A DNA stretch of 40,611 nucleotides, taken from positions 1 to 40,611 of the forward strand of contig NZ_JAABQC010000013.1 of the NCBI RefSeq assembly GCF_011391645.1, read 5' to 3'. The stretch's first letter is position 1. Each line of letters begins with the position of its first letter. The notes under the pieces were generated by a model. That model saw only the letters and a list, made by a program, of their open reading frames with translations. It was not told the DNA's origin and did not search any database. Of this stretch, positions 1 to 40,611 are shown piece by piece. This stretch comes from Rhodoferax sp. GTDB taxonomy: Bacteria > Pseudomonadota > Gammaproteobacteria > Burkholderiales > Burkholderiaceae_C. The translations under genes and the position numbers were made by a program.

Positions 1-524
1 AGTTGGTCAATGGCCCCAATATGCCGGTCGGTCACTTTTTGAATGTCGGATTCGCAGCGCTTTTGATCGTCTTCAGATGCCAGTTTGTCCTTGACCAGCT
101 TTTTGACGCCCTCGTTGGCATCACGGCGCAAATTGCGCACCGCGATCTTGGCCCCCTCGCCCTCATTGCGCACCAATTTGGTCAGTTCCTTGCGCCGCTC
201 TTCGGACATCGGCGGCATCGGCACCCGGATCAGGTCACCCATGGACGACGGGTTCAAACCAAGGTCGCTGTCGCGAATGGCTTTTTCAATTTTGGCGCCC
301 ATGCCCTTTTCCCAGGGCTGGACACTGACGGTGCGGGAATCCAGCAACGACACATTGGCCACTTGGCTGATTGGCACCATGGAACCGTAATAGTCCACAT
401 GCACCGTGTCGAGAATGGCAGGGTTGGCGCGTCCGGTGCGGATTTTGGTCAAGTTATGTTTGAAAGCCTCAATGGACTGGTCCATCTTGGTTTCTGCAAT
501 GTTTTTAATTTCGGCGACTGACAT
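1..524 (-). CDS. frr: Ribosome recycling factor (3' end cut by the window edge)
   Basis: Ribosome recycling factor splits post-termination ribosomes together with EF-G in the cytoplasm. The minus-strand reading frame starts at the ATG at 524-522 and begins [20 protein letters not shown]. It contains the family signatures [12 protein letters not shown] and a central [11 protein letters not shown] segment. About 174 residues are visible of a usual length near 185, so only the last dozen or so are missing beyond position 1. It is the last visible gene of the minus-strand cluster rpsB-tsf-pyrH-frr, 66 bp downstream of pyrH, and is probably co-transcribed with pyrH. Identification is by sequence recognition and order and is secure. 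Confidence 0.96.
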
Positions 525-590
525 GGGTTTTTCCTCACTCAGGGTTCAAAATAAAAAGACGTTTGGCGGTGGCCGTCAAACCTGGTTCGC

Positions 591-1313
591 TCAGGCGTAA
601 ACCAGGGTGCCCTCATCTTCCCCCATCACCACGCGCTTGAGCGCGCCGTGCTTGAAAATCGAGAACACTTTGACTGGCAATTTCTGATCGCGACACAAGG
701 CAAACGCGGTGGCATCCATGATGCCCAGATTTTTCGAGATGGCTTCGTCAAATGAAATCTTGCTATAGCGCGTGGCCGCAGGGTCTTTTTTGGGATCGGC
801 ACTGTACACACCATCCACCTTGGTGGCCTTGAGCACAATCTCGGCGCCAATTTCAGCGCCGCGCAAAGCGGCGGCGGTGTCGGTGGTAAAAAATGGGTTG
901 CCGGTACCGGCTGCAAAAATCACCACCTTGCCCTCTTCCAGATACTGCAGCGCTTTGGGCCGCACATACGGCTCCACCACCTGCTCAATGGCAATCGCCG
1001 ACATCACGCGCGCCGTCAAACCGGCCTTGTTCATGGTGTCACCCAGCGCCAATGAATTCATCACGGTCGCCAGCATCCCCATGTAATCGGCGGTGGCCCG
1101 GTCCATGCCGACCGAACCGCCCGCCACACCACGAAAAATGTTGCCACCCCCAATGACCACAGCCACCTGCACACCCAACTCGGTAACGCCCACAATCTCA
1201 TCAACCATGCGCACGATGGTGTCGCGGTTGATGCCGAACTGGTCGTCGCCCATCAGTGCCTCGCCCGACAATTTGAGCAAAATTCTCTTGTAAGCGGGTT
1301 TGACATCTGACAT
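591..1313 (-). CDS. pyrH: UMP kinase
   Basis: Cytoplasmic UMP kinase phosphorylates UMP to UDP in de novo pyrimidine synthesis. The 240-residue protein is of the hexameric bacterial type of the amino-acid-kinase fold. It has the N-terminal phosphate-binding KLSGEALMG (about residues 14-22), the glycine-rich [11 protein letters not shown] around residue 53, and [11 protein letters not shown] near the C terminus. A frame extension begins six codons upstream. The ATG at 1313-1311 is preferred because an AGGAG box lies about 7 nt before it, and because this start gives the usual family length. It lies between tsf and frr on the same strand, the conserved order in proteobacteria. Confidence 0.97.
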
Positions 1314-1362
1314 GGGTGACTCCTGGAACACTGTGAAAATTCAAAAAATGGCAACGGCCCGA

Positions 1363-2286
1363 TCAGGCAGCCTGTTGTGCGGCAGCCACCTGGGCTGCCA
1401 CTTCGGCGGCAAAGTCGTCCACCTTTTTCTCGATCCCCTCACCCACCACATAAAGCGTAAACGACTTCACCGTGGTGGCCGTGGCCTTGAGCATTTGCTC
1501 CACCGTTTGCTTGTCGTTCTTGACGAAAGCCTGGTTCAGCAAAGACACTTCCTTGAGGTATTTCTGCACCCCGCCCTCCACACGCTTGGCCACAATTTCT
1601 GCGGACTGCACTGGCTTGCCGGCCGCCGTGGCCACAGCGGCGTCTTCGGCCGCCTTGGCAGCGGCCACCGAACGCTCGCGCGCCACCAGTTCAGCCGGCA
1701 CATCGTCGCTCGACAAGGCCACGGGCTTCATCGCGGCAATGTGCATCGCCACATCCTTTGCCGCAACCTCGCTGCCCTCAAACTCCACCACCACACCGAT
1801 GCGGGTGCCGTGCAGATAGGATGCCAACTTGCTGCCGCTGGCAAAGCGTTTGAAACGGCGAAAACTCATGTTCTCGCCAATTTTGCCAATCAGGCCTTTG
1901 CGCACGTCCTCCAGGGTCGGGCCAAAGCCATCCTGCGTATAAGCCAGGGCGCCCAAGGCGGCCACGTCGATCGGGTTGTGCTTGGCGACCAGGGCGGCAG
2001 CCGCGTTGGCCAGGCCCAGGAAACTGTCGTTCTTGGTGACAAAGTCGGTCTCGCAGTTCACTTCGAGCAGGGCACCGATACCGGCGTCCGCGCTGTAAAC
2101 CACCACGCCCTCGGCAGTGATCCGTCCAGCCGCCTTGCCAGCCTTGCTGCCCAATTTGACGCGCAACAACTCCTCAGCCTTGACCATGTCGCCTTCAGCC
2201 TCGGTTAGGGCGCGCTTGCACTCCATCATGGGGGCATCGGTCTTGCCACGAAGTTCAGCCACCATGCTTGCGGTAATTACAGCCAT
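1363..2286 (-). CDS. tsf: Elongation factor Ts
   Basis: EF-Ts is the guanine nucleotide exchange factor that regenerates EF-Tu-GTP. The 307-residue protein begins [19 protein letters not shown], with the N-terminal UBA-like segment continuing into [14 protein letters not shown]. The core exchange motif [11 protein letters not shown] lies near residue 80. The ATG at 2286-2284 is preceded by an AGGAGA box at a good distance. It is downstream of rpsB, separated by an 89-bp gap that holds a strong terminator-like hairpin, so expression relative to S2 may be set by partial termination. It is about 20 residues longer than E. coli EF-Ts, normal for betaproteobacteria. Confidence 0.97.
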
Positions 2287-2324
2287 TTTGTTCTCCTGAA
2301 ATCAGTTCAGTTTATCAATTGAAA

Positions 2325-2352
2325 TTAAAAAAAGGGGGCAACGAAGCCCCCC
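2325..2352 (-). terminator. Intrinsic terminator/attenuator between rpsB and tsf
   Basis: Read on the minus strand, a G/C hairpin (GGGGGC at 2351-2346, loop, GCCCCC at 2339-2334) is followed directly by a run of seven T (2333-2327). This is a textbook Rho-independent terminator placed just after the rpsB stop and before tsf. Because tsf has no obvious promoter of its own in the remaining gap, partial read-through (attenuation) is the likeliest role; that is inference. Confidence 0.85.
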
Positions 2353-2375
2353 TTTGGATTGGGGTCGTCAATGGA

Positions 2376-3128
2376 TCAGGCAGCAGCCTCATTCACCTCG
2401 ACAAATTCGTCGGCACTGCTTTCAGCGACGGCCTTGACCACGTCATCCATCACGTTGGCGCGGCCTTCCAGAATCGCGTCGGCAATGCCGCGGGCATACA
2501 GGGTGACCGCTTTGGACGAGTCGTCGTTGCCCGGAATGATGTAGTCGATGCCTTCGGGCGAATGGTTGGTGTCGACCACGGCGATGAGCGGAATGCCCAG
2601 CTTGCGGGCTTCGGCGATGGCGATCTTGTGGTAACCCACGTCGATCACAAAAATGGCGTCAGGCAAGGTGGTCATGTCTTGGATACCACCAATGTCCTTT
2701 TCCAGCTTTTCGAGCTCACGGGCAAACATCAGTTGCTCCTTTTTGCTCATGCTGTCGAGGCCGGCTTCTTGCTGAATCTTCATGTCCTTGAGGCGCTTGA
2801 TCGAGGTCTTGACCGTCTTGAAATTGGTCAACATGCCGCCCAACCAACGTGAATCAACGTAGGGAACACCGGCGCGTTGCGCTTCGATGGCCACGGTTTC
2901 GCGCGCCTGGCGCTTGGTGCCCACCATCAGCACGGTGCCGCGCTTGGCAGAAATTTGACGCGCAAACTTGGCGGCTTCCTGGAACATCGGCAGCGATTTT
3001 TCCAGGTTGATGATGTGGATCTTGTTGCGATGGCCAAAAATGAAGGGGGCCATCTTGGGATTCCAGAAGCGGGTCTGGTGACCAAAGTGGACACCGGCTT
3101 CCAGCATTTCGCGCATGGTAATTGCCAT
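2376..3128 (-). CDS. rpsB: 30S ribosomal protein S2
   Basis: Ribosomal protein S2 is an essential small-subunit protein that helps bind S1. The 250-residue protein begins [20 protein letters not shown] and contains [20 protein letters not shown], both diagnostic of S2. The C terminus is acidic ([14 protein letters not shown]). A frame extension begins four codons upstream, but the ATG at 3128-3126 follows a GGAG box and gives the family's usual start. It is the first gene of the rpsB-tsf-pyrH-frr cluster and is divergent from the TPP-riboswitch-controlled receptor gene, with a 391-bp shared intergenic region. Confidence 0.97.
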
Positions 3129-3196
3129 AAAAAACTCCAAAGGTTAGGTCTGAAATCCAGTTCGTTTTGCTTGTTACAAGCAACACCTTGATGAAA

Positions 3197-3243
3197 CTGG
3201 TTTGCGGATTAACTCGGCGGCCCAGACTGGGTGAACAAACCAG
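3197..3243 (-). promoter_or_regulatory. Hairpin in the presumed rpsB 5' leader
   Basis: An 8-bp inverted repeat (CTGGTTTG at 3197-3204 with CAAACCAG at 3236-3243) encloses a second small hairpin (CCCA/TGGG near 3221-3231). It would be transcribed in the untranslated leader of rpsB if the promoter at 3260-3265 is correct. S2 autoregulates its own operon in other proteobacteria through leader RNA, so this could be such a site. The structure is seen; its role is inference. Confidence 0.35.
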
Positions 3244-3257
3244 GCTGCCAAGCCGGT

Positions 3258-3267
3258 CGAGTATAGC
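3258..3267 (-). promoter_or_regulatory. rpsB: Candidate extended -10 promoter for rpsB
   Basis: On the minus strand the sequence TGCTATACT contains a TATACT -10 hexamer (3265-3260) preceded by the TGn extension. No good -35 hexamer is visible upstream, which is tolerated by extended -10 promoters. Transcription would begin near 3253 and give a leader of about 125 nt before rpsB. Confidence 0.4.
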
Positions 3268-3364
3268 ACCGGGCCCGGGCTCGGCCTGCAGCCTGGCCCA
3301 ACCAAACCGTGTGGGGCTTCCTGTACACTTTGCGCATCAGGATCGGTGCACTCCGGTCCTGTAC

Positions 3365-3450
3365 ACGCTAGGGGTGCTGGTTTTCGCAAGAGGATCGGCT
3401 GAGATAACACCCTGGAACTTGATCAAGGTAATACTTGCGCAGGGAAGCGT
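3365..3450 (+). promoter_or_regulatory. TPP (thi-box) riboswitch
   Basis: All the conserved parts of a thiamin pyrophosphate aptamer are present in order. P1 is closed by ACGCT (3365-3369) with AGCGT (3446-3450). GGGGTGC lies at 3371-3377, the CTGAGA motif at 3399-3404 is followed by TAACACCC, and the pyrophosphate-sensing half reads GATCAAGGTAATACTTGCGC then AGGGAAGCG. The spacing matches E. coli thiC/thiM aptamers. It lies 69 bp before the receptor gene at 3520 on the same strand. In this class TPP binding normally lowers expression of the downstream gene, so the receptor should be made when TPP is scarce. Confidence 0.93.
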
Positions 3451-3456
3451 CGCTGA

Positions 3457-3485
3457 AACCAGTTTGATCCCGTATCAGACTGGTT
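3457..3485 (+). promoter_or_regulatory. 12-bp hairpin between riboswitch and receptor start
   Basis: AACCAGTTTGAT (3457-3468) pairs with ATCAGACTGGTT (3474-3485) around a CCCGT loop, with only one G-U pair. It directly follows the aptamer and ends 22 nt before the AAAGGA ribosome binding site (3508-3513). No T tract follows, so it is not a simple intrinsic terminator. It may be part of the expression platform or a Rho-related or spacer structure. Confidence 0.55.
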
Positions 3486-3519
3486 CGGCACACCCCCTGC
3501 CGTCGACAAAGGAAATTCG

Positions 3520-5694
3520 ATGGCATTCTGTTTGAAACTGTCCCCCCTCGCGCTGGCGCTCGCCGCAAGCGCTTCCCTCCCCACTTTCGCCCAGACCGCG
3601 CCGCCAAGCCTGCAGGTGGTTACCGTCACTGGCAAGACTGCGCCGCTGCTTGATGTTGAAACTGCGGATGTCTCGGGCTTTGGCACACCGCTGGCCAAAT
3701 TGCCGCAAAGCGTGACGGTGCTGGGCGCCGATTTGTTGGCCGCCACGGCGGCGCAATCACTGTCGCAGGTGATCAAGCTGGATGCCTCGCTGGCCGACAG
3801 CTACAACACCACCGGTTACATCGAAAGCCTGTCCATTCGCGGATTTTTGCTGGATCAGAGCGGCAATTTCAGCCGCAACGGCCTGGCCACCTCAAACATC
3901 GCACCGGTTGCGCTGGAAAACATGGAACGTATTGAGGTGATGAAGGGCGTTGCCGGCTTGCAGTCGGGTGTGTCGGCACCCGGCGGCCTGGTGAACTACG
4001 TCACCAAGGTGCCCATGAAAGACGACTTCGTCACGGCGGGACTGACTGCCAACGACAGCGGCGGCGCAAAACTGCACCTCGATGTCAACCAGGAGCTGGG
4101 CTCTGTCGGAGTGCGCCTGAACCTGGTCGATGAAGCCCTGCGCCCGCAGTTTGACCAGGCCGATGGTTCGCGCCAGTTGCTCAGTCTGGCGCTGGCCACC
4201 GAATTGAGTCCGGCCACCTCGGTGACGGCCAACCTTGAATACCACCGCAAGAGTCAACCCTCGGTGCCGGGACTGGGCCTGCTCGACAACAATGGGGATG
4301 GCTTTGGCGACACGCTGCCCGGCAGCATCAATCCGCGCCTGAACCTGAACAACCAAGCCTGGTCGCAGCCGTTTGAGTCCAGCAGCACCACGGCTGAAGT
4401 TGCCCTCAACCACCGCCTTGATGCCAACTGGAGCGCCCGCGTGGCGGCCAACACGCAGCGCCTGCGCGTTGATGACCGACTCGCCTTTCCGGACGGCTGC
4501 AGCAGCGCGCCAAATTATGTTTATCCGGGCCTGTGCGCCAATGGCGACGTGGATGTGTATGACTACCGCAGCGAGAACGAGCAGCGTAGTCTGTGGAGCT
4601 GGGATGCCCGCCTCGACGGCACATTCAAGGCGTTCGGCTTGCAGCACGCGACCCGATTGGGCTTGAATGGGCGCAGCGCCAGCACCGACCCGGCGCCGCT
4701 GCAAGCCTATAACTTTGTTGGAATCACCAATATCTACGCGCCGATCACGCTGCCCGCCGATCCCGCGCTGACCAGCCTCAACACCGACAGCCGCGAGCGC
4801 GCGCTGGCAGGCTATGCCACGCTGACGTCTGATTTGAGCCAAAGCCTGCAGTCGTTTGTGGGCGCACGTGTGACCCGCCTGAACCGCAGCAGCGAGCAAA
4901 GCGACGGCTCGCGCGCGGTGTCTTTTGAGCAGACCGTGACCACGCCATGGGCCGGGCTGGCCTGGTCGCCCAGCGCGTCCACCATGGTGTATGCGTCCTG
5001 GGGACAGGGCGTGGAATTCGAGGTGGTGCCCAATCGGCCGGATCGATTCGCCAATGCGGGCCAGGTGCTGCCGGCGCTCAAAAGCGCGCAAACCGAGCTG
5101 GGCCTGAAGTGGCAGGCCAACCCGCGCCTGCTGCTGACGGCGGCCGCCTTCAGCGTTGACAAACCTTACGCCGATGATGTGCCAGCGGCTGACCCGGCCG
5201 ACTTGCCGCTGCGCGTGGAAGGCGCCAAAACGGCGCGCCATCGTGGCTTGGAGTTCACGGCTGCCGGACGCCTGGATGCGGCCTTGTCACTGCAAGCCAG
5301 CCTGATGGCGCTCGATGCCGAGTACACGCAGGCGGCCGACCCAAACCTGGTCGGGCAACGCGTGACCAACCTGCCGCGCCTGAAAGCTTCGGTGTTTGCC
5401 GACTACAAGGTCGCCGCACTGGCGGGCTTGTCGCTCAATGCACTGGCAAGCTATGAAAGCGCCAAAACGGTCACGGCGGATGGCAGCGTTAAACTGCCGT
5501 CCGCCTGGCAACTCGACGCCGGGCTGGGCTACGCGGCGCGCATCGCCGGCAAAGAGACGCTGTGGCGCCTCAACATCGAGAACCTTACCAACCGCAACTA
5601 CTGGCGCGAAGCGCCCACAACCTACTGGGGCGGCATTTACCTGTTTGCAGCCGCGCCACGCACCCTGCGGGCCAGCGTGACGGTGGAGTTCTAG
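3520..5694 (+). CDS. TonB-dependent outer-membrane receptor, probably for thiamin or a precursor
   Basis: TonB-dependent receptors are 22-strand outer-membrane barrels that import scarce ligands using energy from TonB-ExbB-ExbD. The 724-residue protein has a Sec signal peptide (residues 1 to about 25, ending PTFAQT) and a TonB-box-like LQVVTVTG at 31-38. A plug domain follows at about 55-165, then a long barrel ending in the family-typical terminal phenylalanine (SVTVEF). Overall it resembles the siderophore-receptor branch. The start is fixed by AAAGGA 6 nt upstream of the ATG. The gene stands alone behind a TPP riboswitch, which is the main argument that its ligand is thiamin-related and not iron-siderophore. 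No inner-membrane thiamin transporter or thi gene is visible in the window. The ligand is inference. Confidence 0.85.
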   Translation: MAFCLKLSPLALALAASASLPTFAQTAPPSLQVVTVTGKTAPLLDVETADVSGFGTPLAKLPQSVTVLGADLLAATAAQSLSQVIKLDASLADSYNTTGYIESLSIRGFLLDQSGNFSRNGLATSNIAPVALENMERIEVMKGVAGLQSGVSAPGGLVNYVTKVPMKDDFVTAGLTANDSGGAKLHLDVNQELGSVGVRLNLVDEALRPQFDQADGSRQLLSLALATELSPATSVTANLEYHRKSQPSVPGLGLLDNNGDGFGDTLPGSINPRLNLNNQAWSQPFESSSTTAEVALNHRLDANWSARVAANTQRLRVDDRLAFPDGCSSAPNYVYPGLCANGDVDVYDYRSENEQRSLWSWDARLDGTFKAFGLQHATRLGLNGRSASTDPAPLQAYNFVGITNIYAPITLPADPALTSLNTDSRERALAGYATLTSDLSQSLQSFVGARVTRLNRSSEQSDGSRAVSFEQTVTTPWAGLAWSPSASTMVYASWGQGVEFEVVPNRPDRFANAGQVLPALKSAQTELGLKWQANPRLLLTAAAFSVDKPYADDVPAADPADLPLRVEGAKTARHRGLEFTAAGRLDAALSLQASLMALDAEYTQAADPNLVGQRVTNLPRLKASVFADYKVAALAGLSLNALASYESAKTVTADGSVKLPSAWQLDAGLGYAARIAGKETLWRLNIENLTNRNYWREAPTTYWGGIYLFAAAPRTLRASVTVEF

Positions 5695-5698
5695 CCGC

Positions 5699-6682
5699 TC
5701 ACTGAAGCGGTGGCGGCGGCACCACTAGATGGGGGGCTTTGAAAATCTGAATGGTGTCGACCGCGTCAAAACGGTACTGCAGACCGCAAAAATCGCAGCC
5801 CACTTCAATCACCTCATGCTCCTGCAGGATGCTGTCTGCCTCTGGCTGCCCCAGACCAAAGATCATCCTGGCGACCCGCTCACGGTTGCAGGAGCACGCA
5901 AAACGGGGGCCCGATTCACCCTGCAAGGGCTCAAAGCGCAACAGTTGCTCTTCCCAGAACAGCCGGTGCAGGATGGTGTCCACATCGAGGGTGAGCAACT
6001 CGTCGCGCTTGAGGCTCGATGCCAGCATGGCGATGCGGTTGTAGTGTTCGTTGAGACCGATCTGGTCTTCATCGGTCTGGCCCGTGCCGCCAGCCAGATT
6101 ACCCGAACCGGCCATGGGCAGGCGCTGAATCAACAGGCCGGCAGCCACCTTGTCGTCGGCAGCCAGCACCAGCGTGGTGTCCAATTGTTCACTTTGCAGC
6201 ATGTAGTGCTGCAACACATCGCTGAACTTTTCGAGCTTTTCACGTTTGTCGCCAAACAGCGGCACCACGCCCTGGTAGGGCTGCTGACCCGGCTGACGGT
6301 CCTTGGGGTCGAGCGTGATCGCGCAGCGGCCCTCATTGCCCGCATTGACCATCTGACTCAGACTGGCGTCCGGACCGAGGGTGCCGTTGACGGTGGCGGT
6401 GGCGCGCAGGGCAAAATCGCTTTGCACTTCAACCACCGCCAGCTTGACCGGCCCGTCGCCAAACACCTGCACGATCAGCGAGCCGTTGAATTTGATGTTG
6501 GACTGCATCAGCACGGCCGCCGCCGTCATTTCGCCCAACAGGGCCTGCACCGGCGGCGGGTAAGCGCCGTGCGTGGTGTTGCTGGCGCGGCGGCGCAGAA
6601 TCTCAAGCCAGGCGTCGGTCAGACGCACCACGGCACCGCGCACCGGCAGGCCCTCGAAGATAAATTTGTGAATTTCAGACAT
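5699..6682 (-). CDS. hslO: Redox-regulated chaperone Hsp33
   Basis: Hsp33 is a cytoplasmic holdase switched on by oxidative unfolding. When reduced, four cysteines hold one zinc; oxidation forms disulfides and activates it. The 327-residue protein starts MSEIHKFIFEGLPVRGAVVR. It carries the C-terminal zinc switch as CSC (C263, C265) and CDFC (C296, C299), the complete set. The C-terminal tail is proline-rich. It is convergent with the receptor gene, with only 4 bp between the stop codons. Upstream lie three tandem palindromic repeats. The nearest one ends right at the gene, and its flank CCCGCAAGG probably supplies the Shine-Dalgarno sequence. Confidence 0.95.
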   Translation of the reverse strand: MSEIHKFIFEGLPVRGAVVRLTDAWLEILRRRASNTTHGAYPPPVQALLGEMTAAAVLMQSNIKFNGSLIVQVFGDGPVKLAVVEVQSDFALRATATVNGTLGPDASLSQMVNAGNEGRCAITLDPKDRQPGQQPYQGVVPLFGDKREKLEKFSDVLQHYMLQSEQLDTTLVLAADDKVAAGLLIQRLPMAGSGNLAGGTGQTDEDQIGLNEHYNRIAMLASSLKRDELLTLDVDTILHRLFWEEQLLRFEPLQGESGPRFACSCNRERVARMIFGLGQPEADSILQEHEVIEVGCDFCGLQYRFDAVDTIQIFKAPHLVVPPPPLQ

Positions 6683-6692
6683 GTGAGACCTT

Positions 6693-6735
6693 GCGGGTCA
6701 GACCACTTGCGAAGCAACGTGCTCTGACCCCAACT
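6693..6735. repeat. Palindromic repeat, subtype A, copy 1
   Basis: Hairpin repeat with 8-bp outer arms GGGTCAGA (6695-6702) and TCTGACCC (6723-6730) and an inner part reading ACCACTTGCGAAGCAACGTG. It is the copy nearest to hslO. The flanks CCCAACT on one side and TTGCGGG on the other are shared with the other copies. Confidence 0.85.
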
Positions 6736-6748
6736 GATTAGAACACCT

Positions 6749-6790
6749 GCGGGTCAAACCAATCGCATAGCAACGCGCTCTGACCCCAAC
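6749..6790. repeat. Palindromic repeat, subtype A, copy 2
   Basis: Second tandem copy, about 82% identical to its neighbours by eye. One arm is altered (GGGTCAAA instead of GGGTCAGA), leaving one mismatch in the stem, while the TCTGACCC arm is intact. Confidence 0.85.
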
Positions 6791-6804
6791 AAACTTGAAA
6801 CATT

Positions 6805-6847
6805 GCGGGTCAGACCACTCGCGCAGCAACGTGCTCTGACCCCAACT
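6805..6847. repeat. Palindromic repeat, subtype A, copy 3
   Basis: Third tandem copy with intact arms GGGTCAGA and TCTGACCC and an inner part ACCACTCGCGCAGCAACGTG. It ends 2 bp from the stop codon of the gamma-carbonic-anhydrase-like gene. Confidence 0.85.
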
Positions 6848-6849
6848 AG

Positions 6850-7374
6850 TTAAGCCACCTTGTGCAAACTGGCCTTGAATCGCCTGGCATTGGCGACGTA
6901 ATGCCGGGCGCTGTCACGCAGCCCCTGCAATTGTTCAGGCGTCAACTGGCGCACCGCTTTGGCCGGGCTGCCAATGATCATGGAACCATCGGGAAACTCC
7001 TTGCCCTCGGTCACCAGCGCGCCAGCGCCGACCAGACAGCCCTTGCCAATTTTGGCGCCATTGAGCACCACCGCGCCGATCCCGACCAGGCTGTCGTCGC
7101 CAATGGTGCAACCGTGCAGCACGGCCTTGTGGCCCACCGTGACCCCGGCGCCGATGGCAAGCGGCATGCCGGCGTCGGCGTGCAGCACGCTCATGTCCTG
7201 GATGTTGGTGCGGGCCCCCACCCGAATGCAGGCAGTGTCGCCGCGCACCACCACGCCAAACCAGATCCCGACCTCCTCGCCAAGCACCACATCACCCATC
7301 ACCTCGGCACTGTCGGCTACCCAGGCGGTTTCCGCGATTTGCGGTACCACGCCGTCCACTTCATAAATTGCCAT
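6850..7374 (-). CDS. Gamma-carbonic-anhydrase-like (YrdA/PaaY-type) hexapeptide-repeat protein
   Basis: This is a left-handed beta-helix protein of the gamma-carbonic anhydrase superfamily. The 174 residues are made of hexapeptide repeats (for example IGAGVTVGHK and VGIGAVVLNGAKIGKG), followed by a C-terminal helix from about residue 140. The three zinc-binding histidines of the trimeric site are present as H65, H82 and H87. Enzymatic activity differs between members, so carbonic anhydrase function is not certain. The start follows a GAAGGAA box. It is on the same strand as hslO, separated by the tandem palindromic repeats, and divergent from the DUF455 gene with a 51-bp gap. Confidence 0.9.
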   Translation of the reverse strand: MAIYEVDGVVPQIAETAWVADSAEVMGDVVLGEEVGIWFGVVVRGDTACIRVGARTNIQDMSVLHADAGMPLAIGAGVTVGHKAVLHGCTIGDDSLVGIGAVVLNGAKIGKGCLVGAGALVTEGKEFPDGSMIIGSPAKAVRQLTPEQLQGLRDSARHYVANARRFKASLHKVA

Positions 7375-7425
7375 TGCGTTCCTTCAGATTCAGATGCCTA
7401 GAATTGTAGGTAAACCGAACGCCAC

Positions 7426-8256
7426 ATGATTGCGCCCCACACCACTGCCTCTTCCGCCAGCTTGCGCCTTGCCTGCCTGCACCTGCTGCAAATCAACGCA
7501 CTCGAGCAGAAAGCCACGCAAGTGCGCGGGCTCGATGCAGCAAGGTGCACGCTGGATCCGGCTGAATCCTTCACCGAACCAACCCGGTTGCCCGGACGGC
7601 CCGAGCGTCCACAATTGGTTCACCCCTCGCAACTCAAGACCCGCGCCGTGGGTACCCCGGAAGGCCGCGCCGGGCTGATCCATGCCCTGACCCATATTGA
7701 GGCCAATGCCATCAATCTGGCACTCGACGTGGTCTGGCGCTTTTCTGGCATGCCCGACGACTTTTACAAAGACTGGTGGCGCGTGGCGCAAGAGGAAGCC
7801 CTGCATTTTGAGTTGCTCAACGCCCACTTGAATGAGATGGGCTTTGCCTATGGCGACTTTCCCGCCCACGACGGCTTGTGGGACATGGCCGAGCGCACCA
7901 AAAGTGATGTGCTGGCGCGCCTCGCGCTGGTACCACGCACACTCGAAGCACGCGGCCTGGATGCCACGCCGGCGGTGCGCAACCGGCTGGTGTCGGTGGG
8001 CGACCAGGCCGCCGCCCAAATTCTGGACATCATCCTGCGCGACGAAATCAATCACGTGGCCATCGGCAACCGCTGGTACCGTTTTCTCTGCGTTGCGCGC
8101 CAGCTCGACCCCGTCAGCACCTATGCCGTGCTGGCACAGCGCTACCAGGCGCCCCAACTCAAGGGTCCCTTCAACCTGGCGGCACGCCGCGCCGCAGGTT
8201 TTACAGAAGACGAGCTTGCCGCCTTGAACACCTCAACCCGCTCCGCCACCGCGTGA
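7426..8256 (+). CDS. DUF455 ferritin-like domain protein
   Basis: The 276-residue protein belongs to the DUF455 family, which has a ferritin-like four-helix fold with a predicted dinuclear metal site. Likely metal ligands are visible on successive helices: HIEANAINLAL, EEALHF (an ExxH pair) and DEINHVAIG (a second ExxH pair). The family is sometimes labelled rhamnosyltransferase in databases, but nothing in this sequence supports a glycosyltransferase. It starts 51 bp from the divergent gamma-carbonic-anhydrase-like gene and is convergent with xerD (14 bp apart). Substrate and reaction are unknown. Confidence 0.85.
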   Translation: MIAPHTTASSASLRLACLHLLQINALEQKATQVRGLDAARCTLDPAESFTEPTRLPGRPERPQLVHPSQLKTRAVGTPEGRAGLIHALTHIEANAINLALDVVWRFSGMPDDFYKDWWRVAQEEALHFELLNAHLNEMGFAYGDFPAHDGLWDMAERTKSDVLARLALVPRTLEARGLDATPAVRNRLVSVGDQAAAQILDIILRDEINHVAIGNRWYRFLCVARQLDPVSTYAVLAQRYQAPQLKGPFNLAARRAAGFTEDELAALNTSTRSATA

Positions 8257-8270
8257 GTTCCGGCGCGCAC

Positions 8271-9218
8271 TCAGCCGCGCGGATGATGATGGGCGTGCAG
8301 GACTTTCAGGCGTTCCCGGGCCACATGGGTGTAGATGGTGGTGGTGGAAATGTCCACATGACCGAGCAGCAGCTGCACCGCCCGCAGGTCGGCGCCATGG
8401 TTGAGCAAATGGGTGGCAAAGGCATGGCGCAGCGTGTGCGGTGACAGCGGCGCGGTGATCCCGGCTAGCAGCGCGTATTTCTTGACGAGCATCCAGAACA
8501 TGACCCGGCTCATGGCGGTGCCCGGCGTGCTGCCGCGCTGGGTGACAAACAAGGCATCGCTGACATGGCCAGCCAACAACTCGACCCGGGGCTGCGCCAG
8601 ATAACGCTTGAGCCACAGGCTGGCCACCTCGCCAAAGGGTATCAGACGCTCTTTGTTGCCCTTGCCGAACACCCGCAGCACGTTGTCGTTCAGGCTCACA
8701 TTGAGCACCTTCAAGCCCACCAGTTCACTGACCCGCAGGCCGCTGGCGTACATCAGTTCCAGCATGGTGCGGTCGCGCAAGCCCAAAGCTTCCGCCGTAT
8801 CCGGCGCGTTCAACAAAGCCTCCACCTGCGACTCGGTCAGGGTTTTGGGCATGCGCAGCGGCTGTTTGGCAGCTTGCAGCTTAAGCGTGGGGTCTGCGCC
8901 CACCAAGCGCTCGCGCAGGGCCCAGCGGTAAAAGCGCTTGAATACTGTCAGGCGGCGGTTGGCAGTGGTGGCGCGGGTAACGGCGTGCTGGTTGGCAAAA
9001 TAGCTGTTGAGCAGCACCTCAGTGCCGCCCAGCAGGCAGCCGCCCTGCTCCATCAGCCAGTTGCCAAACAGGGTGAGATCACGCCGGTAAGCTGCCAGCG
9101 TGTTGCTGGACAAACCTTCTTCGAGCCACAAGGCGTCAATGAAGGTGTCGATCACCGGCTCGGACGCCTTTTTGGCGGCAGAAATTTCCGGGTTGGTCGT
9201 GGGCTGAAGCTCGGGCAT
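8271..9218 (-). CDS. xerD: Tyrosine site-specific recombinase XerD
   Basis: XerD works with XerC at the dif site to resolve chromosome dimers, under control of FtsK. From the chosen ATG the protein has 315 residues: a SAM-like DNA-binding domain (about 20-105) and a catalytic domain (about 125-310). All catalytic residues are visible: R162 in SGLRVSEL, K186 in GKGNKER, H261 and R264 in PHTLRHAFATH, H287 in LLGHVDI and Y296 in IYTHV. The open frame extends upstream to a GTG at 9266. No good ribosome site marks either start, and 9218 gives the length closer to the family. It is not next to an integron or mobile element, which supports a housekeeping role. Confidence 0.92.
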   Translation of the reverse strand: MPELQPTTNPEISAAKKASEPVIDTFIDALWLEEGLSSNTLAAYRRDLTLFGNWLMEQGGCLLGGTEVLLNSYFANQHAVTRATTANRRLTVFKRFYRWALRERLVGADPTLKLQAAKQPLRMPKTLTESQVEALLNAPDTAEALGLRDRTMLELMYASGLRVSELVGLKVLNVSLNDNVLRVFGKGNKERLIPFGEVASLWLKRYLAQPRVELLAGHVSDALFVTQRGSTPGTAMSRVMFWMLVKKYALLAGITAPLSPHTLRHAFATHLLNHGADLRAVQLLLGHVDISTTTIYTHVARERLKVLHAHHHPRG

Positions 9219-9318
9219 GGGTTTGGTTGCAATTAAAAGACGGCTGATCTTATGCCGAGCTGTCACCAGCGGGCGTTAACTCGAATTTTGGCGCGACGTG
9301 GCCTGCTATTCTCAAGGC

Positions 9319-10233
9319 GTGAACTATGCCGAACTCCTCTTTCCTGATTTCTCGCTGATTTTGATTGGCTACCTGATTTGCCGCTTCACGCCGTTAAACC
9401 GGGCCGTGTGGACGCAGGTCGAACAACTGGTGTATTTCCTGTTTTTCCCGGTGCTTCTGTTTCATTCCATTTTGAAAAGCCCGCTCGACATCAGCGCGGC
9501 GAGCAACCTGGTGGGCGCGGGCTGGGCTCTGGGGCTGGGCGGTATTGCCATGGCGTACTCGGTGCCGTACTGGCCGGGACTCAAAGGTCATGTGGCTGCA
9601 CGCCAGCACGCCGCCAGTGCCCAAATTGCCTTCCGGTTCAACTCTTTCATTGGCCTTGCGCTGGCCGAGCGGCTGGCCGGCCCCCCGGGTTTGCTGGCGA
9701 TTGCGCTGATCATTGGCGTCAGTGTGCCGCTGATGAATATCGGGGCGGTGTGGCCGATGGCACGCCACGCCAAGCGCGGATTTCTGGGCGAACTGGTGCG
9801 CAATCCGCTGATCATCGGCACCGCCAGCGGCCTGGCGGCCAACTTGGCCGGTTTGTCCATCCCGGGCTGGGCCGAGCCCACCGTAACGCGCATTGGCGGT
9901 GCGTCGCTGGCGCTCGGCTTGATGGCCGCCGGCGCCGGCATGCAACTGAGCGCCCTGAACCATGCCAAATTGCTGGGGCTGGCGGTCTTGACGATCCGCC
10001 ATTTGCTGATGCCGCTGCTGGCCCTGGCTTTGTGCCTGGTGTTTGAGCTCAACCCGGTGCAGGCCACCATTTTGCTGATGTTCTCGGCCCTGCCCACGGC
10101 GTCGAGTTGTTATGTTTTGGCGGCACGCATGGGTTATGACGGTGCTTATGTGGCGGCCTTGGTGACCTTGTCCACCGTACTGGGCATGCTGAGTTTGCCG
10201 CTGGCGCTGGGGGTGTTGAGGGCGTCTGTTTAG
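9319..10233 (+). CDS. AEC-family transporter (auxin efflux carrier-like permease)
   Basis: This is an inner-membrane permease of the AEC family, whose bacterial members move small carboxylates such as malate or malonate. About 304 residues are almost entirely hydrophobic, with around ten membrane segments in two halves, and include the conserved NPLIIGTASGLAANLAGL around the middle and FSALPTASSCYVLAARMG in the second half. The start is uncertain. GTG at 9319 (VNYAELLFPDFSL) is preferred because the family usually starts just before this segment; a GTG at 9298 is also in frame. The substrate cannot be told from sequence. The gene is divergent from xerD and followed by a 400-bp non-coding stretch. 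Confidence 0.82.
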   Translation: MNYAELLFPDFSLILIGYLICRFTPLNRAVWTQVEQLVYFLFFPVLLFHSILKSPLDISAASNLVGAGWALGLGGIAMAYSVPYWPGLKGHVAARQHAASAQIAFRFNSFIGLALAERLAGPPGLLAIALIIGVSVPLMNIGAVWPMARHAKRGFLGELVRNPLIIGTASGLAANLAGLSIPGWAEPTVTRIGGASLALGLMAAGAGMQLSALNHAKLLGLAVLTIRHLLMPLLALALCLVFELNPVQATILLMFSALPTASSCYVLAARMGYDGAYVAALVTLSTVLGMLSLPLALGVLRASV

Positions 10234-10634
10234 TCGACGCACGGGAAGTCATTTTTGCCTAATTGAGCGACCTTACCTTATCTTGCCGCGATCAGATTGT
10301 GGAGACGTGCTTCGCATGGCAACCGGCAGGGGCGGATTTTTCTTTGCTGCGCGCGCTCACCGGCATAGGCGGGCACCTCATACTGGAGTACCAGAAATCG
10401 GTACCCACCTCTGCCGGTGACCACGCGATGTGGTGATTGGCTGTGGTTTTGAAGGCAAATACAAAGCATGTCGGCGGTACCCGCACCACGTCCAGCGCAG
10501 TGACTGGCTTTGGGGGCTGACGATTTCTGGTACTCCAGTATGAGGAAGCCGCCAAAGCCAGTCGCTGCGCGGGTAAGGCGAAACTATGTTTTATCGTGTT
10601 CTGACTCCAGAGGTGAATTGGAGTCTGACCCCAA
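10234..10634. other. Non-coding stretch with nested inverted repeats
   Basis: The 401 bp between the convergent AEC and queG genes show no convincing gene on either strand; the longer open frames lack a ribosome site and any recognisable family. They hold a nested inverted-repeat element (10357-10570) and a fragment of the TCTGACCCC repeat family (10601-10636), which are listed separately. Confidence 0.7.
10357..10570. repeat. Two stem-loops with mutually complementary loops (nested inverted repeat)
   Basis: A perfect 25-bp inverted repeat (10376-10400 and 10521-10545; core ACTGGAGTACCAGAAATCG) is separated by 120 bp. Each arm is itself the loop of a separate hairpin. The left copy is enclosed by 20-nt arms at 10357-10376 and 10401-10420 (17 of 20 paired), the right copy by 23-nt arms at 10495-10517 and 10548-10570 (21 of 23 paired). 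The two stems have unrelated sequences. The layout could be two inverted copies of one small mobile palindrome, or a structured RNA or DNA element with two alternative folds. Confidence 0.8.
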
Positions 10635-10636
10635 TT
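10601..10636. repeat. Palindromic repeat fragment with TCTGACCCCAATT motif
   Basis: GACTCCA (10603-10609) pairs with TGGAGTC (10619-10625), and the right flank GTCTGACCCCAATTAA matches the flank of the subtype A repeats. It ends at the queG stop codon. It may also act as a weak transcript end for either convergent gene, since ATTTTTC follows it on the plus strand. Confidence 0.6.
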
Positions 10637-11720
10637 AATTTTTCTGATCCAAAGCCCACGCCACATGTTCACGCACCAACGCACTGGAATGATCAGCACG
10701 CAAGGCAAGTGAGGCCAGCAACGGCTTGGCGACATTCGCATCAGCCACGCGCAGCGCATTGCCCAGTGCCACCGCTACGTTGCGCAGCCAGCGTTCATGG
10801 CCAATGCGCCGGATCGGGCCGCCCTCGGTGAAGCGCAGGAACTCTTCCTCGCTCCAGCCAAACAGTTCAACCAGCTGGCCGCCCGCCAGCCCGGCGCGGG
10901 CGTCAAAGTCGGGCAAGGCACTGCGCCGGGCAAACTTGTTCCAGGGGCAAATCAACTGGCAATCATCGCAACCATAAATGCGGTTGCCCATCAAAGGGCG
11001 CAGTTCCAACGGGATTGGCCCGGCGTGCTCAATCGTCAGGTACGAGATGCAGCGCCTGGCATCAAGCCGGTACGGGGCGATGATGGCCCGCGTCGGACAG
11101 ATGTCGATACAGGCGCTGCACCTGCCGCAGTGGCTGGCCACGGGGTCGGTCACCGGCAAGGCCCGATCGACGAAAATTTCCCCCAAAAAGAACATCGACC
11201 CCGCTTCGCGATTCAACAGCAGCGTGTGTTTGCCGCGCCAGCCCTGGCCGCTGCGACTGGCCAGTTCGACCTCGAGCACCGGGGCCGAGTCGGTGAACAC
11301 GCGGTAGCCCAGCGGCCCCATCGCCTGCGAGATCTGATCGCTTAATTTTTGCAGCCGGTTGCGCATCACCTTGTGGTAATCACGCCCCCGGGCATAGACC
11401 GACACAATGCCCTCTGAAGATCGACGCAGGCGATCAAGTTCCAGCGCTTGCCAGCCGCCGGAAGTATCGGCTGGCAAATAATCCATGCGAACGGTGATCA
11501 CGCTGACGGTGCCTGGCACCAGCTCGGCCGGGCGCGCGCGCTTGAGGCCATGCGCAGCCATATAAACCATGTCGCCATGAAATCCTGCCGCAAGCCACGC
11601 CGATAATCCGGGTTCTGCACTGGCCAAATCAACGCCAGCCACGCCAATTTGGGAAAATCCCAACGCCCGACCCCAATCCTGAATTCTGGAGACCCATTGA
11701 CTGCCGTCGAGTTGCTGCAT
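10635..11720 (-). CDS. queG: Epoxyqueuosine reductase
   Basis: QueG is a cobalamin- and iron-sulfur-dependent cytoplasmic enzyme that reduces epoxyqueuosine to queuosine at the wobble position of tRNAs. The 361-residue protein has an N-terminal cobalamin-binding reductase-like domain with the proposed catalytic D144 in TDSAPVLE. A double 4Fe-4S region follows (C198, C201, C204, C208 in HCGRCSACIDICP, then C224 and C251, C254, C258 in GCDDCQLICPWNKF). A HEAT-like C-terminal part ends the protein. The ATG at 11720 follows AGGTGA at 8 nt; a GTG at 11732 is in frame but has no ribosome site. The start overlaps the divergent tsaE by 24 bp, an arrangement that forces each promoter into the other gene. 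Confidence 0.95.
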   Translation of the reverse strand: MQQLDGSQWVSRIQDWGRALGFSQIGVAGVDLASAEPGLSAWLAAGFHGDMVYMAAHGLKRARPAELVPGTVSVITVRMDYLPADTSGGWQALELDRLRRSSEGIVSVYARGRDYHKVMRNRLQKLSDQISQAMGPLGYRVFTDSAPVLEVELASRSGQGWRGKHTLLLNREAGSMFFLGEIFVDRALPVTDPVASHCGRCSACIDICPTRAIIAPYRLDARRCISYLTIEHAGPIPLELRPLMGNRIYGCDDCQLICPWNKFARRSALPDFDARAGLAGGQLVELFGWSEEEFLRFTEGGPIRRIGHERWLRNVAVALGNALRVADANVAKPLLASLALRADHSSALVREHVAWALDQKN

Positions 11721-12227
11721 GGTGTTGATCACCTGCCCATTGTAAAAAGCCTATTTTGGCAGGATGAAGCTGCCACCGGGCGCTTTGCCCACGCGCTGGC
11801 GGCGCTGCCCGGCTTGCGCCTGGCCTACATTGAATTGCAAGGGGATCTGGGCGCGGGCAAGACCACGCTGGTGCGGCATTTGCTGCGGGCACTGGGGGTG
11901 CAGGGACGCGTCAAAAGCCCGACTTACGCGGTGGTGGAACCCTATGAGCTGCCCGATCTCAACCTATGGCACTTTGACTTTTACCGTTTCAGCGACCCGC
12001 GTGAATGGGCGGACGCCGGTTTTCGCGACATTTTTGCCAGCCCCGGTCTCAAAATTGCAGAATGGCCAGACAAGGCGGCGGGCTGCCTGCCACTGGCCGA
12101 CCTGGTGCTGAGCCTGGAAGTGAACGAAGACGAATCGCGGCTTGTGACATTGAAGGCACAAACGGCATTGGGAGCCGCCCTGCTCAGGGGCCTCGCCAAT
12201 TTGCCGCTTGATGAGGCCAGCCCATGA
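11697..12227 (+). CDS. tsaE: tRNA t6A37 modification ATPase TsaE
   Basis: TsaE is the small P-loop ATPase that, with TsaB and TsaD, makes N6-threonylcarbamoyl-adenosine at position 37 of ANN-decoding tRNAs. The Walker A motif QGDLGAGKTTLVR lies near residues 48-60, and the conserved SPTYAVVEPYE and LWHFDFYR segments follow. No ATG is available near the expected start. TTG at 11697 is chosen because a TGGAG box lies 5 nt upstream; the frame stays open to 11649. The protein is 176 residues. It overlaps the 5' end of divergent queG and shares an ATGA overlap with amiC downstream, the common tsaE-amidase pairing. Confidence 0.93.
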   Translation: MTAVELLHGVDHLPIVKSLFWQDEAATGRFAHALAALPGLRLAYIELQGDLGAGKTTLVRHLLRALGVQGRVKSPTYAVVEPYELPDLNLWHFDFYRFSDPREWADAGFRDIFASPGLKIAEWPDKAAGCLPLADLVLSLEVNEDESRLVTLKAQTALGAALLRGLANLPLDEASP

Positions 12228-13579
12228 AGCGCCGCCAGTTGTTGCAGTCGGGCACGCTGGTGCTGCTGCTCGGTGCGCAGCATCTGGCCCGTGGTGCCAC
12301 CATTGTGGCGGTGCGGGTGTGGCCGGCGCCAGACTATTCACGCGTCACCATTGAGTCGGACGCGCGCCTCACCTTCAGCCAGACCTTTATCCCCAACCCG
12401 CCGCGCCTGGCCGTGGATGTGCAGGGTATCGACCTCAACCCGGCGCTCAGGGAACTGGTGGCCAAGGTCGGCCCCGACGACCCCACCATTTCCGGCATTC
12501 GCGTCGGGCAGTTTGGTGCTGGCGTGGTGCGCCTGGTGATTGACCTCAAACAGGCCATTGCGCCGCAGGTGTTCACATTGACGCCCGTCGCGGCCTACCT
12601 GCACCGGCTGGTATTTGATTTGTACCCAACCCAGGTGGCGGACCCGCTGGAGGCCCTGATTGCAGAGCGGCTAAAAGAGAGTGCCAGCCGCGGTGCAGTC
12701 GCACCGCCGGTGGGCGACCCGCTGGGTGACTTGATCGCGCAAAAAGCCCAGCTGCCACCCGCCCCCGCGCCTGGTATTGCTGCCGCGCCAGGCGTCAAGA
12801 AAGAACCGGCAAAGCTGCCGCCTCAAAGCATGCGCGTGCCGACCCCGACAGCCACGGACCGGCTGATCATCATTGCCCTGGATCCCGGCCATGGTGGCGA
12901 AGACCCTGGTGCAATTGGCCCCGCCGGCACGCGCGAAAAAGACGTGGTGCTTCGGCTGGCCCACCGCCTGCGTGACCGCATCAACGCGGCCTCGGTCAAC
13001 GGCAATCCCATGCGTGCTTTTTTGACCCGTGATGCTGACTTTTTTGTGCCCCTGCACATTCGGGTGGACAAGGCGCGCCGGGTGCAGGCCGACCTGTTCA
13101 TCAGCCTGCATGCCGATGCCTTTTTTACCCCCAACCCGCAAGGTGCCAGCGTCTTCGCCCTGAGCCAGGGCGGCGCCTCCAGCAGCGCAGCGCGCTGGAT
13201 GGCCGCCAAGGAAAACAAGGCTGACATCATTGGGGGACTCAACGTGCACGCCCGGGACGTGCAGGTGAAGCGCGCGCTGCTCGACATGAGCACCACCGCC
13301 CAGATCAAGGACAGCCTGCTGCTGGGCGGCGCCATGCTCAGGGAAATTGGCCGTGTCGGCAAACTGCACAAGCCACGCGTCGAACAAGCCGGCTTTGCGG
13401 TGCTCAAGGCGCCAGATATACCCAGTGTATTGGTGGAAGCCGCCTTTATCAGCAATCCGGATGAAGAGGCCAAGCTCAACAGCGACGCGTACCAGAATCA
13501 ACTGGCTGACGCCCTGATGCGCGGCATTGAGCGCTATTTCTCCAACAACCCGCCGCTGGCCCGCAACCGGGCTACGTGA
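12224..13579 (+). CDS. amiC: N-acetylmuramoyl-L-alanine amidase (AmiC type)
   Basis: This periplasmic zinc amidase cleaves the bond between N-acetylmuramic acid and the peptide stem and separates daughter cells at division. The 451-residue protein starts with a twin-arginine-like leader (MKRRQLLQSG and a hydrophobic stretch ending near residue 24). An AMIN domain (about 27-135) that targets septal peptidoglycan follows, then a linker rich in Pro and Ala and an Amidase_3 domain (about 222-445). Zinc and catalytic motifs are visible: DPGHGGEDPG, the Glu in TREKDVVL, SLHADAFF, and VLVEAAFISNPDEE. The start overlaps the tsaE stop by 4 bp, so the two are translationally coupled. The 3' end overlaps the convergent dedA gene by 8 bp. 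Confidence 0.94.
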   Translation: MKRRQLLQSGTLVLLLGAQHLARGATIVAVRVWPAPDYSRVTIESDARLTFSQTFIPNPPRLAVDVQGIDLNPALRELVAKVGPDDPTISGIRVGQFGAGVVRLVIDLKQAIAPQVFTLTPVAAYLHRLVFDLYPTQVADPLEALIAERLKESASRGAVAPPVGDPLGDLIAQKAQLPPAPAPGIAAAPGVKKEPAKLPPQSMRVPTPTATDRLIIIALDPGHGGEDPGAIGPAGTREKDVVLRLAHRLRDRINAASVNGNPMRAFLTRDADFFVPLHIRVDKARRVQADLFISLHADAFFTPNPQGASVFALSQGGASSSAARWMAAKENKADIIGGLNVHARDVQVKRALLDMSTTAQIKDSLLLGGAMLREIGRVGKLHKPRVEQAGFAVLKAPDIPSVLVEAAFISNPDEEAKLNSDAYQNQLADALMRGIERYFSNNPPLARNRAT

Positions 13580-14216
13580 CGCCCGCGCGGCGCCCTTTCC
13601 AGGCGCCAAAAATCACGATGAGCCCCGGCACCAGAATCATCGCCCAGATGATCTTGTCCAAATTCAGCTTGACCCACGGGATACTGCCCAGAAAATAACC
13701 CGCAGTGCAGATACTCAGCACCCAGATCAGCGCCCCAATGATGTTGTACAAGCTGAACTTGCCCCGGCTCATGGCCGCCACACCGGCAACAAACGGCACA
13801 AAGGTTCGCAAAAATGGCATGAACCGGGCCACGATGATGGTGATGCCGCCATAACGCTCGTAAAAATTGTGCGCGCGGTCAAAGGCTGCCTTGTTGAAAA
13901 AACGCGAGTTTTCCCACTTGAAAACCTTCGGCCCAAAGTAGCGCCCGATGGAATAGTTGCACTGGTCGCCCAAAATGGCAGCCAGCAACAGCACCGAGAC
14001 CGCCACCGGATAACTCATGAGCCCGACGCCACACATGGCGCCCACCACGAACAGCAAGGAGTCGCCCGGCAAAAACGGCATCACCACCACGCCGGTTTCG
14101 ACAAAGATGATCAAAAACAGCAAGGCATATACCCAGACGCCGTAACTTTGCACGAACGCCTCCAGGTGTTTGTCGACGTGCAAAATGAAATCGAGAAGAA
14201 AAGTGATGAGTTCCAT
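13572..14216 (-). CDS. DedA-family membrane protein (VTT domain)
   Basis: DedA proteins are inner-membrane proteins with a VTT/SNARE-associated domain; members have been linked to lipid carrier or undecaprenyl phosphate flipping and membrane-potential maintenance. The 214-residue protein has about five hydrophobic segments and the family signatures FVETGVVVMPFLPGDSLLF (about 38-56), GDQCNYSIGRYFG (about 83-95) and ARFMPFLRTFVPFVAG (about 127-142), with the conserved arginines. It is most like the E. coli YqjA/YghB branch by motif. It is convergent with amiC and divergent from dcuB, with an AT-rich 184-bp region between. Confidence 0.9.
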   Translation of the reverse strand: MELITFLLDFILHVDKHLEAFVQSYGVWVYALLFLIIFVETGVVVMPFLPGDSLLFVVGAMCGVGLMSYPVAVSVLLLAAILGDQCNYSIGRYFGPKVFKWENSRFFNKAAFDRAHNFYERYGGITIIVARFMPFLRTFVPFVAGVAAMSRGKFSLYNIIGALIWVLSICTAGYFLGSIPWVKLNLDKIIWAMILVPGLIVIFGAWKGRRAGVT

Positions 14217-14313
14217 GGGGCCGAATTATCTCCGGCGAACCGGTTGCGCCCATTTCAAGCGTCGAGACATATCCATAAATAATTAACAATTTATTACAAA
14301 ATTTCCCACTATT

Positions 14314-14327
14314 TTGATGTAAGTCAA
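14314..14327 (+). promoter_or_regulatory. FNR-type binding site upstream of dcuB
   Basis: TTGATGTAAGTCAA matches the FNR/ANR consensus TTGAT-N4-ATCAA at nine of ten positions. Its centre lies 80 bp before the dcuB ATG, so a transcription start near 14362 would put it at the -41.5 position typical of activated promoters. The surrounding sequence (14270-14400) is unusually AT-rich. This predicts induction without oxygen. Confidence 0.75.
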
Positions 14328-14400
14328 ACAAGCAGGTCGCAAAAAATTCGGGTTTACCCCAATAAAAGTTAAAGTCAAGCCTTCTTGAAAGGAAGTCGTT

Positions 14401-15741
14401 ATGGATATTTCTCTACAACTGATCGTCATCCTGGTGTGCCTGTTCTACGGCGCCAGAAAAGGCGGTGTGGCCCTGGGGCTGCTGGGTGGCATTGGCATCA
14501 TCATCATGACTTTTGTCTTTGGACTCAAGCCCGGCAAGCCGCCCGTCGATGTGATGCTGACCATCATTGCGGTGGTGGCAGCCTCGGCCACGCTGCAGGC
14601 CTCGGGCGGTCTGGAGGTGATGCTCAAGGGTGCTGAAAAGCTGTTGCGGCGCAACCCAAAATATGTGTCGATACTGGCGCCCTTCACCACCTGCATCCTT
14701 ACTATTTTGTGTGGCACCGGCCATGTGGTGTACACCATGCTGCCGATCATCTACGACGTGGCCATCAAGAACAACATTCGCCCCGAGCGACCCATGGCGG
14801 CCTCGTCGATATCCGCACAAATGGGCATCCTGGCCAGCCCGGTGTCAGTGGCGGTGGTGGCGCTGGTGGCTTTTCTGGCCAAGGCACCGGTGGGTGACCA
14901 TGTGATTGACTTTGTGCAGGTGCTCTCCATCACCATTCCATCGACACTGGTCGGGGTGCTGATGATTGGCATCTTCAGCTGGTTCCGCGGCAAAGACCTG
15001 GACCAGGACCCGGAGTTTCAGGCCCGCATCGCCGACCCTGAGCAACGCAAACTTATCTATGGTGAAAGCGCCACGCTGATGGGGAAAATCCTCAGCCGCG
15101 ACCAATGGACAGCCATGTGGATTTTTCTGGGTGCGATTGCCGTGGTGGCCTTTTTGGGAGCCTTCCCCAACCTGCGTCCGGCCTTCGATGGCAAGCCCAT
15201 GTCGATGGTGCTCACGATCCAGATGTTCATGTTGCTGGCGGGTGCGCTGATGATCATGTTCACCAAAACTGACCCTGCCACCATTGGCAAGACCGAAGTC
15301 TTTCGCGCCGGCATGATCGCCGTGGTGGCCGTTTTCGGTATTGCCTGGATGGCAGACACCGTGTTTGAAGCCCACCTGCCCGTGATAAAAGAAGCCCTCT
15401 CGGAACTGGTTAAAACCCAACCCTGGACCTTTGCCATCGCCCTGCTGCTGGTCTCCAAGCTGGTGAATTCGCAAGCCGCCGCCATCAGCGCCATGGTGCC
15501 TGTGGGTCTGGCGATTGGTGTGCCCCCCGGTTACATCGTGGCGTTTGCCGCAGCCTCCTACGGCTACTACATCCTGCCGACCTATCCCAGCGACCTCGCC
15601 GCCATCCAGTTTGACCGCTCGGGCACCACTCGCATCGGCAAGTATGTGATCAACCACAGCTTTATCCTGCCGGGCCTGATTGGCGTGAGCACCTCTTGCC
15701 TGGTTGGCTTCTTGTTGGCGGGCGCCTACGGCTTGATCTAA
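14401..15741 (+). CDS. dcuB: Anaerobic C4-dicarboxylate transporter (DcuA/DcuB family)
   Basis: Dcu carriers exchange fumarate, succinate, malate or aspartate across the inner membrane, usually during anaerobic growth. The 446-residue protein is strongly hydrophobic with around ten to twelve membrane segments. It carries the family stretches [20 protein letters not shown] (about 27-46), [17 protein letters not shown] (about 103-119) and [15 protein letters not shown] (about 139-153). The start follows AAGGAAG at good spacing. The FNR-type site upstream supports anaerobic control. Assignment to DcuB over DcuA is by resemblance and less certain than the family. It is monocistronic; mutL starts 60 bp downstream on the same strand. 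Confidence 0.9.
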
Positions 15742-15801
15742 AGCCCAAAACGGTCATGGGCCACAACTGCTGGCACCATGACCCTCCCCTAAAATGGCCG
15801 G

Positions 15802-17733
15802 GTGAACACCTCCACCGCTTCCCCGACCGCCCCCCGCCGCCCCATCCGCGAACTGCCCGACACCCTGATCAGCCAGATTGCCGCCGGTGAGGTGGTGGAG
15901 CGGCCCGCCTCGGTGGTGCGCGAACTGGTCGACAACGCGCTCGATGCTGGGGCCAGTCAAATCACCGTGAGGCTGCTGGCCGGCGGCGTGCGCCTGATCA
16001 GTGTGGAAGACGACGGCTCGGGCATCCTGCCCGAAGAACTGCCGATCGCGCTCAAGCGCCACGCCACCAGCAAGATTGGCAGCCTGGCCGACCTGGAATC
16101 GGTCGGCACCATGGGTTTTCGCGGTGAGGCGCTCGCGGCCATCAACGCCATTGCCGACTGCGCCCTGCTATCACGGGTTGGCGGCCAGGCCCACGCCTAC
16201 CTGCTGGAAGGTCAGACTGGCGAAATCACACCGGTGGCACGCGGCACCGGCACCACGGTCGAGGTCAAGGAGCTGTTTTTCAGCACACCCGCGCGGCGCA
16301 AGTTCCTCAAGACCGATGCCACCGAGCTGGCCCATTGTGTTGAAGCGGTGCGCCGCCACGCGCTGGCGCGCCCCGATGTCGGTTTTGCCATCTGGCATGA
16401 GGGCAAACTGGTTGAGCAATGGCGGCGTTGCGGCGAGGCGGGCAGCCTGCCCGCGCTGGAGCAACGCCTGGCTGATGTGCTGGGCAGCGACTTTGTGGCG
16501 CGCTCGGTCTGGGTCGACTTTTCAACCAGCGCCGCGCCGGGCCGCCCCGACTACGCCCCGGTGATCAAGGTCTGGGGTCGTGCCGGCATACCCGATGCCG
16601 CCCGCGCCCGCTCTGACCAGCAGTTTTGCTACGTCAACGGCCGTTTTGTGCGCGACAAGGTCATCACCCACGCCGCCCGAAGCGCCTATGAGGACGTGTT
16701 GCACGGCCAGCGCCAGCCGGTGTATGCGCTGTACATCGAAATAGACCCAACGCGGGTCGATGTCAATGTGCACCCGACCAAGATCGAGGTGCGTTTTCGT
16801 GACAGCCGCGAAGTGCATCAGGCGGTGCGCCATGCGGTCGAAAGTGCGCTGGCGGCACCCCGCGCCGGGCAGACGATGACCAATGGCACCACGACTTCGT
16901 CTCCTGCGCCAGCCTGGACTAGCGAGCTCAGCCATGGCAATCAACCAATCACGCCCACCGCCCACGGGGTCGACCGTGCGCAGGCACCTTTTTCCTACGC
17001 CCAGGCGGCGATGCGCTTTGACGCCCCTTTGGGTCATCGGGTCACTGACATGGGAGCGCTGTGGGCGGCCACACCGCCACCTGCCCCCGCTGCAGCCCCA
17101 GCCGAAGCACCATCCCCCCTGCCCGCCGGCGACTGGCCGCTGGGCCGTGCCCTGGCGCAACTCAAAGGCATTTACATCCTGGCAGAAAACGCGCAGGGTC
17201 TGGTGATGGTGGATATGCACGCCGCCCACGAGCGTATCGTTTACGAGCGGCTCAAGGCACAGTGGGCTGACGCGCAAACCAGGGGCAGTGCCGCCTTGCC
17301 CAGCCAGCCGCTGCTGATTCCGGCCACCTTTGCCGCGACTCCGCTCGAAGTTGCCACGGCAGAAGCCAACGCCGCCACGCTGCAGTTGCTGGGGCTCGAC
17401 ATCACGCCCTTCTCCGGCAAGACACTCGCGGTGCGTGCGGTGCCGACCACACTGGCCCGTGGCGATGCGGTGGAGCTGGCGCGCAGCGTGCTGGCCGAAC
17501 TGAGTCAGCATGAGGCCAGCACCGTGGTGCAGCGCGCCCACAACGAACTGCTCGGCACCATGGCCTGCCACGGCGCGGTGCGCGCCAACCGGCAGTTGGC
17601 GCTGGAAGAGATGGATGCGCTGCTGCGCCAGATGGAGGCCACCGAGCGCAGCGACCAGTGCAACCATGGCCGCCCCACCTGGCGGCAAATCAGCCTGCGC
17701 GAGCTGGACGCGTTGTTCATGCGCGGTCGTTGA
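15802..17733 (+). CDS. mutL: DNA mismatch repair protein MutL
   Basis: MutL is the ATP-driven matchmaker that links MutS mismatch recognition to strand nicking. The 643-residue protein has a GHKL ATPase N-terminal domain with QIAAGEVVERPASVVRELVD, DDGSGI, RHATSKI and GFRGEAL. A Pro/Ala-rich linker (about 350-440) and a C-terminal dimerisation domain follow. That domain contains DMHAAHERIVYE (about residue 470) and CNHGRPTW (about residue 620), variants of the endonuclease motifs DQHA-x2-E-x4-E and CPHGRP. A nicking-type MutL is therefore likely. The GTG start is the first possible, because an in-frame stop lies 12 nt upstream; the ribosome site is weak. miaA, its usual neighbour in gammaproteobacteria, is absent here. 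Confidence 0.96.
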   Translation: MNTSTASPTAPRRPIRELPDTLISQIAAGEVVERPASVVRELVDNALDAGASQITVRLLAGGVRLISVEDDGSGILPEELPIALKRHATSKIGSLADLESVGTMGFRGEALAAINAIADCALLSRVGGQAHAYLLEGQTGEITPVARGTGTTVEVKELFFSTPARRKFLKTDATELAHCVEAVRRHALARPDVGFAIWHEGKLVEQWRRCGEAGSLPALEQRLADVLGSDFVARSVWVDFSTSAAPGRPDYAPVIKVWGRAGIPDAARARSDQQFCYVNGRFVRDKVITHAARSAYEDVLHGQRQPVYALYIEIDPTRVDVNVHPTKIEVRFRDSREVHQAVRHAVESALAAPRAGQTMTNGTTTSSPAPAWTSELSHGNQPITPTAHGVDRAQAPFSYAQAAMRFDAPLGHRVTDMGALWAATPPPAPAAAPAEAPSPLPAGDWPLGRALAQLKGIYILAENAQGLVMVDMHAAHERIVYERLKAQWADAQTRGSAALPSQPLLIPATFAATPLEVATAEANAATLQLLGLDITPFSGKTLAVRAVPTTLARGDAVELARSVLAELSQHEASTVVQRAHNELLGTMACHGAVRANRQLALEEMDALLRQMEATERSDQCNHGRPTWRQISLRELDALFMRGR

Positions 17734-17830
17734 GCAGACTTTAAAATCCACACCATCACACCTCGGCACACGCCGGGTAACGGCCACGTCCTTCACGGAT
17801 CAGGCCCCCGCAACCCTCAGGAACCCTCAC

Positions 17831-18409
17831 ATGACATCTTCAACCCCAGGGGCCCTGCCCTCATTTTTTCAACGCCTGCCAGTCGCCTTTGGCGCATTTT
17901 TCAGCGTGCTGGGAAATCCGGCATTTGCAGCCCGCGTGATCGCGCTGAGCCAACCCGCAGCAGAAGTTGCTGCTCCCCCTGCGGCGGCTGTCAAGCCTGC
18001 CCCGGTGCCAGCCCCAGTCATGAAAGAAGCCACGCCAGACGCCGCCCTGCAGTTGCTGGGCCTGCTGCAGCGCGACGCGCGCCTGATCGACTTCACCCAA
18101 GAAGACCTGACCCAGTACAGCGATGCCGACATTGGCGGCGTGGCCCGCGTGTTACACGAAGGCTGCCGCAAGGTGTTGCGTGAACACTTCACCATTGACC
18201 CCGTTCGCCCCGAGACCGAGGGCAGCCGCCTGACGCTGCCCGCCGGGTTTGACGCTCGTGGTGTGCGCCTGACCGGCAACGTGGTGGGCCAGGCGCCCTT
18301 CAACGGGACTCTCTGCCACCGCGGCTGGCGCGTCACCGAGACCCGCCTGCCCAAACTGGCCGACAGCCACGACGTGCGTGTACTGGCGCAGGCCGAGGTG
18401 GAACTGTGA
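17831..18409 (+). CDS. DUF2760 protein, first gene of an Hsp70-pair unit
   Basis: The 192-residue protein matches the DUF2760 family, for which I know no function. It has a short hydrophobic N-terminal part (about 10-45) and a Pro/Ala/Val-rich linker (about 46-65). A conserved C-terminal domain (about 70-192) contains LQLLGLLQRDARLIDFTQED and ends in NGTLCHRGWRVTETRLP, a compact beta-rich segment. The start follows AGGAA. Its stop overlaps the GTG start of the first Hsp70-like gene by 4 bp (GTGA), so production is probably coupled to it. The conserved company of two Hsp70-like proteins suggests it is a partner or regulator of them; that is inference. It lies 97 bp after mutL. Confidence 0.82.
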   Translation: MTSSTPGALPSFFQRLPVAFGAFFSVLGNPAFAARVIALSQPAAEVAAPPAAAVKPAPVPAPVMKEATPDAALQLLGLLQRDARLIDFTQEDLTQYSDADIGGVARVLHEGCRKVLREHFTIDPVRPETEGSRLTLPAGFDARGVRLTGNVVGQAPFNGTLCHRGWRVTETRLPKLADSHDVRVLAQAEVEL

Positions 18410-20247
18410 GCACCCCGCGTTTTGCCATTGGCATCGACCTGGGCACCACCCACTGCGCGCTGGCCTACGTGGACATCAGTGCCAGCGACGGCGAAGCCAC
18501 CAGTTATGGCGTGCTTGACATTCCCCAGCTGACCGGCCCCGGCAGTGTCGACAACCTGGCCTTGCTGCCCTCATTCTTGTACCTGCCGCATGCGGATGAG
18601 TTGGCCGCAGGCGACCTGACCCTGCCCTGGTCTGACACCCAGGACTTTGCCGTGGGTGAGTTCGCCCGCGCACGCGGCGCGCTGACCCCCATCCGTCTGG
18701 TGTCTAGTGCCAAAAGCTGGCTCTGCCACCCGGGCGTGGACCGGCGCGCCGCCATCCTGCCCTTTGACGCACCGCCCGAGGTGGCCCGCGTGTCGCCGCT
18801 GGAAGCATCCACCCGCTACCTGAACCACCTGCGTCAGGCCTGGGACCAGGCCCACCCGGAAGCGCCGTTCGTGGAGCAGGATGTCACGGTAACCATACCC
18901 GCGTCCTTTGACCCCGCCGCGCGTGAGCTCACGGCTGAGGCCGCCCGCGCTGCCGGGTACATCCACCTGACCCTGCTGGAAGAACCGCAGGCCGCGCTTT
19001 ACAACTGGATTCAGGGCAGTGCGGGGCGCTGGCGCAAAGACGTCAAACCCGGCGACATCATTCTGGTGGTGGACGTAGGCGGCGGCACCAGTGACTTCTC
19101 GCTGATCGCCGTGCTGGAGCGCGAAGGCCAGCTGGAGTTGCACCGCGTCGCTGTGGGCGACCATATCCTGCTCGGTGGCGACAACATGGACCTCACCCTG
19201 GCGCATGTGGTGGCCCGCAAACTGGCCACTGAGGGCAAGACGCTTGATGGCTGGCAAATGCGCGCCCTCACCTATGCCTGCCGCGTGGCCAAGGAGGCGC
19301 TGCTGAGCGACGCCACCCTGACCACCCAAGCCATCGTGGTGCCCAGCCGTGGCTCCAAGCTGATCGGTGGCGCCATTCGCACCGAACTCACCCAGGAAGA
19401 GGTGCGCGTCACCATCCTGGAAGGTTTTTTCCCGCAGGTTGAAGCCATGGCACGCCCGGCCATCCGCACCCGCAGCGGCCTGACACAACTTGGCCTGCCC
19501 TACGCGCAAGACGCGGGTGTGACACGCCACCTGGCTGCCCTGCTGGGTCGCCAAGCCGGCGCCACCACCGAGTTGGCAGGTTTTGCGGGCAAGTTTGACG
19601 CCGAGGCCAGCTTTTTGCATCCCACGGCGGTGCTGTTCAACGGCGGCGTTTTCAAGTCTGAGGCACTGATCGAGCGCACCCTGGGCACACTCAACAGCTG
19701 GCTGGTGGCGGAAAACGCCGAGCCGGCCCGCATGCTGGCCGGGGCCGATATGGACCTGGCGGTGGCCCGCGGTGCCGCCTACTACGGCTATGTGCGCCGC
19801 GGCCAGGGTGTGCGCATTCGCGGCGGCACGGCGCGCGCCTATTACGTCGGGGTCGAATCCTCCATGCCCGCCATTCCCGGCATGGAGCCGCCCCTGCAAG
19901 CGCTGTGCGTGGCGCCCTTTGGCATGGAAGAGGGCACCGAGGCCAACCTGCAGGCACGTGAGTTTGGCCTGTGGGTGGGCGAGCCGGTGGTGTTACGTTT
20001 TTATGGCTCATCGGTGCGCCGCCAGGACCTGCTTGGCACCCTGCTCGACTTCTGGCAACCCGACGAACTGCAGGCCTTGGGCGACATCCGGGCCACGCTA
20101 CCCACAGAGGGCCGCCAGGTCGGGGAGTTGGTGCAAGTCACGCTGCGCGCCACCGCCACCGACACCGGCACACTCGAACTCACCGCGGTGGCCACCCAGG
20201 GCGGTGAGCGCTGGAAGGTGGAATTTGACGTGCGCAGCAGCAGCTGA
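18406..20247 (+). CDS. Hsp70-family protein A (short substrate domain, no lid)
   Basis: This is a divergent Hsp70-like ATPase of 613 residues. The nucleotide-binding domain (about 1-465) keeps the key motifs: phosphate-1 GIDLGTTHCALAY (from residue 9), the catalytic-lysine region SSAKSWLCHPGVDR, LLEEPQAALYNW (about 189, equivalent to the DnaK INEPTAAAL segment), phosphate-2 VDVGGGTSDFSL (about 220), LGGDNMDLTLAH and the adenosine motif LFNGGVF (about 410). After it comes only about 140 residues resembling a beta-type substrate domain; the helical lid and any EEVD-like tail are missing. No DnaJ or GrpE gene is near. It overlaps DUF2760 by 4 bp and is followed 11 bp later by a second, different Hsp70-like gene. 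Substrate unknown. Confidence 0.88.
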   Translation: MSTPRFAIGIDLGTTHCALAYVDISASDGEATSYGVLDIPQLTGPGSVDNLALLPSFLYLPHADELAAGDLTLPWSDTQDFAVGEFARARGALTPIRLVSSAKSWLCHPGVDRRAAILPFDAPPEVARVSPLEASTRYLNHLRQAWDQAHPEAPFVEQDVTVTIPASFDPAARELTAEAARAAGYIHLTLLEEPQAALYNWIQGSAGRWRKDVKPGDIILVVDVGGGTSDFSLIAVLEREGQLELHRVAVGDHILLGGDNMDLTLAHVVARKLATEGKTLDGWQMRALTYACRVAKEALLSDATLTTQAIVVPSRGSKLIGGAIRTELTQEEVRVTILEGFFPQVEAMARPAIRTRSGLTQLGLPYAQDAGVTRHLAALLGRQAGATTELAGFAGKFDAEASFLHPTAVLFNGGVFKSEALIERTLGTLNSWLVAENAEPARMLAGADMDLAVARGAAYYGYVRRGQGVRIRGGTARAYYVGVESSMPAIPGMEPPLQALCVAPFGMEEGTEANLQAREFGLWVGEPVVLRFYGSSVRRQDLLGTLLDFWQPDELQALGDIRATLPTEGRQVGELVQVTLRATATDTGTLELTAVATQGGERWKVEFDVRSSS

Positions 20248-20258
20248 CCAAGGGCCGG

Positions 20259-23111
20259 ATGCGCCAGTACATGGTCGGCATTGACCTGGGCACCACCCAC
20301 ACGGTGGTCGCTTTTGCACGGCTGGGTTCAGCCAAGGCACGGGCCAAGGCCACTGCACAACCCAGCATTGAGTTGCTGCAGATCGAGCAATTGGTTGGCG
20401 CCGGCCAGGTGGCCGGATTGCCGCTGCTGCCCTCGGTGCGTTACCACGCCGGGGCCGATGAACTCGCCAGCGGCGCGTGGCAATTACCCTGGGCCACCGG
20501 TGCCGACCCGCAGGCGCCGGTGGTGATCGGCCAGTGGGCGCGCACCCTGGGCGCGCAGGTGCCGGGTCGGTTGGTGACCAGCGCCAAGAGTTGGCTGTCA
20601 CACCCCGCAGTGGACCGCCTGGCCCCCATCCTGCCGTGGGGCGCACCCGCCGAGGTGCCCAAAGTCTCGCCAGTGGAGGCCAGCGCCAGCTACCTGGCGC
20701 ATGTGCGCGATGCCTGGAACATACAGCACCCAAAGCACCCGCTGGCAGAGCAAGACCTGGTGCTGACCGTGCCGGCGTCCTTCGACGAGGCGGCGCGCGC
20801 ACTCACCCTGAGCGCCGCGCGCCAGGCCGGACTGCCACAGTTGCGGCTGCTTGAAGAACCACAAGCCGTGTTTTATGACTGGCTTTGGCGCCACCGCGGC
20901 AGCCTTAAGGAAGAGTTGGCGCAATCGCGCCTGGTGCTGGTGTGTGACGTGGGCGGCGGCACCACCGACCTGAGCCTGTTTGAAGTGGCGTGGCAAGACG
21001 AGTTGCCGCGGCTAACCCGCATCGGCGTCGGCCAGCACCTGATGTTGGGCGGCGACAACATGGACCTGGCGCTGGCGCACTTGGTGGAATCCCGCCTGGG
21101 CAGCACGCCGGACGCATCGGCCCCCCGCTTGTCAGCCAGTCAGTTGGCGCAACTGGTCGAGCGATGCCGCCATGCCAAGGAGCAGCTGCTGGCAGCCGAT
21201 GCTCCGACCCAGGTGCAGGTCACGCTGCTGGGCAGCGGTGCGCGCCTGATTGGCGGCAGCCGCTCGACCGCTTTGACACAAGAAGACGTGGCACAACTGA
21301 TTGTTGAGGGATTTTTCCCGCAAGTCGAGGCCAGCGCGCAAGCCACCCAGTCCCGGGGTGGTCTGGTGGCGTTTGGCCTGCCGTATGCCCGCGACGCCGC
21401 CATCACGCGCCACCTGGCCGACTTCTTGCGCCAGCATGCCCATGCCCGGCCCGACACCCTGCTGCTCAACGGCGGCGTGTTTCGCGCCGAGCCATTGGTA
21501 AAACGCTTGCAGCAGACTCTGGCCGACTGGCTCGGTGCGCCGCTGCGGCTGCTGCACAACGACAACCCCGACATCGCCGTGGCGCGCGGTGCCGTCGCTT
21601 ATGCGCTGGCGCAACAGGGGCTGGCACCGGTGATTGGCGGCGGCTCGGCGCGCAGCTACTTTTTGGTGCTTGAAGACACCAGCGGCCCGGGTCGCACCCC
21701 ACGTGGCATGTGCCTGCTGCCACGCGGCACCGAACCGGGGCAGGAGGTGCGCCTGTGCGGCCGCACGTTTGCCCTGCGCCTGGGGCAACCCGTGCGGTTT
21801 CATCTGGTCACATCCACCGCAGATTTAAGGGAAAAAGTACAGCCGCAAGCCGGTGATCTGGTCGAACTGGATGACACGCACTTTGTGCCCCTGCCACCCA
21901 TCGTGGTGGTGCTGCAAGCGGCTGCGGACGCTGGCAACACCACCACGGTCGGCGCGACCTCGCCCAAAAGCAAACAGGAAACGCCGGTGCACCTGGTGGC
22001 CTCACTCACCGAGGTGGGCACACTGGAGATGCACTGCGTCAGCCTGACAGACGCGCAGCAGCGCTGGCGGTTGGAATTTGACTTGCGCCATGTCGACACG
22101 GCCGCAAGCACAGACCCATCGGATCGATCAACAACGGCACGGCTGGCACAAGCCATTCAACACATCGACCGCATCTTTGGCCCCGGCACCCAACCACTGG
22201 CGGCCAAGGAAGTCAAACAACTGCGTGCCCAGCTTGAGCAAACCCTGGGTGCGCGCGAGCAATGGGCCACGCCCGACTTGCGCCAGCTGTATGACGCCCT
22301 GTGGGCGCGCCAGCGTGCACGGCGCCGTTCGGTGGAACACGAGCGCGTGTGGCTGAATCTGGCCGGCTACTGCCTGCGCCCCGGCCTGGGCGATACGCTG
22401 GACGGCTGGCGGGTTGAGCAACTTTGGACGCAATACCCCGGCGGTGTGCAGAACGCCCGCGACAGACAGGTGTGTGCCGAGTGGTGGACGCTGTGGCGCC
22501 GCGTGGCCGGTGGCCTGGCGGCGCCCGAGCAACTTGGCCTGCTGGATGCCTTTGCCTACAACCTGCAGCGCAATGAACACGGCGTGACGCCGGACACCAC
22601 ACCGCCCGTCAAAGGCAGCGACGACGACATGCTGCGTCTGGGTGCGGCGCTGGAGCGCATTCCGGCAAATTACAAGGCCGAGATTGGCGACTGGCTTCTC
22701 AAACGCCTGCACAAATCACTGGCCAAGCCGCGCCCCGATGCCAGCGCGGGCAGCGATGCCCTGCACCTATGGGCCCTGGGCCGCATCGGTGCGCGCCAAC
22801 CGTTTTACGGCAGCCCGCACGAGGTGGTGGCCATCGGCGTTGCCACCGGTTGGCTGGACGCTTTGCTTTTGCTGGACTGGAAAAAGCTGGAGCCCGCCGC
22901 CTTTGCCGCCACCCACCTGGCCCGCGTGACTGACGACCGGGCGCGCGACCTCGAGCCAGCGTTGCGCGCGCAGATCGCCACACGGCTCACTGCCATTCAT
23001 GCGCCGGTCGCCTGGGTCGAGATGGTTCGCCAGCGGGTGGAACTTGACGTGGCCACCGAGCGCCGCATGCTGGGTGAATCGCTGCCGCCGGGCTTGAAGT
23101 TGATTGGGTAA
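20259..23111 (+). CDS. Hsp70-family protein B with C-terminal DUF3731 region
   Basis: This is a second divergent Hsp70-like ATPase, 950 residues, a paralogue of the upstream protein. The ATPase domain shows MVGIDLGTTHTVVAF, TSAKSWLSHPAVDR, LLEEPQAVFYDW, CDVGGGTTDLSLF (about residue 227), LGGDNMDLALAH and LLLNGGVFRAE (about 400). A beta-type segment follows to about residue 615. The last roughly 330 residues form a mostly helical region matching DUF3731 (for example HIDRIFGPGTQPLAAKEV and WLNLAGYCLRPGLGD), not found in DnaK. The ATP-handling residues look intact. An AAGGG ribosome site lies before the ATG. It is in one operon with DUF2760 and Hsp70 A, and the last codons meet the start of the MATE gene. 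Function unknown. Confidence 0.88.
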   Translation: MRQYMVGIDLGTTHTVVAFARLGSAKARAKATAQPSIELLQIEQLVGAGQVAGLPLLPSVRYHAGADELASGAWQLPWATGADPQAPVVIGQWARTLGAQVPGRLVTSAKSWLSHPAVDRLAPILPWGAPAEVPKVSPVEASASYLAHVRDAWNIQHPKHPLAEQDLVLTVPASFDEAARALTLSAARQAGLPQLRLLEEPQAVFYDWLWRHRGSLKEELAQSRLVLVCDVGGGTTDLSLFEVAWQDELPRLTRIGVGQHLMLGGDNMDLALAHLVESRLGSTPDASAPRLSASQLAQLVERCRHAKEQLLAADAPTQVQVTLLGSGARLIGGSRSTALTQEDVAQLIVEGFFPQVEASAQATQSRGGLVAFGLPYARDAAITRHLADFLRQHAHARPDTLLLNGGVFRAEPLVKRLQQTLADWLGAPLRLLHNDNPDIAVARGAVAYALAQQGLAPVIGGGSARSYFLVLEDTSGPGRTPRGMCLLPRGTEPGQEVRLCGRTFALRLGQPVRFHLVTSTADLREKVQPQAGDLVELDDTHFVPLPPIVVVLQAAADAGNTTTVGATSPKSKQETPVHLVASLTEVGTLEMHCVSLTDAQQRWRLEFDLRHVDTAASTDPSDRSTTARLAQAIQHIDRIFGPGTQPLAAKEVKQLRAQLEQTLGAREQWATPDLRQLYDALWARQRARRRSVEHERVWLNLAGYCLRPGLGDTLDGWRVEQLWTQYPGGVQNARDRQVCAEWWTLWRRVAGGLAAPEQLGLLDAFAYNLQRNEHGVTPDTTPPVKGSDDDMLRLGAALERIPANYKAEIGDWLLKRLHKSLAKPRPDASAGSDALHLWALGRIGARQPFYGSPHEVVAIGVATGWLDALLLLDWKKLEPAAFAATHLARVTDDRARDLEPALRAQIATRLTAIHAPVAWVEMVRQRVELDVATERRMLGESLPPGLKLIG

Positions 23112-24519
23112 CCTCTTGATACGTCCCCTTCAGCACCTGCTCCATCACCCCGCCTCACGTCACCGTCTTGCCAACGAGCTGCGCGGTCTTTGGCTCCTGG
23201 CCTGGCCGATTCTGGTGGGTCAGCTGGCCTATGTGGGTATGGCCGTGGTTGAAGTGGCGATGGCGGGCCACGCATCGGCACAGGATCTGGCTGGCGTGTC
23301 GCTGGGGGTCTCAATCTGGAACATGCTCATCATCACCCTGATGGGCATCTTGATGGCCGTCAACCCGGTGGTCGCACATCAAGTGGGCTCGGGTGAACTG
23401 ACCCAGGTGCCGCACGTGGTGCGCCAGGCCTTGTGGAAAGCGCTGGCCGTGGGCTTGCTGGCGGCGGTCATTGCCAACGTTGCCGCCCTGCTCTTCCAGC
23501 ACATGACGCTGGAGCCGTATGTCCGCGACCTGGCCACAGATTTTGTCTGGATCACCAGCCTGTCGATGCCCCTGTTTGCCTGCTACCGCGTGCTCTACGG
23601 CTACAGCACCAGCATCAACCAAACCAAACCCCTGATGGTGATTGCCCTGCTGTCGCTCGGACTCAACATCATCGTCAACAGCCTGCTGGTCTTCGGAACG
23701 CTGGGCTTTCCACGCCTGGGCGGGCTGGGTTGCGCCTGGGCCACGCTGATCACCGTGGCCTTCAATCTGGTGGCCTTGCTGTGGTGGATGCAGCGCGCCA
23801 GCGCTTACCGTGCCACCTGGCCGCTGGACCGGTTTGAAGCGCCGCACTGGCCGCAAATCAAAAGCCTGCTCAAACTGGGCTTGCCCATCGGCATCACCTA
23901 CTTCGCCGAGACCAGTGCTTTCAGCCTGATTGCGCTCCTGATTGCCGAATTCGGCAGCGCACAAATGGCAGCGCACCAGATTGCGCTCAATTTCACCTCA
24001 CTGGTCTTCATGGTCCCGCTGAGCCTGGGACTGGCGCTGCTGACGCGCGTCGGCCAGTCGCTGGGTGCGGGTGACCCGGTGCTGGCTCGCTACCAGGCCT
24101 GGGTCGGTGTGGCACTGGGTCTGGGCTTTGCGGCGCTGTCAGCCACGCTGATGGCGCTTTTCAGCCAGCAGATTGCCCGTGCCTACACCAGCGACGCGGC
24201 CGTGATTGCGTTCACCGCGCAGTTGCTGATGCTGGCGGCTCTGTTCCAGCTCTCGGATGCCACCCAAGTCGTGGCGAGTTGCGCGATTCGCGGCTACAAG
24301 GTCACCCGTGCGCCAATGGTGATTCACCTGACCGCATTCTGGGTGTTTTCGCTGCCGCTGGGATACATTTTGGGGCTGGCGCCAGCCTGGGCACCCTGGG
24401 CACCGGCGCAAGCCATGGCAGCCCAAGGCTTCTGGCTCGCGCTGGTGCTGGGTTTGACGATTGCCGCGGCAGGCCTCACCTGGCTGCTGCGCCATGTGGC
24501 GCGCAGCAGGATTGGGTAA
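23104..24519 (+). CDS. MATE-family multidrug/toxin efflux transporter
   Basis: MATE transporters export cationic drugs and toxins from the cytoplasm using a sodium or proton gradient. The protein has about 467-471 residues and twelve hydrophobic segments in two related halves, typical for the NorM branch. Family features include GQLAYVGMAVVEVAMAGHAS in the first helices and GLPIGITYFAETSAF at the start of the second half. The start is uncertain: TTG at 23104 overlaps the Hsp70 B gene by 8 bp and TTG at 23116 does not; no ATG is near. It directly follows the Hsp70 unit on the same strand, which may be chance read-through and not shared function. It is convergent with the CoA-transferase genes. 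Confidence 0.88.
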   Translation: MGNLLIRPLQHLLHHPASRHRLANELRGLWLLAWPILVGQLAYVGMAVVEVAMAGHASAQDLAGVSLGVSIWNMLIITLMGILMAVNPVVAHQVGSGELTQVPHVVRQALWKALAVGLLAAVIANVAALLFQHMTLEPYVRDLATDFVWITSLSMPLFACYRVLYGYSTSINQTKPLMVIALLSLGLNIIVNSLLVFGTLGFPRLGGLGCAWATLITVAFNLVALLWWMQRASAYRATWPLDRFEAPHWPQIKSLLKLGLPIGITYFAETSAFSLIALLIAEFGSAQMAAHQIALNFTSLVFMVPLSLGLALLTRVGQSLGAGDPVLARYQAWVGVALGLGFAALSATLMALFSQQIARAYTSDAAVIAFTAQLLMLAALFQLSDATQVVASCAIRGYKVTRAPMVIHLTAFWVFSLPLGYILGLAPAWAPWAPAQAMAAQGFWLALVLGLTIAAAGLTWLLRHVARSRIG

Positions 24520-24572
24520 CGGCAACTCCCCGGATCACGCTTTGCGCCATCCGGGACTTCGTGGCAACGCCG

Positions 24573-25211
24573 TCAGTGCAAATCAACGCCGGTTTTTGAG
24601 GCCAGCTCTTCCATGGTCACGCCGGGTGCTCGCTGCACCACCTTGAGCCCGTGCGGCGTGATGTCCATCACGGCCAGGTCGGTGATGATGCGGTCCACAA
24701 CACCCACGCCGGTCAGCGGCAGGGTGCACTTTGGCAGAATCTTGAGGTCGATCGTGCCGTCTTTCTTCTTGGCCACATGCTCCATCAGCACCACCACACT
24801 TTTCACCCCGCCCACCAGGTCCATGGCACCGCCCATGCCCTTGACCATCTTGCCCGGAATCATCCAGTTGGCCAGGTCGCCGGTTTCACTCACCTGCATG
24901 GCACCCAGAATACTGAGGTTGATTTTGCCCCCGCGAATCATGGCGAAACTGTCGTGGCTGCCAAAAATGCTGGAGCCCGCAATGGTGGTCACAGTTTGCT
25001 TGCCGGCGTTGATCAAATCGGCATCCACTTCTTCTTCGGTCGGAAACGGGCCAATGCCGAGCATGCCATTTTCGCTTTGCAGCCAGACCTCAATCTCGGG
25101 CGAGACAAAATTGGCCACCAGCGTGGGCAGGCCGATCCCGAGGTTCACGTAAAAACCGTCTTGTAATTCGTTGGCTGCAATCGCCGCCATTTCGTCGTGT
25201 GTCCAAGCCAT
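24573..25211 (-). CDS. scoB: 3-oxoacid CoA-transferase, subunit B
   Basis: This is the beta subunit of a family I CoA-transferase that moves CoA between succinyl-CoA (or acetyl-CoA) and a 3-oxoacid such as acetoacetate. The 212-residue protein carries the catalytic glutamate, E47 in the conserved [12 protein letters not shown], and the ending [18 protein letters not shown] typical for the subunit. The frame is open further upstream, but the ATG at 25211 follows AAGGAG. It lies downstream of subunit A with a 131-bp gap filled by two palindromic repeats. Sequence alone does not separate the SCOT-type from the AtoA or PcaJ-type activity; the SCOT name is the best match by eye. Confidence 0.9.
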
Positions 25212-25231
25212 GATCAAACTCCTTCTATTGT

Positions 25232-25288
25232 GTTGAGGACAGAGCTGGTTCGCTACGCGTAACTGCGGTCTGTCCCACAAGGTTTCAG
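25232..25288. repeat. Palindromic repeat, subtype B, copy 1
   Basis: Hairpin repeat GTTGAGGACAGAGC ... GCGGTCTGTCCCACAAGGTTTCAG lying between the two CoA-transferase subunit genes. The stem is GGACAGA paired with TCTGTCC. The inner part GTTCGCTACGCGTAAC is itself self-complementary. Confidence 0.85.
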
Positions 25289-25292
25289 TTTC

Positions 25293-25346
25293 GTTGAGGA
25301 CAGAGCTGGCGACTTCGTCGCTGCGGTCTGTCCCGCAAAATTTCAG
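25293..25346. repeat. Palindromic repeat, subtype B, copy 2
   Basis: Second copy directly after copy 1, with identical outer arms (GGACAGA and TCTGTCC) but a different inner stem, GGCGACTTCGTCGC. Its last bases overlap the stop codon of scoA. Outer arms, GTTGAGG and CCCGCAA flanks and layout match subtype A apart from the changed base pair in the stem. Confidence 0.85.
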
Positions 25347-26035
25347 CGAACGGTGCGCTTTTCAATGCGCTTCTCGGGATTGGCATTGAGCACAATGCGG
25401 TTCACGTAAATGCCCGGCAAATGCACGCTGTCGGGGTCAAACGTGCCGGTCTCGACAATCTCTTCAACCTCCACCACCGTGATCTTGCCGGCCATGGCCA
25501 CCGCCGGGTTGAAATTGCGCGCGGTGCGCCTGAACAGCAGGTTGCCGCTCTTGTCGGCTTTCCAGGCTTTTACCAGCGACACATCTGGCACCAGGGCATG
25601 CTCCAGAATGTAGACATGGCCATCAAAAACGCGGTTTTCCTTGCCCTCGGCCACCATCGTGCCGACACCCGTGCGCACGTAAAACGCCGGGATACCGGCG
25701 CCGCCGGCACGCAGTTTCTCGGCCAGCGTGCCCTGTGGCGTGAATTCCAGTTGCAACTCACCGGCCAGGTATTGGCGCTCGAACTCCTTGTTCTCGCCCA
25801 CATAGCTGGAGATCATCTTGCTGATCTGGCGCGTTTCCAGCAGTTTTCCCAGGCCAAAACCGTCGACACCGGCGTTGTTTGAGATCACCGTCAGGTCGCT
25901 GGCCCCGGTGTCGCGCAATGCGTCAATCAGGGCCTCGGGGATACCGCACAGGCCAAAGCCGCCGACGGCCAGCAGTTGGCCATTCCTGACGATGCCTTTG
26001 AGCGCCTGGGCTGCAGAAGGATAAATTTTCTTCAC
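25343..26035 (-). CDS. scoA: 3-oxoacid CoA-transferase, subunit A
   Basis: This is the alpha subunit of the same heteromeric CoA-transferase. It has 230 residues, begins [20 protein letters not shown] and has the glycine-rich [17 protein letters not shown] (about 24-40), the CoA-binding signature of the family. [26 protein letters not shown] and [18 protein letters not shown] are also typical. The start is a GTG at 26035 with AGGAG 9 nt upstream. It is the first gene of the pair and is divergent from a PAS-LuxR regulator, with a 146-bp region between them containing a palindromic repeat and a dyad. The enzyme likely serves ketone-body or short-chain acid breakdown. Confidence 0.91.
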
Positions 26036-26073
26036 TTAAACATGCTCCTGGTAAAAAATGATATCCCAACGAT

Positions 26074-26095
26074 ACTACCTAACGACCTACGTAGT
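26074..26095. promoter_or_regulatory. Dyad upstream of the CoA-transferase genes
   Basis: ACTAC (26074-26078) and GTAGT (26091-26095) form an inverted repeat, and CTACGTAG (26087-26094) is itself palindromic. It lies 39 bp before the scoA start, where a LuxR-type activator could bind. No binding consensus is known to me for this regulator, so it is only a candidate operator. Confidence 0.35.
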
Positions 26096-26120
26096 TTTTC
26101 GTAAGGTGCAAACCCTAACC

Positions 26121-26165
26121 AGTTGGGGTCAGAGCACGTCGCTACGCGAGTGGTCTGACCCGCAA
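26121..26165. repeat. Palindromic repeat, subtype A, single copy in reverse orientation
   Basis: GGGGTCAGAGCACG ... GAGTGGTCTGACCCGCAA, in reverse orientation to the three copies at 6693-6847. The inner stem CACGTCGCTACGCGAGTG also pairs. It lies in the divergent region between scoA and the PAS-LuxR gene, ending 16 bp before that gene's ATG. Confidence 0.85.
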
Positions 26166-26181
26166 GTTTTCAAATTTATCC

Positions 26182-26736
26182 ATGGATATCAATTACCGCC
26201 TTGCCTTCGAGATGGCGCCCGTCGGACTGGCGCTTTCGCGCAACCGCATCATGGTGGACTGCAACCGCCACCTGTGCGAGATGTTTGGCGCCGCGCCTGA
26301 TCAACTCATTGGACAGTCCTTTCAAGTGCTCTACCCCAGCGCGCTTGAGTTCGAGCGCACCGGCCAGCGCATCGCGCCCCTGCTCAACCGTAACGGCACC
26401 TATGCCGACGACCGGATCATGAAACGCGTGGACGGCCGCTTCAAGGGCGAACCCTTCTGGTGCCATGTGACCGGCCGCGCCCTGAACCAGGCAGCACCGC
26501 ATGAGGCCGGTATCTGGTCCTTTGAGGATTTAAGCGCCAGCCGCCCGGTCAGGGCTGAACTCACGCCGCGCGAACGCGAAGTGGCGGCCTTTCTCATGGG
26601 CGGACTGACCAGCAAAGAGATTGGCAAAGCGCTGGCAATCAGCCATCGCACCGTCGAAATCTACCGCGCCCGACTGATGCAAAAATACAAGGCATCCAAC
26701 ACCGGTGATCTGGTGCACAAACTAATGGCTGGCTAA
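26182..26736 (+). CDS. PAS-domain LuxR-type transcriptional regulator
   Basis: This 184-residue protein has an N-terminal PAS domain (about 1-118, with EMAPVGLALSRNRIMVDCNR and the C-terminal core GEPFWCHVTGRAL) and a C-terminal LuxR-type helix-turn-helix (about 123-182). The latter shows LTPREREVAAFLMGGLTSKEIGKAL with the recognition helix around SHRTVEIYRARLMQKY. It lacks a receiver domain, so a signal is probably sensed directly by the PAS domain. No clear Shine-Dalgarno is visible; the palindromic repeat immediately upstream may form part of its leader. Being divergent from scoAB, it is likely the regulator of that pair (inference from position). Confidence 0.85.
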   Translation: MDINYRLAFEMAPVGLALSRNRIMVDCNRHLCEMFGAAPDQLIGQSFQVLYPSALEFERTGQRIAPLLNRNGTYADDRIMKRVDGRFKGEPFWCHVTGRALNQAAPHEAGIWSFEDLSASRPVRAELTPREREVAAFLMGGLTSKEIGKALAISHRTVEIYRARLMQKYKASNTGDLVHKLMAG

Positions 26737-26749
26737 TATTGCCAAGCTG

Positions 26750-26763
26750 TTGACCTGCGTCAA
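26750..26763 (+). promoter_or_regulatory. FNR/DNR-type dyad upstream of the DUF2934 gene
   Basis: TTGACCTGCGTCAA is a perfect palindrome of the FNR/CRP-family type (TTGAC-N4-GTCAA), 66 bp before the start at 26830. It fits a Crp/Fnr-like regulator binding upstream of the gene. Its sequence differs from the TTGAT-type site at 14314, so it may serve another family member such as a DNR-like protein. Confidence 0.5.
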
Positions 26764-26829
26764 TATTCGCCGGCAAGCGACGGTAAAAAACAATCAATAA
26801 TCAGGGGTACTTAACCTAAGGAGAAACCC

Positions 26830-27162
26830 ATGGTCACCGCTAAAAAAGCACCCAAAGCAGCCGCAGTCCCTGAGACAAAGGCGCCTGCCAAAAAAGCTGC
26901 TCCCGCGCCTGTGGCGACCGCCGCGCCCAAGGCAGCAGTTGCAAAAAGTCCAGCCAAAAAAGCAGCCCCGGCCAAGGCCAGCGTCAAGCCCGCAGCAACA
27001 CGCCCAGCCGTGACGGCCGAGCAGCGTCACAACTACATTGAGGTGGCGGCTTTTTATGTGGCACAACGGCGCGGCTTCGCTCCCGGCAATCCGATCGATG
27101 ACTGGGCCATGGCCGAGCGTGAAGTTGATAGCCTGATTGCATCAGGGCATTTCTCCAAATAG
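26830..27162 (+). CDS. Lys/Ala-rich protein with C-terminal DUF2934
   Basis: This 110-residue protein has two parts. Residues 1 to about 60 are low-complexity and basic, with repeated AKKAAP and SPAKKAAPAKA blocks resembling histone-H1 or bacterial H1-like tails. Residues 62-110 match DUF2934, a small domain with the pattern IEVAAFYVAQRRGFAPGNP then DDWAMAEREV. The first part could bind DNA or polyphosphate, but that is inference from composition. The start follows AAGGAGA at good spacing. It stands between the PAS-LuxR gene and a convergent thioesterase gene, behind an FNR/DNR-type dyad. Confidence 0.85.
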   Translation: MVTAKKAPKAAAVPETKAPAKKAAPAPVATAAPKAAVAKSPAKKAAPAKASVKPAATRPAVTAEQRHNYIEVAAFYVAQRRGFAPGNPIDDWAMAEREVDSLIASGHFSK

Positions 27163-27189
27163 TCGGTTCCAGGCGGCTGGCTTGCCGCC

Positions 27190-27609
27190 TCATGAAACAA
27201 TCGCGCGCATCCAGTCAGGCAAATCGATCGCTTTTTGTTTCGGAAAATCCACCCAGATTGTGGTGGCGCCACCCGCGGCATAAATGACACCGGGCTGGTC
27301 GGCCATTTCCATCGTGGCCCATGTCTCAAAGGTGGTGCGGGCTGGCTCGCTGGCGTACATTTTGACCAGCACATTGCCGGGGTACTCCAGCTGCTTGTAG
27401 AAGTTGCAGAAGGCATTGACGATCACCGGGCCCTCACCGAGCGGATTGGGCATGCAACCGGCGGCACGCATCCAGTCGATGCGGCAGGTTTCCAGATAAC
27501 GGAAATATGTGGTGTTGTTGACGTGCCCCATCGCGTCCATGTCACCCCAGCGGATCGGGATCACCACTTCGAACACCAGTTTCTTCCGGTCCGGTATGTC
27601 ATATTTCAT
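27190..27609 (-). CDS. Acyl-CoA thioesterase, hot-dog fold (YbgC/4HBT type)
   Basis: This cytoplasmic hot-dog fold thioesterase has 139 residues. The 4HBT catalytic region is WGDMDAMGHVNNTTYFRYLE (about 19-38), with the Asp followed by GHVNN that marks active enzymes. The frame is open upstream to 27657, but the ATG at 27609 is preceded by AGGAGA. It is the last gene of the minus-strand group SDR, EamA, ubiC, thioesterase, starting 2 bp after the ubiC stop. Substrate is unknown; the family ranges from aromatic to fatty acyl-CoA. Confidence 0.88.
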   Translation of the reverse strand: MKYDIPDRKKLVFEVVIPIRWGDMDAMGHVNNTTYFRYLETCRIDWMRAAGCMPNPLGEGPVIVNAFCNFYKQLEYPGNVLVKMYASEPARTTFETWATMEMADQPGVIYAAGGATTIWVDFPKQKAIDLPDWMRAIVS

Positions 27610-27611
27610 CG

Positions 27612-28190
27612 CTATCTCCTGTTCTTGATGTTTTTTAATGGCTTGCACGCTGGCCAACGCCAGCAGCGCGCGGGTGCGGCAAAGACCTCCATCACCAACA
27701 GGGCCGCGCCATGGCGGGTAAATACCGAGCGTCGCGCTGGCAAAGCCTGTTGGCCCACGGTTAAACCCGTCGCTGCCAGCCAGCGAGCGGCCACATGGCG
27801 CTGCAATGGTGATTGACGCTTGATCTGACTGTAGGCCAGCGGCGCGCGGGCGATGCCTGAGCGCCTGAACAGCACATCGGCCAATGGCCGGCTGCCCAAA
27901 CCCCGCACCGAGCGCCAGGCACCCACCGAGGCTGCGTGCGCGGTCACGCTGCGGGCGAACACCAACGGCTGGCCATCCACCTGCAACATCACCTCACGCG
28001 CATAGCCCACGCGCCGCACGCCCACACCCAAGGCGCGCGACTCATCGGCTGTGAGCGGCTGGCGCCCCTGCGCCAATACCTGCACGCTGAAGTTGTCACC
28101 CGTGGCCGCCAGCCGGGCGCTCAACGAGCCGGGGGCTTGCAGCCAGCGCCGCAAACCGCCGCGCGCCGGGGTGAATGTTCTCCAGCCCAT
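27612..28190 (-). CDS. ubiC: Chorismate lyase
   Basis: UbiC converts chorismate to 4-hydroxybenzoate and pyruvate, the first step of ubiquinone synthesis. The 192-residue protein matches the family in the order WLQAPGSLSARL (about 17-28), YAREVMLQVDGQPLVFARSV (about 63-82), GLGSRPLADVLF (about 96-107) and the late Glu in LLVMEVF. The start ATG shares one base with the EamA stop (TGATG), and a longer frame upstream is part of the EamA gene. ubiA, its usual partner, is not in the window. Identity is by conserved motifs only; the sequence is more divergent than the E. coli enzyme. Confidence 0.88.
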   Translation of the reverse strand: MGWRTFTPARGGLRRWLQAPGSLSARLAATGDNFSVQVLAQGRQPLTADESRALGVGVRRVGYAREVMLQVDGQPLVFARSVTAHAASVGAWRSVRGLGSRPLADVLFRRSGIARAPLAYSQIKRQSPLQRHVAARWLAATGLTVGQQALPARRSVFTRHGAALLVMEVFAAPARCWRWPACKPLKNIKNRR

Positions 28191-29089
28191 CAGCGATGCG
28201 CCCTGATCGAGGCCAGAATGCCCAGCGTGAACAGCACGGCGGCCCAGGCTTGCGCCGCCGTTGGCCAGACACCGTCCCAAACAAACGAATAAAACAAGGC
28301 AAACAAGGTTTCACTCACAATCAACTGGCCACATAAACTGACGCTCAGGCGCTGGCTGGCCATATTCCACAGAATGCTGCCAGCCCAGCCAGAACCGATG
28401 CCGGTGGCGATACAGGCAATAACGATCAGACCTTGATTGTCAAGCGTCGACAGCGTCTGCAGGTCAGAACCCAGCAGCAGCCACAGCAAAAAAGCACCCA
28501 CCCCGGTGGCCACGCCAATCCAGTTGGCCCACTCGGTGGCGCTGACCTCAGGGTGGCGCTTAAGCCAGGCCGCGTTGACCAGGGCAAAGGCTGTCCAGCA
28601 CAGCATGGCCCCCAGCGCCAGCAGCACACCCCACCAAAACTGACCACCCCCGGCAGGCAACTGTGCCGCGTGGCTCAATGTGGACTGCATCATCAGCGTC
28701 AACCCGCCCAGAGTAAGCAGCAACCCCGGCAGCAAGCCCGCCCATTTGAGTCCGACCGGCTTGCCCAGCAGCATGACCCAGATCGGGATGGTGCCAATGA
28801 TGAGCGTGGGCACTTCAGTGCCCGCATAAACAATACTTTGCGCCAGCAGCAGGTAGTAACCGGTGGCGCCCAGCAGGCTCATGCCCAGGGCAGTTACCGC
28901 CTGGCGTGGCGTGGGCCAGGTGTGGCGGCGCCAGGTCACCAGCATGGCCAGCGCGGCGATGCCGCCAAAACTGATGAAGCGCCCGGCGGTCAGGTCCACA
29001 GAACTCAGGCCTGGCGTCATCCGTGGCACCACAAACACCATGCCCCATAAAGCCCCCGCAGCCAGGCCAGCCATCAATCCGGTCAGCAT
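28190..29089 (-). CDS. EamA/DMT-family transporter
   Basis: This inner-membrane drug/metabolite transporter has 299 residues with ten hydrophobic segments in two EamA repeats (about 5-140 and 155-295). The first repeat begins AGLAAGALWGMVFVVPRMTP. Family members move amino acids, purines or other metabolites; substrate and direction cannot be told. It starts 6 bp after the SDR stop and its stop overlaps the ubiC ATG by one base, so the four genes are almost certainly one transcript. The ribosome site is weak, suggesting translational coupling to the SDR gene. Confidence 0.86.
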   Translation of the reverse strand: MLTGLMAGLAAGALWGMVFVVPRMTPGLSSVDLTAGRFISFGGIAALAMLVTWRRHTWPTPRQAVTALGMSLLGATGYYLLLAQSIVYAGTEVPTLIIGTIPIWVMLLGKPVGLKWAGLLPGLLLTLGGLTLMMQSTLSHAAQLPAGGGQFWWGVLLALGAMLCWTAFALVNAAWLKRHPEVSATEWANWIGVATGVGAFLLWLLLGSDLQTLSTLDNQGLIVIACIATGIGSGWAGSILWNMASQRLSVSLCGQLIVSETLFALFYSFVWDGVWPTAAQAWAAVLFTLGILASIRAHR

Positions 29090-29095
29090 GCGGGC

Positions 29096-29878
29096 CTACA
29101 CCGCAAAGCCATCGTCGGCCGAAATCACGGCTCCGTTGATGAAATGGCTTTGGTCAGAGCACAGCATCACCAGCAACGCATCCAGGTCTTGCGGCTTGCC
29201 GATGCGTTTGCGCGGCAGCATTTCGATGAGTTTTTGGCCCGAATCTGTTTGCCAGTGCGCGTGGTTGATCTCGGTGTCGATATAGCCCGGGCAAATGGCA
29301 TTGACGTTGATGCCAAAGCGGCCCCATTCCACGGCCATGGCCTTGGTCATTTGAATCACCGCCGCCTTGCTCATGCAATAGACGCCAATTTTGGGCAACA
29401 CCTTGAGGCCTGCCATGCTGGCGATATTGATGATGCGCCCGCCGGTAAAACTCCCTGGTGCCGTCCCTTGCGCGCGCGCCAGCATGCGTCTGCCAACCTC
29501 TTGCGCCACAAAAAACGCGCCTTTGACATTGGTGTCGAACATGAAATCAAAATTGTCCTCGTTCACGTCCACCAGGCGCTGCGTGGTGCTGACGCCTGAG
29601 TTGTTGACCAGAATGTCGATCGATCCGACTTCGGTCTCGGCGTGCGCCACAGCCGACTTGATCGACGCCAGGTCGGTCACATCGAGCTCAACCACATGTG
29701 CGTCGCCACCCTCGCAGGTAATTTGCGCACGCAACTCCTTGAGTCTCTCAATGCGACGACTGGCCAGCACCACGGCGGCACCAGCTTTGGCCAGCGTGCG
29801 TGCAAATTGCGCCCCCAAACCACCCGAGGCGCCGGTAATCAAGGCCACCCGGCCCGAAAGGTCAATGCTGTATGCCAT
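29096..29878 (-). CDS. Short-chain dehydrogenase/reductase
   Basis: This is a 260-residue classical SDR. The NAD(P)-binding TGASGGLG is at 15-22, the NNSG motif (LVNNSGVS) is in the middle, and the catalytic Tyr and Lys are in YCMSKAA, with the upstream Ser in IINIASMAG. A conserved CPGYIDTEIN segment follows. The frame is open upstream, but the ATG at 29878 follows CGGAG and gives the usual SDR length. It resembles 3-hydroxyacyl-CoA or oxoacyl reductase-type members; substrate unknown. It is the first gene of a four-gene operon and has a perfect 24-bp palindrome 15 bp upstream. Confidence 0.9.
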   Translation of the reverse strand: MAYSIDLSGRVALITGASGGLGAQFARTLAKAGAAVVLASRRIERLKELRAQITCEGGDAHVVELDVTDLASIKSAVAHAETEVGSIDILVNNSGVSTTQRLVDVNEDNFDFMFDTNVKGAFFVAQEVGRRMLARAQGTAPGSFTGGRIINIASMAGLKVLPKIGVYCMSKAAVIQMTKAMAVEWGRFGINVNAICPGYIDTEINHAHWQTDSGQKLIEMLPRKRIGKPQDLDALLVMLCSDQSHFINGAVISADDGFAV

Positions 29879-29893
29879 GTTGTCTACTCCGTA

Positions 29894-29917
29894 ATAATAG
29901 AACGGCTGTTCTATTAT
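29894..29917. promoter_or_regulatory. Perfect palindromic operator upstream of the SDR operon
   Basis: ATAATAGAAC (29894-29903) and GTTCTATTAT (29908-29917) form a perfect 10-bp inverted repeat with a four-base centre (GGCT). Length and pattern fit a TetR-family operator. It sits just before the SDR ribosome binding site, so binding would block transcription. No TetR-family gene is in the window; the regulator must be elsewhere. Confidence 0.65.
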
Positions 29918-30023
29918 GGGCAGTTGGTTGCCTGAAACCCGGATTTGTCGAAGACAATTCGGACAGGTTTCAGCCAACTTCAGCTTGGCGTGAGTTTAAT
30001 CAGTTGATGAAGAAAGCCCCACC

Positions 30024-31715
30024 ATGACAAACCAAGACATTCTTAACCAATTTGGCCCGCGAGAATCCATGGAATACGACGTGGTCGTGGTCGGGGGCGG
30101 CCCCGCCGGCCTGTCCACTGCCATTCGCCTGAAGCAACTGGCTGCAGAGAAAGGCCAAGAGCTCTCGGTGGTGGTGCTCGAAAAAGGCTCCGAGCCCGGC
30201 GCCCACATCCTCTCGGGCGCGGTGCTCGACCCGAAGTCACTCACCGAACTCTTTCCCGACTGGAAAGCCATGGGAGCGCCCCTGAACCAGCCGGTCACGG
30301 ACGAGGCCATGATGTTCCTGTCTGAGACCACCGGTTACCGCACGCCCAACATGTTCCTGCCCGAATGCAGCCAGAACCATGGCAACTACATCATCAGCCT
30401 GGGTGCACTGACGCGCTGGCTGGCTGAGCAGGCGGAAGGTCTGGGGGTTGAAATCTTCCCCGGCTTTGCGGCGGCGGAAGTGCTGTACGACGACAACGGT
30501 GCCGTAAGAGGTGTGGCCACCGGCAACATGGGCGTGGAAAAGAATGGCGAGCCCGGCCCCAACTTTCAGATCGGCATGGAGTTGCTGGGCAAATACACCG
30601 TGTTTGCCGAAGGCTCGCGCGGCCATCTGGGCAAACAAGTCATTGCCAAATTCAATCTGGACGAAGGCTGCGACCCGCAAAGCTACGCCATTGGCATCAA
30701 GGAGCTGTGGGAGGCCGAACCCAGTCGCCATGAACCCGGTCTGGTGGTGCACACCGCCGGTTGGCCGATGGAAAATGACACCTACGGCGGCTCGTTTTTG
30801 TACCATATGGAAGACAACAAGATCGCCCTGGGCTTCATCACCGGCCTCAACTACAGCAATCCTTATCTGAGTCCGTTCGAGGAATTCCAGCGCTGGAAGA
30901 CCCATCCCAACATCCGCTGGTACCTGGAAAATGACAAGGGTGAAGTCACCGGCAAGCGCCTCGCCTATGGTGCGCGCGCCATCACCGCCGGTGGTTTGTT
31001 GTCGCTGCCCAAGACCGTGTTCCCCGGTGGCGCGCTGGTGGGTTGTGACGCAGGATATTTGAACGTGAGCCGCATCAAGGGCAGCCACGCCGCCATCAAA
31101 TCCGGCATGCTGGCGGCAGAGGCGGCGTTCGACGCCGTGACTGCTGGCCGTGCGCAGGATGAGTTGAGCGCCTACCCCGAAGCCTTTGAAGCCAGCTGGC
31201 TTTACACCGAGCTCAACAAATCGCGCAACTTCAAGGCCTGGTTCAAACATGGCCTGACGGCGGGCACCCTGATGAACGGCCTGGAACAGTTTGGCTTGAA
31301 CGGCCACATGCCCTGGACCATCCGCCGTGACAAGCCCGACCATGCCTACCTGAAACCGGCCTCGGAATGCAAATCCATCGACTACCCCAAGCCCGACGGC
31401 AAGCTGACCTTTGACCGCCTATCCAGTGTCTTCATCAGCAATGCCAACCACGAAGAAAACCAACCGGCGCACCTGACACTCAAGGATGCCAGTGTGCCGG
31501 TCAGCGTGAACCTGGCCAAATATGCCGGCCCCGAGGCGCGCTACTGTCCGGCGGGTGTCTATGAATACGTGAAAAACGACGACAACACCGACCGCCTGCA
31601 GATCAATGCGCAAAACTGCGTGCACTGCAAGACCTGCGACATCAAGGACCCAACCCAAAACATCGTCTGGGTGACGCCCGAGGGCGGTGGCGGACCGAAT
31701 TACGCGGGCATGTGA
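30024..31715 (+). CDS. etfD: Electron transfer flavoprotein-ubiquinone oxidoreductase
   Basis: ETF-QO passes electrons from reduced ETF (from acyl-CoA and other dehydrogenases) to ubiquinone at the inner membrane. The 563-residue protein has an FAD-binding GGGPAGLSTAIRL near residue 25, a long family region with GAHILSGAV and LTRWLAEQAEGLGVEI, and a C-terminal 4Fe-4S part. The cluster cysteines appear as ARYCPAGVYEY and NCVHCKTCDIKDPTQNI. The ATG at 30024 is used, although MEYDVVVVGG 15 codons later is also plausible. It stands alone on the plus strand, divergent from the SDR operon; the partner etfAB genes are outside the window. Confidence 0.95.
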   Translation: MTNQDILNQFGPRESMEYDVVVVGGGPAGLSTAIRLKQLAAEKGQELSVVVLEKGSEPGAHILSGAVLDPKSLTELFPDWKAMGAPLNQPVTDEAMMFLSETTGYRTPNMFLPECSQNHGNYIISLGALTRWLAEQAEGLGVEIFPGFAAAEVLYDDNGAVRGVATGNMGVEKNGEPGPNFQIGMELLGKYTVFAEGSRGHLGKQVIAKFNLDEGCDPQSYAIGIKELWEAEPSRHEPGLVVHTAGWPMENDTYGGSFLYHMEDNKIALGFITGLNYSNPYLSPFEEFQRWKTHPNIRWYLENDKGEVTGKRLAYGARAITAGGLLSLPKTVFPGGALVGCDAGYLNVSRIKGSHAAIKSGMLAAEAAFDAVTAGRAQDELSAYPEAFEASWLYTELNKSRNFKAWFKHGLTAGTLMNGLEQFGLNGHMPWTIRRDKPDHAYLKPASECKSIDYPKPDGKLTFDRLSSVFISNANHEENQPAHLTLKDASVPVSVNLAKYAGPEARYCPAGVYEYVKNDDNTDRLQINAQNCVHCKTCDIKDPTQNIVWVTPEGGGGPNYAGM

Positions 31716-31950
31716 ACATGACAAATCGGGAATGATGAGAAGTTGGCAATCCAGTTCGCCTGACTCCAGTATGGCGGCGTGCTTGGCACGCTCCAGCACC
31801 TGCGCCCGCGAACCAACCACCCGAATTCACCACGTTTTTTTGGGCTGATTGACGGCATAAGGCTGAAAGCGGATCTACAGTTTGCCGATCTGCCTGCCGC
31901 ATATCCGCCGTTCATTCTTCTCGCCTCGGATTGGACCGGAATTACTACAA
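31716..31950. other. Intergenic region, candidate repeat, no recognised gene
   Basis: These 235 bp between the ETF-QO and cytochrome c'-like genes, which are convergent, contain a perfect 6-bp hairpin with a three-base loop (GCGTGC TTG GCACGC near 31777) and a separate dyad GCGGAT (31869-31874) / ATCCGC (31903-31908). A short open frame on the minus strand has no recognisable family and no sure ribosome site. The motif ATACTGGAGT (minus strand) also occurs in the core of the element at 10376, which hints at a shared mobile repeat. Confidence 0.4.
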
Positions 31951-32379
31951 CTAACGGATGCGATACGAGTAGTGGCAGCCCACGCAGGAGCCGCTCAGCG
32001 TGGGCAGCGCGGCCAGGGCCTTTTCGCGGTCCCCCGTGGCGGCGATGGCGGCGAACGCGCTGGCCGTCTTGTGACCTTCCAGACCGAGTTCGTGCATGGC
32101 GGGCGGCATGTTGGCGCCGGGGCGGGCGTCCACCGGCAGGGCACGGTTCTTGCCCATCGCCGTCTGGCCCAGCTCTTTTTCGGCCAGTTCGCCGGCTTCC
32201 TTCAGCTTGCCGGCCACCGTCAGGCTGATGATCTCGTTCAAGTTCAGCAGGTTGGCACGCATTTCCTCACGCAGATTGGCCTCGGCCGCCGGCGGCATTT
32301 TGGCCAGTTGACGCGCATCCTCCGCCGCGAAGCCTGTGCCCGCCAGGAAAGCCAACAGGACCATACCTTTTCTGAACAT
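31951..32379 (-). CDS. Cytochrome c'-like periplasmic heme protein
   Basis: This 142-residue protein has a Sec signal peptide (about 1-19, ending GTGFAAED). A helical domain follows, and a single C-terminal heme attachment site CVGCH (C132, C135, H136) lies six residues from the end. One C-terminal CxxCH with a helical body is the layout of cytochrome c' or related small cytochromes, which bind NO or carry electrons. The start follows AGGAG. It is on the minus strand alone, between ETF-QO and the arsenic operon; no partner dehydrogenase is adjacent. Confidence 0.82.
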   Translation of the reverse strand: MFRKGMVLLAFLAGTGFAAEDARQLAKMPPAAEANLREEMRANLLNLNEIISLTVAGKLKEAGELAEKELGQTAMGKNRALPVDARPGANMPPAMHELGLEGHKTASAFAAIAATGDREKALAALPTLSGSCVGCHYSYRIR

Positions 32380-32749
32380 GATGAAACTCCTAAAAATCAG
32401 TGGCCCCTTATCTTACCCTCCGGTAATACAAGGCCAGGAGTTTCCGAGGTGTGCAAGGCGATGGAATTATGGAGGGACGCAACTTCGAGAAATCAGAAGG
32501 AAGTCAACCCACAGGAGGCTTCCAAGCGAGCGACTGAATAAAACTGTTCATAACTGGGGACTGTCATAACGACCAGGAGTCGAAATTCACCAGTGACCGG
32601 TTACAAGCACCGACTCATCGAAATTTCCATCCCAGTTCGGTTGAATGGGGCACCTGCACAGTCAGACAATGATCAGACATGCCCATCGGCAGGTTTACGA
32701 TGCGCTGCACTGCGAAGGCATAGTGCGAGCCAGCGGCAAGAGCCAAGGC
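32380..32749. other. Intergenic region with no recognised gene or structure
   Basis: These 370 bp lie between the cytochrome c'-like gene and the arsRC stop codon, both transcribed on the minus strand. I found no protein family, tRNA or clear terminator. A short GAGCC AA GGCTC palindrome near 32739 is too tight to form a hairpin. The region probably contains the promoter of the cytochrome gene, but no convincing hexamers are visible. Confidence 0.5.
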
Positions 32750-33580
32750 TCAGATACGGGAGACCTTGCCAATGGCCTGCAATTCGTGGAGCAGCGACAA
32801 GCGCTCCAGCTTCTCGATGGGCAAATTCAAAAATAGCGAAATGCGCCGTTGCATCACCATAAAAGCATCGGTAAATGCGGCGTCGATTTGCTGATCGGTG
32901 CCTGAGACTGACGCCGGGTCCGGCACACCCCAGTGCGCCGACAGGGGCTGGCCTGGCCATACCGGGCAGACTTCTCCAGCGGCCTTGTCGCACACGGTGA
33001 GCACAAAGTCCATCAGGGGCGCGCCAGGCGCGGCGAATTCAGCCCAGTCTTTGCTGCGCAGTTCCCCGACCCGGTAGCGATTTTTCTCCAGCAACGTGAC
33101 CGCCCGCGGGTTGACCTGGCCCGCTGGAGTGCTACCCGCGCTATAGGCCCTAAAGCGACCACCGCCCAGTTGATTGAGCAGCGCCTCAGCCAAGATGCTG
33201 CGGGCCGAGTTGTGGGTGCAAATGAACAGCACGTTCATCACTTTTTGGTTCATCAAGACACTCCTTTGTGTGACAGAGTTGGAAAAAACATTCGGAGACC
33301 ATTCGCAGCAATTCAGACTCAGGTAGGACAGCAACGCGTTCATCGTGTCAAATGCCGCCCAGTAAATCAGATGGCGGCCATCGCGCTGCTGGCTGATAAG
33401 ACCGGCGGCGGACAGTTCTCGCAGATGAAACGACAAAGCGTTGGGCGCAATCGCCAGGGCATCCGACAAACGCCCCGGTGTCATGCCCTGGGCGCCCATC
33501 ACCACCAATTGCCGAAAAATCTGCAGCCGCGAGGCTTGAGCCAGCGCCGCCAGCGCGCGCAAGGTCTCGGCTTCTGTCAT
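32750..33580 (-). CDS. ArsR regulator fused to arsenate reductase ArsC
   Basis: One uninterrupted 276-residue frame carries two proteins. Residues 1 to about 100 are an ArsR/SmtB winged-helix repressor, with the recognition region IAPNALSFHLRELSAAGLIS and the As(III) cysteine pair C91-C92 in LNCCEWSP at the end. Residues about 116-276 are a low-molecular-weight-phosphatase-fold arsenate reductase, with the catalytic loop FICTHNSARS (C121) and further cysteines C197 and C205 in VCDKAAGEVCPVWPG. An AAGGAG box precedes an in-frame ATG at 33253 (residue 110), so a separate ArsC may also be made. The start overlaps the arsJ stop by 4 bp. ArsC reduces As(V) to As(III); ArsR represses the operon until As(III) binds. 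Confidence 0.9.
   Translation of the reverse strand: MTEAETLRALAALAQASRLQIFRQLVVMGAQGMTPGRLSDALAIAPNALSFHLRELSAAGLISQQRDGRHLIYWAAFDTMNALLSYLSLNCCEWSPNVFSNSVTQRSVLMNQKVMNVLFICTHNSARSILAEALLNQLGGGRFRAYSAGSTPAGQVNPRAVTLLEKNRYRVGELRSKDWAEFAAPGAPLMDFVLTVCDKAAGEVCPVWPGQPLSAHWGVPDPASVSGTDQQIDAAFTDAFMVMQRRISLFLNLPIEKLERLSLLHELQAIGKVSRI
33261..33266 (-). promoter_or_regulatory. Internal ribosome binding site within arsRC
   Basis: AAGGAG (minus strand, 33266-33261) stands 7 nt before the in-frame ATG at 33253-33251, the expected start of a stand-alone ArsC. This means both a full ArsR-ArsC fusion and free ArsC could be translated from the same mRNA. Confidence 0.6.
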
Positions 33581-34821
33581 GCAGCGACCACGGCTTGGGG
33601 TTTGACCACTGGCAACGCCAGCGTCACCGCCCAGCAGATGACCAACATGAGTGCCGAGCCGATCAGCGCGTACAGCAGCCCGCCCCACTGGTACAGCAGG
33701 CCAGACAGCAGCGTGCCCAAAAAGCGCCCCAGCGCGTTGGCGGCGTAGTAAAAGCCCACGTCTTCCGCCGCCTTCTCAGAGCCTGCGTAGGCCAGTACCA
33801 GGTAGGAATGCACCGACGAGTTCACCGCAAACGCAAAGCCAAACAACCCCAGGCCACCCACCACCACCCATTCCAGATGCGGCAACTTCAGCGCCACAGC
33901 CACGGCCAACGCGATGGGAACCAGCGCCAAAAGCCCGGACCACAGGCGGGCCGCAGGCACTTCTGACGTTAAACCATCGGCACTGCGGCGTACCAGCTGC
34001 GGTGCCAGCGCCTGCACCAGGCCGTAGCCAATGGTCCAGCTGGCCAGAAAGCCGCCGACCATGGTAAAAGTCCAGCCGCTGGCGTACAAAAACACCGGCA
34101 CACCCACCACAAACCACACATCACGCGCGCCAAACAGCACCACTCGCGCCGCGGCCAGCAGGTTCACGCCACGGTTTTTGGCAAACAGTTCTTTGGCGGA
34201 TTTGGAGGCCTGGCTTTTGCCCATCAATTTGGGTACAAATCGCAGCACGCCCAGCAGCACCAGCCCCAGCAACGCCGCCATCAGCCAGAGCGAGCCGCTG
34301 AACCCCAGCTGGTCCAGTAACAGGCCGCCCAGGAAAAAGCCCACGCCTTTCATGGCGTTTTTGCTACCAGTGAACCAGGCCACCCACTTGAATAGCTGGC
34401 CCTCAGCCTCACCCGCTGTGAGTTTGATGGCCGATTTGCTGGCGGTTTTGGTCAAGTCCTTGGCCACGCCGCACACCCCTTGCGACAGCACCACCCAGGC
34501 CACCGACAAAGTGGCCGACCAGGCGGGCGAGAGGGCCGAAAGCAGCAAAAATCCGGTGATCTGGGTGCACAGCCCCACGACCAGCATGCGCTGGATGCCA
34601 TAGCGGGTGGCCAGCCAGCCACCAATCAGGTTGGCCAGCACACCGGCCGCCTCGTAAAGCAGAAACAAAAAAGCTAGCGTGAACGGTGAGTAGCCGAGCC
34701 GGTAAAAGTGCAGCAGCACCAGCATACGCAGCGCACCATCGGTCAGCGTGAAGCCCCAATACGCGGCGGTGACGATGGCGTAGTTGCGCGCGGCGCTGGC
34801 GCCGGCCGTGTGGGTGGTCAT
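33577..34821 (-). CDS. arsJ: Organoarsenical efflux permease ArsJ (MFS)
   Basis: ArsJ exports 1-arseno-3-phosphoglycerate, the unstable product that GAPDH forms from arsenate, so the pair removes arsenate from the cytoplasm. The 414-residue protein is a major facilitator with twelve hydrophobic segments. Characteristic stretches are AAYWGFTLTDGALRMLVLLHF (about 19-39) and GVCGVAKDLTKTASKSAIK (about 115-133). A matching GAPDH gene lies 32 bp upstream in the same operon, which is the described arsJ context. The stop overlaps the start of arsRC by 4 bp. Identification rests on both sequence and neighbours. Confidence 0.93.
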   Translation of the reverse strand: MTTHTAGASAARNYAIVTAAYWGFTLTDGALRMLVLLHFYRLGYSPFTLAFLFLLYEAAGVLANLIGGWLATRYGIQRMLVVGLCTQITGFLLLSALSPAWSATLSVAWVVLSQGVCGVAKDLTKTASKSAIKLTAGEAEGQLFKWVAWFTGSKNAMKGVGFFLGGLLLDQLGFSGSLWLMAALLGLVLLGVLRFVPKLMGKSQASKSAKELFAKNRGVNLLAAARVVLFGARDVWFVVGVPVFLYASGWTFTMVGGFLASWTIGYGLVQALAPQLVRRSADGLTSEVPAARLWSGLLALVPIALAVAVALKLPHLEWVVVGGLGLFGFAFAVNSSVHSYLVLAYAGSEKAAEDVGFYYAANALGRFLGTLLSGLLYQWGGLLYALIGSALMLVICWAVTLALPVVKPQAVVAA

Positions 34822-34853
34822 GGCCTGAAAGTTGATGGTTCGTGGATGGGGCC

Positions 34854-35900
34854 TTATATGCCTCGATGCCGCATATGGCAGGCCAGGTCCACCATGCGGG
34901 TGGCGTAGCCCATTTCGTTGTCATACCAGGCGTAGACCTTGAGCAGTGTGCCGTCGGTGACCATCGTTGAGAGGCCGTCCACGATGCTGCTGCGGGTGTC
35001 GCGGGCGTAGTCGGCACTCACCAGTGGGCGCGGCTCGTAGCCCAGAATGCCTGCCAGCGGGCCGCTGGCAGCGGCGGCGGCAAAAAGCGCGTTGACCTCC
35101 TCGGCCGAGGTTTCCCGCTTCATCTCAAACACGCAGTCTGTCAGCGACGCATTGAGCGCTGGCACGCGCACCGCGTGGCCATTGAGTTTGCCCTGCAGTT
35201 CCGGGTAGATCAGCGTGATGGCGGTGGCGCTGCCGGTCGTGGTGGGGGCCATGTTGACCATGGCGCTGCGGGCGCGACGCAAGTCTTTGTGCGGCGCGTC
35301 CACCACCAGGTTGGTGTTGGTGGGGTTGTGCAGGGTGGTGATCTGGCCGTGGCGGATACCAATGGCTTCATGCACCACCTTCACCACTGGTGCCAGGCAG
35401 TTGGTGGTGCAGGAGGCAGCGGTGACGATGTGATCACGCGCCGGGTCATACAGGTGGTGGTTGACGCCGACCACGATGTTCAGCACGCCGCCCACCTTCA
35501 CCGGCGCTGCCACAATGACACGTTTGGCACCGCGGTCCAGGTGGCCTTGCAGGGTTTCGGGGGTCAGAAACTTGCCGGTGCATTCCAGCACCACATCCAC
35601 GCCCAGATCGCCCCAGGGAATTTCGGCTGCTGTGGCGTGCGATGAAAATGCCAGTTGCTTCGTGCCGATGTGCAGGCGGTCAGCACCGTCGGCAGCAATG
35701 TCGGTGCGCCAGCGGCCTTGCACCGTGTCAAAGGTGAGCAGGTGGGCGGTGGCATCGGCACCGCCTTTGAGTTCGTTGAGGTGCACCACCTCCAACCGGT
35801 TGTCCGCGTGCGGGTCATCTGCTGGACGCTCGGCGGCGCCCAGAGCGGCGCGCAGCGCCAGACGGCCTATGCGACCCATGCCATTGATACCTACTTTCAT
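34854..35900 (-). CDS. Arsenic-operon glyceraldehyde-3-phosphate dehydrogenase
   Basis: This GAPDH can use arsenate in place of phosphate to make 1-arseno-3-phosphoglycerate for export by ArsJ. The 348-residue protein has the NAD-binding [16 protein letters not shown] at 5-20, the catalytic Cys C164 in [12 protein letters not shown], and the C-terminal [15 protein letters not shown]. The ATG at 35900 follows AAGGAG; the frame is open 70 codons further but that part is leader. It is the first gene of the operon gapdh-arsJ-arsRC behind an ArsR-type dyad. The glycolytic gapA is expected elsewhere, so this copy is dedicated to arsenic (inference from context). Confidence 0.93.
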
Positions 35901-35992
35901 GCGGACTCCTTGTGGATTGGATTGAAGTGAAACGTCGTGCAGTGCACAGGATGGCTGAGCGCTCAAAGTCGAATTTGCACGATGACCCTGTG

Positions 35993-36018
35993 TATATTTC
36001 AATAATCGTTGAAATATA
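35993..36018. promoter_or_regulatory. ArsR operator dyad of the arsenic operon
   Basis: TATATTTCAA (35993-36002) and TTGAAATATA (36009-36018) form a perfect 10-bp inverted repeat with a six-base centre. This is the length and AT-rich TTCAA/TTGAA pattern of ArsR operators. It overlaps the proposed -10 hexamer and start point, so a bound repressor would block transcription of gapdh-arsJ-arsRC. Confidence 0.8.
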
Positions 36019-36046
36019 AATACAGTTTGTGACAAATGCGTGACAA
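36017..36046 (-). promoter_or_regulatory. Candidate promoter of the arsenic operon
   Basis: On the minus strand TTGTCA (36046-36041) and TATTTA (36022-36017) are separated by 18 bp, a fair sigma-70 pair. Transcription would start near 36010, inside the ArsR operator. Confidence 0.5.
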
Positions 36047-36279
36047 ATCGCTGTCTATAGGTTGGCTCGACACGAGCAACGCTGAGTTGGCGTTTGATGT
36101 GATACCCCATCCGGTGCGTCTTTCATGCCGCTACCGTCATCGCAAAAATCGCTCAGGCGATATGAACCACTCGACGCAACTGCTCCCAATGTCGGGTCTT
36201 GGTCGTGGAGCCATCGGCATCCAATATCTGTGTGACCGTTTAACGCTGCAGGCCTGACGTTTACCAATTCACAGCAAGG

Positions 36280-37596
36280 CTACCCAATTTTGCGCGCTTC
36301 CATGTAGTAGCGCTTTTCACGGGCTTGCCCCAGCGAAAAGGTCTTGCGCGGCAAGGCGCCCTCCAGAATCACGGTCTTGAACAGTTCGGATTTGTGCATG
36401 CCAGCCAGATAGAAGCCAGCATTGCCAGTTTGCAGAGCCAGGCGCTCCAGCACGTCAGCGCCGTGCACGTAGTCAAGCGCATCGGCGCCGCCATCCTGCA
36501 TAAACTTGTCCAGAAAATATTGCAGGGTGCCCACCGGCAAGTTAAACCCGGGTCGATCGATTTCAAGCACACCAAAAGTTTGCCCACCACCGATCCAGCC
36601 GATGGTGTGACGGGTGCCGCCAGCGCTATCGACACGCTCTCGCATGGCTTCAGCAGACGCCATTGGGGTGTAATTGACGTTGGCACCAAAGGCCCGCTTG
36701 AGTTCAAGCAGCAGGTCCTTTTTCAGTCCAAACAGCAAGCGGTGGATGGCCTCAAACGCCAGCGCTTGATCGTGCACGTTTTCAACTTCAACCAGCGCAA
36801 AACGGCTGGGGTGGTCCGGACCAAGCAGGGGCTTGTTCTTTTCCCAGATCGCCTTGGCGGTCGCCAGTGAATGATTGCCATCGCCCATGGCAAACAACAG
36901 CACCGGGCGCTCCGTTCCAACACCGTATCTGGCTGCAAAGTGGTCTGGCTTCGCCAGCGCACGCAGCGCTTGCACCATCCGCTGTTCAGCCTGCCCGGTG
37001 ACGGCGAACCCTGCCAGATGGCCGCCGCCTTGCATCAGATCAAAGTCATAGAGCGGTTTGAGATCGGCTTTGGCAGCCGTCAACGGTGCAATGACCGTGT
37101 GATCCGGGTCATCAATCAGCACCAGGATGTGCGGCAACTCCAGCGCCGCAGATTCACGAATTTTGATGCGCGGGGGCAAGCGGTCAACAATCGTGCCCTC
37201 TGTGGCACGAATCAGGCTGGCGGAACCCGCCTGATAGTCGTAACTCTCCAGATCCAGACACATGACCACGCCATGGCGCGTGTTGCCGGCCACGCTGCGC
37301 TCGACGTACACCATGCCGTCGTGTGGCACAACAACACCGGCTTGCAGGTAATCCTGCATGGTCCTGCCAATTGCCGCGATGCGCTCGGGTGCCCCCGGTT
37401 GGTCCAGATACACCTCGGGAAACATCAGCTTCAGGGTTGACGGCGCGTCACCCACCGTTTCCTGCACTTCGCGCCAATAATGCGGCTCCGCGGTGAACTG
37501 GTCACAGGCAATCACCGCCCACTTTTGCAGGTCGACACCGGGTGCGGGCAGATAGACCAGCGGGCTCTGGATGCCAATGTCGGCGTAATTTTTCAT
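36280..37596 (-). CDS. DUF1015 family protein
   Basis: This 438-residue cytoplasmic protein matches the DUF1015 family from end to end. It begins with the SPLVYLPAPGVDLQKWAVIACDQ-type start and has a central MGDGNHSLATAKAIWEKN (about 235-252) as its most conserved motif. The DGNHS core resembles the DGxHR phosphate-binding motif of the ParB/sulfiredoxin fold, which includes free-serine kinases, so an ATP- or phosphate-using activity is possible; this is inference. The start codon is ATG at 37596; AGGAG lies 6 nt upstream (in GGAGCCTC on the minus strand). It is divergent from the hemerythrin gene and has no clear operon partner. Confidence 0.85.
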   Translation of the reverse strand: MKNYADIGIQSPLVYLPAPGVDLQKWAVIACDQFTAEPHYWREVQETVGDAPSTLKLMFPEVYLDQPGAPERIAAIGRTMQDYLQAGVVVPHDGMVYVERSVAGNTRHGVVMCLDLESYDYQAGSASLIRATEGTIVDRLPPRIKIRESAALELPHILVLIDDPDHTVIAPLTAAKADLKPLYDFDLMQGGGHLAGFAVTGQAEQRMVQALRALAKPDHFAARYGVGTERPVLLFAMGDGNHSLATAKAIWEKNKPLLGPDHPSRFALVEVENVHDQALAFEAIHRLLFGLKKDLLLELKRAFGANVNYTPMASAEAMRERVDSAGGTRHTIGWIGGGQTFGVLEIDRPGFNLPVGTLQYFLDKFMQDGGADALDYVHGADVLERLALQTGNAGFYLAGMHKSELFKTVILEGALPRKTFSLGQAREKRYYMEARKIG

Positions 37597-37759
37597 GAGG
37601 CTCCTGTTGTGTTGATCGTTTATGCGACCGATTATTCACTGAACTGATGCCACAACTGGCTTGGCGGCCGGGCCATGCTGCCACGGCATTGGCAATGTCT
37701 GGTGTTCGTCGCATTTTTGACCCACAATAGGAATTCAAACATTGCAGGACGATCAAAAC

Positions 37760-38593
37760 ATGGGTTCTCAAAAAGGTCAGTCGGAAGCCATACCGACGAC
37801 ACCGTTCAGGATACACGGCCAGATCGAGTACCGCGTCAAGGGTCGCATTCTGCACACGACGGCCAGGGGACCGTTCAGGGAAATCGTCGAAGCCATTCCC
37901 GCCACCGTCACCGGATTCATTCAGAGGCTGGCACAACAGGGCCGTTGGGGCCAGATCGTTATCTTCCAGCAAAGCGCCTTGATGCCAGCTGCATCCCTGC
38001 AGAATTTTGCTGTCTATCTCAAGCTGAGGTATGTAAATTCGGAGATTAAGCCGGCTGTTGCCCTGGTTTTGGAGCCCGGCCTTGAGGGAGGCGAGTTGAT
38101 GGCGCCGCAATTTCTGAGGTGCTATCTCGAAGCCGGCATCAAGGTTCAGGTGTTTGAAGACTATGTCAGCGCGTTGAATTGGGTGGAGTCCGAAATCAGC
38201 CAGTTCTCAACGCGACTTCAATGGAATGACAGTTTCAAGATCGGCGATAAGGACATTGACGAACAGCACCGGGAGCTGTTCCACCGCGCCACTCATGTTT
38301 TGGCCGCGACCTCCCATGAGGGGCAGGTGATTGCTGCCATGCGGCTTTTTCAGTACATGCGCGCACACCTCTCGCACGAGGAAGAACTGATGCGACGACT
38401 TCAATATCCAGACTATGAAGCCCATGCGCTGGAGCATCACGCGTTGATCGTCGGGCTCAACACGATTTCGCTCAGGATTGCCAGCGAAAACCTGGTGAAG
38501 GCCGACCTGGAGAGGTTCATCGGAGACTGGTTTTTGAGGCATATGGAGACAGCCGACACCGACTTGGCCCGCTTTGCCAACGCGACCCGATAA
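37760..38593 (+). CDS. STAS-like domain fused to a bacteriohemerythrin
   Basis: This 277-residue protein has two parts. Residues about 20-145 form an alpha/beta domain resembling the SpoIIAA/STAS-like fold found in some regulators (alternating strands such as WGQIVIFQQ and AVALVLEP). Residues about 153-270 are a bacteriohemerythrin with all seven di-iron ligands visible: H170, H203, E207, H222, H226, H261 and D266. Bacterial hemerythrins bind O2 reversibly and can sense or carry it. The ATG at 37760 is chosen with AGGA 10 nt upstream; a TTG at 37742 is in frame. It is divergent from DUF1015 and followed by the gcv riboswitch. The fusion suggests an O2-responsive regulator. Confidence 0.86.
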   Translation: MGSQKGQSEAIPTTPFRIHGQIEYRVKGRILHTTARGPFREIVEAIPATVTGFIQRLAQQGRWGQIVIFQQSALMPAASLQNFAVYLKLRYVNSEIKPAVALVLEPGLEGGELMAPQFLRCYLEAGIKVQVFEDYVSALNWVESEISQFSTRLQWNDSFKIGDKDIDEQHRELFHRATHVLAATSHEGQVIAAMRLFQYMRAHLSHEEELMRRLQYPDYEAHALEHHALIVGLNTISLRIASENLVKADLERFIGDWFLRHMETADTDLARFANATR

Positions 38594-38661
38594 AGGGCAC
38601 CCAACCCTCGGCAGTACAGGCCGCGGGTTTTGTCGACCAGCCGATGATCACGCGCTGCCTG

Positions 38662-38667
38662 TAGAAT
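38662..38667 (+). promoter_or_regulatory. Candidate -10 hexamer for the gcv transcript
   Basis: TAGAAT lies just upstream of the glycine riboswitch; transcription from it would start near 38674, immediately before the first aptamer. No good -35 is visible. Confidence 0.35.
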
Positions 38668-38671
38668 TTGG

Positions 38672-38922
38672 CCTGTCAGGAGAGAGCCAGCCCTTGCGCT
38701 GGCCGCCGAAGGCGCAGGGTTGCTGATTGCAGCAGTTTGAACGCTCAGGCAAAAGGACTGACAAGCGTCACCAAGTCGACAGACTTTTTGACGACTCCCC
38801 ACTGGAGAGAGGTCAACCTTGGCGCATGCGCCAGGGCCGATCCACCGAAGGAGCAACCCAAAACCGGCGCCCTGCGTGACTGGTGTTGGCGAATCTCTCA
38901 GGTAAAGCGGACAGCGGGGGCA
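38672..38922 (+). promoter_or_regulatory. Tandem glycine riboswitch
   Basis: Two successive glycine aptamers are present. Aptamer 1 (about 38672-38765) shows CAGGAGAGAGCC, CGCCGAAGGCGCAGGG and AACGCTCAGGCAAAAGGACTG. Aptamer 2 (about 38803-38918) shows CTGGAGAGAGG, CACCGAAGGAGCAACCC and GAATCTCTCAGGTAAAGCGGACAG. These are the conserved GGAGAG, CCGAAGG and CTCAGG-AAA-GGAC features of the class. It is followed by gcvT, so glycine should switch on the cleavage genes. Confidence 0.95.
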
Positions 38923-38974
38923 GCCCATGGCATTGACACTGCGTCAGGCCATGGAATTTGATTTGCCCCCTGCT
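38913..38974 (+). promoter_or_regulatory. Possible expression platform between glycine riboswitch and gcvT
   Basis: AGCGGGGGCA (38913-38922, overlapping the end of aptamer 2) can pair with TGCCCCCTGCT (38964-38974), with one unpaired base. An inner pair CCATGGC (38925-38931) / GCCATGG (38948-38954) strengthens the fold. It ends 6 nt before the gcvT GGAG ribosome site (38980-38983). Competition between this stem and the aptamer would couple glycine to translation; this is inference. Confidence 0.5.
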
Positions 38975-38988
38975 CTATCGGAGTATTG

Positions 38989-40134
38989 ATGTCCGCCACA
39001 TCTGACGACCTTCTCAAAGTCCCCCTCAACGACCTTCACATTGCCCTGGGTGCCCGCATGGTGCCGTTTGCGGGTTATGCGATGCCGGTGCAATACCCCG
39101 CAGGCCTGATGGCCGAACACAAACACACGCGCACGGCAGCCGGTCTGTTCGATGTGTCGCACATGGGGCAGTTGCGCCTGGTCGGGCCTGATGCCGCAGC
39201 CGCGTTTGAGAGCCTGATCCCGGTCGATGTGATCGATCTGGCGGTGGGCAAGCAGCGCTACGGCCTGCTGCTCAATGAGGATGGCGGCATCATCGACGAC
39301 CTGATGTTTGTCAACCGCGGCACGGACATCTTTGTCATCGTCAACGGCGCCTGCAAGGTGGGCGACATCGCCCACATCCAGGCCAAAATTGGCGGCCGCT
39401 GCCAGGTCATTCCCATGCCCGAACGTGCCCTGCTGGCGCTGCAAGGCCCGCAAGCCGTGACCGCCCTGTCGCGCCTGGCGCCCGGCGTGGAAAAACTGGT
39501 GTTCATGACCGGCGGCAACTTTGCCGTGCAGACCGGCGACCGGACGATCAACGTGTTCCTGACCCGCAGCGGCTACACCGGTGAAGACGGTTTTGAAATT
39601 TCGGTGCACGCCGATGATGCGCTGGCGCTGGGCAAGGCGCTGCTCGCGCAGCCCGAAGTCAAACCCATTGGCCTGGGCGCGCGCAATTCACTTCGGCTGG
39701 AAGCCGGCCTGCCGCTTTACGGCAACGACGTTGACACCACCACCACGCCGGTGGAAGCCGGCCTGCAATGGGCGATCCAGAAGGTGCGCCGCATCGGTGG
39801 TGCCCGCGCCGCAGGGTTCCCGGGTGCGGCCAAAATCCTGGCTCAGCTGGGCGGTGAGGCGGGTTCGCTCACGCGCAAACGGATTGGCCTGAAAGCGCTG
39901 GAGCGTGTTCCGGTGCGTGAACATGTTGAACTACAAAACCTGGCCGGTGAACGCATCGGAGAAGTCACCAGCGGCCTGCTCGGCCCCACCATCGACCAAC
40001 CCATAGCCATGGGCTACGTGCCGCCATCGTTTGCCACCCCGGGCATCCAGGTCAACGCCATGGTGCGTGGCAAGCCGGTCAGGATGGAAGTGGTGGCCAT
40101 GCCCTTTGTTCCAACCAACTATTTCCGCGGTTAA
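38989..40134 (+). CDS. gcvT: Glycine cleavage system aminomethyltransferase (T protein)
   Basis: GcvT takes the aminomethyl group from lipoylated GcvH and passes it to tetrahydrofolate, releasing ammonia. The 381-residue protein has the conserved N-terminal PFAGYAMPVQYPAGLMAEH, DVSHMGQLRLVGPDA and the middle SGYTGEDGFEIS. The C-terminal beta-barrel part ends in RMEVVAMPFVPTNYFRG. The ATG at 38989 follows GGAG at 5 nt; an upstream TTG directly adjacent is less likely. It is the first gene of gcvT-gcvH-gcvP, controlled by the tandem glycine riboswitch. Confidence 0.97.
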   Translation: MSATSDDLLKVPLNDLHIALGARMVPFAGYAMPVQYPAGLMAEHKHTRTAAGLFDVSHMGQLRLVGPDAAAAFESLIPVDVIDLAVGKQRYGLLLNEDGGIIDDLMFVNRGTDIFVIVNGACKVGDIAHIQAKIGGRCQVIPMPERALLALQGPQAVTALSRLAPGVEKLVFMTGGNFAVQTGDRTINVFLTRSGYTGEDGFEISVHADDALALGKALLAQPEVKPIGLGARNSLRLEAGLPLYGNDVDTTTTPVEAGLQWAIQKVRRIGGARAAGFPGAAKILAQLGGEAGSLTRKRIGLKALERVPVREHVELQNLAGERIGEVTSGLLGPTIDQPIAMGYVPPSFATPGIQVNAMVRGKPVRMEVVAMPFVPTNYFRG

Positions 40135-40179
40135 TCTTCCCTTTTCCCCTTCAACACACGACCTATCCTGAGAACTCTT

Positions 40180-40554
40180 ATGACGATCAAATACACCCCC
40201 GACCACGAATGGATCAAGATTGACGGCGACATCGGCACCGTCGGCATCACCCACCACGCGCAAGACGCCCTCGGCGACGTGGTGTTTGTCGACCTGCCCG
40301 AGGTGGGCAAAACTTACGCCGCCAAAGACCCTGCCGCCGTCGTCGAGTCGGTCAAGGCCGCCGCCGACGTGTACATGCCCGCCGATGGCGAAGTGCTGGA
40401 GGTGAACGAAGCGCTGCGCGACGACCCCTCGCTGGCCAATTCCGACCCGCTGGGCGCGGGCTGGTTCTTCAAGTTCAAGCTGTCCAATCCATCCGACCTT
40501 GACACCTTCATGGACGAGACCAGCTACTCCGCTTTTGCCGCTGACGCCCACTGA
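40180..40554 (+). CDS. gcvH: Glycine cleavage system lipoyl carrier (H protein)
   Basis: GcvH shuttles the aminomethyl group between GcvP, GcvT and the lipoamide dehydrogenase on a swinging lipoyl arm. The 124-residue protein has the lipoylation lysine K59 in AVVESVKAAADVYMP and the conserved DALGDVVFVDLPEVG. It lies 45 bp downstream of gcvT and 14 bp before gcvP. Length and order are typical. Confidence 0.97.
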   Translation: MTIKYTPDHEWIKIDGDIGTVGITHHAQDALGDVVFVDLPEVGKTYAAKDPAAVVESVKAAADVYMPADGEVLEVNEALRDDPSLANSDPLGAGWFFKFKLSNPSDLDTFMDETSYSAFAADAH

Positions 40555-40568
40555 ACAGGCCGACCATC

Positions 40569-40611
40569 ATGACCCCCATTGCTCTTTCGCCTTTGGGCGA
40601 GCTTGAAAACG
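40569..40611 (+). CDS. gcvP: Glycine dehydrogenase (P protein), first codons only
   Basis: Only about 14 codons are visible before the window edge (MTPIALSPLGELEN). Position directly after gcvH and the SPLGELEN-type start, common in this family, make gcvP the likely identity. The PLP-dependent enzyme decarboxylates glycine and transfers the remaining aminomethyl group to GcvH. The sequence seen is too short to prove it. Confidence 0.75.
   Translation, partial: MTPIALSPLGELEN

Follow-up and report, generated by a model that had tools for sequence, protein, structure and literature searches.

Three tightly packed genes on the forward strand of the window (the whole stretch of DNA analysed here, a 40.6-kb contig) encode a DUF2760 protein, an Hsp70 relative without the helical lid (HspA), and a longer Hsp70 relative ending in DUF3731 (HspB); gene coordinates and profile matches confirm this arrangement, which had originally been predicted from the sequence and its open reading frames. 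The DUF2760 protein (17831..18409, 192 amino acids) is built of a hydrophobic N-terminal helix, a Pro/Ala linker, and a conserved alpha+beta C-terminal domain, and matches PF10816 with E=1.1e-53 and 180.8 bits against a gathering score of 25. HspA (18406..20247, 613 amino acids), recognized by PF00012, motifs, and alignment, consists of an NBD and a beta substrate-binding domain, while HspB (20259..23111, 950 amino acids; PF00012 and PF12531) has an NBD, a beta domain, and, in place of the Hsp70 lid, the all-helical DUF3731 extension (22329..23102; PF12531 E=1.0e-89, 296.2 bits against a gathering score of 25; model helices 621-938). Judged by these scores, the DUF2760 and DUF3731 proteins of the window are plain members of the named Pfam families, and the descriptions of the entries PF10816 and PF12531 ("DNA-K related protein") state no function. 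The gene spacing also agrees with the prediction: the stop of DUF2760 and the start of HspA overlap by 4 bp, as read from the DNA (18406..18409), so that translational coupling of the two is possible, and HspA and HspB are separated by a gap of 11 bp. No sigma-70-like promoter was found in positions 17400-23500 of the window, and the five terminator-like sites in this region compare with 4.6 expected.

Both Hsp70 relatives have the superfamily NBD with phosphate-1, Lys70, Glu171, and phosphate-2, and the prediction that their ATPase motifs are intact holds among the homologs as well: phosphate-1, Lys70-type, and phosphate-2 motifs are present in 75/75 HspA proteins each and in 52/52, 51/52, and 52/52 HspB proteins, respectively, and the beta-domain region is retained together with them across the aligned lineages. 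At the same time, the best NCBIfam DnaK/HscA model gives 77.3 bits for HspA and 83 bits for HspB, with a cut-off of 620, and the VLLLD-type interdomain linker of DnaK occurs in none of the 75 HspA and none of the 52 HspB sequences, a loss that could alternatively signal a lost Hsp70 cycle. The alpha-helical lid is missing from HspA: by alignment, its last residue, 613, coincides with the close of the beta domain. The helices that follow the beta domain of HspB belong to the DUF3731 region. The AF2 model of HspB (mean pLDDT 80.6, pTM 0.64) aligns to DnaK/BiP structures over residues 1-610, the Hsp110 NBD 6gfa being one of many near-equal structure matches, and no PDB sequence matches DUF3731 with an E value below 0.6. 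In a tree of these two proteins with DnaK and HscA of the same genome, HspA and HspB group together and are split from the other two with 100/100 support. Distance matrices correlate (rho 0.80-0.86 versus a permutation maximum of 0.33), but shared descent alone suffices to explain this species-uncorrected correlation.

According to a 2021 review, the HPD motif of DnaJ contacts R167 and the linker residue L391 of DnaK (PMC8215388). The position of R167 is occupied by arginine in none of the 75 HspA proteins and in 46 of the 52 HspB proteins; hence some J-protein contact is possible in the latter. No J-domain match was obtained in DUF2760, HspA, or HspB, nor across the 40.6-kb contig, on which, as expected from the original prediction, DnaJ and GrpE matches are absent too.

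The view that these genes are parts of one unit is strongly supported by all-or-none occurrence in two genome samples, the three families sharing the same 19 genomes out of 249 from the phylum and the same 26 out of 200 from the family, apart, in each sample, from one member missing at a contig end (DUF2760 itself was detected in 25 of the 200). Thus the families occurring apart, which had been named as a possible refutation, were not seen in either sample. DUF2760 adjoins HspA in all 80 named loci, the best 80 of the genome scan, and of 75 homologous loci that could be read, 70 repeat the 4-base overlap. Plasmids agree for these two genes, DUF2760 and HspA being encoded in an identical set of 11 among 72,556 plasmid records. 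HspB is looser: in some loci it is parted from the other two by inserted genes, which vary among the loci displayed, or is sited elsewhere. When 13 genomes with an HspB-less locus were searched, HspB was recovered in 11 and was not found in two drafts, and on a Thiodictyon plasmid carrying DUF2760-HspA no further Hsp70 place was detected at E 1e-20; both cases count against a three-part unit. Beyond close relatives, the surroundings of eight HspB genes sited away from DUF2760-HspA (L159-L166), inspected by eye, have no common theme. The tight core of the unit is therefore DUF2760-HspA. All genome searches covered the phylum of the window, Pseudomonadota going by the named relatives, and at least 578 stretches encoding DUF2760 relatives were detected in the genome scan, although a single gene may sometimes account for two of them; the unit is therefore not a rare one. 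Its carriers include culturable environmental bacteria, e.g., Janthinobacterium and Massilia. One locus assigned to an "uncultured bacterium" (L132) may lie outside Pseudomonadota, going by the look of its neighbors.

The DUF2760 protein was suggested to be a partner of the Hsp70 relatives; it is probably a membrane-linked adaptor rather than a soluble partner. The predicted hydrophobic or amphipathic helix at residues 11-28 (17861..17914; AF2 helix 12-28) is the proposed membrane contact. In the window protein it has a Kyte-Doolittle maximum of 1.47, under the usual transmembrane threshold of 1.6, and a hydrophobic moment of 0.363, a value reached in 87 of 2000 shuffles. Only 22 of 101 homologs have a Kyte-Doolittle value of at least 1.6; clear transmembrane-like hydrophobicity is seen in the Methylococcales, f34, Bradyrhizobium, and Vibrio-like loci displayed, it is weaker in Burkholderiales, and the values drop further in the two f20 loci (0.80 and 0.91). 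Whereas the hydrophobic N-terminus varies by lineage, the C-terminal tail AQAEVEL (18386..18406), a proposed docking peptide, is near-invariant: its pattern is present in 100 of 101 homologs, and the remaining one ends in AEVELR. The tail is predicted to be disordered (pLDDT <50 at residues 187-192). Since the AF2 model of the whole protein (mean pLDDT 80.7) has a pTM of 0.52 and no fold match in the structure search, the adaptor role is without structural precedent.

Heat-shock regulation of the unit is unsupported overall. Sigma-32-like sites upstream of DUF2760 were found in 5 of 98 loci, within the range of 20 shuffles (mean 3.25, maximum 6); four of the five belong to a Vibrio-like genus, in which the alignment of the five upstream regions is poor.

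In the same review, three prokaryotic types of Hsp70 are distinguished, DnaK, HscA, and HscC, all working with J-proteins (PMC8215388). HspA and HspB resemble DnaK, the partner of DnaJ and GrpE, in the NBD fold, phosphate motifs, positions of the catalytic Lys and Glu, and the beta substrate-binding domain, and differ from it in the linker, in the missing or DUF3731-replaced lid, in the replaced J-domain contact arginine of HspA, and in having no DnaJ or GrpE match on the contig. Hsp110 with Hsp70 is likewise a pair of unlike relatives, one of which has a larger C-terminal helical part, but DUF3731 lacks a PDB match at the level given above, and HspA and HspB group with each other apart from DnaK and HscA. 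HscC with DjlB/DjlC is another specialized bacterial Hsp70, proposed in the review to work at the plasma membrane via anchored partners (PMC8215388); here, in contrast, the partner is DUF2760 and no J-protein, there are two Hsp70 relatives instead of one, and the lid is missing or replaced.

We propose, as an evenly balanced proposition, that DUF2760, HspA, and HspB form an accessory three-part, membrane-tethered, J-protein-independent two-Hsp70 chaperone unit. DUF2760 would attach via its hydrophobic N-terminus to the cytoplasmic face of the inner membrane, lidless HspA would be made beside it by coupled translation, and the conserved domain and near-invariant tail (A-E-V-E-L) of DUF2760 would hold HspA. 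HspB, the paralog with helical DUF3731 replacing the lid, would serve as the partner ATPase of anchored DUF2760-HspA and act on membrane-proximal clients. The standard J-protein grip would be used by neither of the two, so that DUF2760 and the paralog would substitute for the J-protein and exchange factor. We infer that the unit lies at the membrane, that its first two genes are coupled in translation, that the proteins form a complex and divide the labor, that they are J-independent, and which clients they serve; the same applies to the heteromeric or sequential machine of the original prediction. A more tentative version, which we consider somewhat doubtful, is a J-protein-independent Hsp70 machine where membrane-tethered DUF2760 with its docking tail would take the place of J-protein and exchange factor and run the hetero-pair of lidless HspA and HspB with DUF3731 as a new helical lid substitute.

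As anticipated, no assigned function for the gene set turned up in the open-licence literature: the DUF2760 and DUF3731 family names had no mention there, and neither DnaK-related and PF accession terms, the tags VC1373-1375, nor atypical Hsp70 terms led to one; broader searches added only the review PMC8215388. VC1375-1373 is very likely the Vibrio cholerae copy. Two studies give data on it by locus tag: HapR acts as an activator of the VC1375 promoter both in vivo and in vitro (PMC10328515), and VC1374 is tabulated as in-biofilm repressed (PMC9201469); the VC1374 of PMC9608740 is a strain name. The genome with exactly that HapR site carries the DUF2760-HspA-HspB set, and in two loci from its genus (L043 and L046) the divergent neighbor is a CHASE-GGDEF protein. 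These observations would fit a regulatory or scaffold unit, in which the Hsp70 relatives are ATP switches and not folders, signal the state of the cell surface or the density at the membrane, and take part in switching between biofilm and free life. Moreover, an Hsp70-like protein of Myxococcus, StkA, negatively regulates exopolysaccharide, an ATP switch without folding being one option raised for it (PMC4319316), and the DnaK linker coupling ATP to substrate is missing here. However, the quorum-sensing and biofilm evidence is limited to Vibrio, in L051, the third locus from this genus, the neighbor is a different gene, and the flanking genes are not widely common to other loci, the most widespread cluster covering 12 of 80 in a flank scan that is weak because spurious or antisense ORFs of the high-GC DNA seem to make up many of its clusters. 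Together with the retained beta-domain region and ATP motifs, this makes such a switch unlikely.

In yeast RAC, Zuotin and Ssz1 form a stable co-chaperone pair activating Ssb, i.e., an anchoring partner binds an atypical Hsp70, and the work is done by another Hsp70. DUF2760-HspA could similarly be a pair that only activates HspB, so that HspA need not cycle; the tight coupling of the first two genes, the looser position of HspB, the missing lid of HspA, and the distribution of the R167-type arginine all point in this direction. Yet DUF2760 matches PF10816 only, with no J-domain, HspA keeps its ATP motifs throughout, although a purely structural Hsp70 could dispense with them, and the system is bacterial, with the membrane and not the ribosome as the proposed site; we therefore consider this reading distinctly improbable. 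Finally, a mobile fitness or defense cassette, spread by horizontal transfer and used against phage or plasmid-related stress, is very improbable: the patchy occurrence (DUF2760 is absent from the single same-genus genome listed in the family sample), the presence in 11 plasmid records, the annotation of anti-phage genes close to the DUF2760-HspA copy of the Thiodictyon plasmid, and a locus where a helicase and a DprA-family gene separate HspA and HspB (L119) are in its favor, but the scan of viral contigs gave no relatives (none of six pattern matches encodes one), each Hsp70 had a single weak PADLOC match while DUF2760 had no match at all, and no recurring defense gene appears in the flank clusters, judged by eye from sequence starts. 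The PADLOC matches, PDC-M61B only (E ~1e-7, on the NBD), are taken as general Hsp70 similarity; in PHROGs, two unnamed families match the NBD.

Hsp70 proteins are among the best studied protein machines, and an all-or-none paralog pair without the linker motif and with a constant non-J partner asks whether Hsp70 can run otherwise. The unit also ties to the Vibrio quorum-sensing and biofilm data. If the more tentative J-protein-independent machine is real, bacteria would have a fourth type of Hsp70 system, next to DnaK, HscA, and HscC.

The three genes lie where the original prediction had placed them, with overlap, gap and domain matches all borne out. The gene for the DUF2760 protein (PF10816; 17831-18409, forward strand; 192 aa) starts with the ATG at 17831 within an open frame that begins upstream at 17510; that for HspA, a lidless Hsp70 relative (18406-20247, forward; 613 aa), starts with a GTG in a 4-base overlap with the end of DUF2760; and that for HspB, a longer Hsp70 relative ending in DUF3731 (PF12531; 20259-23111, forward; 950 aa), starts with ATG 11 bases past HspA. 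The claim that no DnaJ or GrpE is encoded nearby was upheld as well, since a search of the host genome's contigs (2.7 Mb, 167 contigs) gave no match to either on the window's contig, C39. Elsewhere in this genome, contig C117 encodes a DnaK-like Hsp70 together with GrpE and a DnaJ match, and contig C101 an HscA-like Hsp70 with an adjoining sub-threshold DnaJ-type match.

The DUF2760-HspA-HspB unit is real. Co-occurrence was followed in a phylum sample of 249 genomes and a family sample of 200, which overlap (shared genomes include G000, G082, G207 and G225). In the phylum sample, DUF2760 was found in 19 of 249 genomes, the HspA profile in the same 19, and DUF3731, the marker of HspB, in 18 of these; among the five best candidates scored per genome, each of these 18 had a pair of HspA-profile matches, made up of HspA itself and HspB. 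In the sole exception, G026, HspA starts at base 82 of its contig, and HspB would therefore fall beyond the contig end. In the family sample, DUF2760, the HspA profile and DUF3731 were above cut-off in 25, 26 and 26 genomes, respectively; the 26th genome, G622, has no DUF2760 match, and its HspA is cut at base 3 of the contig. Thus, in both samples, every genome with an incomplete set is accounted for by a contig end, aside from G671 of the family sample, which has one weak DUF3731 match below the cut-off and neither DUF2760 nor HspA. The hypergeometric value for co-occurrence, 7e-29, is overstated because the sampled genomes are related; counted by genus, DUF2760 is present in 7 of 132 (phylum sample) and 20 of 141 (family sample).

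DUF2760 directly precedes HspA in every one of the 18 mapped phylum genomes other than the window, and HspB then follows in 16, in one of which (G082) two other genes intervene; in G026 it would lie past the contig end. An HspB homologue split in two overlapping frames lies on a different contig from DUF2760-HspA in G053 (L059:12993-15783). A genome scan gave at least 578 stretches encoding a DUF2760 relative among the 588 matches listed; the best 80 loci were kept and therefore lean to close relatives, the closest named one being a Rhodoferax MAG (83% identity in DUF2760). DUF2760 adjoins HspA in 80/80 of these, and the 4-base overlap recurs in 70 of the 75 with a readable HspA (a contig end cuts four, and one is in two frames). 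HspB is present within the fetched stretch in 61/80. Of 52 readable HspA-HspB pairs, 43 are no more than 76 bases apart, and the other nine are separated by 253-3442 bases. A whole-genome DUF3731 check (17 loci chosen, 16 genomes covered, locus L132 left out) found the domain in 14 of 16 genomes; where the locus is without HspB, it was found elsewhere in 11 of 13 genomes, and the two without it anywhere are draft MAGs. In two Comamonas genomes (G249 and G257), provided that the named contig is their C1, HspB apparently lies about 18-25 kb downstream.

Flanking genes are not broadly shared between loci, the broadest neighbour cluster covering 12 of the best 80. In a Competibacter MAG (L119:12403-15787), HspA and HspB are separated by a DprA-family gene and a DEAD-box helicase gene, the latter also having a phosphoribosyltransferase match and a weak RecQ zinc-binding one. 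At L045:9287-11833 the interval between the two Hsp70 genes contains a sodium/calcium exchanger gene and, on the opposite strand, a gene judged porin-like by eye; L072 has a similar porin-like gene in that interval, and in L091 one comes after HspA. DUF2760 and HspA also occur on the same 11 of 72,556 plasmid records, from Burkholderia, Caballeronia, Bradyrhizobium, a Comamonadaceae and Thiodictyon. In Bradyrhizobium barranii (L156:1-17290) the whole set is on a conjugative plasmid, with trb transfer genes on one side and a topoisomerase on the other. On the linear Thiodictyon plasmid (L157:1-11219), genes close to DUF2760-HspA carry anti-phage annotations (DUF3780, DUF1156, phospholipase D-like); HspB is absent from the features listed for this stretch, and a search of that plasmid at E 1e-20 revealed no second Hsp70 place.

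The N-terminal part of DUF2760 differs by lineage among 101 homologues. It has strongly hydrophobic segments in the Methylococcales, f34 (a family; two visible stretches) and Bradyrhizobium copies shown, one such segment in a Vibrio-like genus, and a weaker SFFxRIxLAxGxFF helix in Burkholderiales; the 19-residue hydrophobicity maximum reaches 1.6 or more in 22 homologues, lies at 1.0-1.6 in 62 and stays below 1.0 in 17. This hydrophobic N-terminus of changing make-up suggests that DUF2760 attaches to the membrane, and we infer that it may do so in the window's own lineage. At the other end, 100 of the 101 homologues match A[EQ][VI]E[LVI](K), the remaining one ending AEVELR, and the tail holds three of the 26 columns invariant among 58 sequences. 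Residues 187-192 have pLDDT <50 in the monomer model; a tail predicted to be disordered yet so constrained suggests docking on a partner, for which HspA is the obvious candidate.

In published work, a 22-base HapR site was placed between VC1375 and VC1376, and HapR was reported to activate the VC1375 promoter in vivo and in vitro (PMC10328515). Among 227 genomes of genus g26, we found this site in one. DUF2760 lies about 300 bases downstream of it there, with HspA next and then HspB, which runs as far as the fetched stretch extends. This placement identifies g26 as Vibrio and makes it very likely that VC1375, VC1374 and VC1373 are the DUF2760-HspA-HspB set. On its other side, 15 bases separate the site from a divergent gene of 537 aa; at L043 and L046, also from this genus, the divergent gene encodes a CHASE-GGDEF protein, and at L051 it is a different gene. 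L043 also has a TerB-domain gene (L043:4667-5113) upstream of DUF2760, with a few genes in between. VC1374 (operon VC1373-1375) is tabulated as repressed in biofilm (PMC9201469); table rows in two further studies give log2 -2.68 for VC1374 (PMC5636140) and -1.04 for VC1373 (PMC5816637). Proteins called "DnaK-related," which may be HspA or HspB, were reported as carbonylated after UVB in Photobacterium (PMC3706606) and as more abundant in the dark in Thiodictyon (PMC6413534).

Members of the set are named only as DUFs or Hsp70 relatives in the sources found. A rival explanation is that the set is a putative regulatory switch derived from Hsp70. Overall, DUF2760-HspA-HspB is a conserved, accessory three-part unit, best read as a putative membrane-tethered hetero-Hsp70 chaperone that would act without a standard J-protein partner.
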